A stretch of 64,000 nt of DNA from Candidatus Tiamatella incendiivivens (GTDB lineage: Archaea; Thermoproteota; Thermoprotei_A; Sulfolobales; Acidilobaceae), in contig WALW01000019.1 of NCBI GenBank assembly GCA_015522635.1, forward strand, positions 124,001-188,000, written 5' to 3'. The first letter of the stretch is position 1. Each line of letters begins with the position of its first letter. The position numbers were made by a program, and so were the translations under genes. Positions 1 through 64,000 of this stretch are shown one piece after another. Below the pieces are notes generated by a model, which worked only from the letters and a program-made list of their open reading frames with translations, did not search any database and had not been told where the DNA came from.

Positions 1-95
1 GACATAAACTCCTAAACTACAGGCTACACAATATATTTTAGTTCTAAATTCACGCAACCAATATACTATACTAGGTAAAGTATGAGGGGATAATA

Positions 96-911
96 TTGGA
101 TTTAGCATCATGGCGATTACTAGCAAGGACTATCAATAAAACCGATATTGTTATTGAAGTACTTGATATCAGAGATCCATTATCGACCTATAGTAAAAGA
201 GTTGAAGAAATGATTGATGCTTTAGGTAAGAAACTAGTCATAGTCTTAAACAAAAGCGATCTGGTTCCAAGAGATGTAGCTGAAGAATGGGTATACCAGT
301 TTAGAAAAGCAGGATACGATGCTTTCTATATGTCGGCAACCAAGAGGCTTGGAACCCGAAGGCTGAGGGGTTTCATCAAATCATTAGCTGAGGCAAGTCC
401 GTTCACAGTAGCAGTAGTCGGTTATCCTAAAACTGGAAAGTCTAGCATTATTAACGCATTAAAAGCTAAGCATAGTGCCATGACAAGCCCCATTCCGGGA
501 AGCCATGGATATACAAGACACGTGCAGTTATACAAGATTGAGCCAGGCTTCTATGTTCTTGACACTCCAGGAGTTATACCCATAGAAGGCGGCTGGCCGG
601 ACTCGATAATTAGGGGTAAAAGCCCTGAAGAGCTGGAGGATCCCGTTCCCCCAGCAGTAGCTTTAATCGAGAAAATCTTAAGTTGCAACCCAGACGCTTT
701 TATCGACGCATACGGTATAACAATCAAAGATCCCCTAAAGATCATGGAGAAACTAGCGATTATACGGGGATGGAAGTATAAACTAAGCGGTGAGCCTTTG
801 GTTGAAGAGGCTGCCAGAACTATCTTAAGAGATTACCATAAAGCAAAGATAATGTTTTACATATCACCGTCTCCACTCAATTTCAAGTATAAATCGAGAA
901 GAAGGGAGTAA
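96..911 (+). CDS. circularly permuted GTPase (YlqF/RbgA/NOG type)
   Basis: A GTPase with the permuted G4-G5-G1-G3 motif order that defines the YlqF/YawG group. The G4 motif NKSD is at residues 52-55, a G5-like SAT at 80-82, the P-loop GYPKTGKSS at 109-117 and DTPG at 156-159. Characterised relatives act in large ribosomal subunit assembly, so a role in ribosome biogenesis in the cytoplasm is likely but inferred. The start is TTG at 96, seven bases after a GAGGGG Shine-Dalgarno. At 271 residues it is near the usual size for archaeal members. The MarC remnant begins 2 bases after the stop, suggesting a shared transcript. Confidence 0.88.
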   Translation: MDLASWRLLARTINKTDIVIEVLDIRDPLSTYSKRVEEMIDALGKKLVIVLNKSDLVPRDVAEEWVYQFRKAGYDAFYMSATKRLGTRRLRGFIKSLAEASPFTVAVVGYPKTGKSSIINALKAKHSAMTSPIPGSHGYTRHVQLYKIEPGFYVLDTPGVIPIEGGWPDSIIRGKSPEELEDPVPPAVALIEKILSCNPDAFIDAYGITIKDPLKIMEKLAIIRGWKYKLSGEPLVEEAARTILRDYHKAKIMFYISPSPLNFKYKSRRRE

Positions 912-913
912 GC

Positions 914-1559
914 TTGCAGTGTGAGTTGTATGGGAATAATCTTCTCGTGCCAATTCTAATGCTATTTGCTGTACTAGACCCAATAGGAAACAGTCTATAT
1001 TTCTATATACTAACCAAAAACTACTCAAGTGAGACATGTAATAGAATTACGTCTATGACCATATCTGTAGCAATGTTTATTACACTCTTTTTCGCCGTTC
1101 TCTGTGATATAACATTCAACATCCTGGATGTTACTGTAGATGATTTCAGAATAGCTATAGGAATCATCCTCTTAATTTACTTTATCGCTATTCTACTCGA
1201 AATTAATCTTGGCCTTAAACAACCTTCTGACGAGAACATAGCTGTAGTCCCTCTAGCAATGCCACTGCTATCAGGTCCCACAGCAATATTCACTGTCGTT
1301 TATATTAAGCACGCATGGGGGATAAAGTTCTCTCATAAGTGTGATTGTAAATATTATCATAATATAACCGGTACTATTGGCAAGAGACATCCTATCCAAG
1401 TATATGGGCAAGAATGGCAGTTTAGCATTCGAAAAGTTGATGGCAATGATAATGGAAGCTTTCGCCGTATCCTTGATGAGAGAAGTATTACACCTAAAAT
1501 TCTTAGTGGGTGGTAAATATGGGCAGTTTCTTCGATATAAGCAGAGGAAAAAGCGTTGA
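914..1559 (+). pseudogene. broken MarC-family membrane protein gene
   Basis: The first part (TTG at 914) encodes several hydrophobic segments and the MarC-like stretch VVPLAMPLLSGPTAIFTV. MarC homology stops near 1310-1335. The rest continues in another frame: it reads SLISVIVNIIII, then an in-frame TAA at 1365-1367, then PVLLARDILSKYMGKNG and FEKLMAMIMEAFAVSLM, which resembles the normal MarC C-terminus. At least two lesions are therefore needed: a frameshift around 1313-1335 and a nonsense codon. The 200-residue ORF in the first frame has an abnormal hydrophilic tail. MarC proteins are inner-membrane proteins of unclear function. Sequence error could explain one lesion but less easily both. 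Confidence 0.75.
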
Positions 1560-2334
1560 TCCTGTAGAGATAAGTATGAAGATACGAGCCCCCTCAATAA
1601 TTTTCTATGGAGAGCAACATGAAAACAACGAGGTAGTAAAAGGAGAACTATCGATTCTGAAGGAAGTTTATAAATTATCTGTAAGGAAGAAACTTAGACT
1701 AATCATTGGAATGGAGCATTTTAATATCCAGCAACAAAAAATTCTTGAGGAGTTTTTGGAGGATAGAATTACTTGGAAATCACTTGTAGACCGATACTCG
1801 GAGGGGCCAGAAGGGTTTGATCTGGAATATTATAAACCCATTCTTTTTTATGCTAAAAAACAGAAGCTCCGTATTATAGGATTAATGCCTCCTAGAAATG
1901 AGGCCAAGGTTGTTGTACGGAAAGGATTGACAAGTGATATACTAGACAAATACAAGCTGGACGAGAATGATATCAAATCATATCCTAGGGATTATTTTGA
2001 TAGGTTCTCTCAACTCGTTCCACGAGATGGGCCTATGGCGATTTTTGGTGTTGAACAGCTTGTTCTAGCTCAGAGCTTTAAGGATGAAGTTATGGCTCTT
2101 TCAATAGCAAGAGCACTCAACAAGGGAGCTGATTTATTTTATGGTATAATGGGAACAGGGCACTGCGAGCATAAGGGTACTGTTCCAAGTAGAATAGGAA
2201 AATACGTAAAGAATATCGTCAATCGAACAATTATAACCACCCGGAAATTATCCGGGGAAGAATCCCCGGCTGATATAGCTAAGAGACTCAGAAAAGACGG
2301 GCTTATAATTGCAAGTTACGTATACATTACCTAA
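1519..2334 (+). CDS. ChaN-like (haem-binding lipoprotein-type fold) protein
   Basis: Resembles the ChaN/Cofac_haem_bdg family (PF04187). The typical opening IIFYGEQHENNEVV is followed by IIGMEHFNIQQQKILEEF and an aromatic-rich SEGPEGFDLEYYKPI segment. Bacterial ChaN is a haem-binding lipoprotein, but this protein has no signal peptide or lipobox, so a cytoplasmic role is more likely and its ligand is unknown. The start is taken as ATG 1519, just after GGGTGGT; an in-frame GTG at 1510 overlaps that Shine-Dalgarno and the broken MarC gene. Confidence 0.72.
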   Translation: MGSFFDISRGKSVDPVEISMKIRAPSIIFYGEQHENNEVVKGELSILKEVYKLSVRKKLRLIIGMEHFNIQQQKILEEFLEDRITWKSLVDRYSEGPEGFDLEYYKPILFYAKKQKLRIIGLMPPRNEAKVVVRKGLTSDILDKYKLDENDIKSYPRDYFDRFSQLVPRDGPMAIFGVEQLVLAQSFKDEVMALSIARALNKGADLFYGIMGTGHCEHKGTVPSRIGKYVKNIVNRTIITTRKLSGEESPADIAKRLRKDGLIIASYVYIT

Positions 2335-2394
2335 AAAACCATTATTCACAATACATTAACTATAATAGAGAACTTGGTAAGGGGTGTAAATTAA

Positions 2395-3174
2395 TTGAAG
2401 AATCCTATATACCAAGAAGAAATAGGTGGATTTATTTTCCAGGAATACAAGGAGTTTAAGCCTGCGACGCCAAGCTATTTAATACTCGGATTTCCTGATG
2501 CTGGGCTTGTAGGTTCTATAACCGTCTCGTATATGGTAAAATCTCTAGGAATGAAGGAAGTTGCTGGAATAGATAGTAAACGATTCTTTCCCCCGGCTAC
2601 GATTGTCATAGACGGTAACCCAAGGCCACCTGTAAGGGTTTTCAAGAAAGATAATGTATATACACTTATGTCGGAAATACCCCTCCCTCCTCAGGCATAT
2701 TTCAGCCTGGCAGAAATGCTAACATATTGGGTAAGATTAAGAGGGTTCACATTCGTTGTAAGCGTAACTGGCATAGGAGTTCCTAATAGGCTACAAATAG
2801 ATAAACCCAAACTATACTGGCTGGCTACTGATGAGCAAGGCGAAGAACTAGCCGCTAAGACAGAAGCAGGTAAATTTGTTAACGGCATAATAGCAGGTCC
2901 TTATAGTTTAATATTAAAGGAGAGCATAGCCAGAAGAGTCTCGAATCTACTATTGCTGGCTGAGTCGTTCCTAGATTTCCCTGATCCAGAAGCAGCGTCT
3001 GTGGTTATAGAAGGCTTGAATAGGATGATAGGTCTAAACATGAGTGTAGGCGATCTATTGAAAGAGGCGGAAATGATAAAGCTTAGAATGAAAGAACTTA
3101 TGCGCTCTACAAAAGAATCGATGATGAAAATGGGTAAGGGATTGGAGTATCAGAGCCCGGTAATCTACAGTTGA
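2395..3174 (+). CDS. PAC2 family protein
   Basis: Belongs to the PAC2 (proteasome assembly chaperone 2) superfamily, PF09754. The N-terminal LILGFPDAGLVGSITVSYMV glycine-rich strand-helix and the KRFFPPATIVIDG segment are characteristic. The 259-residue length fits archaeal members. Eukaryotic PAC2 helps assemble 20S proteasomes; archaeal homologues are thought to be proteasome-related, but this is not established here. The C-terminal part (about 225-250) is charged, helical and methionine-rich. The TTG start at 2395 follows a GGGGTG motif. Its stop lies upstream of, and close to, the hsp20 Shine-Dalgarno, so the two are probably co-transcribed, consistent with a protein quality-control pair. 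Confidence 0.85.
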   Translation: MKNPIYQEEIGGFIFQEYKEFKPATPSYLILGFPDAGLVGSITVSYMVKSLGMKEVAGIDSKRFFPPATIVIDGNPRPPVRVFKKDNVYTLMSEIPLPPQAYFSLAEMLTYWVRLRGFTFVVSVTGIGVPNRLQIDKPKLYWLATDEQGEELAAKTEAGKFVNGIIAGPYSLILKESIARRVSNLLLLAESFLDFPDPEAASVVIEGLNRMIGLNMSVGDLLKEAEMIKLRMKELMRSTKESMMKMGKGLEYQSPVIYS

Positions 3175-3200
3175 TGATAGTTCTATGGAGGTGTATGCGC

Positions 3201-3626
3201 TTGTCTAGCTACTGGGACTGGTTTGAAGAGTTCCGCAGATACGTGAGAGAGAGAATAAAGAATATTGAAGACTTGTTCAACGAAATACACAGTGAAATAG
3301 ACTCCTCACTCTTCACAGGATACAAACCTGGCAACCTGGAAGAGCCTCTATACAGAATAGAGGACCATGGGGATCACTATAGAATTCTAATAGACCTACC
3401 TGCAGCTGATCCTGACAGTGTTGTAGTGGACGTATTTGAAGACCACGTATTAATCAAAGCCAATATAAGGGAGGAAGCTATGTATGAATACGAGAACGCT
3501 CTTGGAAGGAGAGTCTGGATGAGAAATTATAGTACAAGTATAACATTTCCCAGTCCCATAGATACCTCAACGGTAAAAGCAGAGAGGAAGGCTAATATTC
3601 TCATAATAACAGTCAAAAAGAAATAG
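3201..3626 (+). CDS. small heat shock protein (Hsp20/alpha-crystallin)
   Basis: A small heat shock protein with an N-terminal amphipathic region (about 1-45) and an alpha-crystallin domain. The domain starts near EPLYRIEDHGDHYRILIDLP and ends with the conserved A-x-x-x-N-G-like strand (KAERKANILIITVKK). It would act as an ATP-independent holdase in the cytoplasm. I chose TTG 3201 because a strong Shine-Dalgarno (GGAGGTG, 3187-3193) lies 7 bases upstream; the ATG at 3195 is only one base from it and an earlier ATG at 3171 overlaps the PAC2 stop. The usual C-terminal IXI motif is not evident. Confidence 0.88.
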   Translation: MSSYWDWFEEFRRYVRERIKNIEDLFNEIHSEIDSSLFTGYKPGNLEEPLYRIEDHGDHYRILIDLPAADPDSVVVDVFEDHVLIKANIREEAMYEYENALGRRVWMRNYSTSITFPSPIDTSTVKAERKANILIITVKKK

Positions 3627-3661
3627 ATCACACTAGAATTCAGCCAGATAGGTGGAGTAAG

Positions 3662-4525
3662 TTTTATTCAAAAACGACAAAACTACTAATACTAATAACT
3701 GCTGTAACTGCAGTTTCATCTGCCTCAGTTATAGCTGTTTTATCAGGAGTTCCCGGGTCGACTGCTAGTTTTTGGAGAATGCTCTTCTCCAGTATTCTCC
3801 TGGCTCCATTCATCCTCGAGAGAAACAGTCAGAGTAATTACCAGAAGAATAGATCGTCAGGGATAATTCTAGGCGTAGCCGCTGGAACAATGCTTGGAAT
3901 TCATATGTCTTCATGGCTTGAATCTCTTGCATACGCTTCCGTAGCAGTAAGCACAACAATTGTTTGCACACATGCTCTTTTCTCCTCCTTATTCTCCTCA
4001 GTAATAGGAGAGCCGCCTAAGAAAACTCAAATCATTGGTATATTGATTTCTATACTAGGAGTATTTTTCATAACAGGAGCAGACCCCAGTTCCACAGTAT
4101 TGGGTGGATTACTTGCCTTAATTGGGGCAATTTCAGGTGGAGCTTATTTCACACTTGGCAGAATATCCAGGCATGAAATGAGCCTTAGCAAATATTTGCT
4201 TACCACTTATTCTACTGCTGGACTTGTTTCTTTACTCTTTGCAATAGCTACTGGAGAGAAGCTTATGGGATTCCAATCTTCTTCTTGGATTTATTTATTC
4301 CTACTTGCTCTGATCCCTAACGTGATAGGCCACAGTCTCCTCAATCTTTCATTAAGATTTTCTACTGCAACAACGGTTACAGGAAGCGTTCTCGGAGAGC
4401 CTATTGGTGCAACTATTCTCGCGTATTTCATACTAAGCCAGCATCCCCCCTTAATGGTTTATATATTCATGCTAGTGGTACTGTTTGGAGTTGGGATAAC
4501 AATAAAAACAGGGTTAGAACTATAA
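3662..4525 (+). CDS. EamA/DMT-superfamily transporter without a standard start codon
   Basis: A ten-helix drug/metabolite transporter. Two EamA repeats are visible; the second begins near VLGGLLALIGAISGGAYFTLG and ends with GSVLGEPIGATILAYFIL. The first ATG in frame is 3779, which would remove the first helix. The reading frame is open and clearly coding upstream (LLILITAVTAVSSASVIAVL followed by GSTASFWRM), back to a Shine-Dalgarno GGTGGAG at 3651-3657. No ATG, GTG or TTG exists between that motif and 3779; TTT at 3662 sits where a TTG would be expected. So the start is either mutated, non-canonical or mis-sequenced. From 3662 the protein would be 287 residues, normal for the family. The substrate is unknown. 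Confidence 0.75.
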   Translation, partial: FYSKTTKLLILITAVTAVSSASVIAVLSGVPGSTASFWRMLFSSILLAPFILERNSQSNYQKNRSSGIILGVAAGTMLGIHMSSWLESLAYASVAVSTTIVCTHALFSSLFSSVIGEPPKKTQIIGILISILGVFFITGADPSSTVLGGLLALIGAISGGAYFTLGRISRHEMSLSKYLLTTYSTAGLVSLLFAIATGEKLMGFQSSSWIYLFLLALIPNVIGHSLLNLSLRFSTATTVTGSVLGEPIGATILAYFILSQHPPLMVYIFMLVVLFGVGITIKTGLEL

Positions 4526-4565
4526 AGTCGCTATTATATTGATAGTAAAGTAGAGGCGCTACCAA

Positions 4566-4964
4566 ATGAACAAGTTTGATCCTTGTGGAGCTAAAGTTCT
4601 ACATTACACTGAGGTCGAAGAAGAAAGGGTTCCTGATAAAATGGGGAGTAAAACAACGATTCGATGGCTAATATCAGAGAAAGATGGTGCACCTACTTAT
4701 GCAATGCGCTACTTTAGAATAGGCCCTGGAGGACACATTAACGCTCACAGCCATCCCTGGGAGCATGAGATATTCGTCGTTAAAGGACAAGGGGTAGTTA
4801 GGATAGGTGAAAAACACTATCAAGTTGGGGAGGGATATTCCATCTATGTACCCCCAAACATAATACATGAATACTGGAATACCAGTTTAGAGCCATGGGA
4901 AATAATCTGTACAATACCAAACAAGCCAAGTGTCAATGAGGATAAACCCGTAGAGAAATGTTGA
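4566..4964 (+). CDS. cupin-domain protein
   Basis: A single-domain cupin of 132 residues. Cupin motif 1 is visible as GGHINAHSHPWEHEIFVVKGQG, supplying two histidines, a glutamate-like position and glycine. Motif 2 appears as GYSIYVPPNIIHEYWN with the third histidine. It probably binds a divalent metal in a beta-barrel; the reaction cannot be told from sequence. A GAGG motif precedes ATG 4566. It is followed 10 bases later by the DUF1614 gene and then the cysteine-rich regulator, all on the same strand. Confidence 0.85.
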   Translation: MNKFDPCGAKVLHYTEVEEERVPDKMGSKTTIRWLISEKDGAPTYAMRYFRIGPGGHINAHSHPWEHEIFVVKGQGVVRIGEKHYQVGEGYSIYVPPNIIHEYWNTSLEPWEIICTIPNKPSVNEDKPVEKC

Positions 4965-4974
4965 GGTGTGAGTT

Positions 4975-5730
4975 TTAGAAGCCAAAAATAAGAGGATCAT
5001 CATCTATCTTCCATTTCACTGGTTTCTCCTTCCCTTCTACTTGTTCCTAGCTCTACCAATAGCGTATATAATGGCTATAACTCCAGCTTATCTATTCCAT
5101 TGGCTATCTAGTAACATAAACCTATTTGTAAAAATGCTCATATGGATATCTATGCTTCTTCTCAGCCTTAGTCCTGTACTTAGCTTCGTCAATATAAAAA
5201 TAGGGAGTTTTAAGACAAAAACACAGACATCTGCAATTGATTACGTTATTTATTGGGGTATACCCATACCGATCCCTCGAATAGGTGTAACTGAACAGGA
5301 AACCATTATTGCAATAAATGCTGGCGGAGCTATTGTGCCGATAACGGTTGGGATTGTGTTCGTATATTCAACTCTTCTAATAGGGAACCCGCTAGTATTA
5401 TATGCAACTATAGCATCAATCACAGTAACAACCATCTATACATACGTGTCATCACGAGTTATTCCCAGCATAGGGATTGTCGCCCCAGGATTGGGGATAG
5501 CACTAGTTTCTCTAGCAACTTCTATACCTGTTCTAGGTAGAGGACCGGTTTTTATCCCAGCATATGTTGGAGCTAGCTTTGGAAGTCTATTAGGAGCAGA
5601 CATTCTTAGATTAATGAAGGATAGAGACCGTATTAATGCACCTTTAATAAGCATCGGAGGAGCAGGAGTCTTCGATGGAATATATCTATCAGGAGCCCTC
5701 GCAGTTACACTTGGTATGCTTTTCTCCTGA
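4975..5730 (+). CDS. DUF1614 integral membrane protein, start codon anomalous
   Basis: A polytopic membrane protein of the DUF1614 family, recognised from GIPIPIPRIG, INAGGAIVPITVG, the glycine-rich APGLGIALVSLATSIP stretch, and GADILRL followed by IGGAGVFDGIYLSG. The function of the family is unknown. The first standard start in frame is TTG 5041, but the frame encodes a further membrane segment upstream (KRIIIYLPFHWFLLPFYLFLAL). A good Shine-Dalgarno TGAGGTG (4962-4968) lies six bases before a TTA at 4975, where TTG would be expected. I therefore place the N-terminus at 4975 with a near-cognate or mutated start (251 residues). This is the second such case within 1.5 kb. Confidence 0.78.
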   Translation, partial: LEAKNKRIIIYLPFHWFLLPFYLFLALPIAYIMAITPAYLFHWLSSNINLFVKMLIWISMLLLSLSPVLSFVNIKIGSFKTKTQTSAIDYVIYWGIPIPIPRIGVTEQETIIAINAGGAIVPITVGIVFVYSTLLIGNPLVLYATIASITVTTIYTYVSSRVIPSIGIVAPGLGIALVSLATSIPVLGRGPVFIPAYVGASFGSLLGADILRLMKDRDRINAPLISIGGAGVFDGIYLSGALAVTLGMLFS

Positions 5731-5753
5731 TGTAAGTTGACGAGGTTATTGAA

Positions 5754-6044
5754 ATGGAGGAGGAAATGAAAAGTCTTCTTAAGTACCTATTGAAACGCCG
5801 TTACATAAGCCCCAGCATCATAGCCAGAGAAACTAGAATAAAAGAGTCCAGAGTGTATGTACTACTAGCGAGGCTTGAGGCAGAGGGGTATATTAGAAGA
5901 ATGACGTTCGAGCAAGGAAAGTCTTGTGAGTATTGCCCCTTGAAAGGAATCTGCGGGGGATCCTGCCCTTCTGGAACCGGTAAAATCACAATCTACACAA
6001 TAACCGATAAAGGTAAGCAATTAACTACACAAGAAAACGAGTAG
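5754..6044 (+). CDS. winged-helix regulator with a four-cysteine cluster (FeoC-like)
   Basis: A 96-residue winged-helix DNA-binding protein. A helix-turn-helix occupies about residues 18-48 (SPSIIARETRIKESRVYVLLARLEAEGYI). The wing contains Cys58, Cys61, Cys67 and Cys71 in a CX2CX5CX3C arrangement. Clusters of this kind in the wing of FeoC-like proteins bind an Fe-S centre, so a redox- or iron-responsive regulator is plausible but inferred. The start ATG 5754 is six bases after GAGGTT. It closely follows the DUF1614 gene, so it may regulate or be co-expressed with the cupin and membrane protein. Confidence 0.75.
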   Translation: MEEEMKSLLKYLLKRRYISPSIIARETRIKESRVYVLLARLEAEGYIRRMTFEQGKSCEYCPLKGICGGSCPSGTGKITIYTITDKGKQLTTQENE

Positions 6045-6050
6045 AGCCGG

Positions 6051-6120
6051 GAGTGACCCGCCCCGTACACACTTATCCCCGAGGACGCGGGGTTAATTCG
6101 TACGGGACCAGGGTCCACTC
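6051..6120. other. GC-rich long hairpin, candidate structured RNA or IS end (island 1)
   Basis: A 70-base GC-rich island in an AT-rich intergenic region forms one long imperfect hairpin. 6051-6059 pairs with 6111-6120 (one bulge); 6062-6068 CCCGTAC pairs with 6100-6106 GTACGGG; 6077-6081 CCCCG pairs with 6088-6092 CGGGG around a six-base loop. The two internal loops are roughly 2x4 and 8x7 bases. No ORF explains it. It resembles the island at 47465-47545. Possibilities are a non-coding RNA, the hairpin end of an IS200/IS605-type element, or a strong terminator for the regulator gene just upstream. The strand is unresolved. Confidence 0.55.
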
Positions 6121-6173
6121 ACTTATAGTTATTTTGTACTGAGAAGGTAAAATAGGTTAACGTGAATAGTTCT

Positions 6174-6519
6174 CTACTCTGCTACTACTTGTCCATGTAC
6201 ATCTGTGTACTCTAAAATATTGCAGACTAGGCATTTAATGTCCAGAACGCCTATTGGATTATCGTATTCATCTAATACTATCATTATCCAACACCTATTA
6301 TAGCCATTGCCTCTAATCCTCTTGTAAGAGTCTACATTATCCTACGGTTAGAGGTCTCTTAATCGATACATTTTCCTTTACTTTTGCGCTCTAAGGCTAT
6401 CACTAATAGTTTGTTAAGCGGTATTGCCACGAGGATCGGTCTTGGAACATATTAGTTTTAGCGTCTGAGTTCCACGTTTTATGAATGTATTCAAGAATAT
6501 ATTTTATAGAGTTTTTTAC
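6174..6519 (-). pseudogene. decayed protein-coding gene, family not recognised
   Basis: On the minus strand this intergenic stretch reads like a protein in three successive frames. First VKNSIKYILEYIHKTWNSD (about 6519-6450), then VPRPILVAIPLNKLLVIALE (about 6449-6364), then a 55-codon open stretch ending at the stop 6174-6176 with CWIMIVLDEYDNPIGVLDI and CLVCNILEYTDVHG. An ATG at 6284 would allow a 36-residue peptide, but the protein-like sequence extends upstream of it without a start codon. Two frameshifts in an old gene is the simplest reading. The CLVC pair hints at a metal site. I cannot name the family. The rest of 6121-6546 holds nothing else that I can see. Confidence 0.35.
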
Positions 6520-6546
6520 TATTGAAAATTAAAACAGATTCCTTGT

Positions 6547-7866
6547 TTAGTGTGTCCAGATAGGAATAGATACTAAGTATTGTATAATAAGAGACATTAA
6601 TGTGTATGGAATAGTATATTTTAGTATCTGGAATCCTTTATATTTCCTTCCAGATACCCTAGCAGCGATCGTTACGCCAACATAGATGGCTGGAGCACCC
6701 GCTATCGTCGCGTTACTACCTAAGGTACCTGCCCATGCCACACTCCAATAAAGCGGCCACGGATTTAATCCTACATTCATAGAGAGATCTTTTATTATAT
6801 TAAATAAAGACAGAATCAACGCATCATGCTCTATTATTGTAGCAGATAACCCAGTGAACCAATATAAAATTGAATACGAGTAGAGGAGTCCGTGACCTGC
6901 TGTAAGGGATATCATTCTCCTAGCAGCTTCATCGATGAAACCAGTTTTAACCAGACCGCCAACAAGTATGAATAAGCTGATGTAGAAGAGGAGTGCGCTC
7001 CATTCTATTCTACCTAAAATCTCGTTGAAGCTTTCGAAATCCCTTTCCAGAATCCTGCCTAATTCAGCTATAGCTGCTATTGCCAATCCGCCGGCTAAGG
7101 CTATTTCTCCCAGTTTAACGTCGAAACCAAGCATAACGGATAGTTCTCGCCTGAAGGCCATTCCAACTATAGTTATAGAGAAGACGATTACAGAAGCCCA
7201 TAATTGCCCCTTTCTTATGTTCAGTTCTTCAACAGCAGAAGATATATCAAGTTGATCTTTTAGATTAACCCTGTTTTTGAGCCAGAGGAAAATAAGGTAA
7301 TTCAATAACAAATAGGTAATAGTTAATAATGGGAAGCTCGATGGCCTACTGTTCATCCATATGAAATCATTGAATTCCGCCCCCGCAACGCTATGCAACA
7401 ACTGTGGAGGTAAGTCGCCTAGCAACAATGCTGTACCCATGAAGTTAGCGTTAAGGGAAACTAGGGTGACTGGAAGTAAGGGGTCTACACCTGCTTTCTT
7501 CGATGTTCTAGCAACTATTCCACCGAATAACACGACGATCAATACATTATCGACAAATATACTCAAGAACCCAGCTATTATAGCCACTACTAGTAGAAAG
7601 CCAAGGAATCCTTTAGATTTTCTGGAAGCCCATGAAATGATGAGATTTGAAACTCCTGCACCGGATAAATATTCTGCGAGGATCCACATACCTAGAAGAA
7701 TTGATATTACATCCCAGTCTACATAGTGTACTGCATCTTCCAGAGAGAGAATGCCCATTAATCCTAGTGTTAATGCTCCTAGAAGAGCTATTAGGCTTCT
7801 ATCTATAATTCCCCATATTATGAAACCTATTGTGACGATGAAGATCACTAGCGCGATATTAACCAC
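6547..7866 (-). CDS. ArsB/NhaD-type ion permease
   Basis: A 439-residue polytopic membrane protein of the ion transporter superfamily that includes ArsB, NhaD and citrate carriers (PF03600/PF02040 type). About 10-11 hydrophobic helices are visible. Typical features are LSLEDAVHYVDWDVISILLG near the N-terminus, FLSIFVDNVLIVVLFGGIV in the first half, and an equivalent re-entrant region WAGTLGSNATIAGAPAIYVG in the second half. The substrate (arsenite, sodium or an organic anion) cannot be decided; there are no ars genes nearby. The start GTG 7866 follows AGGTG at a longer spacing. The neighbouring decayed gene lies just downstream. Confidence 0.8.
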   Translation of the reverse strand: MVNIALVIFIVTIGFIIWGIIDRSLIALLGALTLGLMGILSLEDAVHYVDWDVISILLGMWILAEYLSGAGVSNLIISWASRKSKGFLGFLLVVAIIAGFLSIFVDNVLIVVLFGGIVARTSKKAGVDPLLPVTLVSLNANFMGTALLLGDLPPQLLHSVAGAEFNDFIWMNSRPSSFPLLTITYLLLNYLIFLWLKNRVNLKDQLDISSAVEELNIRKGQLWASVIVFSITIVGMAFRRELSVMLGFDVKLGEIALAGGLAIAAIAELGRILERDFESFNEILGRIEWSALLFYISLFILVGGLVKTGFIDEAARRMISLTAGHGLLYSYSILYWFTGLSATIIEHDALILSLFNIIKDLSMNVGLNPWPLYWSVAWAGTLGSNATIAGAPAIYVGVTIAARVSGRKYKGFQILKYTIPYTLMSLIIQYLVSIPIWTH

Positions 7867-7967
7867 TACAAGGCACCTATCCGGGTATCATCGGTTAATG
7901 CAACTAGTGAGTGTTTACTATGACAAGATAAAAAGGTGACTGGAAGGGATAAGAAAGGTTAACGAAT

Positions 7968-9071
7968 CTAGGAGTTACCATTACTTGATTGCTGTTTCAG
8001 TTTCCTAAACTCATCAATCAATAATGGAATTATCTCCTTTGCATCACCTACTACACCGTAGTCAGATGCCTTGAATATCGGCGCCTCCGGGTCTTTATTA
8101 ATAGCAACTACGGTTCCAGCCTCTCTTATACCGAATGTGTGCTGTGCAGCTCCACTTATACCCACTGCAACATACAGTTTTGGTTTTACTGTTTTACCCG
8201 TCTGACCTACCTGTTTTTCATGAGGTATAAACCCCATATCCACAGCTTTTCTAGAGCCCGCTACTACTGCACCCATCTCTTTAGCCAGTTCCTCAAGGAG
8301 ACTCCACAATTCTTTTGTAGCTACTCCTCTCCCACCAGAGACGAGATAATCAGCCTTCTCTATCGGTAACTCTGTCTGAGGTATAATAGTGACTTCTTCT
8401 AGGAATGCCCTTCTTTTCGGTATGCTGTCTAGTTCTATCCATGTGATTTCCCCAGCTCTACTTTCATCTCTCTCTGGCACTGGAAACACGTTAGGCCTAG
8501 CTGTTCCCATCTGAGGTCTGCGTGTAGGCGTCTTAATATGTGCAAGCATTATTGCTCCAAAAGGAGGTCGTATCATTACAACGTCTCCTGTCTTCATATC
8601 AACGTCGAAGTTCGTACAATCAGCTGTTATACCGGCTCTGAGGGTATTAGCAATATATGGGCCGAATTCTCTTCCTCTCAGAGTTGCCGAGACAAATATT
8701 ACTTCAGGTTTAACCTGTTTAGCTAGGTCAGAGAGAACTAAAGCATACTGGTCTGCACTGTAAACTTTTAGATCTGGGTGATAAATTATACGTATTTTGT
8801 CAGCGCCGTGATATATCATTTCTTTAGCTGCCTTTTCTAGAGCCTCTTTGTCCCCGCCAATGAGAACTCCTTCTATCCAAGTCTCCAGTTTTTCAGCAAT
8901 GCTCTTAGCAGGGGTTAGCATCTGTAGACTTGCTTCATGAATTTGGCCATCCTCTATTTCACCTATAACCCATATACCTTCGAATTCCCCAGGCTGTCTG
9001 CACTCCCAATCCGGACAAAGCTTTTCACAATCAACCTTCTTCTTTTTCCTTGCTGAAGGATCGAAACTCAC
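7968..9071 (-). CDS. etfA: electron transfer flavoprotein alpha subunit (FixB-like)
   Basis: Alpha subunit of an electron transfer flavoprotein. The C-terminal FAD-binding domain is clear: VSGGRGV, then SRKAVDMGFIPHEKQVGQTG, then YVAVGISGAAQHTFGIREAG and INKDPEAPIFKASDYGVVGD. It is 367 residues, with an extra N-terminus carrying Cys15, Cys19 and Cys24 (CX3CX4C) after a KKKK stretch, which ordinary ETF alpha subunits lack. It would shuttle electrons from dehydrogenases to the FixC-like oxidoreductase. The GTG start has a GAGGTGAT motif five bases upstream. It is the last gene of fixC-fixX-etfB-etfA, 12 bases after etfB. Confidence 0.93.
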   Translation of the reverse strand: MSFDPSARKKKKVDCEKLCPDWECRQPGEFEGIWVIGEIEDGQIHEASLQMLTPAKSIAEKLETWIEGVLIGGDKEALEKAAKEMIYHGADKIRIIYHPDLKVYSADQYALVLSDLAKQVKPEVIFVSATLRGREFGPYIANTLRAGITADCTNFDVDMKTGDVVMIRPPFGAIMLAHIKTPTRRPQMGTARPNVFPVPERDESRAGEITWIELDSIPKRRAFLEEVTIIPQTELPIEKADYLVSGGRGVATKELWSLLEELAKEMGAVVAGSRKAVDMGFIPHEKQVGQTGKTVKPKLYVAVGISGAAQHTFGIREAGTVVAINKDPEAPIFKASDYGVVGDAKEIIPLLIDEFRKLKQQSSNGNS

Positions 9072-9083
9072 AATTCATCACCT

Positions 9084-9887
9084 CTAAAATGAGAGAACAC
9101 CCTCCTCTTTAAGCTTCTCAATTAACCATCTGACTCCTTCTTTAGGATCACCCTGAAATACTTCCTTCTTTCTTGGAACCTCAGGAGTCCAAGTTATTCC
9201 TCCTACTATAGTTGGACTTCCCTTTAAACCGATGCATCTTGTGTCAAGCCCCATTTCCTTATTCGTCCAAACCTGTATAGGGTTCTCAAGTTTCGCCCTT
9301 ATTTTGTAGGACATTCTTACAGGACGTGGTTTCTGACTATGCATAGCTACGGATATAACTGCTGGGAGTCTGACTCTATAGATTTCTTCTCTATCCTCTA
9401 GTTTTCTTAAGAAAACTATTTCCTTCTTTTTCTCATCGTAATCAATTAGCTTCTCAACGTAATACACATATGGAAGTTTAAGCCAGCTTGCCACCTGTGC
9501 TCCTATGTGAGCAGTGCTTGAGTCTATTGTTTCCTGCCCAAATACAACTAGGTCTACTCCACCTATTTTCTCTATAACCTTGGCTAAAACATAGCTGGTA
9601 GCTAATGTGTCTGCACCGGCGAATGCTCTGTCACTAGCTAAAACACCGTCATCTACACCCATACCTATTACGTGCTGTAAACCCATTATAGCTGCTGGAG
9701 GTGCCATGGAAACCGCTGTTATCTTACCTCCATATTTATCTTTTAACTGTAGAGCGAATTCAGTAGCATCCAGGTCGTGAGGGTTTACTATGCTGGGAAC
9801 CCCTTCTCTTATTAGAGTACCTGTTTTTGGATCGAATCTAACTGCTTGTGTGTTAGGCACCCATTTTATTCCGAGAACCATTCTCAT
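9084..9887 (-). CDS. etfB: electron transfer flavoprotein beta subunit (FixA-like)
   Basis: Beta subunit of the electron transfer flavoprotein, 267 residues. The conserved segments are MVLGIKWVPNTQAVRFDP, VNPHDLDATEFALQLKD with GGKITAVSMAP, and the nucleotide-site loop VVFGQETIDSSTAHIGAQVA. In the FixABCX group this subunit carries the second flavin that allows NADH-dependent bifurcation; whether this one bifurcates needs structural alignment. A GAGGTGA motif precedes ATG 9887. The gene sits 12 bases after fixX and before etfA, one operon. Confidence 0.93.
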   Translation of the reverse strand: MRMVLGIKWVPNTQAVRFDPKTGTLIREGVPSIVNPHDLDATEFALQLKDKYGGKITAVSMAPPAAIMGLQHVIGMGVDDGVLASDRAFAGADTLATSYVLAKVIEKIGGVDLVVFGQETIDSSTAHIGAQVASWLKLPYVYYVEKLIDYDEKKKEIVFLRKLEDREEIYRVRLPAVISVAMHSQKPRPVRMSYKIRAKLENPIQVWTNKEMGLDTRCIGLKGSPTIVGGITWTPEVPRKKEVFQGDPKEGVRWLIEKLKEEGVLSF

Positions 9888-9899
9888 CTAACTCACCTC

Positions 9900-10205
9900 T
9901 TACATAAACCTGTACATTATTCCCCTACCACTCTTAGGATAATGCCATGTAATTGCGTTCATAGGGCATATCACTCTGCATGTTCCGCATTCCACGCATC
10001 CTTCATAGCTGAATACCACTTTTTCTCCTGCTAGAATATAGCATCCCGCCGGACAAAGATAGAGGCATGGTTTCGTTGGACATTTTTCACATTTCGAAGA
10101 GTCTACAGTAATATGTGGTTCAAGGCCTACATCCCATACGTCTCTTTGAAGTATATCATCTATTTTCATGGGTTTTGCTTCTGGTTTACCCTGATCTTGA
10201 GACAT
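9900..10205 (-). CDS. fixX: ferredoxin-like protein FixX
   Basis: A 101-residue ferredoxin-like partner of the FixC flavoprotein. A complete [4Fe-4S] motif is present at Cys70, Cys73, Cys76 and Cys80 (CVECGTCRVIC followed by proline). A second cysteine group, Cys39, Cys42, Cys47, Cys51 and Cys55, lies upstream and may hold another cluster, as in other FixX-type proteins, or may be degenerate. It would pass electrons between FixC and the quinone pool. A near-perfect Shine-Dalgarno AGGAGGTGA is six bases before ATG 10205. The neighbours fixC and etfB lie within 15 bases. Confidence 0.92.
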   Translation of the reverse strand: MSQDQGKPEAKPMKIDDILQRDVWDVGLEPHITVDSSKCEKCPTKPCLYLCPAGCYILAGEKVVFSYEGCVECGTCRVICPMNAITWHYPKSGRGIMYRFM

Positions 10206-10218
10206 ACCAATTCACCTC

Positions 10219-11505
10219 CTACATCTTTTTGATAAGCCTGTAACCTTTCCAGGCTAGTGAGAGTAATCCTAAACCAGCTTGTTTCCTCGCTTTGTTAAAC
10301 CCTTTCCATATTCCTGGGGTTTCCAACCCTATTTCAAAAACATTGCTTGCTGTGCCGACAGCTAGTTTCGGTAGTGCACTGAACATTCTAGCATCACTAT
10401 ACAGATCCTGCATTCCAGTTAGCCTGGTTAGGTCTTTATACGTGAAGCTTTCCTTCAGCATTCTTTCATACGTTTTTAGATTTTGCTCTGTGAAGCCTCC
10501 TTTATCATGAGCCTCTATCGCCGCTTTTGCAGCTAAGTAACCTGTATAAGCCGCGAAATCCACTCCTCGTATAGTATATCCTACGTTGAGTAAAAGTCCT
10601 CCAGCATCCCCTGTTATAAGGAAACCGTTCAATGCCAGTTTCTTAGGCATCATAGCAGGGCCTGCTTCAGGTGTAAGATGCCCTCCATACTCCATAATGT
10701 CCCCATCTATCCATAGATTTCTAAGCTGAGGATGAAGCCTTAGTCTTTCTACCATCTGGCTTATATGGTCTTTCACGTCCTTTACGGCGTGCCCCAGATG
10801 TAGGACTAGACCTATACTCACGCTATCCTTATTGGTGTAAACGAACGCTCCGCCGGGTATATATTCTGTTATGCCTCCCATTAGGAGCCAAGCCATCCCT
10901 TCGCCTTTGTTAAGCCCAAATCTCTCATTAACCTTATCTTCACCTAGCTTGATAGTCTCCTTTGCTCCAACAGCTACTTGCTCCGGCTTCAGTTTATCAA
11001 CTAAACCTAAACCTTCTAGGAGTAATCTATTTACTCCCTCTGCATCTATCACAAGGTTGGCATATACCTCGTCTGGCCCGCTTCCAACACCAATAACCTT
11101 TCCATCCTTGTAGAGTATCTTATCTACTGTGATTTCTTCAACTAGTAGTGCACCAGTTTCTCCAGCTTTATCTGCCATCCATTTGGCCAGTTGAGGCAAG
11201 TATGTTGTGAAGCTTGTGGAAGTATCTGATTGATACTCTATTGACACTAGTTTATTGCCGTCCACAAAGCTTAGTTTCTCTTTTTTAACCCATCTATGAA
11301 TAGGAGCCTTATCCAGATCGTTGCCATATATCTCTCGTAGAGGTTCTGCATATACCCTTCCACCGAAGAGTTCTTTATATCCCGGTTGTCGTCCTCGTTC
11401 CAGTACAAGGACATCAAAACCTTTCTTAGCTAGTATATAACCTGCGGCAGAGCCAGCGGGGCCAGCTCCAACTATGATTATATCCCATTTCTTCTTTACA
11501 TCCAA
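10219..11505 (-). CDS. fixC: FixC-like ETF:quinone oxidoreductase flavoprotein
   Basis: A FAD-dependent oxidoreductase of the FixC/ETF-QO family. The N-terminal dinucleotide fold IIVGAGPAGSAAGYILAKKG is followed by the FixC-typical LFGGRVYAEPLREIY, and later GFLITGDAGGLLLNVGYTIRG and a C-terminal amphipathic region likely to sit on the membrane. It probably accepts electrons from EtfAB and, with FixX, delivers them to quinone. I start at TTG 11505: a GGGGTG motif lies six bases upstream, whereas the GTG at 11514 is within it (428 residues). It heads the fixC-fixX-etfB-etfA operon. Confidence 0.92.
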   Translation of the reverse strand: MDVKKKWDIIIVGAGPAGSAAGYILAKKGFDVLVLERGRQPGYKELFGGRVYAEPLREIYGNDLDKAPIHRWVKKEKLSFVDGNKLVSIEYQSDTSTSFTTYLPQLAKWMADKAGETGALLVEEITVDKILYKDGKVIGVGSGPDEVYANLVIDAEGVNRLLLEGLGLVDKLKPEQVAVGAKETIKLGEDKVNERFGLNKGEGMAWLLMGGITEYIPGGAFVYTNKDSVSIGLVLHLGHAVKDVKDHISQMVERLRLHPQLRNLWIDGDIMEYGGHLTPEAGPAMMPKKLALNGFLITGDAGGLLLNVGYTIRGVDFAAYTGYLAAKAAIEAHDKGGFTEQNLKTYERMLKESFTYKDLTRLTGMQDLYSDARMFSALPKLAVGTASNVFEIGLETPGIWKGFNKARKQAGLGLLSLAWKGYRLIKKM

Positions 11506-11538
11506 AACGTACACCCCGCAGGGAGGGATTAACTTTTT

Positions 11539-11549
11539 GTATATATAAA
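11539..11549 (-). promoter_or_regulatory. TATA box for the fixC-etfA operon
   Basis: On the minus strand TTTATATATAC matches the archaeal TATA box. A start of transcription about 26 bases downstream falls near 11519, leaving a very short leader before the Shine-Dalgarno and TTG 11505. It lies in the 130-base divergent region shared with the plus-strand gene at 11646. Confidence 0.6.
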
Positions 11550-11645
11550 TTGATTTTTCAACTCAATGTAGCTAATTTAGGTACAAAAACCTGTGATTTC
11601 TTTTTATGTTTGCCAGACAAATATTACTATTGAGAGGTGTCTAAA

Positions 11646-12119
11646 GTGCCCATTCTTTCGAAGCCCCCTAGGATAAAGGTATTCGAAGCTCTTGGCAGTA
11701 TTGCAGATGGTAGAGTAGAAATTGTCGACGAGAACGAGTCTAGAATTATAGCTAAAATCAAAAGTTCAACAGGAGAAAAAACATATACAGTTATTGTCGA
11801 TCTAGGATCAAAGAAGGCGTATAGTAATGATAACGGAACAATACATAGGGGGTATATTGGTTACCCTATTATAGCTGTATTAATGGCCAAAGGAATCTTG
11901 CCCTTCGAGGAAAAATATGCTGAAGCTCTTAAAGGTATTCCCTGGAAGACACTCAACGAGACTTATAAGAAGTATAGCATAGTAGAGGAGATAGTTTTCA
12001 AGCAAGCAAGAAGTAATGGTGTTTACAGAAGACATTTAGAGGCTTTTGCTAGAAGAGTCCTTGGAGAACTTGGAAGACTAGAGCTTATATTCGATGAGTC
12101 ACTAGGACAGCAAGCCTAA
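11646..12119 (+). CDS. conserved hypothetical protein
   Basis: A 157-residue soluble protein with no family that I recognise. The N-terminal half looks like a mixed beta sheet (KVFEALGSIADGRVEIVDEN, then YTVIVDLGSKKAYSND) and the C-terminal half is helical (KGIPWKTLNETYKKYS, HLEAFARRVLGELGRLEL). There are no cysteines, signal peptide or membrane segments. The start is GTG 11646, six bases after GAGGTG; an in-frame GTG at 11637 lies inside that motif. It is divergent from the fixC operon and its stop overlaps the end of the convergent gene at 12116 by 4 bases. Crenarchaeal codon use supports a real gene. Confidence 0.7.
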   Translation: MPILSKPPRIKVFEALGSIADGRVEIVDENESRIIAKIKSSTGEKTYTVIVDLGSKKAYSNDNGTIHRGYIGYPIIAVLMAKGILPFEEKYAEALKGIPWKTLNETYKKYSIVEEIVFKQARSNGVYRRHLEAFARRVLGELGRLELIFDESLGQQA

Positions 12120-13087
12120 TCGACGTTTATTGTCGCTGCCTTATAGAGTTTGGCTATCTCACCTACTATCCTCCCCTCCAACCCTTCTATTATATTTCTA
12201 GTAATCCTAGTCTGAGGCATGTTTTTAGGGTATGTATTCGAATTGATATAGACCTCCATTATAGAATTGAGGATAGGTCTAATTTCGTTTAATAATCCAG
12301 CTCCCGGTATTGTAGAGGCTATAAGGAATGTTTCAGTCTCACCTGAGGGAATATTCTCCCTCCTAACAAGCTCAGATTTACCAAGACATCTTAGAGTAGC
12401 CAGCACTGTTAACGATAATCTTGTAACAGGAATATTTTTGAGTATCGCATTAATCCCCTCACTTCTGACTCCTCTCTCGAGATACTCTAGTATTTCACCA
12501 TTTCCGCTAAACAGTTTTTCTTTGACAACCTTGAAACCTAGTTGTAAGGCGTGATCTTTCATTAATTCGTATTTCCTGTAACTCGCCATGCTATTTCTTT
12601 TTACAAGGAAGCTAATGAAGGGAATGGAGGTTTTCGGTAAATAAAATACAAGATCGCGTTTGACAGTCATGCTTAACAATGGATATATGGGTATTCCCTC
12701 GTTTTCGGCCAGTCCTACAAGAACAGTACCCATAAGCTTGGGGATAATTATTAGTGTAGGTGTTTTCTTTGCAGCCAAGTGTTTTACTATGGACTTAAGC
12801 TCCTCTGCCCGGTCAATGCTTCTATTTATAGGTTCGTACTCATAAAAAGATACAGTGAAACCATGTGAGGATAAACTGTCAGCAAGTAAACCTATAGCAT
12901 GGACCAAAGGCACCTCATCAGGGCTAGGTAATGAGAGGTTCTTGAGTACTATTCCAAGAAGCCTCGTTCTATTATTTGGACCTTCTTCCTGGGATTTATG
13001 GTAATCTACGCTTATACTTCTTATCTTAATGAATCTATACTCGTCACTATAATATCTTGAGCAATGACCGATGAAGGAGTCCTCCAC
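12116..13087 (-). CDS. hypothetical protein, unrecognised family
   Basis: A 323-residue soluble protein that I do not recognise. It has alternating strands and helices suggestive of an alpha/beta fold: LLGIVLKNLSLPSPDEVPLV, HGFTVSFYEYEPINRSID, TPTLIIIPKLMGTVLVGLAE. A later region reads HALQLGFKVVKEKLFSGNG. There is no clear P-loop, SAM motif or zinc motif. GTG 13087 follows AGGTG by about nine bases and is preferred over GTG 13099, which overlaps that motif. It faces the gene at 11646 tail to tail. Confidence 0.6.
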   Translation of the reverse strand: MEDSFIGHCSRYYSDEYRFIKIRSISVDYHKSQEEGPNNRTRLLGIVLKNLSLPSPDEVPLVHAIGLLADSLSSHGFTVSFYEYEPINRSIDRAEELKSIVKHLAAKKTPTLIIIPKLMGTVLVGLAENEGIPIYPLLSMTVKRDLVFYLPKTSIPFISFLVKRNSMASYRKYELMKDHALQLGFKVVKEKLFSGNGEILEYLERGVRSEGINAILKNIPVTRLSLTVLATLRCLGKSELVRRENIPSGETETFLIASTIPGAGLLNEIRPILNSIMEVYINSNTYPKNMPQTRITRNIIEGLEGRIVGEIAKLYKAATINVD

Positions 13088-13201
13088 TTTTCTGTGCACC
13101 TACGGAACCTTGTCCTCGCATATATATTGAACAAGCGAACAGGGTTATATATCTGAGAAATTTAATCGGGAGATCAGAGTACATTTCCGTGGGAATGTGT
13201 T

Positions 13202-13597
13202 ATGGTAAATGTAAGCAATACAACTACTAATATCGGAGGAGAGGTTCTGCCTCATAGATTAACGTTGACAGGAGCTATCATCCAGTTAATACTTGTAGCG
13301 GTCTTTATAATAGGGCCTACTCCATTCTTTGTGTATATAAGTAAACTTGCATGGAAGGAATCCGTAAAAGCATCTATATATGCTGGGTTTCTGGGTTTTC
13401 TAATTCTAATCTTTCTCAACCCGATGGGGCCTGTTGCCGTTTTAGCTGACTTCCTTATTTACATGTGGGCGTTGAAAATAAGGCTGAATAATGAGTGGAA
13501 AGAAGCTTTCAGACTAAGCTTAGTTATCTGGGGACTACTACTTTTACCACTACTATTTATTGGAACCGAGATCCTAAAGCATTTCATTGCATCCTAA
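13202..13597 (+). CDS. small membrane protein, hypothetical
   Basis: A 131-residue protein with three to four predicted membrane helices: LTGAIIQLILVAVFIIGPTP, then SIYAGFLGFLILIFLNPMGP continuing into AVLADFLIYMWAL, and LSLVIWGLLLLPLLFIGTEI. The N-terminal 17 residues are polar and asparagine/threonine rich. No family is recognised. ATG 13202 follows a weak GTGGG. Its last 4 bases overlap the end of the convergent histidine ammonia-lyase-like gene. Confidence 0.6.
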   Translation: MVNVSNTTTNIGGEVLPHRLTLTGAIIQLILVAVFIIGPTPFFVYISKLAWKESVKASIYAGFLGFLILIFLNPMGPVAVLADFLIYMWALKIRLNNEWKEAFRLSLVIWGLLLLPLLFIGTEILKHFIAS

Positions 13598-15009
13598 CAA
13601 TCCTGGGAAATCCCGTATCTTCTTTTCATTTCACCTGCCATTATCTTATTTTGCTCATATATTTCCCCTACATTAGGATGATCCCCCCTCTCCAGTTCTT
13701 CCGCTATTTCTACTAAAGCCTTCTCCAAATACAATTGATCTGTCAAGAGAGATATGATTCTGAGTAACCTCAACCCAGCATTGGGTGACATAGATACTAT
13801 ATCTTCGTGGTCTAAACTTGTAGGAATATTATGAATAGTCCTGGGACCAGAGTCCGCTCTGACTTCAGCGGCTAATGAAGCTATAGTGTAATGAATTATC
13901 ATTCCTCCAACACTGCTTTTTGAGTGGGCTAGAAACTTGGGTAAGTTTACATAGCTATCGTCCAATAGTTTATTCGCTCTTCTCTCGATTAAATTAGCCA
14001 TCCATGCCAATAGTATTGCAGTATAATCACTTGCTATAGCAGGGTAAACCGCGTGGAATCCGCACTGGTGGAAAACTCCTTCAGGAGTAGCAATAGGATT
14101 ACTAGATGCGCTGCAAATTTCGTTTGCTACCACATGCTCCACATAGTTTAGGCCGTCTAGGATAGCTCCAAGTATATTAGGAGTGCACCGTAGAGAATAT
14201 GGGTCTTGTAACCTTCTCTGTTCACCTTTACATGCAGTGGATAGTCGTTCAAGTACTTCTCTCATACCTGGATGTCTCTTAGCTGATGCAATGATCGGAG
14301 ACCAGTGCTCACAGTTAGCACCTATAATCCTACCAATATGCAGCGTATTATTGAGTAACTCATCGAATAGTATTCTGGTTAATCCTAAGGAATACCCGAG
14401 TAACGCTGTGCTGTATGCTGTCGTATTTATAAGGAGGAGAGCTTCACCTCTATCGAGAACCCATTTATCTAATCCGCAGGCTTCAAACATACTGTTAGCA
14501 TCTATCAATTCACCGTTAATCCAAACTTTTCCTTTACCGAGGAGAAACTGGCTTACCAGATGTGCCGTTGGAGCTAGATCACCTGATGCACCAACACTAC
14601 CTCTCACAGGGATAGCTGGAGCTGCATTACATTCCAGGGGTTTCACCAGTCTCTCTATTGTTTCAGGCCGTATGCCTGTAAATCCTCTTGTAGCTTGGAT
14701 AACTCTGATAGCTAGAAAGAGGCGCCCTACCTCCGGTGATGATAGCGGCCCCGTACCTACTGCATGCTCATTTATGACTATTTCCTCGTATTGAGGATCT
14801 GAGAGGCGCCCTGAGTCATATAGTTTCCCAAGTCTAGTATGTATGCCATAGATTGTTCGTCTCTTAGCCTCTTCTAAAAGTATCTTTCTAGCTCTAGCTA
14901 GCGTGTCCAGCGAGTTCTTTGTTAAAATAATACCATCATTACTTTTAGACCATTCAAACAATTCATGAGGTGAGGGGCAGTTATTGCTATCGATCCTAAG
15001 TACTTTCAA
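13594..15009 (-). CDS. histidine/aromatic ammonia-lyase family enzyme (MIO cofactor)
   Basis: A member of the aromatic amino acid lyase family (PF00221). The MIO cofactor-forming tripeptide Ala141-Ser142-Gly143 is in GSVGASGDLAPTAHL. Also visible are YGIHTRLGKLYDSGR near residue 54 (canonical histidine lyases have YGxNTGFG), NEHAVGTGPLS, and FLLGKGKVWINGELID. The 471-residue length fits histidine ammonia-lyase, which converts histidine to urocanate and ammonia. The substitutions around the substrate loop, and the absence of any other hut gene here, leave the substrate uncertain: histidine, another aromatic amino acid, or an aminomutase reaction. TTG start, AGGTGACG upstream. Confidence 0.82.
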   Translation of the reverse strand: MKVLRIDSNNCPSPHELFEWSKSNDGIILTKNSLDTLARARKILLEEAKRRTIYGIHTRLGKLYDSGRLSDPQYEEIVINEHAVGTGPLSSPEVGRLFLAIRVIQATRGFTGIRPETIERLVKPLECNAAPAIPVRGSVGASGDLAPTAHLVSQFLLGKGKVWINGELIDANSMFEACGLDKWVLDRGEALLLINTTAYSTALLGYSLGLTRILFDELLNNTLHIGRIIGANCEHWSPIIASAKRHPGMREVLERLSTACKGEQRRLQDPYSLRCTPNILGAILDGLNYVEHVVANEICSASSNPIATPEGVFHQCGFHAVYPAIASDYTAILLAWMANLIERRANKLLDDSYVNLPKFLAHSKSSVGGMIIHYTIASLAAEVRADSGPRTIHNIPTSLDHEDIVSMSPNAGLRLLRIISLLTDQLYLEKALVEIAEELERGDHPNVGEIYEQNKIMAGEMKRRYGISQDC

Positions 15010-15108
15010 TAAACGTCACCTGATTGATCCGTTTTTGTAAAAGGGGATTTAGAATATTAAGGTCTCTAACTTCCTGTTTTCTATGAAAAATAATCACGGG
15101 TGATGAAC

Positions 15109-15423
15109 TTGGAAAACAATCTTCCAGTAGTACAAAAGAGGAATGGCTGCATAGAAGAGTACATCCCCGAGAAATTCATTGTTAGCCTAATAAAGAACGG
15201 TATAACCCCTTCCGCAGCCCGTGCTATTGAGGCTGACCTAAGGAAAGAGGTAACAGGTAAAAGAAGCATATCTACTATAGAACTAGCTTATTATGCATTG
15301 ACAAGACTCAGAAACAAAGGCAAGCCGTATTATCAGTCCTGGATTTACTACGACATTAATCACAAGCGTAGGAGAATAGACTACGATATTAAGCATATCC
15401 TAGGTAAAAGCATTGATGCCTAG
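15109..15423 (+). CDS. ATP-cone domain protein
   Basis: A small protein that is nearly all ATP-cone domain (PF03477): VVQKRNGCIEEYIPEKFIVS, then LIKNGITPSAARAIEADLRK and the tyrosine-rich YYALTRLRNKGKPYYQSWIYYD. ATP-cones sense ATP/dATP in ribonucleotide reductases and in NrdR, but here it stands alone, without the NrdR zinc ribbon or a reductase. The C-terminal KRRRIDYDIKH is basic. I start at TTG 15109, just after GGGTGATG (104 residues); GTG 15100 and ATG 15103 overlap that motif. It is followed 13 bases later by a radical SAM gene, so the two probably share a transcript. Confidence 0.75.
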   Translation: MENNLPVVQKRNGCIEEYIPEKFIVSLIKNGITPSAARAIEADLRKEVTGKRSISTIELAYYALTRLRNKGKPYYQSWIYYDINHKRRRIDYDIKHILGKSIDA

Positions 15424-15436
15424 GTAGGAATCTGAA

Positions 15437-16498
15437 TTGCTCTGGATAGTTCACACCACTGGCAAATGTAATCTTAGATGCAAGTATTGCGGGGGTTCTA
15501 TACCGGAAGAATTGATGCCGTGGAAACCAAAGTATTCGGCGAAGGACCTCAAGAAAATTATAGATAACGACCCTGACCCCACAATAATCTTTTACGGGGG
15601 AGAACCTCTTCTGAACCCTGAGTTCATAATGGAAATTATGGATACATTAGAGGCTAGATACGGGGTTCAAACCAATGGGACGTTACCTCATCTTCTACCA
15701 GATAGCTATTGGCAACGAATGGAAACCGTCCTCTTAAGTATTGATGGTGTTGAATGGCTAACAGATAAGTATAGGGGTAAGGGGATATATCGTAGAGTTC
15801 TAAATACAGCGATGTGGCTATCAAAATTTTGTAAATGCCGTAGAATAGCTAGGATGACTGTGACCAAAGATGCCTGCATATACAGAGATGTTGTTCATCT
15901 ACTAGAACTCGGCTCGTTTACACACGTCCATTGGCAGTTGAATGTAGTATGGGGTGATAGGTGGAGATTTCTTGACTGGGCTAGAAACAGGTATCTTAGA
16001 GGAATAACTAATCTAGTACGTTATACGGCTGAAAAATTAGTTAACGGCCAGGTACCAAAGATAATCCCATTCCTAGGGATCTTGACTGCAGAGAAAAACG
16101 GGGGATGGGGGCATATTCCTTGCGGAGCTGGGTTCAAAAGCTTCTCTATAACCACTGATGGCAGAATTCTCGCTTGTCCTATAGCTGTTAGAGAGAAATG
16201 GGCTATTCTTGGCGATATTTGGTCAGGCGTTGAGAAGGTTATGAGGATTAATGACGTCTCCCCCGAATGTGTAAAGTGCGAGTATTTCAAGTGGTGCGGA
16301 GGGCGTTGCCTTTATTCTTTATATGAGAAATATTGGGGAGATGCAGGCCAGAAAGAAATATGCTGGGTTACCAAGAGGACTATAGATCATGTTCTTAAAC
16401 TTGTCCCCATTATTGATCGCCTCGACAAAAATGGTGTTGCTTCCTGGAATGATGTTCTCTATGATCCTCTACATGATTCAACCGAAATAATCCCATAG
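15437..16498 (+). CDS. radical SAM/SPASM protein, AF0577-like putative peptide-modifying enzyme
   Basis: A radical SAM enzyme with the cluster motif Cys11-Cys15-Cys18 (CNLRCKYC), followed by the glycine-rich YGGEPLLNPEF. The C-terminal half has SPASM-type cysteines: PCGAGFKSFSITTDGRILAC, then CVKCEYFKWCGGRC and a final Cys in KEICWVTKR. Such auxiliary clusters are typical of peptide/protein-modifying enzymes. It resembles the TIGR04084 (AF0577) family, which has been proposed to modify peptides, but no substrate is established. No obvious Cys- or Gly-rich precursor peptide is seen next to it. TTG 15437 follows AGGTAGG. It is downstream of the ATP-cone gene. Confidence 0.8.
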   Translation: MLWIVHTTGKCNLRCKYCGGSIPEELMPWKPKYSAKDLKKIIDNDPDPTIIFYGGEPLLNPEFIMEIMDTLEARYGVQTNGTLPHLLPDSYWQRMETVLLSIDGVEWLTDKYRGKGIYRRVLNTAMWLSKFCKCRRIARMTVTKDACIYRDVVHLLELGSFTHVHWQLNVVWGDRWRFLDWARNRYLRGITNLVRYTAEKLVNGQVPKIIPFLGILTAEKNGGWGHIPCGAGFKSFSITTDGRILACPIAVREKWAILGDIWSGVEKVMRINDVSPECVKCEYFKWCGGRCLYSLYEKYWGDAGQKEICWVTKRTIDHVLKLVPIIDRLDKNGVASWNDVLYDPLHDSTEIIP

Positions 16499-16517
16499 GG
16501 AAGTGAAGGAACACCGG

Positions 16518-19500
16518 TTAGAAGATGTATATAGCTGGCTTCATTGGTAACGTATCTTTTCTTTTGATGCCTATAGGATGTTCTCTCGATACAATTACTT
16601 CAGCCCCTGTCAGTTTCTCGATAACGTACCTTAAACTCTCTATAACCTTCTCCTCATCGAGGCTCCTTTCCATGATATAATCCTTAATTAGAGGAGGTAT
16701 ATTCTTTGCTACATCATAGAGTTTCATCGCTCTATTTGCCGCTTTTTTCCTATCCTTGGCGGTTGACGTTATTATTTTAATGAGTGCTTTAACCGGCTTT
16801 CCTTCATCTATAATATGAACAGCGAGTCTAAGCTCGTTAATCATATCCGGGTTTGATGGGAGAAGTACTATTCTTTCAGGTGACTTCTTGGCTACTTTCA
16901 CTATGCTTTTAATGTCATCTATAAGGCGTGAAATGTACTCCATGTAAACCTCAGCTTCAATGTCCCTTCCAGCTGGTTTAGGCCATGAGGCCAAACTTAC
17001 ATATCCCTTTCCTCCTATAACACTCCATAATTCCTCTGCAATATGTGGCACAGTAGGTTGAAGCATTCTTATCCAACTATCTACTACTTGTTTAACAACG
17101 TATCTTCTAACCAGATCATCCTTACGGTGTTCTGTTAGTCTTAGGTAGAAGGTTAGATCGTTTTCCATCACGTAGAACACAGTATTATACGCATCTCGCA
17201 GTTTGACGTTATCCATGGCTACTGTAGTTTTTTCGATATTATACGATAATCTGCTAAGCATCCATCTATCAACAATGTCTAGTTCAACTGGATCTATCTT
17301 CCCCGGTGAATTCTTGACGTATGATTCTAACTGTGATATTGTACTATATATTTTCTTCAATTGATCAGTTACACTAATCATCAGCTCCTCTGTGAAATTA
17401 GCGTCTTGGCCTATTTCACTAGTCATAGCTACTGCTGCTCTAGCAGCATCTACACCGTATACTTGTAGGATTACCCTCATAGGAATCACATTCCTGAGGC
17501 TTTTGCTCATTTTCAATCCTCTGATCAGCACAAAACCGTTTACTGTTATCTGATTAGGCCACTTTTCTTCTGGGAATATCCCAGCATGATTGTATATGAA
17601 GAATGTCAGGTGGTTTGGTATGAGGTCTTTTCCACTGTTCCTAGAGTCTAGAGGGTACCAATAGTCGAATTCATCCCTTAATGCTTCTATTAAATGAATA
17701 GAAATACTCGTGGATTTTGAAACAGTTTCAGGATCACCTTTTCCTAGGAAAATGTAATCCCACAGCTCTGGTTTTAGTTGACTAGGCTGAACCCCTCCTT
17801 TTCTCAGTTTATAGTTTATGGTATAGAATGCCATATATATTGTTGAGTCACTAAGGCTCTCGATTATCCAGCCTGGAGCCCAGGGAAGCTCCGTTCCTAA
17901 TCCACGGGTTCTTGCACAGGCTCTCTTATCAACCCATTCTATAGTATAGTTGAATTGGTTTCTATAGATCTCAGGTACTATAACCATCCTAGAAAAAAGT
18001 TTCCTCGCAAGCTCCTTCCATTCAGGGTTGCTATAGTCAAGGAACCACTGATTATCTAGTACCTTTACAACTATTTCGTTACCACAACGACAATAGACTG
18101 GTTTGTTTAGGATTTCATAGATTGATCCACCATATGGTGTTGACTTGAGAAGTTCAACTATATTCTCTCTCGCCTCGCTAACTGGTTTACTTGAAACGAA
18201 AGCATCTATGAACCCCTTATATAATTCTCCTTGAAGGCCATGGAGAAGTTCACCAGAGATTAATTCGGCAATATCCCTTCTCATTTTACCCTTAGAGAAT
18301 TCCGCTGAATATACTTGTTTAGTTGCTTGATCCAGTTTCTCTTTTTCTGTCTGAGTTTCCACTCCCAGTTTCTCGACAACATCGCGTGCCGGAACCTCAC
18401 TAAATCCTTCAATTTCGATTAGAGGTATAGGTTTTAGGGACTCTTTATTAACCCCTAGCTTATCGAGCAGCTTGTCAGATATTTCCTCTAGTGCTACGAA
18501 ATCAAAGGGAGCATGTGCTGGGACACTCATAACGACTCCTGTAGCCGTGTCAGAGTCCACGAATTCTGCTGGCAGTATTGGAACTTTTTTACCCGTTACC
18601 GGGTTCACTACTAATTTTCCAATGAATTTTTCTCCTTTTACTTTCTCAATGAGCTCTACTTTGTGGAGCTGGAATCCGAGCTTAAAGGCTGCTCTCTCAC
18701 TTATTATCCACTTTTCACCGTCTACGAGTGCTATCACATAGTTCTCCTTAGGATTTATCCATATGTTTGTTACTCCGAAAACTGTTTCCGGCCTCAGAGT
18801 AGCGGCGGGATAGTAGTAAGATTCATCGTAGAACTTAATCAGTACGAATTCCCCTATTTCCGGTTCAACATCCCCTTTAGTGTCATGCATTCCAACAGGC
18901 ATGTTGTGAACCGGACACCATCCCACTGGATGAGTGCCCTGTACGAGGAATCCTTTTTCCCTTAGTTTCATGAACTGCCATCTTACGAATGAACTAAATT
19001 CAGGATCTATGGTTGTGAATTCTCTCCTCCAATCAATACTGTATCCTGCTTCTTTCATTGTCATTTTACTAATTCCATGAAAGTATCTAGCCATGAATAA
19101 GGGATCACCGAGTTTTGGTAGTATATCATCTGGAACCCCATAGTCTTCCTTGAATAATCTAATTAAGCCTTTGTCTCCTTTGGATACGCTCTCAGCCATA
19201 GTAAGTACCGGAGTACCCGTGTAATGGAATGCCATTGGGAAAAGGACGTTGTATCCGCGCATTCTCTTGTAGCGTGCCATAACATCAGTGATCGTATAGA
19301 CTCTGAGGTGACCAATGTGTATCGGACCATTAGGATACGGGAAAGCCGCTGTTATGAAATACTTGGGTTTCAGAGGATCAGGCGCTGACTGGAATATTCT
19401 ATCTTTATCCCATTTCTCCTGCCATTTACTAGCAATTTCGTTTAGAAATCGGCTAAACGGTGATGAGGGCTCCTCTCTTATAATCATTCTAGGCTCAACA

Positions 19501-19526
19501 ATAGGCGTTCCCTCTGCCATTTCCAT
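16518..19526 (-). CDS. leuS: leucyl-tRNA synthetase
   Basis: Archaeal/eukaryotic-type leucyl-tRNA synthetase of 1002 residues, charging tRNA-Leu in the cytoplasm. The class I signature HIGH is at 70-73 (PIHIGHL) and the KMSKS loop (GLKMSKSLRN) is near residue 671. The CP1 editing domain is present (TLRPETVFGVTNIWINP, with SVPAHAPFDFVAL). The C-terminal region has the archaeal extension. ATG 19526 has only a short AGGG nearby; an in-frame ATG at 19520 has better spacing. An 8-bp inverted repeat lies in the leader. Confidence 0.96.
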   Translation of the reverse strand: MEMAEGTPIVEPRMIIREEPSSPFSRFLNEIASKWQEKWDKDRIFQSAPDPLKPKYFITAAFPYPNGPIHIGHLRVYTITDVMARYKRMRGYNVLFPMAFHYTGTPVLTMAESVSKGDKGLIRLFKEDYGVPDDILPKLGDPLFMARYFHGISKMTMKEAGYSIDWRREFTTIDPEFSSFVRWQFMKLREKGFLVQGTHPVGWCPVHNMPVGMHDTKGDVEPEIGEFVLIKFYDESYYYPAATLRPETVFGVTNIWINPKENYVIALVDGEKWIISERAAFKLGFQLHKVELIEKVKGEKFIGKLVVNPVTGKKVPILPAEFVDSDTATGVVMSVPAHAPFDFVALEEISDKLLDKLGVNKESLKPIPLIEIEGFSEVPARDVVEKLGVETQTEKEKLDQATKQVYSAEFSKGKMRRDIAELISGELLHGLQGELYKGFIDAFVSSKPVSEARENIVELLKSTPYGGSIYEILNKPVYCRCGNEIVVKVLDNQWFLDYSNPEWKELARKLFSRMVIVPEIYRNQFNYTIEWVDKRACARTRGLGTELPWAPGWIIESLSDSTIYMAFYTINYKLRKGGVQPSQLKPELWDYIFLGKGDPETVSKSTSISIHLIEALRDEFDYWYPLDSRNSGKDLIPNHLTFFIYNHAGIFPEEKWPNQITVNGFVLIRGLKMSKSLRNVIPMRVILQVYGVDAARAAVAMTSEIGQDANFTEELMISVTDQLKKIYSTISQLESYVKNSPGKIDPVELDIVDRWMLSRLSYNIEKTTVAMDNVKLRDAYNTVFYVMENDLTFYLRLTEHRKDDLVRRYVVKQVVDSWIRMLQPTVPHIAEELWSVIGGKGYVSLASWPKPAGRDIEAEVYMEYISRLIDDIKSIVKVAKKSPERIVLLPSNPDMINELRLAVHIIDEGKPVKALIKIITSTAKDRKKAANRAMKLYDVAKNIPPLIKDYIMERSLDEEKVIESLRYVIEKLTGAEVIVSREHPIGIKRKDTLPMKPAIYIF

Positions 19527-19532
19527 ATACCC

Positions 19533-19551
19533 TATTAGGCTTTGCCTAATA
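19533..19551. promoter_or_regulatory. inverted repeat at the leuS transcription start region
   Basis: TATTAGGC (19533-19540) and GCCTAATA (19544-19551) form a perfect 8-bp inverted repeat with a TTT spacer. On the minus strand an AT-rich TATA-like element (TTATTATATTC, centre about 19566) would place transcription initiation near 19540, inside the repeat. It could be an operator or a leader hairpin just upstream of the leuS start. A functional role is inferred. Confidence 0.4.
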
Positions 19552-19678
19552 AGGATTACTGAATATAATAATTATTAGCAGTTGAAAAAGGGAGTATTCG
19601 GCAATTTGCAGTCTATATACGTAATCTGTAAAAGAATATACTGATTTAACCACCTGGAGCATAGAGGCGGTTCATGGG

Positions 19679-22306
19679 TTGGCGATAAAGAAGTTAAGCA
19701 GGATTCCTAGAGACGAAGAGGTTTATAGATTATTGATAGAACCTATAGCCTTATGGTTTAGAGATAAGTACAGAAGCTTTACCCTGCCTCAGAGAGGTGC
19801 AATCCCCCTCATTAAAAAAGATAGGAATGTCCTAGTCTCCAGTCCCACTGGGACTGGTAAAACACTAGCCTCATTCCTCGGTGTTATAGACAAGTTATAT
19901 AGGATCGGGTTAAGTGAGGGTTTACAAGACAGGGTTTACACTATTTACATTTCTCCATTAAGAGCACTGAACAACGATATGAAAAGGAACCTACTTGAGC
20001 CTTTAGACGCGATCAGTAAGACCGCTAAGGAACTCGGAGTTAACCTCCCTGAGATCAGGGTTGCAGTTAGAACTAGTGATACAAGCCCATATGAGAAACA
20101 GAAGATGACTAAGAATCCTCCTCATATTCTTATAACAACACCGGAGAGCTTCTCTATTAGTATATTAGCACCAAAATTCAGGGAGAACTTAAGGCATGCT
20201 AGATGGGTTATCATTGATGAGATCCATGAGCTTGCTGCTTCAAAACGCGGTAGTCATTTAATGGTATCTATCGAGAGGTTGGAAAAATTCATCGGTAAAC
20301 CTTTACAAAGGATAGGGATGAGTGCAACTATAGCCCCCTTGGAAGAGGTTGCAGAGTTCCTTATCGGATATAACGATAACGGTAAGCCTCGTGACGGGTG
20401 GATAATCGATGCTAGATTCGCTAAGCCTATAGATATAAGAGTATTGAGCCCAGTAAAAGACCTGATACGCACTCCTACTGATGAGGTCAATGAGAGCATC
20501 TATAGAACTCTAGCAAGGATAACAAGAAAATACAGAACTACACTCGTGTTCACCAATACTAGGAGTGCCACTGAAAGAGTAGTCTATAAGTTAAGGAGAC
20601 TCTTGGCAGACATGGGTATAACAGATATAGACAAGATAGAAGCCCACCACTCAAGCCTTGGTCGTGGTCTTCGATTAGAGGTGGAGGAGAAACTAAAGAG
20701 AGGCGAATTAAAGGTCGTAGTCAGCTCTACCAGCCTAGAGTTAGGAATAGATATAGGATATATCGATATTGTAGTACTATTGAGTAGCCCTAAGAGCGTG
20801 AGCAGGCTGCTACAACGAATAGGACGAGCGGGACACCATATTAGGCAAATCAGCAGAGGAAGGCTTATTGTCGTAGATAGAGATGACTTAGTTGAATGTA
20901 CAGTGCTAGCTAAGGCTGCTATGGAGAAGAAGATAGATAAAGTGAAAATACCTAGGAATCCTCTCGATGTTCTAGCTCAGCAGATAGTTGCTATGAGTAT
21001 TGAAGACAGATGGAGAATCGATGACGCGTATAAGCTTGTCAGGAGGTCTTACCCGTTTAAGGATTTAGATTTCGATAAGTTCATGAGCGTTGTTAGGTAC
21101 CTTGCAGGTATGTATGGAGAGGAGGTTGAGAAGCACCGGGTATATAGGAAAATTTGGTTTGACGAAGATGAAGGCATTTTTGGTAGGAAAAGAGGTAGTA
21201 GAATGATATTCTACTTAAACAGTGGAACTATACCTGATGAATCACATGTTAAGGTATTCACACTTGACGGTAGATATGTTGGAAACTTGGAAGAAGCGTT
21301 TGTACAAATACTGAATCCGAGAGATATATTTGTACTAGGAGGCAGAACCTACGAGTTCATTAAAACTGAAGGCATGAGAGCCTATGTGAGAAAAGTGGAA
21401 GGTAGGCGGCCAACTGTACCTAGCTGGTTCTCCGAGATGCTTCCCCTAGCTTTCGACTCTGCTCTCGAAGTAGGGAAATTCAGGCGATTTGCAGCCGATC
21501 TGATATCTAGTAAACCGCGGGATGAGGTAATTGACTGGTTGAGGAGAAAATACAGGCTAAGTAGGTCTGCTGCAATAAATATATACAAGTATATTTGGGA
21601 GCAGTTTAAATATACTGGCGGCCTAGTCCCGGGTAACGATCTTGTCCTAATAGAGGATTGGGTGGATTCTGGTGAGGAGAATATTATTTTCCACACCTTA
21701 TTCGGTAGAAGAACCAATGATGCTCTTAGTAGAGCGTATGCTTACATAATAGCTGAAGAGACCTCTTACCCTGTAAGAATAACCGTAAGCGATAATGGAT
21801 TTATGCTTACAACTCCCGTGACCGGTATTGTTGATTTATACAACCTCCCTTACCGTGTCACACCTGATAGTATTGAGGGAATACTGAGGAAGGCCGTCAA
21901 GAGTACAGAAATGATGAGGAGGATATTCAGACACGTAGCACAGAGGAGTTTCATGATATTAAAGAGGTATAAAGGTAGGGAGAAGAGCCCTCATAGGATG
22001 CAGCTGAATGCACAAACACTTCTAAGAGTGGTGGGAGAAATGGATGGGTTCCCCGTACTTGAGGAAACTTATAGGGAAGTATTCCAGGATCATATGGATT
22101 TAGACTCAGCAAGAAAGGTTCTTGAATGTATTCACAACGGTGAAATCGAGATAAAATTCTTTGAAGCTCAATATGCTCCTTCGCCATTTGCCCACCACTT
22201 AGTAGTCCAAGGCTATAGTGATGTGGTATTGATGGAAGATAGAAGAAAACTATTGATGAAACTACATGAACTGGTGATTAGAAGTTTAGAAAGATCAACC
22301 GCCTAA
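19679..22306 (+). CDS. lhr: Lhr-family superfamily 2 helicase
   Basis: An 875-residue ATP-dependent helicase of the Lhr (large helicase-related) group. Motif I SSPTGTGKTL lies near residues 53-62, motif II DEIH near 179-182, motif III GMSAT near 216, and motif VI QRIGRAGHH near 379. After the two RecA domains come the winged-helix and Lhr-specific regions. Lhr proteins unwind DNA and RNA:DNA hybrids and are linked to replication-coupled repair. The length suits archaeal Lhr. The start is TTG 19679 with GAGGCGG upstream. No other repair gene is adjacent. Confidence 0.92.
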   Translation: MAIKKLSRIPRDEEVYRLLIEPIALWFRDKYRSFTLPQRGAIPLIKKDRNVLVSSPTGTGKTLASFLGVIDKLYRIGLSEGLQDRVYTIYISPLRALNNDMKRNLLEPLDAISKTAKELGVNLPEIRVAVRTSDTSPYEKQKMTKNPPHILITTPESFSISILAPKFRENLRHARWVIIDEIHELAASKRGSHLMVSIERLEKFIGKPLQRIGMSATIAPLEEVAEFLIGYNDNGKPRDGWIIDARFAKPIDIRVLSPVKDLIRTPTDEVNESIYRTLARITRKYRTTLVFTNTRSATERVVYKLRRLLADMGITDIDKIEAHHSSLGRGLRLEVEEKLKRGELKVVVSSTSLELGIDIGYIDIVVLLSSPKSVSRLLQRIGRAGHHIRQISRGRLIVVDRDDLVECTVLAKAAMEKKIDKVKIPRNPLDVLAQQIVAMSIEDRWRIDDAYKLVRRSYPFKDLDFDKFMSVVRYLAGMYGEEVEKHRVYRKIWFDEDEGIFGRKRGSRMIFYLNSGTIPDESHVKVFTLDGRYVGNLEEAFVQILNPRDIFVLGGRTYEFIKTEGMRAYVRKVEGRRPTVPSWFSEMLPLAFDSALEVGKFRRFAADLISSKPRDEVIDWLRRKYRLSRSAAINIYKYIWEQFKYTGGLVPGNDLVLIEDWVDSGEENIIFHTLFGRRTNDALSRAYAYIIAEETSYPVRITVSDNGFMLTTPVTGIVDLYNLPYRVTPDSIEGILRKAVKSTEMMRRIFRHVAQRSFMILKRYKGREKSPHRMQLNAQTLLRVVGEMDGFPVLEETYREVFQDHMDLDSARKVLECIHNGEIEIKFFEAQYAPSPFAHHLVVQGYSDVVLMEDRRKLLMKLHELVIRSLERSTA

Positions 22307-22369
22307 CAGATAAAACCTCCTATTACCCTCATATTTTAACATAGTATATCTCCTGTAGGTGTATTCGTA

Positions 22370-23530
22370 TTGCCTGAAGCAGTTTTACCTAGAAGAATAA
22401 TTTTCGATGAAAACGTCGGTGATTCACTTACTAGCCTCTTATCCGTAATCGGGTCATCAAAAGCTTTAGTGATAACCGATAAAACTCTCAGAGAATTAGG
22501 CTTAGTTGACAAGATTTTGTCAACACTTGAAAACTCGGAAGTTCCCTTCAAATTATTTGATAAGGTACCTCCTGAACCTCCGATATCTATAGCTGGTGAA
22601 ATAGCTGATGCAGCAAGAGAATTTAATCCTGACACCTTCATCGCGGTGGGCGGAGGCAGCGTTATTGACGCTGCTAAAGCAGGATTAGTTAAGTATGTAA
22701 GGCCGGATTACGATGTACGTGATATTAGCCCCTTCGAAGTAATAGGGCTGGAAGCAAGGAAACCTGTTTTAATAACTATTCCAACAACGAGTGGGACGGG
22801 AAGCGATGCTACACTTGGAGTAGTTCTTACAGATAATGTTGAAGGAGATAGGATAAAGATAGCACTAGGATCCCCAGAGGTGGTTCCATTTGCAACTATC
22901 CTTGACCCGGATATGGTGAAGGCTTTACCGAGTAAGCTAAGAATAGCAACAGGGATTGACGCCCTTTCACATGCCATGGAAGCCTACATTTCGAATCAAG
23001 CAAACCCGCTCTCTGACGCATTAGCGGAGAAAGCGGTTACATTAATCTTCCAGTACCTCTCGAATGCAGTAAGTGGGGATGAGGAGGCAATCAGTAAGAT
23101 GCATATAGCCGCTACGTTAGCTGGTGCAGCTTTTTCGAACAGCGGGTTAGGAATGGCACATGCTATTGCACACCCGCTTGGTAGCATATTAGGAACACAT
23201 CACGGCTTGACTGTAGGAGTAGTTCTACCCTATGTTATGGAGTATAATATAAAGCATAGCGAAGAAGTAGCTTCCAAATATAAGAAGCTAGCTAGAATCA
23301 TTGGTGAACATACGGATAGGGAGATCAAGGATATCGTCTCAGCTGTCATAGAATTCTATGAAACCCTGCGCTTCCCCTTAAAGTTCAGGGATGTAGGTAT
23401 TAGTAAAGAGAAATATTCAGAGGCAATAGAGAAACTTCCATTTCTAGCATTACAAGATGCGGATATAGCCTTCGCACCCGTAGTCCCTTCGCCTGAAGAA
23501 ATAAAGTCTCTTGTAGAGAACATGTATTAA
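22370..23530 (+). CDS. iron-containing alcohol dehydrogenase
   Basis: A group III (iron-dependent) alcohol dehydrogenase of 386 residues. The NAD(P)-binding loop VGGGSVIDAAKAGL, the substrate-side TIPTTSGTGSDAT, and the metal-ligand regions GIDALSHAMEAY, GMAHAIAHPLG and GTHHGLTVGVVLP are all present, giving Asp and three His ligands. It would interconvert an alcohol and an aldehyde or ketone with NAD(P)H; the substrate is unknown. TTG 22370 follows an AGGTG motif with rather long spacing. The SCP2 gene follows 34 bases later and may be co-transcribed. Confidence 0.9.
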   Translation: MPEAVLPRRIIFDENVGDSLTSLLSVIGSSKALVITDKTLRELGLVDKILSTLENSEVPFKLFDKVPPEPPISIAGEIADAAREFNPDTFIAVGGGSVIDAAKAGLVKYVRPDYDVRDISPFEVIGLEARKPVLITIPTTSGTGSDATLGVVLTDNVEGDRIKIALGSPEVVPFATILDPDMVKALPSKLRIATGIDALSHAMEAYISNQANPLSDALAEKAVTLIFQYLSNAVSGDEEAISKMHIAATLAGAAFSNSGLGMAHAIAHPLGSILGTHHGLTVGVVLPYVMEYNIKHSEEVASKYKKLARIIGEHTDREIKDIVSAVIEFYETLRFPLKFRDVGISKEKYSEAIEKLPFLALQDADIAFAPVVPSPEEIKSLVENMY

Positions 23531-23564
23531 ACAACAATTCTAAATACAATGGAAGTGATCGAGT

Positions 23565-24002
23565 GTGGAGGAAAAATTCATTCCAACACCAGAATGGGCT
23601 GAACTCTTCTGCAAAGCACTAAACGAGCTTGACGGATACAAGAAAAGCGGGAAGGGTTGGGTATGGCCTATACTTTTCAAAGCCAAAGACCTACCCGAGG
23701 ATATTAGGGAAATCTATAATAGCGAGACTATAGGCTGGAAACTAGACCTCTATAATGGAACCTGCCGTGGAATGGAATGGTATAATGATGCCAGCCAAGC
23801 TGAGGCGGAATACGTAATAACAGCCGCATACAAGGATTGGGTTAGCATTCTAGAGGGCAAGTTGAACCCAACTACTGCATTGATGAGGAGGAAACTAAAG
23901 ATAGAGAAAGGCAGTTATGCAACTGTTTTAAGGTACCCGATAGCTGCTCTCTACCTAGTTAAAGCGGCTAAAATTGCATGGGAGAAAACTAGGGAAAAGT
24001 AG
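23565..24002 (+). CDS. SCP2 sterol-binding-like domain protein
   Basis: A 145-residue protein resembling the SCP2 fold. Visible elements are WPILFKAKDLPEDIREIYN, then GWKLDLYNGTCRGMEWYND, EAEYVITAAYKDWVSILEGK and NPTTALMRRKLKIEKG, which match the hydrophobic-pocket and C-terminal helix regions. Such proteins bind lipids or acyl-CoA; in this fatty-acid/CoA-related neighbourhood that is plausible but inferred. GTG start at 23565. The last 14 bases overlap the 3-prime end of the convergent flavoprotein gene. Confidence 0.8.
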   Translation: MEEKFIPTPEWAELFCKALNELDGYKKSGKGWVWPILFKAKDLPEDIREIYNSETIGWKLDLYNGTCRGMEWYNDASQAEAEYVITAAYKDWVSILEGKLNPTTALMRRKLKIEKGSYATVLRYPIAALYLVKAAKIAWEKTREK

Positions 24003-25041
24003 CAAGCCTAATAATAATATCTGCTATTAGGGGAGAAGCTGTAAAACCAGGGCTATCTATTCCCGCAGTCACGATTATTCTTCCTTTTTTATCTATGTAA
24101 AAATCATCTTTTGAGAGGTTCTTAGATCTCGTACCGGCATCAGCACTAAGTATTTTTGGTGTATCAGGTAACAGTTTGCTGTACAAGTCGATCGTACTGA
24201 ATACCTCTTCAGTGGAGACTTTAGTATCCCACGGGTCTTGAGTCTCTATAAATGATGGGCCTAGTAGGACACGGCCGTCAGGCAAGGGTATTATACCTCC
24301 TCCCTTTGTTTCCTTTGACCTTGCCCTGGAAACCAACGGAGCTATAATAGAGTTACAATCGAATTTAACGTAAACCATGACTCCTTTATAGTAACCTATC
24401 TTAGGTATTTTCCCTTGAACAAGATTAACAACACCAGGGCCAGCTGCTATTACTACCTTATCATAGCACTCACTTCCATTAATATGGTTAATACACACCT
24501 TCTGGTTATGCTCCCTTATAGATTCAACCTTTGCGGAATAAATTATACTCCCACCTTTCTCCAATATACCTTTAGCTAACGCCTTTAGAACTTCTTTAGG
24601 TATAACAGTTCCATAGCCTTCCACTTTCACTCCACCAATAACGTCAGAAGAGATTTCAGGGCAACTACTTACCACTTCGTCTCTATTCGCCAATGACGCT
24701 TTGTAACCCACAAGCTTTAGGAGTGAGGCTGCAAAAACTCCTAGAAATCTTTCCTTTCTACTCGTATATACAAGGTATAAAGGCATTCTAAGGATCCTGA
24801 ATCCTAACTCTGCTGCTAATCCATCATACAGAGGATTCGCCTTCTTTGCTAGCCTAGCTTTCCTATTTATGAAAGGTGGTTGCAGAACATGTAAAACCCC
24901 AGCAGTGTGTCCGCTTGCACCAAAACCCAGTTCAGCTGCCTGCTCGTAAACAGTGACTTCAATTCCTTCTGATACAGCTCTGTATGCTGCCTGAAGACCA
25001 ACTACTCCAGCTCCTATGATTGCTATTCTCAATTCATTCAT
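23989..25041 (-). CDS. DAO-family FAD-dependent oxidoreductase (GlpA/D-like)
   Basis: A 350-residue FAD oxidoreductase of the DAO superfamily. It has the Rossmann fingerprint IAIIGAGVVGLQAAYRAVSEG, GFGASGHTAGVLHVLQPP, a VVIAAGPG strand, GRVLLGPSFIETQDP and a C-terminal VTAGIDSPGFTASPLIAD. The overall pattern resembles glycerol-3-phosphate or 2-hydroxyacid dehydrogenases (GlpA/LhgO-like). It is the last gene of a four-gene operon, overlapping the AGPS-like gene by 8 bases, with an Fe-S protein and an FGGY kinase upstream. A role oxidising a phosphorylated polyol is inferred. Confidence 0.82.
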   Translation of the reverse strand: MNELRIAIIGAGVVGLQAAYRAVSEGIEVTVYEQAAELGFGASGHTAGVLHVLQPPFINRKARLAKKANPLYDGLAAELGFRILRMPLYLVYTSRKERFLGVFAASLLKLVGYKASLANRDEVVSSCPEISSDVIGGVKVEGYGTVIPKEVLKALAKGILEKGGSIIYSAKVESIREHNQKVCINHINGSECYDKVVIAAGPGVVNLVQGKIPKIGYYKGVMVYVKFDCNSIIAPLVSRARSKETKGGGIIPLPDGRVLLGPSFIETQDPWDTKVSTEEVFSTIDLYSKLLPDTPKILSADAGTRSKNLSKDDFYIDKKGRIIVTAGIDSPGFTASPLIADIIIRLATFP

Positions 25042-26416
25042 GCCTCAACAAGTCATTCCTTAGAATATTCGAAGGATCAACAGCTTTCTTGATTTCATTC
25101 AAGAATCGAATACCACGTTCACCATATTCTAGTTTTAAATATTTTACTCTCATCCTACCCACTCCATGATGATGTGAGATACTACCATTATGCCTAGATG
25201 TTTCATTCATCAACGTGTCCCATATCCTCATATAGACATCATCGAGTCTTTCAAGAGAATAGGCTACCGTGTAATATAGGGCTACTCCGCTTTGATAGAA
25301 ATGGCTCGCGTGAACACCTATGAAATATAATCCATCTATAGATTCTAGCTTTTGGATGCTATCGGAATACAGAAAATATACCCATCCCCATGGGACTGAG
25401 ACCTCTATAGTTTCGAACCCCATTCCTAACTCATAGATCTTCCATAGATCTTCTATTACATTAAATCTTTTATCAAGCCATTTTTCAGCATAATAGCCAC
25501 CTGAGTGTACATCTTTTCCTACCAGCTTCTCAAGCTCCTCGATCCTAGCTCTCACAAGTCTACAAGAACCCTCAACCACACCGATGGAAACGCTTCCCTC
25601 CTCCCCGAAATGTAATAAGGACTCGCGCCTATCATATATTCTAAAAAGATCCGGAGAGAGCCTCTTGCCAACAATTATTCTAGCTTTCTCTAAAGCGTCT
25701 CCAAACGATTTATCTTGCCATCCGACCTTCTCAGAGCATTCCGGTAACTCGTAGGTGGATAAATACACCCGGGTCACTATCCCGTAGAGCCCCTCATTTC
25801 CTATGAATAAGTGGTCTAGCGGGAGGAGGAGGCTCCTACGCGGTGCAGGTTTAATCTCTAGCTTTCCGATCCTTGGAACAATAATGTTTAAACCTAAAAC
25901 CATATTTTCTATTCCACCGTAACCTGTTGAGTACTGACCTATACTCCTAGTGGAGACAAGGCCTCCCAGCATAGCCTCCGGATAAGACTGTGGGAAATGC
26001 CTTAGCGTTCTACCTCGCCTTTGAAGCCACTCTTCTAGTAATCTGAGATAAACTCCCGCTCCAACATCAACTATTCCTGCTTTTTCATCATACCATTTAA
26101 TCCAGTTTAACCGTGAAAGATCGATTACAACCCATCCACTATCAGGTACTGCTCCTCCCAGAACACCGGATCCTCCACTATATGGTACTACCACTATATG
26201 GTTTTCATTTGCAAATCTAAGTATTTCGACGACTTCTTCCTCTGACCCCGGGAGAACGACTGCTACAGGAGCACTATGATCCGAACCCTTCAATTCTCTA
26301 TAAACTAGTAAAGGCCAATAATCCCTTGAATACGGGTAAATTTCCCAGCTACCTGTTAAAACCCAGCGATCTCCTAGCAATCTTCGAGACTGAGTTATAA
26401 ACCTCTCCACACTCAT
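25034..26416 (-). CDS. FAD-linked oxidase with the AGPS HHH motif
   Basis: A 460-residue flavoprotein of the vanillyl-alcohol oxidase/PCMH family. The FAD-binding loop reads VVPYSGGSGVLGG, followed by GGLVSTRSIGQYSTGYGGIE and an FIGNEGLYGIVTRV segment. Near the C-terminus is SISHHHGVGRMR with three adjacent histidines (415-417). This HHH motif is a hallmark of alkyldihydroxyacetonephosphate synthase, the ether-lipid enzyme of eukaryotes, where the histidines are needed for catalysis. Relatives also include D-lactate and glycolate dehydrogenases, so the activity is not settled. It sits between an Fe-S protein (1-base overlap) and a DAO flavoprotein (8-base overlap). Confidence 0.8.
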   Translation of the reverse strand: MSVERFITQSRRLLGDRWVLTGSWEIYPYSRDYWPLLVYRELKGSDHSAPVAVVLPGSEEEVVEILRFANENHIVVVPYSGGSGVLGGAVPDSGWVVIDLSRLNWIKWYDEKAGIVDVGAGVYLRLLEEWLQRRGRTLRHFPQSYPEAMLGGLVSTRSIGQYSTGYGGIENMVLGLNIIVPRIGKLEIKPAPRRSLLLPLDHLFIGNEGLYGIVTRVYLSTYELPECSEKVGWQDKSFGDALEKARIIVGKRLSPDLFRIYDRRESLLHFGEEGSVSIGVVEGSCRLVRARIEELEKLVGKDVHSGGYYAEKWLDKRFNVIEDLWKIYELGMGFETIEVSVPWGWVYFLYSDSIQKLESIDGLYFIGVHASHFYQSGVALYYTVAYSLERLDDVYMRIWDTLMNETSRHNGSISHHHGVGRMRVKYLKLEYGERGIRFLNEIKKAVDPSNILRNDLLRHE

Positions 26417-27291
26417 TACATTTCACCTCTGATGAAGTCAAAAGGTGCCCTAGCAAAGTACCCGGATTTCAATAAATGAGATCTACCACGAGAGCAAAGC
26501 GTAATTATAGGTATATCCTTTCCATAACCCTTTAGTGATAAGTCAATTACTTCAACCGCAATCTCGGGGTGCTTTTCCGGTAGTCCACCTCCGCCTCCTA
26601 TACACTTATCAACTATATTGATAGGCTCTCCTAGAACTCTGGTTGAGACGTCGGCAAGCAATTGCCTGTTTTTAATTGGAACCTTACATGGAATATGGAG
26701 TAAGTATTCTCTATTCCCTACTATATTCCTATAACCTAACATATCAAGCAATTGAATAGAGTAGATCACTTTATCTCCCCAATCACTTCCTATAACAGAG
26801 GCTATGTCTAAATCCTCCAGAACAACAAAATCAAATTTATCAATGTTTAACTGGATATCAAAGCCGTTCCAATAAGCTGTATATAATGGATTGGAGTCTA
26901 ACCAGTAAACTTTGTAGAGCTTCTTTAAGGACTCGATGGTATCTCTTCTCAGAGTATTTGATGAGACTAATAGTAAACTAGAACCACTTCCCCCTAGAAA
27001 TTTTTCTTCAAGATTAATTGTTTCTTTTTGTACCCTCTGCCCCCTAGTTATCCTGAGAGCTTCCCATAAAGAATTACTTATAGGGCAATTGTATTCACAC
27101 TCTCTACAGCCAGTACATAACCATAGAGCAGGATAATAGTCTCCATAGCCATTTAAATACTTCAAACCTATTCTCGCCAAATTATTCGGTGACGATGCTC
27201 TAATGTGAGTATTCATATATACGGGACAATGTGTGACGCATATACCTGGGCATAGAGCACATTGCGTAAACGTTTTCATAGGATCAGGCAA
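26416..27291 (-). CDS. Fe-S protein, GlpC/GlcF-like N-terminal half
   Basis: A 291-residue protein with two [4Fe-4S] motifs near the N-terminus: CALCPGICVTHCP (about 11-23) and CTGCRECEYNCP (about 59-70). They resemble the ferredoxin domain of GlpC, GlcF and HdrC-type subunits. The remainder lacks clear CCG repeats; single cysteines occur around HIPCKVPIK, CIGGGGG and LCSRGRSH, so the second domain is divergent. It probably transfers electrons from the neighbouring flavoproteins to an acceptor. TTG start with GAGGAGGTG upstream; the stop TAA overlaps the next ATG. Confidence 0.8.
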   Translation of the reverse strand: MPDPMKTFTQCALCPGICVTHCPVYMNTHIRASSPNNLARIGLKYLNGYGDYYPALWLCTGCRECEYNCPISNSLWEALRITRGQRVQKETINLEEKFLGGSGSSLLLVSSNTLRRDTIESLKKLYKVYWLDSNPLYTAYWNGFDIQLNIDKFDFVVLEDLDIASVIGSDWGDKVIYSIQLLDMLGYRNIVGNREYLLHIPCKVPIKNRQLLADVSTRVLGEPINIVDKCIGGGGGLPEKHPEIAVEVIDLSLKGYGKDIPIITLCSRGRSHLLKSGYFARAPFDFIRGEM

Positions 27292-27305
27292 TCATTAACA
27301 CCTCC

Positions 27306-28724
27306 TCATTTTAGGGCACTAGTTTTAGATTGAATCGTTCTGGCCCAATCCGCTATGGTTTGTGTATCAATTAAAACTAAATCGGAATTAGGCTCCACTT
27401 CTGAGAATTCCATCTCAGGTGTTAAATTCCATCCTTTCGATTCTGCTGCCTGTAATGCCGCTCCTAAAGCAGTAGCATCAAGTCTTTTCGACACAAGTAT
27501 TTTTGCATTGAGATACGATGCAACAAGTTCGTTAAACCTGTTGAGCCTCGATAAACCACCTGTCACAAGTATTTTGCTCGGCCTCCCATATCTAGCTATT
27601 ATTTTATTATAAACATATACTAATGCAGCTGTTACACCATGTGCAAGCCCGTTTGCAATGCTTTCAATGTTATATCCGGGTTCGAGTCCAATTATACCTG
27701 AAACTCCCTTGTGAAGCCGGGGAGTTCTACCTCCCCAGATATATGGAATTACTATAGGAGGTTTTCTTTCACTAATACAGTTATCCATCTCATCATAGCT
27801 TCCTCTAAATAAGTTTTCCACGAACCATTCAACCGATTTGCCCATGCCTGTAAGGTATCCTTCGACTCCCATAATTTTTCTATTTCTACTTACATATAAT
27901 GTAATGGGTAAAAGACCTTCAGGCAGTATAGTACCGGTAGAATAATCCCCTAGAGAGTAGTCTATAAAGAATCCTGTTCCTAGGCTTATTTTCATGCAGC
28001 CTTTTTCTAGACACTGTAAACCAATGCTTGTTGCTTGCTGGTCTCCTAGAAGGCTTCTTATCTCAAGTCCCATGGTTTCCATTACTAGTTCATCATAACT
28101 AAGTGTTAAAGGAAACTCCATCTGCGGTAGATCTAGGAGTTTTAGAACAATATCCAATGGCTTCAATGTTTTTGGATTAATCAGGCCGGTTAACGCAGAT
28201 GTGGAGGGGTCTGCAATAAACCTACCGGAGAGAGAATACGCTATATAAGCATCGACATTCCATGCTAAAGCTGTCTTCTTATCTAGTAAATCATTAAGCT
28301 CCGGTCTCTCCATTAGATAGGTTTTTAGTTTTACAGCCGTTGATTCTGGTGAAAACGCTGATCCTATTATAGGTAGTTTACTAGCCAACCTGGCTTTCAA
28401 TGGAAGTTTACTGTAATTTATAGCTGACCTATAATCCATCCAAGTAATTATTGGCGAGAGCTTTCGACCATTCCTATCCCAAACGACGAGTGATCCTCTA
28501 TATGTGGCTATACCTACTGTTTCTGCACCTTCCACGGCTGCTTTTTCCAATAGGTCTTTAACAGTCGCCAGAAGAGTATCCGGGTTTTGCTCAGCTACTG
28601 GTCCTATTAGAGTGGTATGATTCGGTATAGTTATACTCTTTAATGCCTTTAGGCCATCATCATAGATGACTAGGCTGATTTTACTGGTTCCTATATCGAG
28701 TCCGGCTATTTTCTGCTCCTTCAA
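27306..28724 (-). CDS. FGGY-family carbohydrate/polyol kinase, glycerol kinase-like
   Basis: A 472-residue FGGY kinase. The N-terminal phosphate-1 loop GLDIGTSKISLVIYD, the LGDQQATSIGLQ segment with the catalytic-type Asp, KISLGTGFFID, and the C-terminal ILVTGGLSRLNRFNELVA resemble glycerol kinase. However, the glycerol-contacting Arg-Glu pair is Arg-Gly here (GIATYRGSLVVWD) and the residue expected to be Tyr in the PYFSG-type loop appears replaced (SAFSPEST). The substrate may therefore be glycerol or a different polyol. It is the first gene of the operon, 14 bases before the Fe-S gene. TTG start, GAGG upstream. Confidence 0.83.
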   Translation of the reverse strand: MKEQKIAGLDIGTSKISLVIYDDGLKALKSITIPNHTTLIGPVAEQNPDTLLATVKDLLEKAAVEGAETVGIATYRGSLVVWDRNGRKLSPIITWMDYRSAINYSKLPLKARLASKLPIIGSAFSPESTAVKLKTYLMERPELNDLLDKKTALAWNVDAYIAYSLSGRFIADPSTSALTGLINPKTLKPLDIVLKLLDLPQMEFPLTLSYDELVMETMGLEIRSLLGDQQATSIGLQCLEKGCMKISLGTGFFIDYSLGDYSTGTILPEGLLPITLYVSRNRKIMGVEGYLTGMGKSVEWFVENLFRGSYDEMDNCISERKPPIVIPYIWGGRTPRLHKGVSGIIGLEPGYNIESIANGLAHGVTAALVYVYNKIIARYGRPSKILVTGGLSRLNRFNELVASYLNAKILVSKRLDATALGAALQAAESKGWNLTPEMEFSEVEPNSDLVLIDTQTIADWARTIQSKTSALK

Positions 28725-28790
28725 TTCTAGGTCCTCATATAATCAATCGGCTATCCATACTATTAAATCAGGTTATATGAACAGTTTTAC

Positions 28791-29984
28791 TTACCCTGAC
28801 CGGCTAGGCAATAGATATGTGTCGGGTGGAACCCCGCTGATCCTATCTGATTCTATTACTTTAAGAATACCCCAGCCAGATTGCTCGAGAGCTGATTTGA
28901 TTTCTTTTCCAGCAATACTACCCCAGCCATATGAAGCAATTATTATAGCATTCTTATCTACCGGAGATATCTTCTCTTTAATTTCCTCCACAATAAATCT
29001 CATTAATGGTTGAACTCTTGCTTCATATGTTCCAGTGGCTAGAACCAGCAGTTCCGTTCTATTAATAACAGCAAGTATATCTGATAAATTAGGCCTTTTC
29101 TGATCGTTTAATACAAATTTATGCACGCGATAACCTTTCGAGCGGAGTTCAGATTCGACTGCAGTAACAAGCATGTCTGTTTGACCATACATTGTTACCT
29201 GAACTATTGTTGCTCTTTTTTCAACAGGTTCACCTTCTGCCCATGCCTGGTATTTATCTACGATGGTTCTCGGATTCCCAAGCCATAGGAGACCGTGGCC
29301 TGGGAGTATACCCTTTATTCTACTTTCAAGCGTTCTAATCTTAGATATACCTGATAAGAGGTTCTTCCTGTAATGACCTACTACTGTCACCATGTATTTT
29401 TCAGCCGAATACATATAGTTTTCTGGGACACAGTCTAAATCGGTTATACAGTCAGGTATACTGTAGCCTCCAAATGCATCGCAAGTTAATAATAAACCGT
29501 CTTCTTCTATCAGCGTAAACATTGTTTCGGGCCAGTGTATCCAAGGCGCATAAAGGAATCGTAGATGTTTATCTCCGATTTTTATGACTTGATCGTTTTT
29601 AACGACCTCGATCCGACTAGAAGGAATCCCGTAGAATTTCTCTAACATCTTCTTGCCTATAGGGTGAATAAGCATCTTTGTATCACTATACATTTTAGAA
29701 AGTATTTTAATAGAGCCAGTGTGATCAGGCTCCATATGATGGACTACAACGTATTTTAGTTCAGAGGGACTAGTCAAAGTAGAAAGTGTCTCTATTAGTT
29801 CATTTGCAAAAACTGATTTCCAACCATCGAATAAAACGTCTCCTTCACTTGTTTTTAGCAAATATGCATTATAGGTTATGCCTTCAGGTATTTCCCATAG
29901 GGATTCAAAGTAACGGGTTTTCTCATCGTCCACACGCAACAGGTATAGACTGCCTGTTAATTGCCTAGTAGAAATTTTAGCCAA
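28791..29984 (-). CDS. A-type flavoprotein (FprA/flavodiiron protein)
   Basis: A 397-residue flavodiiron protein. The N-terminal metallo-beta-lactamase-like domain has the diiron ligand motif HHMEPDHTGS (HxExDH) and later GHGLLWLGNP. The C-terminal flavodoxin domain follows from ATIVQVTMYGQTDMLVTAVE to the FMN loop region IIASYGWGSIAGKEIK. Characterised members reduce oxygen or nitric oxide using FMN and a diiron centre, protecting oxygen-sensitive enzymes. TTG 29984 follows GGGGATGAGAT. A TATA-like element (TCATTTATAA, minus strand) lies at 30041-30050. The FGGY kinase is 66 bases downstream. Confidence 0.92.
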   Translation of the reverse strand: MAKISTRQLTGSLYLLRVDDEKTRYFESLWEIPEGITYNAYLLKTSEGDVLFDGWKSVFANELIETLSTLTSPSELKYVVVHHMEPDHTGSIKILSKMYSDTKMLIHPIGKKMLEKFYGIPSSRIEVVKNDQVIKIGDKHLRFLYAPWIHWPETMFTLIEEDGLLLTCDAFGGYSIPDCITDLDCVPENYMYSAEKYMVTVVGHYRKNLLSGISKIRTLESRIKGILPGHGLLWLGNPRTIVDKYQAWAEGEPVEKRATIVQVTMYGQTDMLVTAVESELRSKGYRVHKFVLNDQKRPNLSDILAVINRTELLVLATGTYEARVQPLMRFIVEEIKEKISPVDKNAIIIASYGWGSIAGKEIKSALEQSGWGILKVIESDRISGVPPDTYLLPSRSG

Positions 29985-30090
29985 ATCTCATCCCCTAGTG
30001 ATTACTGTTAGAAGTATAAGGTTGCTGTGTTAATAATGTATTATAAATGAATTAGAATAGGACTAGGTTAAAAACACTGGTTCTGCTAGG

Positions 30091-31251
30091 TTAGGGTTTG
30101 TATGGACGGATTTTCCCTGTTAATGCTCTAACTATCACAAGCTTCTGAATTTCATTAGTTCCATCTCCTATTTCAATCATCTTTATGTCCCTATATAGTC
30201 TCTCGACCCTGGATTCCCTACTATAGCCGAATCCTCCGTGAACCTGTAAAGCCATTCTAACTATATCGGTCCCCCATTTAGCAGCCGAGTATTTAGCCAT
30301 ACTGGCTAACCTGATATAGTCAGGATCTCCCTGATCAGCTTTCCATGCAGCTGAATATATCATGCTTCGGACTGCTTCAAGTTTAAGTGACATATCTGCT
30401 ACATGAGAAGCTACCATTTGATGATCTATTAGTGGGACACCCATACTGGTCCTAGTTTTAGTATATTTTAAGGCATCCTCGAAAGCAGCTTGAGCTACAC
30501 CTAACCCGGTAGACGCTGTCACGATTCTGCCTTCATTTAAAGCCATCATAGCTATCTTGAATCCGTCTCCTTCCCTCCCAATCATATTCTCTTTAGGAAC
30601 CCTACACTCGTTGAAGAGAATTTCACTAGTTCCAGAACCTCGGTAGCCCATCATATCTAGCTTCGAGACTTCGACGCAGTCTGAACGATCAACCGCAAAT
30701 AGTGATATACCCCTATATCTTTCCTCAGGTTTTCCTGTTCTTGCTGCTACCAGGAAGAAATCAGCATAAACACCGTTTGTTATGAATGTTTTTCTCCCCG
30801 TAATAACATATTCATCTCCTTCTCTAACTGCTTTTGTCGTAAGGGATGCTGCATCACTACCGCAGCATGGTTCAGTGAGCCCAAATGCACCAACTCCTCC
30901 TTTTGCCAGTCGTGCCAGATATTTCTCTTTGATATCAGGTGATGCATATTCTACTATAGGATAAGCTACCATGTCTCCGGATACTGTTGCCAGTATCCCT
31001 ACACCACTACTTACCCGACTCAATTCCTCTGCAGCTACTGCTGCCTGAAGCAATGTAAACCCTGGGCCACCATATTCCTCTGGAACTCTCATTGATGTAA
31101 AACCCATTTCACCTAAACTTCTTAGGATATCTTGTGGGATAATATTTTCCTCATCAATCTTCCTTGCAACAGGGTCAATGTATTTCTCAGCAAATTCCCT
31201 GACCATATTTCTTATAACCGGTAACTGAGGATCTAGATGATCGAATACCAA
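30091..31251 (-). CDS. acyl-CoA dehydrogenase
   Basis: An acyl-CoA dehydrogenase of 386 residues, oxidising acyl-CoA to enoyl-CoA with FAD and normally passing electrons to ETF, which is encoded 19 kb away. Signatures: AFGLTEPCCGSDAASL, TFITNGVYADFFLVAART, and the C-terminal HGGFGYSRESRVERLYRD. The usual catalytic Glu of the YEGT motif is replaced by Asp (EIGDGTNEIQ), and the alternative site used by isovaleryl-type enzymes is Gly, so the catalytic base may be Asp. TTG 31251 lies 8 bases after GGAGGTG; GTG 31260 overlaps that motif. Confidence 0.9.
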   Translation of the reverse strand: MVFDHLDPQLPVIRNMVREFAEKYIDPVARKIDEENIIPQDILRSLGEMGFTSMRVPEEYGGPGFTLLQAAVAAEELSRVSSGVGILATVSGDMVAYPIVEYASPDIKEKYLARLAKGGVGAFGLTEPCCGSDAASLTTKAVREGDEYVITGRKTFITNGVYADFFLVAARTGKPEERYRGISLFAVDRSDCVEVSKLDMMGYRGSGTSEILFNECRVPKENMIGREGDGFKIAMMALNEGRIVTASTGLGVAQAAFEDALKYTKTRTSMGVPLIDHQMVASHVADMSLKLEAVRSMIYSAAWKADQGDPDYIRLASMAKYSAAKWGTDIVRMALQVHGGFGYSRESRVERLYRDIKMIEIGDGTNEIQKLVIVRALTGKIRPYKP

Positions 31252-31351
31252 GCAAAGCACACCTCCAAAATGATCTGAGGACTGTAACCGTTTTCATATA
31301 AGAAAGGTGTATTTACATGTTAAAAATAAAATTTTGGGTAATAAAAACGAG

Positions 31352-31409
31352 GCCTCAGAAAAGGCCAATGAATTCATTTGATCATAAATAGCTGGCTCAT
31401 CACCGGCCT
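31352..31409 (-). ncRNA. C/D box guide sRNA
   Basis: On the minus strand, GTGATGA (C box, 31404-31398) and CTGA (D box, 31359-31356) are separated by 38 bases, the normal archaeal spacing. Within are a D-prime-like ATGA (386-383 of this kilobase, i.e. 31386-31383) and a C-prime-like CAAATGA (31381-31375). The terminal GGCC at 31409-31406 pairs with GGCC at 31355-31352, closing the kink-turn stem. A T-rich stretch follows the 3-prime end. The guide upstream of D reads ATTCATTGGCCTTTT. It lies in the gap between the acyl-CoA dehydrogenase and radical SAM genes. It should direct 2-prime-O-methylation; the target was not identified. Confidence 0.72.
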
Positions 31410-31428
31410 TTTCGATAACATAATATTT

Positions 31429-32751
31429 TCAAAGTCTTCTAATTATCTTCCACCCCTTCAGGCCTATTATAACACCGTTACTCCTTAGTTCAACGATTCT
31501 CCTACTGATCTCTTTCTGTTTTAACCAATCACCAAACAGCTTACCCCTACCTACCAGCTTCATTAATCTTTTCATAAACCACTGAGGCGGATCCCTAGGA
31601 TTATACCCTTCGAGTGGAGTTCCCGGAAGGGGCAAGAAATAGTGAGCATGTATTCTAGCATTGAAATCCAAGGCAAGTCTCTCCGTTAAATGGAGCGTGT
31701 CTTGTAGGTCATCTTCCTCTTCGAAAGGCAGTGCGTATATAAAGTCTACATCAACACTGAAGCCTTGTTTATTCAACTTCTCGACAGCTCCAACGATTGC
31801 ATCAACATCGTGTCCTCTGTTAAGTATTTTTAGAACCCTCAATGATCCAGATTGTGCCCCTATTATCACGTTTTTATTGGACACAGTATTTCGAAGGCAT
31901 TTGACAGCGTCTCCTATAATAGCATGCTCCGGCCTGATTTCGCTGGGAAATGAACCCATAAATATTCGTCCTGAATACAACCTACTTTCCTCCTTTAATC
32001 TGTAAAGTAGACTGCATAACTTACCTATGTCCACATCCTTGCCCTGGGAACCATATGAGAACGCGTTGGGGGTTATAAACCGTAAATCTTTCCGTCCACT
32101 TGACCAGAATATTTTAGCGTAGTGCAATATGTTACCAGGCATCCTGTGCCTGATTACTGCTCCATGCATATAGGGGACTTCACAGTACCTGCAACCCCAA
32201 ATGCATCCTCTTGTTATTTCTATGGGAGCAAATATTCCCTCCCAATAGGGGAATGGTGGATTACTATTTAGATCAACTTTACCTTGTTTACCAGTGTAGA
32301 TTGGACTATTGCCAACCCTTGTTACTATACCTCTAACCTTCAAGTAATCTTCTTTTTGTGCAAAACTGACCAGATACTCCGGTAGGCTTTCCTCGGCCTC
32401 GCCATGGAAAATCGTTTCAAAACCGAGTTTAAGGGTACCTAGAGGATCGCCTGTCGGGTGAGATCCTCCTGCTATAAGATGTATATTCTTATTTCTAACT
32501 GATTCAACTACCCATTTAATTTCATCTAATAATTCTGGAAGGATTGTTGTCAAGAGGCTATAGGCTATGAACACTATGTAACCTTTCTCAACAAACCGCA
32601 AAGCGTCCGAAACCATTAAACCCGGATTTCTATAGGATTTAGTGACTAATGGAATCCCTCTTTCTAGTAATTTCTTTTCTAAAACTGCTCGTAATTGTGC
32701 AAGGCTATACCTCGACTCTTCGAGGAACCTGTATAGAAAAGCTATCTTCAA
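31429..32751 (-). CDS. B12-binding-type radical SAM protein, MJ1487-like
   Basis: A 440-residue radical SAM protein. The N-terminal about 150 residues look like a cobalamin-binding-type Rossmann region (VEKGYIVFIAYSLLTTILPE, IHLIAGGSHPTGDP). The Fe-S motif is GCIWGCRYC (CX3CX2C). The rest forms the barrel, with SLRVLKILNRGHDVDAIV and a C-terminal FLPLPGTPLEG stretch common to methylthiotransferase-like proteins. It resembles TIGR04013. The DxHxxG cobalamin motif is not seen, so B12 binding is doubtful. The reaction is unknown. TTG start with GGGTG upstream. Confidence 0.8.
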   Translation of the reverse strand: MKIAFLYRFLEESRYSLAQLRAVLEKKLLERGIPLVTKSYRNPGLMVSDALRFVEKGYIVFIAYSLLTTILPELLDEIKWVVESVRNKNIHLIAGGSHPTGDPLGTLKLGFETIFHGEAEESLPEYLVSFAQKEDYLKVRGIVTRVGNSPIYTGKQGKVDLNSNPPFPYWEGIFAPIEITRGCIWGCRYCEVPYMHGAVIRHRMPGNILHYAKIFWSSGRKDLRFITPNAFSYGSQGKDVDIGKLCSLLYRLKEESRLYSGRIFMGSFPSEIRPEHAIIGDAVKCLRNTVSNKNVIIGAQSGSLRVLKILNRGHDVDAIVGAVEKLNKQGFSVDVDFIYALPFEEEDDLQDTLHLTERLALDFNARIHAHYFLPLPGTPLEGYNPRDPPQWFMKRLMKLVGRGKLFGDWLKQKEISRRIVELRSNGVIIGLKGWKIIRRL

Positions 32752-32884
32752 ATTCTAGGGCACCCTTATCAACGCTAACCTGCTTTCTCTAGAAGTAACA
32801 TTCCCAGCCATAAGCTGGAACTACGCCTAATGTAAGTCCACATAATTTAATCCCTTTCATTAGCTTTCTGTCATTGCCACCGAG

Positions 32885-33937
32885 TTATATGTAATTTTTG
32901 AATGATACCTTCTTCTCTGTAACATGGTAACTATCTATTATGAACGCGTCCCATTCCCTAATAATATTAGCTCCTAAAAGTTTGTCCAGAATATCGAGAA
33001 GGCCTCTAATATACATTGCTGGGACTGATATTCTTACGAGTCCTCTATCACCTTCATTGCTTACTAGCCCATACCTTGTATACGGATGCTCAGAAAATGC
33101 GGATGTTACCTTGTGCGCTATTCCATCCTCAGTCGAGTACATGGCTATCAATTCCATGTTATTATGCGGATGCTTTAGTTTTATGTGGACACCGGTTACC
33201 ATACCTTTTCCAACTATATGGTTAACAAAGTGCCTCCTAACTCGGCTGTAGGTTACATTAGAGTATATAGGCTGTATGGCCCATTTCTTTGATGCAACCG
33301 CCTCCTGGAGCTTCTTAGCTATCTCTCTCATAGAAATGAATGGGTTACCCTGGAGTTGTTCAAGTATAAATAAATCTATTTCATCATATTTGACATTTCT
33401 TTTAGGTAAAGGAACTCTATGAAATTCTGCTGCCCTTATCGAGTCGAGCAGATAATCCCATCTAGGTTTTACCTTCCTTTCCATAATATCATAGAATGCT
33501 CTTAAGTTAGGCTTTGAGTGATAATAGTAATCAAAGATATACACCTCAGAATCTCGTGGAACTTTAAATGATAGATTATTCAGAAGGTAATTTATCTTAT
33601 CCTGGGTAACCTCAAACTGAAGTATAGTACCCCTGGGGATCAAAGGTATCAAGTATTCTAAATACGGTAGCTCGTTGAATCCTCCCTTTAGAGTGCGCTT
33701 GGAATATACGACTAATCTCTTAATACCCAATCCAGTGTAGTTGATGTCAGCGGTAAACGCAACATCATAGTCGTGCAACGTCTTTATTCTTCTCCACAGT
33801 GTGGATACGTGAAGTCCCATATCCTCTGCTAACCCTGTAATTGTGGGTAGTCCTTGTGTTTCCTGGATTTTTTCAATAATCTCAATGAAACTATAAGATA
33901 GTCTATCATAGATCTCTCTTGTTTTCCTCCCTCCCAT
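32885..33937 (-). CDS. transcriptional regulator with two winged-helix modules
   Basis: A 350-residue DNA-binding protein. A first winged helix is at about 30-60 (LPTITGLAEDMGLHVSTLWR) and a second at about 200-245 (ISMREIAKKLQEAVASKKWA and on). Each is followed by a mixed alpha/beta region, so it looks like a tandem duplication of an HTH-plus-sensor unit, reminiscent of Lrp-like architecture but divergent. I do not recognise a characterised homologue. ATG 33937 has GAGGT upstream. A 9-bp AT-rich palindrome overlies the likely promoter, which suggests autoregulation. Confidence 0.7.
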   Translation of the reverse strand: MGGRKTREIYDRLSYSFIEIIEKIQETQGLPTITGLAEDMGLHVSTLWRRIKTLHDYDVAFTADINYTGLGIKRLVVYSKRTLKGGFNELPYLEYLIPLIPRGTILQFEVTQDKINYLLNNLSFKVPRDSEVYIFDYYYHSKPNLRAFYDIMERKVKPRWDYLLDSIRAAEFHRVPLPKRNVKYDEIDLFILEQLQGNPFISMREIAKKLQEAVASKKWAIQPIYSNVTYSRVRRHFVNHIVGKGMVTGVHIKLKHPHNNMELIAMYSTEDGIAHKVTSAFSEHPYTRYGLVSNEGDRGLVRISVPAMYIRGLLDILDKLLGANIIREWDAFIIDSYHVTEKKVSFKNYI

Positions 33938-33976
33938 GACCCGCTACCTCTTTTACTAATACACTAGTGATCCCAT

Positions 33977-33997
33977 AAAATTATTATTAATAATTTT
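33977..33997. promoter_or_regulatory. AT-rich palindrome in the regulator promoter
   Basis: AAAATTATT (33977-33985), spacer ATT, AATAATTTT (33989-33997): a perfect 9-bp inverted repeat, 40-60 bases upstream of the regulator start at 33937. The same sequence is a plausible TATA region for that minus-strand gene, so a protein bound here would block TBP. AT-rich palindromes arise easily by chance in this composition. Confidence 0.35.
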
Positions 33998-34043
33998 TAG
34001 GTGATTGTACATGTTTTATATTAACTTTTTTACAGGGAGAGTG

Positions 34044-35603
34044 TTAAAATAATTCACCTAATGATTCGCCTTTGAGAGACCTTGAAGAAGCCACCCCTGT
34101 AATAACTACATCGACCATAGAATAGAAAGGCAAATTTCCCTTGATTTTTACTGTCGGAGGGTAACTTCCAGGAGGCCTTGCCAAACTATAACCAGACTTA
34201 TGTTCCTCAACGTACACATTTCGAATTATTACACTCGGGGGGAAAGCTCTCCCAAGCATTTCTCTATCAAAATAACCTCTAATCCACCTAATGAAAGCCG
34301 AGTGTCTATCACTCCATTTCCCTTGGATCCTAGGTTTGAGTTTGGATACTCTTGTACCTGGAATGACCATCAAACGCCTCACATTTATCCTCCTAACCAG
34401 ATAGCCTTCCTCTAAGATTCTCATAAGAAATTCCTTGTTTACTCTCATAGTAGTCCTGCTCTCACCGGGAAGTCCTAGTACGAAATTTATACCTGGAAGT
34501 AAATGAGGGACACCATTTGTATCTCTAGTCGATCCATACTTGCTTAGAATCTCAATAGCACGAATAGCCTCCTCAGATGTTATATTCAAGTTATTGATCC
34601 TAGCTACCTTGGGATCCGCAGTCTCTATTCCAAGTGCAGCGACATCTCCTGACGTATGATACCTAATTATTGTCTTGGTAATCTCGATAGATTCTTTGGG
34701 GTACCTTACTATTGTACCGGGATTCACGTTATCAATATGTAAAGTCCGCAACTCAGGCGTATTAATTCGTATACTCCTTAATAGAGTATGAATAGCTGTA
34801 GGATTAGGTTTAGGCCATTCAGTATTACCCAAGTCTCGAGAGCCTATAACATAGAAGTCTGCCTGTCTCCCTATTCTGAAGTCTATAACCCCATATTGGT
34901 ATAATGCTTCAATTTCCTTAACTATACTATACGTGTTTCTTTGCAACGGCTTCCCATATAGAGGCTCAATACAAAAGCTACAACCACCTGCTATCCATCT
35001 CGGACATCCGCGATATGATTCTATCTCAGCTATAAGTCCGTGACCCAGCCTCCTGTGCATTCTCACAATCCTAGCTCCCTTAACAGCATATATATCCACA
35101 TAGTCATAGTCCTTCCTAGTTCTCCAGGGAGCAGCTTTCTCTACCCCGTGCTCTATAAGTTCTCGGACATACTCATCTAAGTCTCCAGTTACAAAAATAT
35201 CTATTCCAGCTTTCTCAAGGTCTCTAGTTAGCCGTGCTACCTCTCCACCCTTTAGCCCCATACCGAACTTTGATGCAGGACCTCCTAGGATCTTCAGTGG
35301 TTTCTTTAACAGCCTAACCCACCTTGTGATCTCTCTAAGAGACGGGGGATTACCATCTAGATAGCGTCCCGGGACTGTTATCCCTCCTACTAAGAATACT
35401 ATGTCATAGTTATTGGCCCGACTTAGCCAGTTAGGGTTTCTAAACTCATCCGCAGTTACATAGTGAATTGCTGTATTAGCACCATTATGATGCCATATGG
35501 CCCCAGCTAGATATCTAGGATATGTGTCTATATAAGGCGATACGCCTAATCCAGAGGGTTCATCTGTGTATAGATCTACTATTAGAACCTTGTCCATTTT
35601 CAC
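34044..35603 (-). CDS. archaeal radical SAM protein with CX7CX2C motif
   Basis: A 519-residue radical SAM protein of an archaeal group with an expanded cluster motif: YRGCPRWIAGGCSFC, i.e. three cysteines spaced CX7CX2C. The N-terminal about 190 residues form a Rossmann-like region (YDIVFLVGGITVPGRYLDG, IDIFVTGDLDEYVREL). After the barrel, the C-terminus (SYPPTVKIKGNLPFYSMVDV and VITGVASSRSLKG) is TRAM-like, suggesting RNA binding. A tRNA or rRNA modification role is plausible but not shown. The RNase FAU-1 gene lies 13 bases upstream, on the same strand, supporting an RNA-related role. GTG 35603 or ATG 35597 starts. Confidence 0.8.
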   Translation of the reverse strand: MKMDKVLIVDLYTDEPSGLGVSPYIDTYPRYLAGAIWHHNGANTAIHYVTADEFRNPNWLSRANNYDIVFLVGGITVPGRYLDGNPPSLREITRWVRLLKKPLKILGGPASKFGMGLKGGEVARLTRDLEKAGIDIFVTGDLDEYVRELIEHGVEKAAPWRTRKDYDYVDIYAVKGARIVRMHRRLGHGLIAEIESYRGCPRWIAGGCSFCIEPLYGKPLQRNTYSIVKEIEALYQYGVIDFRIGRQADFYVIGSRDLGNTEWPKPNPTAIHTLLRSIRINTPELRTLHIDNVNPGTIVRYPKESIEITKTIIRYHTSGDVAALGIETADPKVARINNLNITSEEAIRAIEILSKYGSTRDTNGVPHLLPGINFVLGLPGESRTTMRVNKEFLMRILEEGYLVRRINVRRLMVIPGTRVSKLKPRIQGKWSDRHSAFIRWIRGYFDREMLGRAFPPSVIIRNVYVEEHKSGYSLARPPGSYPPTVKIKGNLPFYSMVDVVITGVASSRSLKGESLGELF

Positions 35604-35616
35604 TTGATTTTATACC

Positions 35617-37065
35617 TCATAAAGGTATCTGATTCAGCATTGAATAAGCTTTCTTAGCTTCTTTCAACGCTTGTTCATAGAGTTCTCTGTTTACAAGGAG
35701 TTCCTGATACGCTTTATCAAGCTGGTCTTGATCTATTATTTCAGGATCCCTTCCAGGCTTCAATACTACATCCACATACAAATCAACGTACTTAATACTG
35801 TTCTCTTCAATCTCAGGGGGAGTATTAATATTTACGTACATCCCTAGAGGATCCCCTGATGAAGTATAATATTCATGTATAATCCTCCAAGCCGACATAT
35901 CTATCCTCATGATATCATAGTCTCCTGGCCTCTTCTCGACATTTAAGCCGTCCAGTGTCCCACGAGTCTTAAAAAATCTCTTCAAAACTACTACTGGAGG
36001 CTTATTCGGCTTTAATTCCACTGATTCTACTCTACCGGGTGGAAGATTGTAGAGATCACCATCCGGTTTAAGATGCTTGATGCCGATAATTCTGCCTCTA
36101 ATTGTTTGCACAGCATAGTTAAGCGTTGAGTATCCTAGTTTAATAGAATCTAAATTCATGTCTATGAGTAGATGCTCGGCATAATCCACTAAATCGCTAA
36201 ATAATCGACCGCCCGCTTTGAGGGTATGATGAAAAGTTATTGTGGGTGTTGTTTCAGCTCTTAATGTATCCGCCGACCTTTTATCTGGTTGAGAAAGGGT
36301 TATGATCGAGATGTACTCTCCTCTTCTTATGATCCCCGTTCCAATAGAAACACTTTGGCTTTGAAGATCTTCCTTCTCTTGTACAAGATTCCTTAACTCT
36401 TGTTCAATATTATTTGTTGACGCAATATGAGAGCTACTGCGGAACCTTATATGAAAACTAGAAATATCAACTACATGGGACGCGAGCTCGGCTAACTCTA
36501 GTTTCTTGTCCTCATCTCGGATATGTTCGCTAAAAGAGATGCCCTGACCTGGATAAATCAGGATAGCATACATACCTATTATTCTTATATCACTCGAGAG
36601 AATGATAGTATCCTGGGGAGAGAGTTTCTCTTTAATTATACTAACTATAAGCTCTTCACCCCGATTCGGGCACTCACTAATTCTTTTTAAGATACCTACA
36701 TCCCCACCTGGCAATAATGCTTTACAATCACCTAGACTTTTCGCTGCGACTACAGTGTTTATACCGTAACGCCCCCTTCTAACCGTTGAAAACCGGAAGT
36801 TTCCTGCGATAGTCTCTTCTACTGCCTTACCTGACTCCCAAGGATATCCTACTACAAGGATCTCATCACGTTTTTCTAAATCGGTTTTCAGAGTTACATG
36901 AGGCGGTAATTCCGTGTAGGGTCTGGATATTCTTGATTTTAGAACTTCGCTTAGATCAGACATTGTATATCCGTTCTTTAATAATAGTGACGCGATTGCA
37001 GTAGCATAGATGCCTCGGACCCTCACTCTAAATGGAGGGTTTAAATTTGTTTCCAGGATTCCCAC
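35617..37065 (-). CDS. fau-1: probable ribonuclease FAU-1 (DUF402 protein)
   Basis: A 482-residue protein matching the archaeal FAU-1 family (RNase E/G-like N-terminal half, DUF402 C-terminal half). The C-terminal part MYVNINTPPEIEENSIKYVD, then DVVLKPGRDPEIIDQDQLDK, is typical DUF402, and the middle SIKLGYSTLNYAVQTIRGRI fits the family. Pyrococcus FAU-1 binds AU-rich RNA and acts in 5S rRNA maturation. GTG 37065 overlaps GAGGTGG; a CTG five bases beyond the motif is another possible start, but there is no TTG or ATG. TATA-like sequence at 37107-37113. Co-transcribed with the radical SAM gene. Confidence 0.88.
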   Translation of the reverse strand: MGILETNLNPPFRVRVRGIYATAIASLLLKNGYTMSDLSEVLKSRISRPYTELPPHVTLKTDLEKRDEILVVGYPWESGKAVEETIAGNFRFSTVRRGRYGINTVVAAKSLGDCKALLPGGDVGILKRISECPNRGEELIVSIIKEKLSPQDTIILSSDIRIIGMYAILIYPGQGISFSEHIRDEDKKLELAELASHVVDISSFHIRFRSSSHIASTNNIEQELRNLVQEKEDLQSQSVSIGTGIIRRGEYISIITLSQPDKRSADTLRAETTPTITFHHTLKAGGRLFSDLVDYAEHLLIDMNLDSIKLGYSTLNYAVQTIRGRIIGIKHLKPDGDLYNLPPGRVESVELKPNKPPVVVLKRFFKTRGTLDGLNVEKRPGDYDIMRIDMSAWRIIHEYYTSSGDPLGMYVNINTPPEIEENSIKYVDLYVDVVLKPGRDPEIIDQDQLDKAYQELLVNRELYEQALKEAKKAYSMLNQIPL

Positions 37066-37145
37066 CTCTGATTCTATTAGTGGAGCTGTGAATTATAACC
37101 CGGTTCATATAAATGACAGCCGTTTAAAATGTTGGTAAAACCAAC

Positions 37146-37421
37146 TTAATCCTTTATTGTTTCAAGTACAGTAATGGCATTCCAAATTCTAGTTCTAGCA
37201 TGAATAGGCATGTTAGGATCTTGGCTTACCTCCTCGAGCGCGCTTACCGCGTTTGCCGCTCTAACACCAGGGGAAAGCGAGGAATCCCTTAGATATTTTA
37301 TGGCTTCAGAAGCCGCTCTCCTAATATTCCTGGGAATATTAGCGTCATTTACTATTCCCATGAGTATGCCTAGCACATACCTTATTTTCGCCTCATTATC
37401 GGTAGGTGCAACTGCTGCCAT
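37146..37421 (-). CDS. UPF0147 family protein
   Basis: A 91-residue helical protein of the archaeal UPF0147 family: [53 protein letters not shown] and a C-terminal [10 protein letters not shown]. It has HEAT/armadillo-like character; its function is unknown. The start is ATG 37421, preceded by the strong motif GGAGGTGGAG; the longer open frame upstream of this is antisense to the next gene and is not used. A small hairpin, GTTGGT-AAA-ACCAAC, lies immediately downstream at 37131-37145. Confidence 0.88.
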
Positions 37422-37503
37422 TTTACTCCACCTCCAGAGGGACATCAGTGTTATAGTTTGATTCCATAGAGATATAATAATATAGTTAATAGAGGTGGAA
37501 AAT

Positions 37504-37902
37504 TTGCCTACTAGCAGTGATGAACTAGTCCGAAAAATGGCCAGATTAGTGCAAAGCGGTGCTGTTATGCTGGAGGAAACCTGTCCTTTATGTGGTTCTC
37601 CCCTCTTCAAGCTTCCGAACGGTGATATTGTTTGCCCAATACATGGTAAGATAAAAATAGTTAGCGACGAGGGAGAAGCATCTATAGTTGAAGCTGAGTC
37701 TGTCCTGAAAGAATTAGTAGGGTATTCAGCTGGCAAAATTAAGAGACTTATATCAAGTGGAGCGGATCCTGAGGATATTGGGAGATGGCTTGCTTTAATG
37801 GAAAAAGCTGTGGAGATAGAGGGGAAGATAGGATGGTCTTTTAACCCTCCTTCTCAGAGCGAACGAGATCAGCGTAGGCCTCGGGAGAAAGGAGATTCTT
37901 AG
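37504..37902 (+). CDS. SSSCA1/p27-family zinc-ribbon protein
   Basis: A 132-residue protein resembling the Sjogren syndrome/scleroderma autoantigen 1 family (PF06677). The N-terminal helix [20 protein letters not shown] leads into a zinc ribbon with Cys pairs [10 protein letters not shown] and, after GDIVCPIHG, one Cys plus His. The C-terminal half is helical and ends in a charged tail. Function in archaea is unknown. TTG 37504 is preferred, six bases after AGAGGTGG; GTG 37495 overlaps that motif. The last 62 bases overlap the 3-prime end of the convergent gcvH gene, so the tail RSE-type residues are encoded opposite GcvH codons. Confidence 0.8.
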
Positions 37903-38260
37903 TCTCATCGGAACTTGATAGTTTTATCTTAAATATCCATCCTTCTCTATAGGGATCTTTGTTTATTATGTCAGGCTCATCCTCTAATCGTTCGTTTACC
38001 TCGATGATCTCCCCCGAGGCAGGAGAATATATTGGTGATGTATGTTTTACACTTTCAACTGTTGATATTTCTTCTCCCTGACTAACTTGAATTCCTACAT
38101 CGGGGAGTTCTACATATGTGATGTCTTGTAGTTCTTTCTGGGCATAGTCAGTTATTCCGGTTATACCAGTGTCTCCTTCTATTTTGATCCATTCATGAGT
38201 TTTCGAATATAATCTATCCCTGAGAATTTCATAGCCTTCAACAACAATAGAGTCCGTCAT
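37841..38260 (-). CDS. gcvH: glycine cleavage system H protein
   Basis: The lipoyl carrier of the glycine cleavage system, 139 residues. The motif [16 protein letters not shown] contains the lipoylated lysine, Lys72. The hammerhead fold is evident from [20 protein letters not shown] and ASGEIIEVN. It shuttles the aminomethyl group from GcvP to GcvT. It follows gcvT by 12 bases on the same strand, so they form an operon; gcvP is not in this window. Its 3-prime end overlaps the convergent zinc-ribbon gene by 62 bases. Confidence 0.95.
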
Positions 38261-38272
38261 AGGTTTTCGACC

Positions 38273-39385
38273 CTACTTTCTTATGAACGGGAAATCAACT
38301 ATTTTAGCTTTAACTCGCTTGCCACGTATTTCTACTTCAACTTTCATCCTAAACAAGGCGTGAGAGGGATCAACATATGCTTGTCCTATTCCTCTATCAA
38401 GTATAGGACTGTATGATCCGCTAGTCACGGTGCCTATGATTTTATTACTACCTGGAATATATATCTTGTAGCCGTTACGAGGAATTCGCCTATCTTTCTT
38501 CTTGAATCGTATACCGACCCTAACTTTTCTAGCACCATTCATTAAAGCTTCTTGGAGAGCATTACATCCAATGCAGCTTGTTTTGTCATAGTCAAATACC
38601 AGCCAATATCTAGCATCTATGGGTGTTATATTTTTATCAATATCTTCACCTGCCAACACGAAACCCACTTCCATTCTCAAACTATCCCTGGCACCTAAAC
38701 CACATGGTTTTGCACCTGCTTCAACTAATGTTCTAAACAGGCCTTCCGTGTTCTTGGGGTCTGCTATAAACTCGAAACCGTCTTCACCAGTCCATCCGCT
38801 TCTACTTGCAATCCACACATTCCTGCCTGCAATAGTCAGATTTTGCATAAATGTAAGTGGTTTTATCCGAGTTAGCTGGATTCCCCCTAGCTTCTCGAGT
38901 ATTTTACCTGCTTCAGGTCCTTGGAGAGCAATTAGAGAATACTTGAATGTATAGTCTTCTATAACTAGGTCGCTATAATTCAACTCGTCCTTCCATCTTT
39001 TAAGCCAGGAAATGTCTTCCTCGCGGTTAGGCGCGTTTACGGCAAGTAACCATTTGCTCTCACTTATTTTGTAAGGCATAATATCATCAATAATTCCTGC
39101 ACTTTCATTTAGAAGTGCTGTAGGACCTGGCATTGTTCCCGTAGCAGCTTTCCCTATTTTCTTGGGAACCATCTTGGATAGGAATTCTGAAGCTTTCTCT
39201 CCCTCAACAAGTATTCTTCCCATATGGGTTAAATCGAAAACACCTGCTTTCGCTCTAACAGCCATATGCTCGTCTTTCACACTAGAATAGGAGATAGGTG
39301 CTTCCCAACCACCGAATTCTCCCATTTTAGCTCTAAGAGAGATGTGAAGGCCTCTATGCGGATGTTGGATTACCAATGTGATCAT
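38273..39385 (-). CDS. gcvT: glycine cleavage system T protein (aminomethyltransferase)
   Basis: Aminomethyltransferase of 370 residues. It has VFDLTHMGRI, DDIMPYKISESKWLLAVNA, SLIALQGPEAG, GWTGEDGFEF, and the folate-side GLGARDSLRMEVG. It takes the methylamine group from lipoylated GcvH and gives methylene-tetrahydrofolate (or tetrahydromethanopterin) plus ammonia. ATG 39385 overlaps the GAGGATGATC motif; TTG 39376 three codons on is an alternative. It begins the gcvT-gcvH pair. Confidence 0.94.
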   Translation of the reverse strand: MITLVIQHPHRGLHISLRAKMGEFGGWEAPISYSSVKDEHMAVRAKAGVFDLTHMGRILVEGEKASEFLSKMVPKKIGKAATGTMPGPTALLNESAGIIDDIMPYKISESKWLLAVNAPNREEDISWLKRWKDELNYSDLVIEDYTFKYSLIALQGPEAGKILEKLGGIQLTRIKPLTFMQNLTIAGRNVWIASRSGWTGEDGFEFIADPKNTEGLFRTLVEAGAKPCGLGARDSLRMEVGFVLAGEDIDKNITPIDARYWLVFDYDKTSCIGCNALQEALMNGARKVRVGIRFKKKDRRIPRNGYKIYIPGSNKIIGTVTSGSYSPILDRGIGQAYVDPSHALFRMKVEVEIRGKRVKAKIVDFPFIRK

Positions 39386-39426
39386 CCTCGTAATTGCTTT
39401 AGTTATATTATCCTAGTATTTAACAG

Positions 39427-40296
39427 CTAGAGTTTCTTAACAACCCAAGGAAACCTGTCTTTTTTGATTGATATTATATTCATTTCTTCAAGGCTTGTTA
39501 GGTATCCAATCAAACTCCTTGCCGCCACATATCTCAGCGCACCATCCATTTCGGGTCCATATACCTTTTCAATTATATTGCCAAGATCGGAGTGTGCTTC
39601 TAGCGAGGAAAGAGTTTTACACATTCTCCTTACCTTAGAACGGATTGTAGATACTATATAGTCAACAGCCTCCTTTCTCTTCAAAGGATCTCCGTGACCA
39701 GGGTATGCAATACTCCAGTTCACTAGAAGTAGCCTATACATTGATTCAATGTATTTTAAAGGATCATTTAATGTTACATTCCATCCTGGAGCCATATTAT
39801 CTCCTACAAAAACCTTATCACCTATGATAAAACATACGTGATCATCACTATGACCCGGGCATTTAAAATAGGATACCAACCCTTCAACTATAGGAGGGCA
39901 CTCATTGAGCCATATTATGTTATGATCTTCTCTCAAAGACCGGTATATGTCAACGTATTTTCTAGTATAGATCTCTGCACCTTCTCTAGCAAACTCCCAA
40001 GCTTGCAGTCCTTCGACACTAGCTACTATTTCTTTCATTCTCTCAAGCGATTTCTCGGGATTAATTTTGTCAAATGATTCCTTAGATATACATATGTTAA
40101 GGCTTTTTTTGCCAACAATGCCATACGTGTGATCCCAATGCCAGTGAGTAATGAGCAAATAATCAGGATTAACTGAATGATCTTCGACTTGTTTTGCTCC
40201 TGCATCTATCTGTAGGAATCCTTTATCTGTTTCAACTAGGTAATGGTTTGCCGGGTAAGTTAATGGGAAGTCTATTGTTTTCACAATTTTAATCAA
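39427..40296 (-). CDS. metallo-beta-lactamase-fold hydrolase
   Basis: A zinc hydrolase of the metallo-beta-lactamase superfamily, 289 residues. The metal-binding motif THWHWDHTYG (HxHxDH) is followed by CPGHSDDHVCF, FVGDNMAPGW and YPGHGDPL, completing the ligands. The C-terminal helical domain resembles that of LACTB2-like and glyoxalase II-like hydrolases. Substrate unknown. TTG 40296 lies six bases after AGGGTG and is preferred to TTG 40314. A TATA-like element AATATTTAAA (minus strand) is at 40354-40363. Confidence 0.85.
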   Translation of the reverse strand: MIKIVKTIDFPLTYPANHYLVETDKGFLQIDAGAKQVEDHSVNPDYLLITHWHWDHTYGIVGKKSLNICISKESFDKINPEKSLERMKEIVASVEGLQAWEFAREGAEIYTRKYVDIYRSLREDHNIIWLNECPPIVEGLVSYFKCPGHSDDHVCFIIGDKVFVGDNMAPGWNVTLNDPLKYIESMYRLLLVNWSIAYPGHGDPLKRKEAVDYIVSTIRSKVRRMCKTLSSLEAHSDLGNIIEKVYGPEMDGALRYVAARSLIGYLTSLEEMNIISIKKDRFPWVVKKL

Positions 40297-40605
40297 AACG
40301 CTACACCCTAACAATCTGAATGATAGCTAGTATTGGTAATTTATGTTCACCAGTTTAAATATTAAGTTAACCTGAATTATCATTTAATGCGTATAAAGTC
40401 ATATCTGGCTTTTTTATTATTTCTCTTGCCACTAAAGGACTCGAAATCTTCGCCACATAATGGAAGAACGTTAACTGTACTTACCGTTTAATGAGGGAAT
40501 CATCATTAATACACTCCCGATCCCTAGGAGTACCCTATTATTCCGATCAGTCCTACTATTCGTAGGACCGGAAGATGAACCTATTATATTCTGGAGGGAC
40601 ACTTT
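40297..40605. other. divergent intergenic region with an inverted repeat
   Basis: This gene-free stretch separates two divergent genes. It holds the likely TATA element for the minus-strand hydrolase and, nearer the plus-strand zinc-ribbon gene, a perfect 7-bp inverted repeat: GTCCTAC at 40550-40556 and GTAGGAC at 40562-40568 with a five-base loop. The repeat is about 25 bases before the GGAGGG Shine-Dalgarno and could be a leader hairpin or operator. I see no RNA gene here. Confidence 0.4.
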
Positions 40606-41037
40606 TTGACTGGTGGAATCTTAGTAGTATGCCGGAATTGCGGTTACATATTCGATTATCAATATCTAGATGGAAGAAGCGCTGGCAAAAGGTACAACGG
40701 ACCTCCACACGTTTCAAGAATAATTGACATAAATAAAACCTGTCCTGTATGCGGAGCACCTCTCGCTCCTCCTGATCCTAATGACCCGAAATCTGTTGTT
40801 ATAATCCCGACTAAGATCTTTCGAAATCACTTTAAAATCCTAGGCAAAAAAGAGGAATCCTCTGATGGTTTTTACAACGTAAAACCATTTATTCTATGCA
40901 GGAAGAAGGGGGAAAACTGCCTGCATAACATTCTAAAAAGATTCTCCGCTGGATTAGGGGAAAACGGCGTTTTGAGCAGCCAATTATCAAGTCCGCAAGA
41001 AAATACCGCTGGGAACACTGAATCCGTGACTGTCTAA
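40606..41037 (+). CDS. zinc-ribbon protein, hypothetical
   Basis: A 143-residue protein. The N-terminal VVCRNCGYIFDYQYLDG and the later TCPVCGAPLAPPDPNDP supply two CxxC knuckles, enough for one zinc ribbon. Two further cysteines (ILCRKKGENC) follow in the second half. The C-terminal tail is polar and probably disordered. TTG 40606 is preceded by GGAGGGAC. The family is not recognised; it may bind nucleic acid or protein. Confidence 0.68.
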   Translation: MTGGILVVCRNCGYIFDYQYLDGRSAGKRYNGPPHVSRIIDINKTCPVCGAPLAPPDPNDPKSVVIIPTKIFRNHFKILGKKEESSDGFYNVKPFILCRKKGENCLHNILKRFSAGLGENGVLSSQLSSPQENTAGNTESVTV

Positions 41038-41103
41038 TTTTTAAGTTGAACGGAATCCTCTTTATTACTCTAACTTCTAAAATGCTTTGAATCAGAGTGG
41101 ATT

Positions 41104-41325
41104 ATGGAGTATATAATATCGAAAATCGGTGAAATCTGTAAGAACCGCCAATACAATTCTTGTAAGGAATTTACTGAATTACTAGACTCGAGGTTATCTT
41201 ATAATTTGTTCATAATAAAAATAGCTGGCATAATTAGAGAAATGATAGGAGAAACCAAAATGCTAATTACCCTGATGACTATGAAATCCTTGAAGGGATT
41301 ATCGGAGACTTTGAATCATCTATAG
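41104..41325 (+). CDS. small hypothetical protein
   Basis: A 73-residue, mostly helical protein with a start ATG 41104 behind AGAGTGGATT. The sequence SKIGEICKNRQYNSCKEFTE is followed by FIIKIAGIIREMIG and MTMKSLKGLSETLN. No motif is recognised. The gene stands 22 bases upstream of tatD and could be its partner in a short operon. Short length keeps confidence modest. Confidence 0.45.
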   Translation: MEYIISKIGEICKNRQYNSCKEFTELLDSRLSYNLFIIKIAGIIREMIGETKMLITLMTMKSLKGLSETLNHL

Positions 41326-41346
41326 AGTACTATATATAGGGGTAGA

Positions 41347-42096
41347 ATGCCGTTGGAATGTATCAATGAGATTATAGACGCGCACTCACACATATATCGG
41401 TATAGCAAAGGTGAATTAGAAGAACTTACAAAAACGGAGTCCCCGTATAGGATTATAGGAGTAGGGGAAGATCTAGAGACTAGTCGAATAATAATAGAAC
41501 TATCCGACAGGTACAAGGATAAATTAATCCCGTGCATCGGTCTCCATCCCTGGAATATTAACGGGTTTCATGAACTTGATGATATTCTGTCACTTGCTAT
41601 TTCAGAGCAAATAGACTGCATTGGAGAGATTGGATTAGATAAGAAGTTTGTAGAAGAAACATTTACCAGGCAAACACAGGTTTTCAAAAGATTCCTCGAA
41701 TACGCCAAGGAGAATAATAATGTGCTAAACATACACGCGGCTGGTGCTTGGAAGGATGTTTTCGAATTACTAATAAAAAATGATATAGGGAGAGCCATGT
41801 TCCACTGGTATACCGGACCAATAAATCTCATTAAGGACATAGAATATGCTGGATATTACGTATCTATAAACGCAGCAATTATCGTACAAGAGAAGAGTAG
41901 AATAATCGCTTCAAGCGTCCCGGAGAACATAATGCTTTTGGAAAGCGATGGCCCCTATAATTATAGGGGACTAAGACTTAATTCTAAGCACATACTGGAA
42001 GCAGCTGAAATTGTTGGGAAATTAAAAGAAATGAGTGCAGAAGAAGTGATCAAACGATCAAATGAAAACGCGAGGCGTCTTTTTAAAATACCTTAA
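41347..42096 (+). CDS. TatD-family metal-dependent hydrolase
   Basis: A 249-residue amidohydrolase-fold protein of the TatD family. The metal ligands are visible: DAHSHIYRY, IGEIGLD (Glu), VLNIHAAG, AMFHWYTG and ESDGPYNYRG (Asp). TatD proteins are 3-prime exonucleases or phosphoesterases in DNA quality control and repair. Metal-dependent nuclease activity here is inferred. ATG 41347 follows GGGGT. It probably ends the operon beginning with the small gene upstream. Confidence 0.86.
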   Translation: MPLECINEIIDAHSHIYRYSKGELEELTKTESPYRIIGVGEDLETSRIIIELSDRYKDKLIPCIGLHPWNINGFHELDDILSLAISEQIDCIGEIGLDKKFVEETFTRQTQVFKRFLEYAKENNNVLNIHAAGAWKDVFELLIKNDIGRAMFHWYTGPINLIKDIEYAGYYVSINAAIIVQEKSRIIASSVPENIMLLESDGPYNYRGLRLNSKHILEAAEIVGKLKEMSAEEVIKRSNENARRLFKIP

Positions 42097-42189
42097 TTTG
42101 GGGTTAAAATCCTTAACTTTATTGTATTCTTTCATATATAGAAAAGTTTATAATAAAACCCACACAAATAATATTTAACGGTGAAAACA

Positions 42190-42897
42190 ATGCCCGGAAA
42201 CATGCCCCTGATTGGAGAAAAGTTCCCAGAACTAGAAGTACACACTACCCACGGACCTATAAAACTACCAGACGATTTTAAAGGCAAGTGGTTCGTGTTA
42301 TTCAGCCACCCAGCAGACTTTACTCCAGTTTGTACAACAGAGTTCATAGCCTTCGCGAAGAGATATGAAGATTTCAAGAAAATAAACACCGAACTAATAG
42401 GACTCAGTGTAGACGCCACATTCAGCCATTTAAAATGGGTTGAATGGATAAAAGAGAAGCTGAATGTAGAAATACCATTCCCAATAATTAGCGACTCTAG
42501 AGGAACAGTGTCAGAGAAACTTGGAATGATACACGCACAGTCAGCTTCATCAACTGTAAGAGCAGTCTTCATTATAGACGATAAAGAAATAATTAGAGCA
42601 ATACTATACTACCCGCAGGAACTTGGAAGAAACCTAGACGAGATACTTAGAATGGTTAAAACACTGCAAATCACAGACAAATATGGCAGAGCAGCCCCCG
42701 CAAACTGGCCAAACAACGAGATAGTTGGAGATCACTTAATAGTACCGCCAGCATCCACGGTCAAGGATGCGGAAGAAAGACTGAAGACTTATGAATGCTT
42801 CGACTGGTGGCTCTGTCACGAAGCAAAGGCGACGCCGGAAGAAATAGAAGAAATAAGAAAATACCTTAAGAGGGTAGCAACTCCTCCTCTCAGGTAA
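42190..42897 (+). CDS. peroxiredoxin, Prx6-type archaeal peroxidase
   Basis: A 235-residue thioredoxin-fold peroxidase. The peroxidatic Cys48 is in [13 protein letters not shown]. The C-terminal arm carries Cys203 and Cys209 ([11 protein letters not shown]) with the same six-residue spacing as the resolving-site cysteines of the Aeropyrum enzyme. It reduces hydrogen peroxide and organic hydroperoxides using thioredoxin-like donors. Start ATG 42190, five bases after GGTGA; GTG 42181 overlaps that motif. It is monocistronic, with an AT-rich promoter region before it. Confidence 0.94.
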
Positions 42898-42981
42898 AAA
42901 CCTTTTTTCTTTCGTATTTCGGAATCTATACAATTAAGTTTAAAACTCTTAATCCATGGTTTCGTTCTATAGTGACCGATA

Positions 42982-43407
42982 ATGCCGGACGAAAAAGATA
43001 AAATTATCATTAACATGCTTAGAGAGAATTCTAGAATATCTTACTCAGAGATAGCTAGAAAGCTTGGTATAAGTGAAGTAGCCGTTATGAAACGAGTTAA
43101 AAAACTAGAATCGAATGGCATAATCAAGAAATACACGATATTAGTTGATTATAAAAAACTAGGATACAACATGGTTTCTGTAACAGGATTAGACACAGAG
43201 CCCGAGCACCTGTTTTCTACGATCGAAAAACTAAAGTCAAAAAACTATGTTGAGTTCCTAGCAATTACCTCGGGAGATCACTCTATAATCGTGAAGATAA
43301 TAGCTCGCGATAACGACGAGTTAACAAAGATTCACAGAGAAATAGAAAGCATGTTAGGAGTCCATCATGTAAGGCCTGCCATAGTGTTAAATATTGTGAA
43401 GGAGTAA
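42982..43407 (+). CDS. Lrp/AsnC-family transcriptional regulator
   Basis: A 141-residue Lrp/AsnC-type regulator. The N-terminal HTH reads ISYSEIARKLGISEVAVMKR, followed by KKYTILVDYKKLGYN and the RAM ligand-binding domain (VTGLDTEPEHLFS, AITSGDHSIIVKIIARDND). Members control amino acid metabolism and energy genes by binding small molecules and forming octamers. It follows the peroxiredoxin gene on the same strand but is 84 bases away. The regulated genes are unknown. Confidence 0.9.
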   Translation: MPDEKDKIIINMLRENSRISYSEIARKLGISEVAVMKRVKKLESNGIIKKYTILVDYKKLGYNMVSVTGLDTEPEHLFSTIEKLKSKNYVEFLAITSGDHSIIVKIIARDNDELTKIHREIESMLGVHHVRPAIVLNIVKE

Positions 43408-43414
43408 TCAATGT

Positions 43415-43675
43415 CTAAGCCGCGGCTTCACCTTCCTCTTCGTTTATACCAGATGGTACTTCCTCATCCTCCAAAAATCCTTGGCCTTTCTCGGTGAGTA
43501 CATAGAGCTTATAGCTTCCTCTACTATATAAGGTTTCGATAAGTCCTAGCTCCTCTAGGCACCTAAAACTAGCTAACACTAAGTACCTGGGTAGCCTAGT
43601 TTCCGAGACAACGTCACCCGGTGCTTTAGGCGAGTTCTGAAGAGACATTAGGATAGTCCTTACTGTTCCATTCAT
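43415..43675 (-). CDS. small winged-helix DNA-binding protein
   Basis: An 86-residue winged-helix protein: TVRTILMSLQNSPKAPGDVV, then RYLVLASFRCLEELGLIETL and YKLYVLTEKGQGFLEDE, a standard helix-turn-helix-plus-wing layout, with an acidic C-terminal tail. It probably regulates transcription, perhaps of its neighbours. ATG 43675 has AGGGTG upstream at about nine bases; GTG 43687 overlaps that motif. Convergent with the Lrp gene. Confidence 0.75.
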   Translation of the reverse strand: MNGTVRTILMSLQNSPKAPGDVVSETRLPRYLVLASFRCLEELGLIETLYSRGSYKLYVLTEKGQGFLEDEEVPSGINEEEGEAAA

Positions 43676-43761
43676 CTGACAGTACACCCTATTGTATAGT
43701 TAAACAACATCAAACTCCATATAAGGGTGAGGACACCGTGATATTATAGTAGTGATAGATA

Positions 43762-44325
43762 ATGAAAAGAAAAAACCGTATAAAGGGAATAGAAGTAGGA
43801 TCTAGGTGCCTCGTACAACGTGATAACAGAATGCTTTTCCAATACGATGCGAAGTACAATTACTATCGTTTTCCCGGAGGTCACACCGAGTTTTTTGAAA
43901 GCATTACTCATTGTGCGATAAGAGAAATGAGGGAGGAATTAGGAGTGGATGCTGTTCCAAGAAGAATAGTTTATATTAATGAAAACATGTATATGATCAA
44001 GAATAGGCTTAGGCATGAGATAGTATTCTACTTTGACTGCAGTATTATGGGAGAACCTATTCCACTAGAAGAGAAGGTAAAAGTTGTATGGGCAGATCCC
44101 CAGGAAGTTCTGGAAAAGTTCAGACCCAGAATTCTATTAGAGAGAATAGTTAAGGATATGCTTGAAGGATTCCCACAAGTATACTACATACTTACCTATG
44201 GCAATAAAGTAAAACTAATGGAGAAACTATCCGACAGCGGGTTGCCAGTACTATTGTACAGTATGCCGCCTAGCGAAGAGTTCATGTATAAAACAGAGGA
44301 AAGAGAAGATAGAATTAACCAATAA
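43762..44325 (+). CDS. Nudix hydrolase
   Basis: A 187-residue Nudix protein. The Nudix box GX5EX7REUXEEXGU is complete at residues 40-62 (GHTEFFESITHCAIREMREE and on to LGV). It cleaves a nucleoside diphosphate linked to another moiety; the substrate is unpredictable. The C-terminal third (PQVYYILTYGNKVKLMEKL) is an extension. ATG 43762 follows GTGAT. The last 11 bases overlap the end of the convergent flavoprotein gene. Confidence 0.88.
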   Translation: MKRKNRIKGIEVGSRCLVQRDNRMLFQYDAKYNYYRFPGGHTEFFESITHCAIREMREELGVDAVPRRIVYINENMYMIKNRLRHEIVFYFDCSIMGEPIPLEEKVKVVWADPQEVLEKFRPRILLERIVKDMLEGFPQVYYILTYGNKVKLMEKLSDSGLPVLLYSMPPSEEFMYKTEEREDRINQ

Positions 44326-45466
44326 CCAATCCCTCATTTATAAGTCTCCCTGTCTTGAACCTCATTGGTAAGAAGGGTTTCATGTGCTCATGGAGTTTAC
44401 CGCTAACCAGGTATTCAGCCATTATTTCACCAGCATACGGAGCCATCATAAACCCATGACCACTATAACCAGTATTAACATATAAGCCCTCTGGCCAATC
44501 GTCATCCCTCCCTAGTATATGTGCACTATCAGGAGTCATATTATAGAACCCACTCCAAGTCCTGAGAACTCGTATATGCTCGCTTCCATTGAGAATGGAG
44601 GCCATAGTTCTTGCAAAAGATGTAAGCCACCTAATACTATTTTCCAAGGGAACAAGGCCTTTTAACTCGTCTTTTAAACCCGTGGAGCCTAATATTTCGC
44701 CTTTCAAGGTTTGAGTGAAATAGAATTCTTTGTAAATGAACAGCTCCTTGAACATATACTTGTAGGGCTCTGTTACAAGTATCTCTTTAAGAACAGGATT
44801 AGTCGGCAACTCCACTCCCACAGTCAGTAACAGAGGCTGGCTCCAAGCTCCAGCAGCTACAATTATTTTATCAGATTCAAATACCTTTGAACTCTCTGCC
44901 TCAACACCTTTAACCTTACCAGAACCTTCGATGATTCTAATAGCTGCAGTTTTATCATATATCTTCACACCAAGTTTCCTAGCTTTCGAATAGTAACCAT
45001 ATACTACTGAATCGTGATGAAAACTCCCGTCTTGCGGCCCAATTGCAGCACTATACAACATATCAGACCGGATAAACGGGTATTTCTCCTGCAACTCTCG
45101 TTTATCCATAAACCTAATCGGAATTCCGAGAGGCTCCCATAATTTTTTATTATATTCTCTGTAGGCCTTCTCCATCCCTTCATCATGGAAAAGCCATAAA
45201 TAGCCACCTTGAACCACCAGAGGATTATAGCCTGTTAGCTTAGATAAACCCAGCAATCTTCTCCTTGACTCTATAGCGAATACAGTGTTTTCCTTGCTGA
45301 AAAAGTGAACTCTAAAGTGAGAAGCATTCCTCGTACTAGCTCCATATCCTATATAACCTCGCTCCAGGACACCTATGCGTTCCGGTTGACTCGTTTTTAA
45401 TGCTAAGTGAAGTGCTGTTGAAAGACCAGCTATTCCCCCGCCTATAATAAGATAGTCAAAACTCAA
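44315..45466 (-). CDS. FAD-dependent oxidoreductase, sarcosine oxidase beta-like
   Basis: A 383-residue DAO-family flavoprotein resembling SoxB (beta subunit of heterotetrameric sarcosine oxidase). It has DYLIIGGGIAGLSTALHLAL, GASTRNASHFRVHFFSKEN, VVAAGAWSQPLLLTVG, GLYVNTGYSGHGFMMAPYAG and a C-terminal GEIMAEYL. It would oxidise an N-methyl or D-amino/imino acid. I start at TTG 45466, after GAGGTGGAGTGAT and immediately past the SoxA-like stop; an in-frame TTG at 45496 is inside the upstream gene. It forms a translationally linked pair with the gene at 45468. Confidence 0.85.
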   Translation of the reverse strand: MSFDYLIIGGGIAGLSTALHLALKTSQPERIGVLERGYIGYGASTRNASHFRVHFFSKENTVFAIESRRRLLGLSKLTGYNPLVVQGGYLWLFHDEGMEKAYREYNKKLWEPLGIPIRFMDKRELQEKYPFIRSDMLYSAAIGPQDGSFHHDSVVYGYYSKARKLGVKIYDKTAAIRIIEGSGKVKGVEAESSKVFESDKIIVAAGAWSQPLLLTVGVELPTNPVLKEILVTEPYKYMFKELFIYKEFYFTQTLKGEILGSTGLKDELKGLVPLENSIRWLTSFARTMASILNGSEHIRVLRTWSGFYNMTPDSAHILGRDDDWPEGLYVNTGYSGHGFMMAPYAGEIMAEYLVSGKLHEHMKPFLPMRFKTGRLINEGLVIG

Positions 45467-45467
45467 A

Positions 45468-47135
45468 TCACTCCACCTCTGCTGATAATTCACCAATCGT
45501 TGGAAGCATATGCGGAGGCCTTATACGGAACCATCCGATCTTACTGAGAGGTATACGTTTCAGAGCTGAGAGAACCATTATTGTTGTAGGAATAGTGAGT
45601 CTACCTTGTTCCGCTCCTGTACCAACTCCCGTATACCGCTTAATTAATTCCATTACATTGTAGCCTTTATCATAGGTTTTTACTATATCTTCTATTGTAA
45701 TGTCTATATCCCAGTCAACGAACTGTAATCCCTTAGTGTTTTTAGTCTCCCAGAAATCTATGTGAGCTGGAGTAAGTGTATAATCAAGGCCATTGCTATT
45801 TTTTATGGCCCTTATCGATCTACTGCACTCATCATCCAAAATATCCATGCTTTCTCCAGGAATATTTCCTCTTTTAGATGCAGCTGACAACAAGCCTGCT
45901 ATCTCTGACTGATGCAAAGCACATTTTTCATCAAAAAATCCTGCAGTTAATCCTGCAACATACACATTTTCACTAACCAACCCGTATCCGTCATGTTGAA
46001 CTGTAAACCTACTAAACTCGGAGAGATAGAGAGGCTTAGCACCTTCTTGCATCACTGGATTTATATCCGGGAAGGGTGTATATCCTGATACTACAAATGA
46101 TATTTTTATTTTTATTCCATCATCAAAAACAATGTTTTCTATCCTATTTTTCCCCCGAGCCTTCAATAATCGTCCATAATGATTTGTTTGAAGCCTGGTT
46201 TCTAAGTTCTCGAAATGTTTTGTGCCTGTGTCACAAACAATTGTTAGCTTATTCTTCCCTAACTCATTCGCTATTCTCGGCAATACCTGAGGACACCCGA
46301 GTATTAGTGTTTTCTTAAATAAATCCGGTTTACGGTTTGAAAGCTTGAACATCATTTCCAAGTCTATCGTCCCAGGAAGATCGTTGTTTTCGTAGAGTGG
46401 TATAGGATTTATCCCACCCGTAGAATAGACTACAGATTTTGGTTTCACTATATAAAAGGTACCCGGCGAAGCTATAGCATATCCGTTCCTGAACCTGCCC
46501 AAGAATTTCGAGCTCGATAATATGAGAGAGTCCCTCTTTTGTATTGAATGAATTATTTTATTGATATCATCCCTCATTATAGTTAGGTGTCTATAGAAGC
46601 CTCCTAGACTTTTATGGTCATCTACAAGCACTATTTTTGCTCCTTTCTCTGAAGCCTTACTAGCTACTATGAGTCCGGATAGGCCTCCTCCAACTACTAA
46701 TACATCCGGAGATAGTGTCGATACCTTAGGTTTTGTAGAACTTCTACCGTGCTTATATGCCATGAATTCTGGGAGACCGCTGCTTTTCGCTATAATCTTC
46801 CACATCATCGGCCATAATCTTCTAAACAGCCATTTATGGTAAAACCCCGCACCTATGAATTCATGAAAAGTTGAAAGGATTTTCGTTAAAATAGAGGATT
46901 TGTACATTGCAATGTCTGTTCGAGTTTCAACCAAATAATGGGTTGGCTCCACGGTGTATCCTTCACGGACTAGATATGCCTTATTGCCAGGACTCCAGAT
47001 CCTGTCAGTGAATGGAAATCGGGGTCTCTTCATCTTTAAGCTTAAGTTGAGGCCTATAGGCGAGCCGAGGATCTCAGTGATGTCAGCGTCTATGGTTCCA
47101 GGTGGAATATTCGGTGGAATTGTGAGGATATTCAA
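45468..47135 (-). CDS. sarcosine oxidase alpha-like FAD protein lacking cluster cysteines
   Basis: A 555-residue protein of the SoxA/proline dehydrogenase alpha type. The N-terminal region GLNLSLKMKRPRFPF, with LVREGYTVEPTHYLVE, aligns with the 2Fe-2S/SoxA leader but has no ferredoxin cysteines. The FAD/NAD dinucleotide fold VLVVGGGLSGLIVASKASEKG starts near 145, with FVVSGYTPFPDINPV and VYVAGLTAGFF. The C-terminal CFCEDVT-like region is reduced to FVDWDIDITIEDIVKTYDKG without cysteine, ending in GVGTGAEQGR. It probably binds FAD and partners the SoxB-like protein. TTG start. Confidence 0.78.
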   Translation of the reverse strand: MNILTIPPNIPPGTIDADITEILGSPIGLNLSLKMKRPRFPFTDRIWSPGNKAYLVREGYTVEPTHYLVETRTDIAMYKSSILTKILSTFHEFIGAGFYHKWLFRRLWPMMWKIIAKSSGLPEFMAYKHGRSSTKPKVSTLSPDVLVVGGGLSGLIVASKASEKGAKIVLVDDHKSLGGFYRHLTIMRDDINKIIHSIQKRDSLILSSSKFLGRFRNGYAIASPGTFYIVKPKSVVYSTGGINPIPLYENNDLPGTIDLEMMFKLSNRKPDLFKKTLILGCPQVLPRIANELGKNKLTIVCDTGTKHFENLETRLQTNHYGRLLKARGKNRIENIVFDDGIKIKISFVVSGYTPFPDINPVMQEGAKPLYLSEFSRFTVQHDGYGLVSENVYVAGLTAGFFDEKCALHQSEIAGLLSAASKRGNIPGESMDILDDECSRSIRAIKNSNGLDYTLTPAHIDFWETKNTKGLQFVDWDIDITIEDIVKTYDKGYNVMELIKRYTGVGTGAEQGRLTIPTTIMVLSALKRIPLSKIGWFRIRPPHMLPTIGELSAEVE

Positions 47136-47210
47136 CTATTCACACCACCATACAGTGGAATTTCCATAGTAAAGAAAGTCACGTATCGCAAAATAATAAA
47201 GAATAATCAA

Positions 47211-47426
47211 CTATTTTCTATATTCGATGTAAAGAGGAGTCAGTATTATAATTCCGTCCTCCTTGATTTCTAGGTCGAAAATAATGTTTTCATTTTCACC
47301 TATACCGAATGTTTTAACCATATTTTTTGGTAAAACTATCTTTATAACGGGGCGTGTATATGTTTTCCCCCTACTCTTATTTTTAACCCAGTAGAGCTTG
47401 ACGGTCCTCTTATATGTTCCAGACAA
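47211..47426 (-). CDS. small AbrB/SpoVT-like protein
   Basis: A 71-residue protein resembling an AbrB swapped-hairpin domain: YTRPVIKIVLPKNMVKTFGI then ENENIIFDLEIKEDGIIILT. AbrB-type domains bind DNA or form toxin-antitoxin partners; no toxin is adjacent. The start TTG 47426 has GGTGG five bases upstream. Family assignment is tentative, since the strand arrangement is the only evidence. Confidence 0.5.
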   Translation of the reverse strand: MSGTYKRTVKLYWVKNKSRGKTYTRPVIKIVLPKNMVKTFGIGENENIIFDLEIKEDGIIILTPLYIEYRK

Positions 47427-47464
47427 AATTTCCACCATTCCATAGTTCAACTGGAATTAAACGT

Positions 47465-47545
47465 GTACCCCGCCCCTGACACCCGACTTCATTATCCCCC
47501 ATACTCCCCGCAGGGGTTTTCAGCCGGGCCCTCGTAGCGGGGCAA
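47465..47545. other. GC-rich structured island, candidate ncRNA or IS end (island 2)
   Basis: Another GC-rich island without a gene, in AT-rich surroundings. CCCCGC near 47468 can pair with GCGGGG near 47537, and an apical hairpin CCCC-GCA-GGGG lies at about 47506-47516. It shares with island 1 (6051-6120) the order of motifs ACCC(C)GCCCC, ACAC, ACTT, ATCCCC and GC(A)GGGGTT..TTC on the plus strand. It follows, on the minus strand, a short coding remnant (47583-47675), as would the terminal hairpin of an IS200/IS605-type element. Identity is unproven. Confidence 0.5.
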
Positions 47546-47582
47546 TTTGGATATATGGTTAATAAAGCAATTAGATTTTTAC

Positions 47583-47675
47583 CTAGGCATCGAATTTAAG
47601 AGCCCTAGACTCTGACATAGACTTCATTGCAGTAGCCGCTCTGACATAGCGAACTTCCTCACCGGCGCATATAGA
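47583..47675 (-). pseudogene. short C-terminal coding remnant, possibly transposase-like
   Basis: A 30-codon open stretch without a start codon, ending at TAG 47583-47585. It reads GEEVRYVRAATAMKSMSESR and ALKFDA at the C-terminus. Codon quality is like that of a real protein end. Its position just upstream of GC-rich island 2 would suit the tail of a TnpB-type transposase, but no other part of the element is visible, so this is a guess. The 11-base direct repeat CTCTGACATAG at 47610 and 47639 is part of it. Confidence 0.28.
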
Positions 47676-47687
47676 TTATGACTACCT

Positions 47688-47939
47688 CTATTCTTCTAAG
47701 CGGTTCCTTATCTCTCTCAAGTATTCATATGTAGGATTTCTCCATATTTTCCTAACGATCCTTGGGGATATAATGCTTGAATCCACTAATGCTCTGTTTA
47801 GCCTTCTCAGTATCCTCATACCATCACTATTTAGTCTGTTAAACCTATCGAAATACCTGTCTCTATGATCTAGAAGCTTGTCAAGTAAATTATATGCATA
47901 CCTCTGTGTGTGAATTCTATGCTTTTCTTTAGTATCCAT
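47688..47939 (-). CDS. small hypothetical protein
   Basis: An 83-residue arginine-rich, helical protein: YAYNLLDKLLDHRDRYFDRF and RIVRKIWRNPTYEYLREIRN. No family recognised. ATG 47939 has no clear Shine-Dalgarno; it may be leaderless. It is divergent from the PEP carboxykinase gene. Confidence 0.45.
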   Translation of the reverse strand: MDTKEKHRIHTQRYAYNLLDKLLDHRDRYFDRFNRLNSDGMRILRRLNRALVDSSIISPRIVRKIWRNPTYEYLREIRNRLEE

Positions 47940-47976
47940 GATGTATGTTCAACCATTACTAATCTATTAATCTATT

Positions 47977-47988
47977 GAAATATATAAC
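47977..47988 (+). promoter_or_regulatory. TATA box of the PEP carboxykinase gene
   Basis: GAAATATATAAC fits an archaeal BRE/TATA element; initiation about 26 bases later (near 48009) leaves a short leader with GGTG before the GTG start at 48025. Confidence 0.55.
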
Positions 47989-48024
47989 CCTAGCAGTATC
48001 ACCATTATAACTGGTGCTTATACA

Positions 48025-49509
48025 GTGGTGGATACACGTAAAATTATAGAAGAATTCATTAATAGCCTGACCGGTAGACTCATTGAGGATCCAAGTACAG
48101 TGAAGCTTAGGGAGAAAGCGAAGAGTTATAGTATCCCGAACAAGGACGGCATACTCTTGTTTCACACGAAAATTAAGGCAAGACAGCCTAAAGCTAATAT
48201 TATAGAAGGTATAGATCCCGAAGATAGAGTTCTAGAAGGCGTTACCCGGGTAGAAAAGTCATTAAGTAAGTATAAATCAAGAGACTTCTATGTTATTAAC
48301 CGGAAGATTGGTACTGGCGGGATTTCCTTCAATATAAGAGCATACATACCAGTCGAATATCCCCACCTTGCCCTTATGACTCAACTAAACTTCTTCCATC
48401 CTGAAGAGGATACCGAACCCGATTTCATAACACTAACTCTTCCAGATGCTGACGATCTTCTAGTATTTGTGGATTACGATGATGGCGCCAATGTTCTCTT
48501 GGGAACTGACTACTATGGAGAACATAAGATGAGTTTCCTAAGACTAGCCATGAACTATTCTCGAGACTTCTTCAATTCTATAGGCCTGCATGCTAGCTCA
48601 AAATACTATAGGCTTAAAACAAGAGACGGGTTTGTGGAGAAAGGCGTCCTAATATTTGGGCTATCTGGGACAGGTAAATCCACTTTGACAATGAGTGATC
48701 ATGAGTTAAAAGAGCCTGAGGAGGCGACCGTCAGGCAAGATGATATTGTAATATTGAGGTCAGATGGACACGCGTATGGTAGTGAGAGAAACTTTTACCC
48801 GAAGACAGATAGCTTACCTCATATTCACAGCTTAATTCCAGCTGTTATGAATCCCTTATCTGTTTTAGAGAACGTTACAGTAAAAGATGGGCATATTGAC
48901 TTTGTGGATCTAAGCGTGAGCACGAATGCCAGAGCTATAGCTATAAGGGAATATGTTAGGAATGCCGAAAATAAGATAGATTTAGATAAGGTTGATATAC
49001 TATTCTTCCTAACTAGGAACCCGCTAATGCCTGCAGCCCTAAAGACTGCCTCGCCCGAACAAGCAGTGGCATATTTTATGCTTGGAGAAAGTGTAAGAAC
49101 AAGTGCTGAAGCTGGTAAACACGAATCTGTTAGAGTTCCAGGATTCGATCCATTCATGTTGGAGCCTAAATGGAAGACTGCTATGAGGCTTTACGAGTTC
49201 CTTGAAAGACACAAAGACGTAGATGTAATATTACTCAATACCGGTTACGTTGGGGATGTAAAAGTTACTCCTGAAGAGACCTCTCAGATAATACTTGAAG
49301 TCGTTAGAGAAGGAGTGAAATGGAAATACGATGAGCATTTGAGGGCGTATATTCCAGTGAATATTCCAGGCATTGACGCTGCAAGACTGAATCCGTATAG
49401 GGTGATGGGAGATAATTATGGTAGCAGGTTGGAGGATTTGAGAAAAGATAGGGTAATGTTCTTGGAATCCACCCTTCCGCAGTTGAAGTTTTTAGCAGAC
49501 TATATATAG
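48025..49509 (+). CDS. pckA: phosphoenolpyruvate carboxykinase (ATP type)
   Basis: A 494-residue enzyme converting oxaloacetate and ATP to PEP, CO2 and ADP, the entry step of gluconeogenesis. The kinase-1a P-loop GLSGTGKST is at 212-220. The region VRQDDIVILRSDGHAYGSE replaces the canonical kinase-2/metal motif but aligns with it, and NFYPKTDSLPHIHSLIPAV follows. It is divergent from bacterial enzymes, especially in the first 150 residues. Most studied hyperthermophilic archaea use the GTP type, so the ATP type is notable but known in some Crenarchaeota. Start GTG 48025. Confidence 0.85.
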   Translation: MVDTRKIIEEFINSLTGRLIEDPSTVKLREKAKSYSIPNKDGILLFHTKIKARQPKANIIEGIDPEDRVLEGVTRVEKSLSKYKSRDFYVINRKIGTGGISFNIRAYIPVEYPHLALMTQLNFFHPEEDTEPDFITLTLPDADDLLVFVDYDDGANVLLGTDYYGEHKMSFLRLAMNYSRDFFNSIGLHASSKYYRLKTRDGFVEKGVLIFGLSGTGKSTLTMSDHELKEPEEATVRQDDIVILRSDGHAYGSERNFYPKTDSLPHIHSLIPAVMNPLSVLENVTVKDGHIDFVDLSVSTNARAIAIREYVRNAENKIDLDKVDILFFLTRNPLMPAALKTASPEQAVAYFMLGESVRTSAEAGKHESVRVPGFDPFMLEPKWKTAMRLYEFLERHKDVDVILLNTGYVGDVKVTPEETSQIILEVVREGVKWKYDEHLRAYIPVNIPGIDAARLNPYRVMGDNYGSRLEDLRKDRVMFLESTLPQLKFLADYI

Positions 49510-49516
49510 GCTTCAT

Positions 49517-50362
49517 TTACTTTTTGCTATAGGCTTTGTACCCTACTAGAAGGATTAGCAATCCCATTCCTATAGCATATCCCCACGCTATCCTTGCTAG
49601 AACCAACACTACTCCTTGGGAATTGGTAAACACAGCAGCTAAACCTACTAGTATGAAGATGGTATATAGGAATATTTTCACTAATATATAAACGTCACGC
49701 ATATCCCCAGATGTATCTATGCTTGAGAATATGCTGTCTGTTAAGAAGATTCCTAGTACCATGATGAAGAAACCTAGAACGATCCAGTAAATCACGTCAA
49801 ATTGGTTTAGCTCCATAACATCTAGCCCTATTACAGTGACAGCAACTATAAGAGCAATTTTTATTATCTCCGGGAATAATTTTATAGCATTATTTTCCGT
49901 TTGCAACGAATTAAATATAAGGCCCAAGTATCCAGCGAATAGCTCCGAGAAAACCAGGCCTAATGTAAGTATAATTATTCCAGCAACGAGGCGAGGAAGG
50001 TAATCTGCTATTAAACCAATATAATAGTCAGCAGCTCCCCCGATATTAAGGTACTCTAGTCCTATGGCTATTGCTATAACAGCAATGAAAGCATATACTA
50101 GTCCCCCGATAAGGCTGGCTATCCCGATCCCTGATTCTTCAAGAACCCTTCCTGTCCTCGTTTCACTGAATTTTTTCATTAGCCCCTGGGATGAGAAAAT
50201 TTTCGTGATAATCGAGCCTACAATCTTCCCTACCCATATACCTATAACTATAATTACTAATGCTGCTATGATGCTGGGTAAAGCAGCTATCATGCTTTGA
50301 ACTGCATCGCTCAGGCTTTGCTTAGTTGCATCCAGCAAAGACGAGTAAAGTATAAAGAACAA
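49517..50362 (-). CDS. conserved TM-helix (MscS-like N-terminal) membrane protein
   Basis: A 281-residue membrane protein with about six hydrophobic segments. The N-terminal LPSIIAALVIIVIGIWVGKI and the later YLPRLVAGIIILTLGLVFSE match the conserved TM helix repeat (PF05552) found in mechanosensitive-channel-like proteins. There is no MscS pore/cytoplasmic domain, so a channel role is not proven. TTG 50362 follows GGTGGGC. It lies convergent to pckA with 7 bases between stops. Confidence 0.75.
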   Translation of the reverse strand: MFFILYSSLLDATKQSLSDAVQSMIAALPSIIAALVIIVIGIWVGKIVGSIITKIFSSQGLMKKFSETRTGRVLEESGIGIASLIGGLVYAFIAVIAIAIGLEYLNIGGAADYYIGLIADYLPRLVAGIIILTLGLVFSELFAGYLGLIFNSLQTENNAIKLFPEIIKIALIVAVTVIGLDVMELNQFDVIYWIVLGFFIMVLGIFLTDSIFSSIDTSGDMRDVYILVKIFLYTIFILVGLAAVFTNSQGVVLVLARIAWGYAIGMGLLILLVGYKAYSKK

Positions 50363-50416
50363 TTCAGCCCACCTAAAAGCCTGAAAGTGATGGTCATTAT
50401 ATTAAATAATGCACCC

Positions 50417-50944
50417 TTAGAAATGAGTTGTTGATCCCTCTTCTCCGCTTTTACCCGATTGGGAAAGCAATGGACCTGGGAGAACCCTGTTTATCTCGGA
50501 GATTATAATGTTAAAGCAGTTCATCATCAATGTGAACACTTCAATGACGGTCTTCGAATCAAGTTCTTCAACCATAACTACTTTGGAGACAGCAATATTC
50601 CTTAGCTCTAAAGGTCCAGGCTGAAGTACTATCTGACAAGTTGGACAGGTATAAATCAGTTTTTGGAGCATGAATGAATATAGTTCTATTTTGCTTTTAG
50701 AGCTAAGTTTATCATACTCAGCCATATGTTGAGGGCTAATGGTGACAGGTAAGGTTATAATCACTCTATCCTCCTTTCCAGGAATAGATATTAAGTGTAG
50801 TTTTATTCTCAAAGGAGGAGGCGTTATAATTTCCAATCCCCAGTTAATATTCACTTGAGGAGGCTGGGGAAGTTTTTTTACTTCAAATCCTTCCTCTAGA
50901 AATAAGTTAATTATTCTTTCTCTAAACTCGTTCTTATCTTCCAA
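50417..50944 (-). CDS. DUF2299-like hypothetical protein
   Basis: A 175-residue protein resembling archaeal DUF2299: ERIINLFLEEGFEVKKLPQP, then NINWGLEIITPPPLRIKLHL and a CPTC pair (YTCPTCQIVLQPG) about residue 100. The fold looks alpha/beta, related to secretion-chaperone-like domains. Function unknown. The start is TTG 50944, six bases after GGTG; an in-frame ATG lies upstream at 50983 without a motif. The C-terminal tail is polar. Divergent from the enolase gene. Confidence 0.6.
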   Translation of the reverse strand: MEDKNEFRERIINLFLEEGFEVKKLPQPPQVNINWGLEIITPPPLRIKLHLISIPGKEDRVIITLPVTISPQHMAEYDKLSSKSKIELYSFMLQKLIYTCPTCQIVLQPGPLELRNIAVSKVVMVEELDSKTVIEVFTLMMNCFNIIISEINRVLPGPLLSQSGKSGEEGSTTHF

Positions 50945-51076
50945 GCTAAGCACCATGTATTTCGTGTTAAGCATATAAGACAAATAACATTATCCATAAA
51001 CCACTATGATAGAGGGTTAAGATACAAGTTAACATTTAATTCTATGTCAAAATATATGTCTAGAGGGTTGATAAAA

Positions 51077-52357
51077 TTGGACAACCCTTTCACTGTAGAA
51101 GATATAGACGCATTAATTGCTCTTGACAGCCGGGGGAATCCTACTGTCAAAGCTATTGTAAAGACAAAAAATGGAATAGGAGTAGCTCTCGCTCCAAGTG
51201 GAGCTAGTACCGGTAAAAGAGAAGCAGTAGACCTAAGAGATGGAGGAAAGCGGTGGTTAGGAAAAGGTGTAGAACAAGCGATAGCCAATGTAAGGAGTGT
51301 AATCGGGAAAGCACTTCTTGGAGTTGATTCTAGAAGGCAGGCTTACATTGACAGTATTCTCATAACCCTGGACGGTACTGATAATAAGTCCAAGTTAGGT
51401 GGTAATTCAACTACCGCTATTAGTATTGCGATGGCGAAAGCCGCGTCAGCGACAGCCAGGTTTCCATTATACCATTATCTTGGAGGGCCTCAAGCTAGAC
51501 TTCTACCGGCTCCGCTTATGAACATTTTGAACGGCGGAGTACACGCTGGAAATGAATTAGATATACAGGAGTTCATGATAGTTCCAATAGGCGCCGACAA
51601 ATTTGTTGAAGCATTACGCATCGCCGTCGAGGTCTACGGCAATTTGAAGAATCTTCTAAAGGAGAAATATAGTAAAAACTCTATTAATGTGGGAGACGAA
51701 GGCGGGTTCGCTCCTCCTCTGAAACAGTCAAGAGAAGCTTTGTCACTTCTAGTAGAATCAATCTCAAGGGCAGGATACGAACCAGGTGCTGATGTTTTAT
51801 TAGCTGTAGATGCTGCTGCAAGCCAGTTCTACGATTCCGACAATAAGGTATATCATATAGATGGGTTAACCCTGACTAGTGGGGAATTGTCTGAGTATTA
51901 TAAGGGTCTTGTAGACGAGTTCGATATAGCAATCATCGAGGATCCATTTGATGAGGATGATTGGAATGGGTTCAAAGAGTTTACATCCTTGATGAGCAAC
52001 CGGACTATAGTTGTAGGAGATGATGTGTACACTACTAACGTAAAGATGCTGGAGAAAGGGATAGAGGGAAAATGGAGCAATGCTGTTTTGGTTAAAGTTA
52101 ACCAGGTTGGGACACTAACAGAAGCAGTCGACTTTACTTACATGGCAATGAGAAATGGGTTAAGAGCTGTTATAAGCCATAGGAGCGGAGAGACTGAGGA
52201 CGCCTTCATAGCTGACTTAGCTGTTGCTCTTGGAACAGGATTCATTAAAACAGGAGCCCCTGCAAGAGGCGAACGTGTGGCCAAGTATAATAGGCTGATT
52301 GAAATAGAAGAGGAACTTGAACCCATTTCCTTGTTTAATAATAAACGCCCAATCTAA
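51077..52357 (+). CDS. eno: enolase
   Basis: Enolase of 426 residues, interconverting 2-phosphoglycerate and PEP. The N-terminal IALDSRGNPTVKA, the ASTGKREA loop, NILNGGVHAGNELDIQEFM, VGDEGGFAP and the signature segments IIEDPFDEDDW and VKVNQVGTLTEA are present; the C-terminal ISHRSGETEDAFIADLAVAL completes the family pattern. The start chosen, TTG 51077 (MDNPFTVEDI), matches the usual enolase beginning and follows GAGGG; an ATG at 51044 would add 11 residues. With pckA it favours gluconeogenic flow. Confidence 0.96.
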   Translation: MDNPFTVEDIDALIALDSRGNPTVKAIVKTKNGIGVALAPSGASTGKREAVDLRDGGKRWLGKGVEQAIANVRSVIGKALLGVDSRRQAYIDSILITLDGTDNKSKLGGNSTTAISIAMAKAASATARFPLYHYLGGPQARLLPAPLMNILNGGVHAGNELDIQEFMIVPIGADKFVEALRIAVEVYGNLKNLLKEKYSKNSINVGDEGGFAPPLKQSREALSLLVESISRAGYEPGADVLLAVDAAASQFYDSDNKVYHIDGLTLTSGELSEYYKGLVDEFDIAIIEDPFDEDDWNGFKEFTSLMSNRTIVVGDDVYTTNVKMLEKGIEGKWSNAVLVKVNQVGTLTEAVDFTYMAMRNGLRAVISHRSGETEDAFIADLAVALGTGFIKTGAPARGERVAKYNRLIEIEEELEPISLFNNKRPI

Positions 52358-52421
52358 TTTTTTTACTATAGATTGTTTGAAACTGGCTAAATATTATATA
52401 TAAATATTTTTATATAATATA

Positions 52422-52595
52422 GTGATTTATATAGATAAGATTAAAACAGGAATACCCGGAACGGATGGATTAATTTACAGTGGTATACCTAAGAGAAATG
52501 TTGCACTATTGTCAGGCGATCCAAGTACCGGTAAAACAATACTCAGTCAACGTAAAAACGAAACTCCCAGGAGTGATAATCTATGTCCACAGTAA
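52422..52595 (+). pseudogene. truncated KaiC/RadA-like ATPase fragment
   Basis: The start GTG 52422 opens 57 codons that match only the N-terminus of a KaiC-domain ATPase: [20 protein letters not shown], then [17 protein letters not shown] with a complete Walker A. After ILSQ the sequence departs (RKNETPRSD) and stops at 52593-52595. The remaining ATPase domain is absent here. It is a gene relic, or the remnant of a deletion junction. Its end overlaps the start of the HTH gene at 52583. Confidence 0.7.
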
Positions 52596-53042
52596 TACCT
52601 CTAAAACCTCTGGGAAAAGAAGACATTAGAAAACTAGAACTCGCTCTTATATTCAGCACATTATTCAGAAGAGACTTTGTTGAGAAAATAAAAGACGCGC
52701 ATGTTAGACTGGCATGGTCAGACTCTCTTGTTGTAGCTACCGGAGCATTAGCCGGAGAAAGAGCCGGATATACTACTACAAAATAGCTAAGGGACTAGGT
52801 AGAACGGATCCACGGTGAGAAATCGCGTACAAGGAAAGCTAGTTAGAGAAAAATACGGAATTATTATAAGAAACAAAGTAGTGTTCGAAATGACGCCCAC
52901 AGAAGAACTTGGAATACTCCAGTCTAGTAAGGTAGGGGAATTAGAGGAGAAACTGAAAGAGTACGAGAGTCATTTAACTATTCTGAACCAGAAGCTTACC
53001 AAGGTTAAAGAGACGTTATCGAAACTTCTTGAAGAACTGTAA
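52583..53042 (+). pseudogene. frameshifted helix-turn-helix protein gene
   Basis: The ATG at 52583, with SD GGAGTGAT, opens a frame ending AGYTTTK then TAG. The expected continuation IAKGLGRTDP appears one frame over (52780-52815), and VRNRVQGKLVREKYGIIIRN continues in a third frame from GTG 52815 to the stop at 53042 with a coiled-coil-like tail (ELEEKLKEYESHLTILNQKL). Two single-base deletions, near 52780 and 52811, would explain it. The combined protein, about 150 residues, looks like a crenarchaeal HTH regulator: AGYTTTKIAK-GLGRTDPTVRN is a typical recognition helix. Sequence error in short runs is an alternative. Confidence 0.65.
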
Positions 53043-53145
53043 ACACTTTTTAATAATCTCTGAGTTAGCTATATACAGCAATATCCTTTGAGGAGTTCGA
53101 TCTATATTATTTCCATAAACCAATAGTTTAACTTGGGGGTCTATA

Positions 53146-54324
53146 GTGCTTATAGAAGCTCCAGAGCGATTTGAACAATACGGTTCCGTAAGAATTTATG
53201 ATGTAAGCAAAGTACTAGAGCTAGATTCGCTGGCGAGCCATAATCCTTCTGGTACGTACAAGCTTGATTATAATGAACTAGAAGATATAGGATCCAGGAC
53301 AGCTATAGTGGTTCCTGTAAAGGATGAGGAACTCTTTACGCTAGAGGGAGTACTAGCAGGTATACCTCACCTATCTCCAATAATACTTATTTCAGCATCA
53401 TCCAGACTCCCGATAGACAGGTATAGACACGAGTTAGCCCTCTCCAAGAACTTCTATTACAGAACCAGTCGTCCTATTATTGTTATTCATCAACGGGATC
53501 CTGTTTGGAGTGAATTTCTAGCCGGAACTCCTCTTGAGGAATTATTGGATGAGAATGGTATAGTAAGGAAAGGTAAAGGCGAGGGCATGATTCTAGGTGT
53601 TATGGTGGCGAAATATCTGGGCTACGAGTATGTGGGTTTTATTGACAGCGATAACTATGTTCCTGGATCAGTCCACGAGTACGCGTGGACTTATTATGCT
53701 GGCTTCGCTATAGCTGAAAGCAAGGGCTCGATGATTAGAATACAATGGCCTTACAAAGCGAAACTGCAAGAGTCAGAGGTTTACCTCAGGAGGAGAGGTA
53801 GGGTTTCGAGAGTAACGAACACTGTTATAAATCACGTCCTTACAATGATTAGGAGGATTGAAACAGATGTCATTAAAACCGCTAACAGCGGTGAACACGC
53901 CCTAAGCATGGACCTCGCGGTGGACCTAAGATGGGCTGGCGGATTCGCTGTAGAACCATTTGAGTATGTATACCTCCTAGAAAAATGCTGGATAGAAAAA
54001 GATGAAAACGAATGTCCCATGATAAAGGAAGGCGTCAAAATTATCCAACTAGAATCAAGGAATCCGCATATCCATGCAAGTAGAGACGATGGGCATCTAA
54101 TTGAAATGCTCGCACTCAGCCTCGGCACTATATATCACTCGAAACTGGTAAACGGGGGTCTTAAGGAATATGTAATCAATACACTGAGAAACTACGGTTA
54201 TACTGGAAAAGAGCCGCCGAAACCTAGAGTGTATCCCCCCATTAAAAGCGTGGATATAGATAAAATTGTTTCACACGTTCTATCTGAAAGCATTGACGCG
54301 AGGATCTATGGCTTGAAAACATAA
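53146..54324 (+). CDS. mpgS: mannosyl-3-phosphoglycerate synthase
   Basis: A GDP-mannose:3-phosphoglycerate glycosyltransferase of 392 residues, making mannosyl-3-phosphoglycerate, the precursor of the thermal compatible solute mannosylglycerate. The opening RFEQYGSVRIYDVSKVLELD, the VPVKDEELFTLEGVLAGIPH region, the metal/nucleotide loop GFIDSDNYVPGSVHEYAWTY and IQLESRNPHIHASRDDGHL fit the family. The usual partner phosphatase (MpgP) is not adjacent. Start GTG 53146 after GGGGT. Confidence 0.9.
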   Translation: MLIEAPERFEQYGSVRIYDVSKVLELDSLASHNPSGTYKLDYNELEDIGSRTAIVVPVKDEELFTLEGVLAGIPHLSPIILISASSRLPIDRYRHELALSKNFYYRTSRPIIVIHQRDPVWSEFLAGTPLEELLDENGIVRKGKGEGMILGVMVAKYLGYEYVGFIDSDNYVPGSVHEYAWTYYAGFAIAESKGSMIRIQWPYKAKLQESEVYLRRRGRVSRVTNTVINHVLTMIRRIETDVIKTANSGEHALSMDLAVDLRWAGGFAVEPFEYVYLLEKCWIEKDENECPMIKEGVKIIQLESRNPHIHASRDDGHLIEMLALSLGTIYHSKLVNGGLKEYVINTLRNYGYTGKEPPKPRVYPPIKSVDIDKIVSHVLSESIDARIYGLKT

Positions 54325-54340
54325 TAGGAGGCGCCTATTC

Positions 54341-55252
54341 TTGGAAATCGTACTAAAACATAGCAGGTTAACTCCACCCATAGCTGTTGTCCATGGCGGG
54401 GCCGGTGCAAGAAAAGTAGTGCCTGGAGAAGTATGGGATATTCTAAGTAAGTCAGCGGAGGAGGGAGTGAGAAACTCTAAGAAATCGGCTCTCGAAAGAG
54501 TTGTATTGAGCGTGGAAGTCCTAGAGGATACTTGTCTCCTTAACGCAGGACGAGGTAGTGTGCTTGATTACTATGGCAATATAAGTATGGATGCAGGGCT
54601 TATGGACGGCAAATCAAGGAAATATGGTGCAGTAGCAAATGTTCACCACCCTCTCCATCCAATAAGGTTGGCACACATCATTATGACTAATACGGCACAT
54701 AACTTCCTAGCCGGTATAGAAGCAGATCTCTTCGCTTCTAAACTTGGTTTAACGAGGCATCCTGGACCTTGTGAGAACAGAATGAAACAATGGCTAGACT
54801 TAAAATCTAAGCCTCTTCGCCCATATCTCGAAGCTAACAAGAAATGGTTGGAATCCGATACAGTAGGCGGCATAGCGTCCCACAATAATATAGTAGCCGT
54901 AGGAGTTAGCACAGGAGGACTCTCCCTGAAGATGCCGGGACGAGTTGGAGATTCTCCTGTCATAGGAGGGGGCTTCTATTCTACAGGTAAGGTAGGGGTA
55001 GTCGCTACAGGTATCGGCGAGCTAATATCGAGGTATCTTCTATCATACCGTTTAGCTTCAGCTTTTGAGGATGGAGGCTATAATGCTACGGTCAAGGTTT
55101 TCAGAGATTTCACGGATAAATATGGTGTTGGAACTGCTGGATTCATTCTGAGCTCTATTGACGGAGACATTGTAGCGGGTTATAATACCGAGTTTATGCC
55201 TTGGTCAGCTTGTAATTTAGAGGGATGCATAGATAACAATGTTAAAGGTTAG
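54341..55252 (+). CDS. isoaspartyl peptidase/L-asparaginase, Ntn type
   Basis: A 303-residue N-terminal-nucleophile hydrolase of the plant-type asparaginase family. The start region IAVVHGGAGARK, the NAGRGSVLDYYGNISMDAG segment and the autocleavage site SDTVGGIAS are present; Thr174 is the predicted nucleophile (canonical sites read DTVG). A GVSTGGLSLKMPGRVGDSP-type ligand loop follows. It would remove isoaspartyl residues or hydrolyse asparagine. TTG 54341 lies 16 bases after mpgS, likely one transcript. Confidence 0.86.
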   Translation: MEIVLKHSRLTPPIAVVHGGAGARKVVPGEVWDILSKSAEEGVRNSKKSALERVVLSVEVLEDTCLLNAGRGSVLDYYGNISMDAGLMDGKSRKYGAVANVHHPLHPIRLAHIIMTNTAHNFLAGIEADLFASKLGLTRHPGPCENRMKQWLDLKSKPLRPYLEANKKWLESDTVGGIASHNNIVAVGVSTGGLSLKMPGRVGDSPVIGGGFYSTGKVGVVATGIGELISRYLLSYRLASAFEDGGYNATVKVFRDFTDKYGVGTAGFILSSIDGDIVAGYNTEFMPWSACNLEGCIDNNVKG

Positions 55253-55286
55253 CAACCATTATCCTATAGTGAAATAGGTGTGTTAA

Positions 55287-56939
55287 TTGATTATTGATAT
55301 GATACGCCGCAGGAAAGTTGTACCTGCCCGAGAATCTTTATCTAAAGTGAAAGACGGGGATGTTATAGCTGTTTCAGGGTTTAACATGGCTTTAACTCCT
55401 ACTTATCTTTTAAAAGAGCTTTACAACCTTTACCTTGAAACAGGCCATCCAAACAAGTTATTCTTCACATCTGATACTCTACCAGGCAGTCCTGGTGAAG
55501 GCTTGGACGATATAGCTAGAGATATGATGAAAAAAGAGGATTACGGTTTTATTAGAGGAGTTCTTTTACCATTTATTGGATGGACCCCAAATGTTCAAGA
55601 GCTTATAGAGAAAAATGTCATTGAAGGGTATACGTGGAGCATAGGAGTAATGGCCTATTGGTTCCGTGAGGTTGGTTCCGGAAGACCGGGGGTTATTAGT
55701 AGAGTCGGAATGGCTACAGTTCTAGATCCTGAACATGATGCCGGGGCAGTCAATGATTTAGCTAGGAAAAAGAGAACAGCGAAAATAGATTACGTCAGGC
55801 TTGGAGGTAAGACGTATCTATTTTACCGTGCTCCTAAACCGAATGTAGCTCTCATTCGAGGAACGACTTCAGATGAAATAGGCAACCTTACACTAGAAGG
55901 AGAAGCAATGACGGGAACTGTTCTAAACATAGCACAAGCAACTAAAGCACAGCCTAATCCAGGTATAGTTATAGCCCAAGTAATGAGATTAGCAAAGTTC
56001 GGCACTTTGAATCCAAAATGCGTCCAAGTCCCAGGACCCATAATTGATTACATTGTAACGGTAAAGGATCCAGAGCATCATAAGCAAACAGCAAACATTA
56101 CATACGACCCCAGGATCTCAGGTGAAATTATACCCCCTATGGATCCTTCTTTATTTGAGAAGGCTCCCTTGAACGCTAGGAAGATAATTGCAAGGAGGGT
56201 TCTATTACAGCTGGTTAGTATAATAAAGAATGAGCACAGACCTATAATAGTCAATTTAGGAATAGGAATTCCATCAATGGTTACATCCGTTGCTATCGAA
56301 GAGGAAATAGGAGATCTTTTGGCTACAACCATAGAATCAGGCCCTTGGGGAGGTAAAGCATTAGCAGGAGAGGATTTCGGTGCTTCAATAGGTCCATATG
56401 CCATAATACCTATGCCCGATCAATTTAGTGTATACGAGGGAGGTATATTAGATGCAGCTAGTTTAGGATTTCTACAAATCGATAGACACGGGAATGTTAA
56501 TCCGAGCGTCCTGCCTGGTAGGATGACGGGACCTGGCGGATTCCCAGTGATAGCAACCGGTAGCCCTAGACTATATTTCGCAGGTCTATTCACTGCCGGC
56601 AAACAAAATATCAGAGTAACTAATGGAGAACTAGAGATTCTCAGGGATGGGAGAATAATGAAGTTCGTAGATCACGTATATAAGATAATGTGTTCTGGGA
56701 TAAATTTGCTGAGAAAAAAAGAAGTTCTATACATTACGGAGAGAGCAGTATTTAGATTAAGCGGAGAAGGACCTCTCTTGGAGGAAGTTGCACCTGGAGT
56801 AGATATCGACAAGGATATAATTAGGAAAATGGAATTCAAACCAGTTATCCACGGCGAGCCGAAAATTATGGATAAGAGGTTGTTCAGAGAGAGGAGAATG
56901 AATTTACTGCGTGAAATTATAGAAATAATAGAGAAATGA
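55287..56939 (+). CDS. acetate/propionate-type CoA transferase (fused alpha-beta)
   Basis: A 550-residue family I CoA transferase with both halves fused. The N-terminal half has VKDGDVIAVSGFNMALTPTY and the C-terminal half has IIVNLGIGIPSMV with the catalytic glutamate motif TIESGPWGG. It would exchange CoA between an acyl-CoA and acetate or another carboxylate, consistent with the acyl-CoA dehydrogenase and ETF elsewhere in the window. Start TTG 55287, 34 bases after the peptidase gene; the three genes from mpgS may share a transcript. Substrate specificity cannot be read from sequence. Confidence 0.9.
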   Translation: MIIDMIRRRKVVPARESLSKVKDGDVIAVSGFNMALTPTYLLKELYNLYLETGHPNKLFFTSDTLPGSPGEGLDDIARDMMKKEDYGFIRGVLLPFIGWTPNVQELIEKNVIEGYTWSIGVMAYWFREVGSGRPGVISRVGMATVLDPEHDAGAVNDLARKKRTAKIDYVRLGGKTYLFYRAPKPNVALIRGTTSDEIGNLTLEGEAMTGTVLNIAQATKAQPNPGIVIAQVMRLAKFGTLNPKCVQVPGPIIDYIVTVKDPEHHKQTANITYDPRISGEIIPPMDPSLFEKAPLNARKIIARRVLLQLVSIIKNEHRPIIVNLGIGIPSMVTSVAIEEEIGDLLATTIESGPWGGKALAGEDFGASIGPYAIIPMPDQFSVYEGGILDAASLGFLQIDRHGNVNPSVLPGRMTGPGGFPVIATGSPRLYFAGLFTAGKQNIRVTNGELEILRDGRIMKFVDHVYKIMCSGINLLRKKEVLYITERAVFRLSGEGPLLEEVAPGVDIDKDIIRKMEFKPVIHGEPKIMDKRLFRERRMNLLREIIEIIEK

Positions 56940-57039
56940 GTTCCACGTATGCTTACTCTCCAGAGCTGATAGATGGTTTATACAAGCATGCAAAACCGAG
57001 AGACTATGGAGGTAGGAGAATGATCCTGCGCTCTTTTTG

Positions 57040-57117
57040 TGGTGCCGCGGCCGGGATTTGAACCCGGGTCACGGGCTCGAGAGGCCCGCATACTTGGCCG
57101 GGCTATACTACCGCGGC
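57040..57117 (-). tRNA. tRNA-Glu (CTC anticodon) with encoded CCA
   Basis: On the minus strand: acceptor GCCGCGG (57117-57111) pairs with CCGCGGC (57050-57044), followed by A-CCA (57043-57040) encoded in the DNA. The anticodon loop CTCTCGA, closed by CGGGC/GCCCG, gives anticodon CTC (57081-57079), reading GAG. The T arm CCGGG-TTCAAAT-CCCGG is canonical. No intron. A TATA-like element is at 57151-57158, inside the adjacent gene. The 5-prime 15 bases overlap the end of the coding sequence at 57103. Confidence 0.95.
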
Positions 57118-57582
57118 TTCCGGTGTATTATTTGATTCATCGAAGCCGGGTTTAAAATTGTTAACTGTTTTAGTTTCTCTACATCTTACATAGATTCTTA
57201 CAGCTTCTATTAGTAGGAATATCTGGCTTATGTCAGGGTATGAGACTTTGTATACTCCTTCAACCGGGGGATGTTCAAGCGGATGCTGTTCCACTATGAG
57301 AAAAGGGTATACCGCTTTCTTCGTTGGTATATGAGATATTACTATGAGGTTCGTCGCTAACAATGTGAATGCTATTGTCAATGTTGCCCAGATCGGGGGT
57401 TTATCTTTTAGTAAGAGAATTGAGAGGTAAAGGAAGCTTAAGTAGAGAACAGCCCACCCTGCTCTTACGGGATCAGTTATCACAGCATAAGATACCCCCG
57501 GCACCAGCAGGGTTATCAGCACTATTATTTTTAGAGGATTAATTGTTGCAGCGTCAAAGCAAGCCTTGAAACGATCTTTCAT
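57103..57582 (-). CDS. membrane protein whose end overlaps tRNA-Glu
   Basis: A 159-residue protein with three to four predicted helices: PLKIIVLITLLVPGVSYAVI, GWAVLYLSFLYLSILLL, PPIWATLTIAFTLLATNLIV, and a C-terminal IFLLIEAVRIYVRC. No family recognised. ATG 57582 has GGGGGAACTGG upstream. The last codons and the TAG stop lie within the 5-prime end of the tRNA-Glu gene, so the tRNA promoter sits in the coding tail. Real, since the start context is good; role unknown. Confidence 0.6.
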   Translation of the reverse strand: MKDRFKACFDAATINPLKIIVLITLLVPGVSYAVITDPVRAGWAVLYLSFLYLSILLLKDKPPIWATLTIAFTLLATNLIVISHIPTKKAVYPFLIVEQHPLEHPPVEGVYKVSYPDISQIFLLIEAVRIYVRCRETKTVNNFKPGFDESNNTPEAAVV

Positions 57583-57621
57583 CCAGTTCCCCCTGTTTGC
57601 TGGGTTAGGGGTTGATAGATT

Positions 57622-57656
57622 AATTTATAATTATGGTAGTTTCACACTGGTGAAAC
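57622..57656 (+). promoter_or_regulatory. TATA box plus inverted repeat, candidate operator of the ABC operon
   Basis: AATTTATAATTA at 57622-57633 is a good TATA element, placing transcription near 57653. Between it and the ATG at 57672 is a perfect 7-bp inverted repeat, GTTTCAC (57639-57645), four-base spacer ACTG, GTGAAAC (57650-57656), overlying the start site. A repressor bound there would block initiation of the transporter operon. Function inferred. Confidence 0.5.
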
Positions 57657-57671
57657 ACGGGCTATCAGTTC

Positions 57672-59957
57672 ATGAATGCTGGAGACGCTGCCAATAGGGA
57701 TTGGAGGCTATCTGACAGGACACTATTCTACGGAGTAGCATATGGAGTTACTATTATAGTAGGATTCCTCTATATTTATGGGCTGGTTCCCTATGGGATA
57801 ACCCTGATTATAGCATTCCTGTCAGGTCTATTCCTATCATTGTATAGGTGTAATAAGACTAAAACAAGACCTGCTGATTTCTATAGGTTTGATGCCAACA
57901 AACAGGTATACTTAATTGCTCTGTTAATTATAGTAATAGGGCTTCCTCTCAAAATATATGGGAGAGGAACATTTTACCTCTTAGAAATAATCTCCCTTAC
58001 ATATGCAACCGATGTTACTATAGGATTAGTTGACCATACTTTTGTATCAATTAAAAACTATCATGTAAAAAGGAGGGAAGAGAAGAGAATATGGGAGGAA
58101 TATGGATTACGCTCAGTTCCATGGATAAAGAGAATAGACAAACTAATTGCTGTCTTTGCAACTTACCCTCTGATAATGATGACAGTATTCCTTTTAGTGC
58201 CTGTAACAATAGTAATTGTGAAAGCTTTCACACCTCCCACTGTAGGTCCAAGTGCTGGAGACCATTTGTATTGGTTGAAAATGGTTTTCACTGACCCTAT
58301 TTATGTAAGAGAGAAACCCATAGGACAGTTTATTGCAACGAAAATAGTGGACGGAATGCCTGTACTTTATCTAGGGGGGGCTAGAGTTACATATAATCAT
58401 GGCATATTGATTAACTCGCTACTTGTGGCTGTAACCGTAACTATATCAGCTACTTTACTAGGTCTTCTCATGGCATTCATAATGGCTAGATATAAGTTTC
58501 CAGGAAAATCGCTCTTCAGAATACTAGTCCTAGTACCGATGTTTATCATCCCATTCGCGAACGCCTTAGCAGTCAAAGCAATCTTTAGTTATGATGGGAT
58601 AGGCTCGGTTATCCTACATGACTACCTTAAAATTCTGCCATGGAGAATTAACCTAGCAGGCCTGGCTGGAGTTATATTTCTCCAAATAATGGCTTACATG
58701 CCAATAGCTTATCTAAACATTTTCTCCTCGCTTGCTAATATAGATCCTAACTTAGAGGAACAAGCGGAAAACCTTGGAGCCAAAGGGTTTAAGTTATTTA
58801 GAACAGTCACACTCCCCCTAGCACTACCTGGAATAGCAGCTGGGGCAATACTAGTCTTCATATTCAGCTTAGAGGATCTAGCAGGTCCTATTGTTTTTAA
58901 CGAAAGAAACCTCATCAGCTATCAAATATACGATAAACTCCTAGTATCGGCTGGTAAACCAACTATTCTACCTGAGATATCCACGCTGGCTCTAGTGATG
59001 TTAATGTTCGCGATACTGGGATATGCTATAATCAGGAGCTATGTTAGTTTGAAGCAATATGCAATGCTGTCTAAAGGAGGAAGAAGGCATCCGAGGGAAA
59101 GAAAACCAGGAATAGCGGGGCTCTTCTCGATTTATGTAGTACTTTTATCTATTCTAGCGTTCGCTTCAGTACCTCAGGTTGGAACTATTCTCATAACTTT
59201 TGGTTTGCTTCAACCAGATGGAAAACCAACATTGAGTCAGTTTACATTACAACATCTTGAACGGGTTTTGACAGCTCCTGACGTAAATATTTACATTAGA
59301 AACTCGATAGTCTATGCGTCGCTAGCGCTTGCTTTAATGCTAACTATAGCAATACCAGCTGCCTACGCTGTTTCACGTAGCAGGTCTAAGTTGATGAATA
59401 TACTTGACGCTCTCGTAACATTACCCATAGCAATACCCGGACTAGTTGTAGCTGTAGGTTTATTCTTCTTCTACTCAACAGGCATATTCAGAGGAACACC
59501 TTTTGATCCTACAAGCCCTGAAACCTATAACCCGATGTATGTACTAGTCCTAGCATATGGTATAAGGAAGATACCGTTCGTAGCGAGAAGCTTATTTGCC
59601 GGCCTCCAGCAAACCCATGTAAGCCTAGAAGAGGCAGCGATGAATCTTGGAGCTTCTAGATCAAAAGTCCTCATAAGCATAGTGATTCCACTAATATTAC
59701 TTAATATCCTAAGCGGAGTTCTACTCGGATTTATCTACGCTTCAACAGAGGTTAGCGTAAGCATAACACTCGGAGGAATGTCTGCTGATAATACGAAAGC
59801 ACCACTTACATGGTTCATGAAGCAAACTAGTCTAGCCTCTGTTCAAGCGTCGTTCGACCTTGTATCACTTGGATTCGTCCTCATAATCATTCAGTTAATA
59901 GCTGTGGTGATTATCGTGCTTGGCTTACGTCAGAGTTACGCGTTTATATCGCTTTGA
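57672..59957 (+). CDS. ABC importer permease with two fused transmembrane domains
   Basis: A 761-residue permease of the iron/thiamine/phosphonate-like (FbpB/ThiP) class, with two permease domains in one chain. The EAA loops are EEQAENLGAKGFKLFRTVTL near residue 361 and EEAAMNLGASRSKVLISIVI near 652. An extra N-terminal region of about 120 residues has three hydrophobic helices, and a long extracytoplasmic stretch follows the next helix (PPTVGPSAGDHLYWLKM). No periplasmic binding protein is found in the window. The ATP-binding gene follows 11 bases later. The substrate is unknown. Confidence 0.85.
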   Translation: MNAGDAANRDWRLSDRTLFYGVAYGVTIIVGFLYIYGLVPYGITLIIAFLSGLFLSLYRCNKTKTRPADFYRFDANKQVYLIALLIIVIGLPLKIYGRGTFYLLEIISLTYATDVTIGLVDHTFVSIKNYHVKRREEKRIWEEYGLRSVPWIKRIDKLIAVFATYPLIMMTVFLLVPVTIVIVKAFTPPTVGPSAGDHLYWLKMVFTDPIYVREKPIGQFIATKIVDGMPVLYLGGARVTYNHGILINSLLVAVTVTISATLLGLLMAFIMARYKFPGKSLFRILVLVPMFIIPFANALAVKAIFSYDGIGSVILHDYLKILPWRINLAGLAGVIFLQIMAYMPIAYLNIFSSLANIDPNLEEQAENLGAKGFKLFRTVTLPLALPGIAAGAILVFIFSLEDLAGPIVFNERNLISYQIYDKLLVSAGKPTILPEISTLALVMLMFAILGYAIIRSYVSLKQYAMLSKGGRRHPRERKPGIAGLFSIYVVLLSILAFASVPQVGTILITFGLLQPDGKPTLSQFTLQHLERVLTAPDVNIYIRNSIVYASLALALMLTIAIPAAYAVSRSRSKLMNILDALVTLPIAIPGLVVAVGLFFFYSTGIFRGTPFDPTSPETYNPMYVLVLAYGIRKIPFVARSLFAGLQQTHVSLEEAAMNLGASRSKVLISIVIPLILLNILSGVLLGFIYASTEVSVSITLGGMSADNTKAPLTWFMKQTSLASVQASFDLVSLGFVLIIIQLIAVVIIVLGLRQSYAFISL

Positions 59958-59968
59958 GGTGTTAGAAA

Positions 59969-61066
59969 TTGACACTTGTTAGGATAGAAGGAATAACTAA
60001 AGTGTATGGACCGGTTATAGCTGTAGACAATATGACGCTTGAAATAGAAGACGGTGAATTCTTTACCTTCCTAGGACCTAGTGGATGTGGGAAAACAACT
60101 ACTCTTAGACTTATTGCTGGATTCGAGTTTCCAGATAAGGGTAAAATATTCTTCGATAATAAGGAAGTTACATATCTCAGACCGTATGAGAGAAACACGG
60201 CTATGGTGTTCCAGAACTATGCACTCTGGCCTCATATGACGGTATTCGATAATATAGCCTACGGTCTTAAGTTAAGAAAAGTGTCCCGTGAAGAAATAAA
60301 CAGGAAGGTTAAACGGGTATTAGAACTGATAAGGCTCGAAGGTATGGAGAATAGGTACCCCACTCAGTTGAGTGGAGGGCAGCAACAGAGAGTTGCCCTA
60401 GCTAGGGCACTCGTGGTTGAGCCCAGTATTCTACTTCTAGACGAGCCTCTTAGCAACCTAGACGCGAAACTCAGGCTTGGTATGAGGGAAGAGATAAAGA
60501 GAATCCAGAGGGAACTTGGCATTACAACTATATATGTTACCCACGACCAGGAAGAAGCCTTAACAATGAGTGACCGTATAGCAGTTATGAATAAGGGTAA
60601 GGTCCACCAAGTTGGAACCCCATATGAGATATATGCATGGCCTAGGGATTTATTCGTGGCCACTTTTCTCGGTAGAAGCAACCTTCTAAAAGGGACTGCA
60701 GTAAATGTTAAGGATGGCACTATTGAAGTTGACACTAGTCTCGGAAAAATCATCGGTGTCACCCATAGAGATTATGTCGATATGAGGATAAAGGAAGGAA
60801 GCACTGTTGGTGTAATAATTAGGCCTGAGTCGTTTACAATGGATCAGAAAAGAGGTAAGCAATACAATAAATTCACTCTAAATATTATACTTTCAATGTT
60901 CGCAGGCAGTAGAATAGAATTAAAGGGAACAGATGAAGACATCGAGCTCCTCGTATATCTACCTTCCAACACTGATATTTCAGGCAGGAAGTCCCTGGAT
61001 GTTTATGTGGAAAGGAGTGAAACGTTAATACTTCCATGGGAGAAGGGCTTATTAAAGCAAAGCTAA
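59969..61066 (+). CDS. ABC transporter ATP-binding protein
   Basis: A 365-residue ATPase of the PotA/FbpC type. Walker A GPSGCGKTT is near residues 37-45, the signature LSGGQQQRVALARAL near 134, Walker B ILLLDEPLSNLDAKL near 154, and the switch histidine in THDQEEALTMSDRIA. The C-terminal part has a TOBE-like domain (GVIIRPESFTMDQKR). It powers the permease encoded just upstream. A TTG start follows GAGGTGTTAG. The metallophosphatase gene follows 79 bases later. Confidence 0.93.
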   Translation: MTLVRIEGITKVYGPVIAVDNMTLEIEDGEFFTFLGPSGCGKTTTLRLIAGFEFPDKGKIFFDNKEVTYLRPYERNTAMVFQNYALWPHMTVFDNIAYGLKLRKVSREEINRKVKRVLELIRLEGMENRYPTQLSGGQQQRVALARALVVEPSILLLDEPLSNLDAKLRLGMREEIKRIQRELGITTIYVTHDQEEALTMSDRIAVMNKGKVHQVGTPYEIYAWPRDLFVATFLGRSNLLKGTAVNVKDGTIEVDTSLGKIIGVTHRDYVDMRIKEGSTVGVIIRPESFTMDQKRGKQYNKFTLNIILSMFAGSRIELKGTDEDIELLVYLPSNTDISGRKSLDVYVERSETLILPWEKGLLKQS

Positions 61067-61129
61067 TCCTTTGCTTCCTTTTTAACTATCATTTTAATAT
61101 TCCCCCAATTCACCATTAGCCACACGGAA

Positions 61130-61147
61130 ACAGAGGTGCATCTCTGT
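61130..61147 (+). promoter_or_regulatory. small hairpin across Shine-Dalgarno and GTG start
   Basis: ACAGAG (61130-61135) and CTCTGT (61142-61147) form a 6-bp inverted repeat with a six-base loop. The Shine-Dalgarno GAGGTG (61133-61138) sits partly in the first arm and the loop, and the GTG start begins in the second arm. If formed, it would limit ribosome access to the metallophosphatase start. At high growth temperature a 6-bp stem may be weak. Confidence 0.3.
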
Positions 61148-63221
61148 GAAAAAAACAGCATTATCGTTCCTAGTAGTTGCTCTAGCAGTACTGTTCACAT
61201 TACAAGCATATACGTTCACTCCCACAGTAGCATCTAGCACTATGCCCTTAGGATGGGAGCATCCGAGCCTTTTCAAGGATCTATTAACTGCATACACAGC
61301 TCATGTCAAACCCGGCGGCGAAATAGAGGTTCATTTAGCTGGAAACTATAATATACTGAGCGGCTATCTGTTCGCAGTACTGCTAAAGCAAACTGATCTG
61401 GTGACGATAAATAAAACAGTAGACATACATGTGGAAAACAATACTGTATACATGCATGTCCCGCAGGACACTCCTACAGGAGTTTATGACCTATTCATTA
61501 GAACAAGCACTGGGTTATATAGAATACCGCAATCGGTATGGGTTTCAAATGACTGTTCTATTCCTATCAGAATAGCCCACTTTACAGACGAGCATTTTGA
61601 CTTACATCCTGACTACTATACGTCAGCAGCCATTCTAGCTAAGCTTTTAGGCGTGCAATTAGTTATAGGCACAGGTGACGCTACGGATACAGCATCAGAA
61701 CTTCAGGCAAAACATTATGTAATGCACAGAAGCTCTTTCCTCTACGGCCTTCCAGTGGTCGAAACCCCCGGAAACCACGACTATGAATCCGATAACACTG
61801 GAACACCTTATTTCAAGAAATACATTGCTCCAGAATACTGGTATAAGAATTACTGTAACAAAATACTCATTATAGGACTTACAACAGGAAAAGAAAGGGA
61901 CGTCATTACGAATCAGGAGCTGTATTTTACGAGAGAAGTCCTAGCAAACAATACGAATGTGCCTATAAAGATAATCGGATATCACCATCCATTCTTCTGG
62001 CACCATGGTAACGTTACATCAACATACAATAATCCAAACCTTGTAAACTACTTAAGCACCGGATTCTGGTACGGTAAGAACGCCAATATATCACTCGAAT
62101 TCCTTAAACTCGTTGAGGAATATAAGGTAGAGCTAACACTACAAGGACACGTTCACAGTGATAGCATGGTTAACTTCACCAGCACAATGACAGGATACAA
62201 GACGTGGTTCGTTACAACCACGACTATAGGAGGTCCACACGCTCCTGAAATATACAATGGTTTCCAAGTAATAGACGTATACCCGAATGACACGGTAAAA
62301 TTCCCGTTTGCTCCTCCAACCTTCAATGTACCGGTAACCCACAAGACTAATAGAGGAGTATACCCGAAGCTCTCAATACCAGTACAGGACAACTATCCGG
62401 AGCACTTCTATGCAAAATATTATTCCTACAGCTCTACTTTTGCAATAGAAATTGAGAATACCCTAGGCTACCTAAGCATATCTAGGCCAATACTGATAAG
62501 AGTTCCATGGACTCAGAACACGGTACCGAATTTCTACTTAACGAAGTACTCGACAACTGGGTCGATAAAAGTTTTGAATGCCACACTACCTGGTGATGGG
62601 TATCTATACTTGCTATTATCCACACACATCCCAACAGGTACTCATCTAATACTAGTAGGAACAACACAGGGTCCTGACAATACACCGCCAACAGCATCGA
62701 TAAAGATGACGATACCTAGAACCCCTCAAGTAGGATCTACTCTAACAATGTATATTCAAGCATCCGACAGCGGGTGGGGAATAAAATCCCTATCAGCGAC
62801 GTTAAATGATAAATCATTAGGTGTAGTGAAAAGCGGGAAATACTACCTGTTATCAACCAAGCTGAAACAAGACAGCAACCGTATAGTCCTAACAGTAGAA
62901 GACCTAGCTGGCCATAAATCTTTATACACAATAACTATAGCTAATGGCAAGGTAACAATGTCACCATTCACTCCCACCCAAACAACAAGTACGACAACAA
63001 GTACGACCAGTACGACTACAACTCAAACCAGCCAAACTCAGACTTCAACAACCACCACTAGAACGACAAGTACAACAAGCATGACAACCAGTGAAACAAG
63101 CTCCTCCAGCACAACGGCTAGTAAGACAAGTACAGTAACAGGAAGCTCATACACTATCTTATGGGTCTCGATAATAGTTGCGATATTAATTATTGCAGCA
63201 GCACTAGTCCTCAAGCATTAA
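61146..63221 (+). CDS. secreted, membrane-anchored metallophosphatase
   Basis: A 691-residue extracytoplasmic phosphatase. A signal peptide (KTALSFLVVALAVLFTLQAY) precedes a calcineurin-like domain: IAHFTDEHFDLHPDYY, IGTGDATDTASEL, ETPGNHDYESD, HHPFFWHHGN and LQGHVHSDSM give the metal ligands. After a beta-sandwich region comes a long Thr/Ser-rich linker (about 615-665), probably O-glycosylated, and a final membrane helix (SYTILWVSIIVAILIIAAALV). It would dephosphorylate substrates on the cell surface, perhaps for uptake by the ABC transporter. GTG start. Confidence 0.86.
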   Translation: MKKTALSFLVVALAVLFTLQAYTFTPTVASSTMPLGWEHPSLFKDLLTAYTAHVKPGGEIEVHLAGNYNILSGYLFAVLLKQTDLVTINKTVDIHVENNTVYMHVPQDTPTGVYDLFIRTSTGLYRIPQSVWVSNDCSIPIRIAHFTDEHFDLHPDYYTSAAILAKLLGVQLVIGTGDATDTASELQAKHYVMHRSSFLYGLPVVETPGNHDYESDNTGTPYFKKYIAPEYWYKNYCNKILIIGLTTGKERDVITNQELYFTREVLANNTNVPIKIIGYHHPFFWHHGNVTSTYNNPNLVNYLSTGFWYGKNANISLEFLKLVEEYKVELTLQGHVHSDSMVNFTSTMTGYKTWFVTTTTIGGPHAPEIYNGFQVIDVYPNDTVKFPFAPPTFNVPVTHKTNRGVYPKLSIPVQDNYPEHFYAKYYSYSSTFAIEIENTLGYLSISRPILIRVPWTQNTVPNFYLTKYSTTGSIKVLNATLPGDGYLYLLLSTHIPTGTHLILVGTTQGPDNTPPTASIKMTIPRTPQVGSTLTMYIQASDSGWGIKSLSATLNDKSLGVVKSGKYYLLSTKLKQDSNRIVLTVEDLAGHKSLYTITIANGKVTMSPFTPTQTTSTTTSTTSTTTTQTSQTQTSTTTTRTTSTTSMTTSETSSSSTTASKTSTVTGSSYTILWVSIIVAILIIAAALVLKH

Positions 63222-64000
63222 AGAACCTGATATTCATATATACACCCCTTTTTTCTCTATAATCCTCTAGAACTGGAAGCCTCCTCCTCGCTTTTTGAAT
63301 TTCCTGCATATCAATTTCCCCGAGAATAATGCTCTCTTTCTCCCCGGCTTCAATAATAGCGTCCCCCCAAGGATCTACAACGAGCGAATGGCCTGCGAAT
63401 GGCTCCTGACAAACGCCGCTACCAGTCCTGTTGACAGCCACTAAGTATACTTGATTTATAGATGCCTGTGATCCTGTTACCATCCTCCATTGATGTAGTC
63501 TAGGCTTCCCCCAAGCAGCTGGAGATACGATAAGGTCTGCACCGCTTAATGCATATTGCCTAATTAGCTCTGAGAACCGGAGATCGTAACATATCGCTAG
63601 TCCTATTGTAAATCCCTTGTACTTAAATATAGACAGGTTACTTCCCGGAGTAAACACCTTGTCCTCATTGAATGGTTCGAATAAGTGGATTTTGTCATAG
63701 TATGCTATTATTCGGCCCATGTAAACAGCCAATGCTCTATTATACGATTTCCCCTCCACTTGCCATGGTATACTCCCTATTACTAAGCTTTTCGTCATAA
63801 TAGAGAATCGTGACATTGCTTCAAACGCCATTTTCCGTTTGATTCCAGAATAGTCTTCTAGGTATCCACAACACCAAAGTTCCGGTAGAACAATTATATC
63901 TGGTGTAGCTGAGTATAGCATTCTAATAAACTTATAGGCCTTCTGTACATTAAATGCCATATCTCCGTCTTTAACTTCTATCTGTATACCAGCTACTATC
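63211..64000 (-). CDS. nitrilase-superfamily carbon-nitrogen hydrolase, incomplete at the right edge
   Basis: A carbon-nitrogen hydrolase. The Glu-Lys-Cys triad is visible: Glu in VLPELWCCGY, Lys in YYDKIHLFEPF, and Cys in LAICYDLRFSELIR. The frame continues upstream of the ATG at 63960 (IVAGIQIEVKDGDMAFNV), so the N-terminus lies beyond the window; an N-terminal 40-base segment at the edge is coding. The family hydrolyses amides and nitriles; substrate unknown. Its 3-prime end overlaps the metallophosphatase gene by 11 bases. Confidence 0.85.
   Translation of the reverse strand, partial: IVAGIQIEVKDGDMAFNVQKAYKFIRMLYSATPDIIVLPELWCCGYLEDYSGIKRKMAFEAMSRFSIMTKSLVIGSIPWQVEGKSYNRALAVYMGRIIAYYDKIHLFEPFNEDKVFTPGSNLSIFKYKGFTIGLAICYDLRFSELIRQYALSGADLIVSPAAWGKPRLHQWRMVTGSQASINQVYLVAVNRTGSGVCQEPFAGHSLVVDPWGDAIIEAGEKESIILGEIDMQEIQKARRRLPVLEDYREKRGVYMNIRFFNA

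Follow-up and report, generated by a model that had tools for sequence, protein, structure and literature searches.

The proposed function of a four-gene operon

Classical glycerol catabolism uses GlpK together with GlpD or GlpABC, while alkylglycerone phosphate synthase (AGPS), the family that animals use, serves ether-lipid synthesis. An operon of the hot-vent archaeon Candidatus Tiamatella incendiivivens combines a glycerol-kinase-like protein with an AGPS-type flavoenzyme, a DAO flavoprotein and an Fe-S protein, which raises the question of what these four proteins do together. We analysed a 64-kb stretch of contig WALW01000019.1 (assembly GCA_015522635.1), hereafter the window. It contains the operon and the neighbouring genes as follows.

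22370..23530, plus strand: iron-containing alcohol dehydrogenase, 386 aa; proposed fatty-alcohol dehydrogenase
23565..24002, plus strand: SCP2-domain protein (Pfam SCP2), lipid carrier, 145 aa; convergent with the DAO gene, 14-base overlap
23989..25041, minus strand: DAO flavoprotein (Pfam DAO), ATG start, 350 aa; proposed (alkyl)glycerol-phosphate dehydrogenase
25034..26416, minus strand: AGPS-type flavoenzyme (FAD_binding_4 and FAD-oxidase_C), ATG start, 460 aa; proposed alkyl-DHAP ether-cleaving enzyme
26416..27291, minus strand: Fe-S protein (Pfam Fer4_8), TTG start, 291 aa; proposed electron carrier of the DAO flavoprotein
27306..28724, minus strand: FGGY kinase (Pfam FGGY_N/FGGY_C), TTG start, 472 aa; proposed O-alkylglycerol kinase
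30091..31260, minus strand: acyl-CoA dehydrogenase, 389 aa

The junctions between the four minus-strand genes were identical to those of the initial annotation: 14 bases separate the kinase and Fe-S genes, the Fe-S and AGPS-like genes overlap by 1 base, and the AGPS-like and DAO genes by 8 bases. The TTG starts of the kinase and the Fe-S protein are mechanical first starts and carry a small uncertainty; GGAGG lies just 5′ of the TTG of the Fe-S protein. Conservation of the gene order, which had been proposed as a check, was found in two congeners (loci L032 and L033) and in L035/L036, and the kinase-AGPS-DAO trio occurs widely beyond the four-gene loci. This indicates that the arrangement is not due to chance. 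A trio of kinase, G3P dehydrogenase and AGPS-type enzyme is present in Thermoproteota and in Myxococcota, where it takes the form of a GlpD-AGPS-kinase cassette. Chloroflexota carry a GlpD-AGPS pair and Nitrososphaeria a kinase with AGPS; in the latter, Fe-alcohol dehydrogenase, SCP2 and CoA ligase occur with the Fe-S/AGPS/kinase genes.

The flavoenzyme is closer to AGPS than to GlcD

By profile, predicted fold and tree, the flavoenzyme is closer to AGPS than to GlcD/LDHD. Profile comparison gave 311 bits for ADPS (2uuu) and 292 bits for guinea-pig AGPS, against 193 bits for the best glycolate/lactate dehydrogenase. When the fold model was submitted to Foldseek, the first 37 matches were all AGPS/ADPS, with TM values of 0.87-0.91 for the mammalian chains; LDHD had around 0.83. 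In the tree, the HHH enzymes formed a group with 99% support, separate from GlcD. The HHH motif noticed in the initial annotation is present as SHHHGVG (residues 415-417), and R259, Y381 and H415-H417 are the equivalents of AGPS R419, Y578 and H615-H617. Equivalents of R419, Y578 and the third His were found in 57/57 operon-type enzymes, whereas in the GlcD paralogues the R419/Y578/HHH positions are occupied by E, H and GEHG. In seven archaeal operon enzymes HHH is replaced, by HQH in six and by DHH in one. Profile, fold and tree, together with the residues of the active site, thus support the earlier suggestion of an archaeal use of AGPS-type chemistry as a prediction.

The window enzyme shares with AGPS/ADPS (2uuu, 4bby) the fold, the FAD_binding_4/FAD-oxidase_C architecture, Arg419, Tyr578 and HHH. 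However, it is shorter, it lies in an operon with a kinase and a dehydrogenase, it is proposed to cleave the ether and not to form it, and it lacks Arg515. This last position corresponds to Arg447 of Dictyostelium ADPS, which was reported as catalytically important along with Arg352 and Tyr508 (PMC3509576). It is Leu324 in the window flavoenzyme, and Arg was found there in none of the 57 operon-type enzymes (hydrophobic in 55, Pro in 2). The reaction may therefore differ from that of AGPS.

The kinase has lost two glycerol-binding residues

Arg-Gly instead of Arg-Glu had been pointed out in the kinase, and Arg76-Gly77 indeed occupies the place where canonical glycerol kinases carry Arg-Glu; the joint loss of Glu84 and Tyr135, like the missing Arg515 of the flavoenzyme, had been overlooked. 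At the positions R83/E84/Y135/D245/F270 of E. coli GlpK, the kinase has R/G/E/D/F. Glu84 and Tyr135 are two of the glycerol hydrogen-bonding residues of glycerol kinase (PMC3245297). Both are lost while Arg83 and Asp245 are kept, so that two of the four such residues are missing. The window kinase shares with GlpK (TIGR01311) the FGGY fold, Arg83, Asp245, Gln246 and Phe270; it differs by Gly for Glu84, by Glu for Tyr135 and by a score of 129 bits, under the cut-off of 590.35 bits. Its fold model (pLDDT 88) had glycerol kinases as top PDB matches among those listed. The Glu84 position is G, A or S in all 47 AGPS-linked kinases, drawn from two domains, and E in all 30 canonical kinases, a comparison that reflects a single change on the kinase tree and not 47 independent events. 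Convergent loss of Glu84 in several lineages, hinted at by the L044 and Myxococcota kinases, was considered and set aside: the tree requires one change only. The kinase signature fits the other suggestion made previously, a predicted route for a glycerol-like compound that had gone unrecognised.

The DAO flavoprotein and its Fe-S partner

In sequence comparisons the DAO protein is nearest to glycerophosphate oxidase. Its best PDB profile match is GlpO (4x9m), and its invariant His51 aligns with His51 of M. pneumoniae GlpO, the catalytic His (PMC10726252). The DAAO fold and this His are common to the GlpO/GlpA-type FAD glycerol-3-phosphate oxidoreductases; the window protein differs from these in being short (350 aa), without the C-terminal domain, and in having its own Fe-S partner and a linked AGPS-type gene. 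It scored 90.9 bits with the NCBIfam type 2 G3P oxidase model, under the 460-bit cut-off. The Fe-S protein is a Fer4_8 dicluster protein (CxxCxxxCxxxCP and CxxCxxCxxxCP). Its C-terminal half is degenerate, and its similarity to GlpC/LutB/HdrC is weak; GlpC-like models gave 25.1 and 18.8 bits, below their cut-offs of 278 and 280.

The fatty-acid-oxidation context of the operon

The SCP2-domain protein is probably associated with the operon: an SCP2 neighbour was found at 9/24 cassette loci, against an expected 2.7% or so, and also in L066/L067 and L138. The same probably holds for the Fe-alcohol dehydrogenase, which is a neighbour at L032-L034, L044, L051, L066, L067 and L138. The acyl-CoA dehydrogenase, whose upstream position is kept in L032/L033 and which is also found near the L041, L042 and L050 cassettes, is probably a third associated protein. 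At least three acyl-CoA dehydrogenase genes were counted in 33/33 AGPS-type genomes of Thermoproteota against 38/132 others, an association with beta-oxidation that is confounded by ancestry (family-level p ~0.001, with families counted partly among the matches listed). The genome of the operon itself encodes 13 AMP-binding ligases, 5 ECH matches and 6 acyl-CoA dehydrogenases.

A proposed pathway for O-alkylglycerol breakdown

Of the functions considered, the most probable is that the operon takes apart O-alkylglycerols, the glycerol mono-ethers of lipid turnover, without oxygen and ending in beta-oxidation; we regard the chances of this predicted function as evenly balanced. The kinase would phosphorylate the free primary hydroxyl of the alkylglycerol. 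The DAO flavoprotein would then form alkyl-dihydroxyacetone phosphate by oxidising the hydroxyl at C2 and pass the electrons to the Fe-S protein; other lineages have a flavoprotein resembling GlpB or a dehydrogenase of the GlpD type for this step. Finally, the AGPS-type enzyme would carry the AGPS half-reaction towards cleavage: the C1 proton would be transferred to Tyr381, FAD N5 would form an adduct with DHAP, the alcohol would leave after protonation by the His cluster, and water would free the DHAP. The fatty alcohol could be oxidised by the adjacent Fe-alcohol dehydrogenase and enter beta-oxidation.

We infer the substrate identity, the direction, water as acceptor and the electron path, the basis of the pathway being gene content, conservation, active-site residues, fold and genome context. 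A catabolic direction is suggested because the partners are oxidative FAD dehydrogenases and not NADPH reductases. We know of no demonstration that AGPS chemistry can run backwards with water in the role of acceptor. The initial annotation is partly borne out, in its AGPS-type chemistry and in the fit to a glycerol-like route; it did not go as far as a pathway and missed the fatty-acid-oxidation context and the conservation across domains.

Alternative functions

A glycerol-kinase fold and best family model, a DAO protein nearest to GlpO, and a genome in which no canonical glycerol kinase was found, so that the operon kinase could substitute, are also what ordinary glycerol catabolism would give, with a divergent kinase, a GlpA/GlpO-like dehydrogenase, an Fe-S carrier and the flavoenzyme as an accessory of separate function. 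We consider this improbable, given the kinase score under the GlpK cut-off, the loss of half of the glycerol hydrogen-bonding residues and the AGPS linkage kept across phyla; canonical GlpK with GlpABC was ruled out by the residue signature and the model cut-offs. The least probable reading is that the flavoenzyme is a D-2-hydroxyacid dehydrogenase of the GlcD/LDHD type and the Fe-S protein, encoded next to it, its GlcF-like partner. The superfamily and the Pfam pair are common to GlcD/LDHD/D2HGDH, and glcD is the best NCBIfam model, although its 115 bits fall short of the cut-off of 568 bits. In the alignment HASHFYQSG and SHHHGVG replace HxGDGN and GEHG of the GlcD paralogues. Motifs, profile, fold and tree all speak against this identity, and it was rejected. 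An ordinary glycerol kinase with a D-lactate/glycolate-type dehydrogenase, the outcome against which the earlier proposal had been set, is thus contradicted at the sequence level.

The same chemistry might also act on another leaving group, O-substituted DHAP giving DHAP and ROH from a glycosylglycerol, a head-group-linked glycerol or a vinyl ether. The loss of Glu84 and Tyr135 says only that the glycerol site changed, Opp-type ABC transporters adjoin L040 and L047, which could mean a soluble substrate, and the gene ahead of the L040-L042 operons encodes a protein of the phosphodiesterase family. An alkyl chain is favoured by the recurrent SCP2, acyl-CoA dehydrogenase, Fe-alcohol dehydrogenase, ALDH and CoA-ligase neighbours and by the confinement to genomes rich in acyl-CoA dehydrogenases, and we hold another leaving group to be unlikely. 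Ether-lipid making or salvage, with the AGPS-type enzyme as the producer of alkyl-DHAP and the kinase and DAO protein as a source of DHAP or a means of returning alkylglycerols to lipids, would agree with the biosynthetic role of eukaryotic AGPS and with the retained HHH, Arg419 and Tyr578. However, in the tree eukaryotic AGPS falls together with a different set of bacterial proteins, which are not part of the cassette (Arg515 kept in 6/8), and some Myxococcota genomes have both this type and the cassette type. Moreover, the partner dehydrogenase is an oxidising flavoprotein, the genome context is fatty-acid oxidation, and archaeal core ether lipids come from the G1P/GGGP route. A role in making or salvage has, in our view, a low probability.

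Relation to known systems

Returning to alkylglycerol breakdown, alkylglycerol monooxygenase (AGMO), an unrelated protein, cleaves the same ether, with the same end as proposed for the operon; it requires O2 and tetrahydrobiopterin and has been presented as the sole enzyme known to cleave alkylglycerols (PMC7911779). Archaeal lipid turnover has been called poorly studied, though sediments show ether cleavage products (PMC12718374). The literature searched identified no enzyme opening glycerol ether bonds without oxygen and held no description of the O2-independent ether-lipid catabolism proposed for the operon. If true, the proposal would supply a long-missing enzyme for glycerol-ether turnover in anoxic settings and bear on the fate of ether-lipid biomarkers; the operon points to specific genes and supplies a residue signature, and two or three purified proteins would suffice to test the mechanism. 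More tentatively, an alkylglycerol kinase, an alkylglycerol-phosphate dehydrogenase and an AGPS-type cleaver could form a conserved cross-domain module for O2-independent ether-lipid breakdown by FAD-N5 covalent catalysis. Since oxidation of C2 to a ketone would come first, one cleaving enzyme could in principle accept mono-ethers with either the bacterial or the archaeal stereochemistry.

The kinase and FAD dehydrogenase logic is shared with the archaeal GK/G3PDH pathway (Schmerling et al. 2025, PMC11962113), whereas that pathway has a canonical GK, a CoxG anchor and no AGPS-type partner described; S. acidocaldarius saci_1117-1119 are also close to lipid-degradation genes (PMC11962113). In an S. 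acidocaldarius-like genome (G165), the HHH protein is solitary, away from the glycerol kinase genes, and therefore speaks neither for nor against the operon logic. Solo HHH proteins of Sulfolobaceae, without kinase neighbours, carry Val at the Arg419 position.

The operon and its setting

The initial annotation described four minus-strand genes at 23989-28724 with successive junctions of a 14-base spacing, a 1-base overlap and an 8-base overlap, an HHH motif in the flavoenzyme and Arg-Gly in the kinase; all were correct on checking. Pfam assigns the genes as follows:

27306-28724, minus strand, FGGY kinase
26416-27291, minus strand, 4Fe-4S dicluster (Fe-S) protein
25034-26416, minus strand, FAD_binding_4/FAD-oxidase_C flavoenzyme resembling alkylglycerone-phosphate synthase (AGPS)
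23989-25041, minus strand, DAO protein

The source genome measures 1.45 Mb and is ~96% complete. Candidatus Tiamatella is the nearest named relative, with an AGPS-type protein 78% identical to that of the window; Desulfurococcales/Acidilobaceae MAGs come next. The genes for an iron-containing alcohol dehydrogenase (FeADH), SCP2, DAO, AGPS, Fe-S, kinase and an acyl-CoA dehydrogenase (ACAD) are collinear in two congeners. An FprA/flavorubredoxin-like ODP protein (28791-29984) lies immediately upstream of the kinase; it is present in one congener (L032) and missing from that place in the other (L033). A TIGR04013 B12-binding/radical SAM protein (31429-32751) adjoins the ACAD gene in 3/3 congeneric loci.

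An AGPS-type flavoenzyme lacking one arginine

A profile of 18 relatives matched ADPS 2uuu with 311 bits and guinea-pig AGPS with 292, against 193 for the closest glycolate/lactate dehydrogenase. When the AlphaFold2 model (pLDDT 88) was compared with the PDB, the first 37 matches were all AGPS/ADPS chains and came ahead of any LDHD; TM values were 0.87-0.91 for the mammalian chains and ~0.83 for LDHD. In the profile alignment, guinea-pig R419, Y578 and H615-617 correspond to R259, Y381 and H415-417 of the window enzyme, and Dictyostelium R352 and Y508 (numbered as chain index plus 3) occupy the R419 and Y578 positions. Both residues and R447 are reported to be important for catalysis (PMC3509576). 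Dictyostelium R447, equivalent to guinea-pig R515, is replaced by L324 in the window enzyme, and mainly because this arginine is missing we do not call it an AGPS. The position is hydrophobic in 55 of 57 operon-type (kinase-/dehydrogenase-linked) enzymes and Pro in two; Arg is found in the eukaryotic enzymes and in 6/8 solo bacterial proteins. As a guess, the loss could follow from having no carboxylate partner. GlcD paralogues of the same order, one from the window's genome, carry HxGDGN and GEHG motifs (SEHG in one); aligned with them, the operon enzymes have neither. Sulfolobaceae encode a solo HHH protein of AGPS type with no kinase neighbour (L136, L137, L139, L140, L145), with Val at the Arg419 position in the four loci checked.

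A tree of HHH enzymes, built by a quick method with SH-aLRT support, separates them from GlcD (99). One group (98) unites the operon enzymes of bacteria with eukaryotic AGPS and the solo bacterial proteins; within it, eukaryotic AGPS joins the solo proteins (100), not the operon type. This placement, and the co-occurrence of both types in several Myxococcota genomes, argue that the operon type is, by sequence, a sister kind to biosynthetic AGPS and not AGPS itself.

Kinase and DAO protein

The PDB matches listed for the kinase model (pLDDT 88) are glycerol kinases. Against TIGR01311 the protein scored 129 bits (cut-off 590). In GlpK, R83, E84, Y135 and D245 hydrogen-bond glycerol (PMC3245297). 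The window kinase retains R83 and D245, with Gly for E84 and Glu for Y135. All 47 AGPS-linked kinases have G, A or S at the E84 position and just one keeps Tyr at the Y135 position; both residues are invariant across 30 canonical kinases. A single change on the kinase tree explains the pattern, so the altered signature is a lasting trait of the AGPS-linked group rather than the product of repeated convergence. No canonical GlpK above the cut-off occurs in AGPS-type genomes outside Sulfolobaceae. The window's genome has a second FGGY kinase, xylulokinase-like with an SQMAG motif, adjoining a group II decarboxylase-like gene (L101:6878-8425; G000:C6).

Among solved structures, the DAO family profile scored best with the glycerophosphate oxidase of M. 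pneumoniae (4x9m, 161 bits), whose catalytic base, His51 (PMC10726252), aligns with the invariant His51 of the window protein. The electron partner varies by lineage. The window has the Fe-S protein; in L039-L043 the DAO is longer and is paired with a GlpB-like flavoprotein, and bacterial cassettes have GlpD with DAO_C.

A proposed route for alkylglycerols

Membership, residue patterns, conservation and context are shown here; activity, substrate chain, direction and electron acceptor are proposed from them. Flavin N5 adduct chemistry has been described for AGPS. The kinase would convert alkylglycerol and ATP to alkylglycerol phosphate, whose C2 would be oxidised to give alkyl-DHAP. Adduct chemistry of the AGPS kind, starting from the alkyl compound and with water resolving the adduct, would then release fatty alcohol and DHAP, and the alcohol could enter beta-oxidation through alcohol and aldehyde oxidation and CoA ligation. 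Because C2 must be free, dialkylglycerol would not be directly usable and mono-ethers are the expected substrates. Since C2 oxidation abolishes the stereocentre, we infer that mono-ethers of bacterial and archaeal type would meet at one intermediate, if the dehydrogenase takes both.

AGMO, said to be the sole enzyme known to cleave alkylglycerols, requires O2 (PMC7911779). Archaeal lipid turnover has been termed poorly studied (PMC12718374), and a survey of archaeal glycerol metabolism mentions neither AGPS nor GlcD (Schmerling et al. 2025; PMC11962113). We found no description of the module in the literature searched, which took in only a minority of subscription papers and no bioRxiv preprints.

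Distribution and fatty-acid-oxidation context

In a class-wide survey of 165 genomes (completeness at least 80%), the AGPS type, cleanly set apart by score (from 332.8 to 214.7 bits), occurred in 33 genomes, which belong to five families. Every one of these carries at least three Acyl-CoA_dh_1 genes, versus 38/132 others; the association is phylogenetically clustered (family-level p ~0.001, the family count coming partly from the matches listed). The window's genome encodes 13 AMP-binding ligases, 6 ACADs and 5 enoyl-CoA-hydratase matches, one within a fused 3-hydroxyacyl-CoA dehydrogenase-like protein. SCP2 lies near 9/24 cassettes, although a genome has only ~2 copies; about 2.7% would be expected (our own computation over a 20-kb span; the loci are not independent).

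In Nitrososphaeria, another class, SCP2, FeADH, Fe-S, AGPS and kinase recur together with an acyl/acetyl-CoA synthetase nearby (L066, L067). In locus L138, FeADH and SCP2 lie downstream of DAO-kinase-AGPS on the same strand, beside a probable aldehyde dehydrogenase, assigned by our own inspection of its sequence. Among 26 bacterial operon-type loci (25 from Myxococcota, one from a MAG labelled Proteobacteria), a GlpD-type gene and a kinase each accompany the AGPS gene in 23; Chloroflexota have a GlpD-AGPS pair.

Directly upstream of DAO-GlpB-like-kinase-AGPS operons lies a Type I phosphodiesterase-family membrane protein (L040:3580-5244; homologues in L041 and L042), which might remove lipid head groups. 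At L050:11502-15584, kinase-AGPS-DAO is followed by acyl-CoA dehydrogenase, a mesaconyl-CoA-hydratase-like MaoC, CoA transferase and an HpcH-type lyase, which may form a methyl-branched acid route. A phosphoesterase/phospholipase C-like protein of the window's genome (L103:12183-13001; G000:C10), with an ENHSFDNYFG motif read by eye, is encoded a few kilobases from acyl-CoA synthetase and acyl-CoA dehydrogenase genes. The same locus (L103:1008-5020) has several short PIN-domain (VapC-like) toxin genes in a row, their N-termini read by eye.
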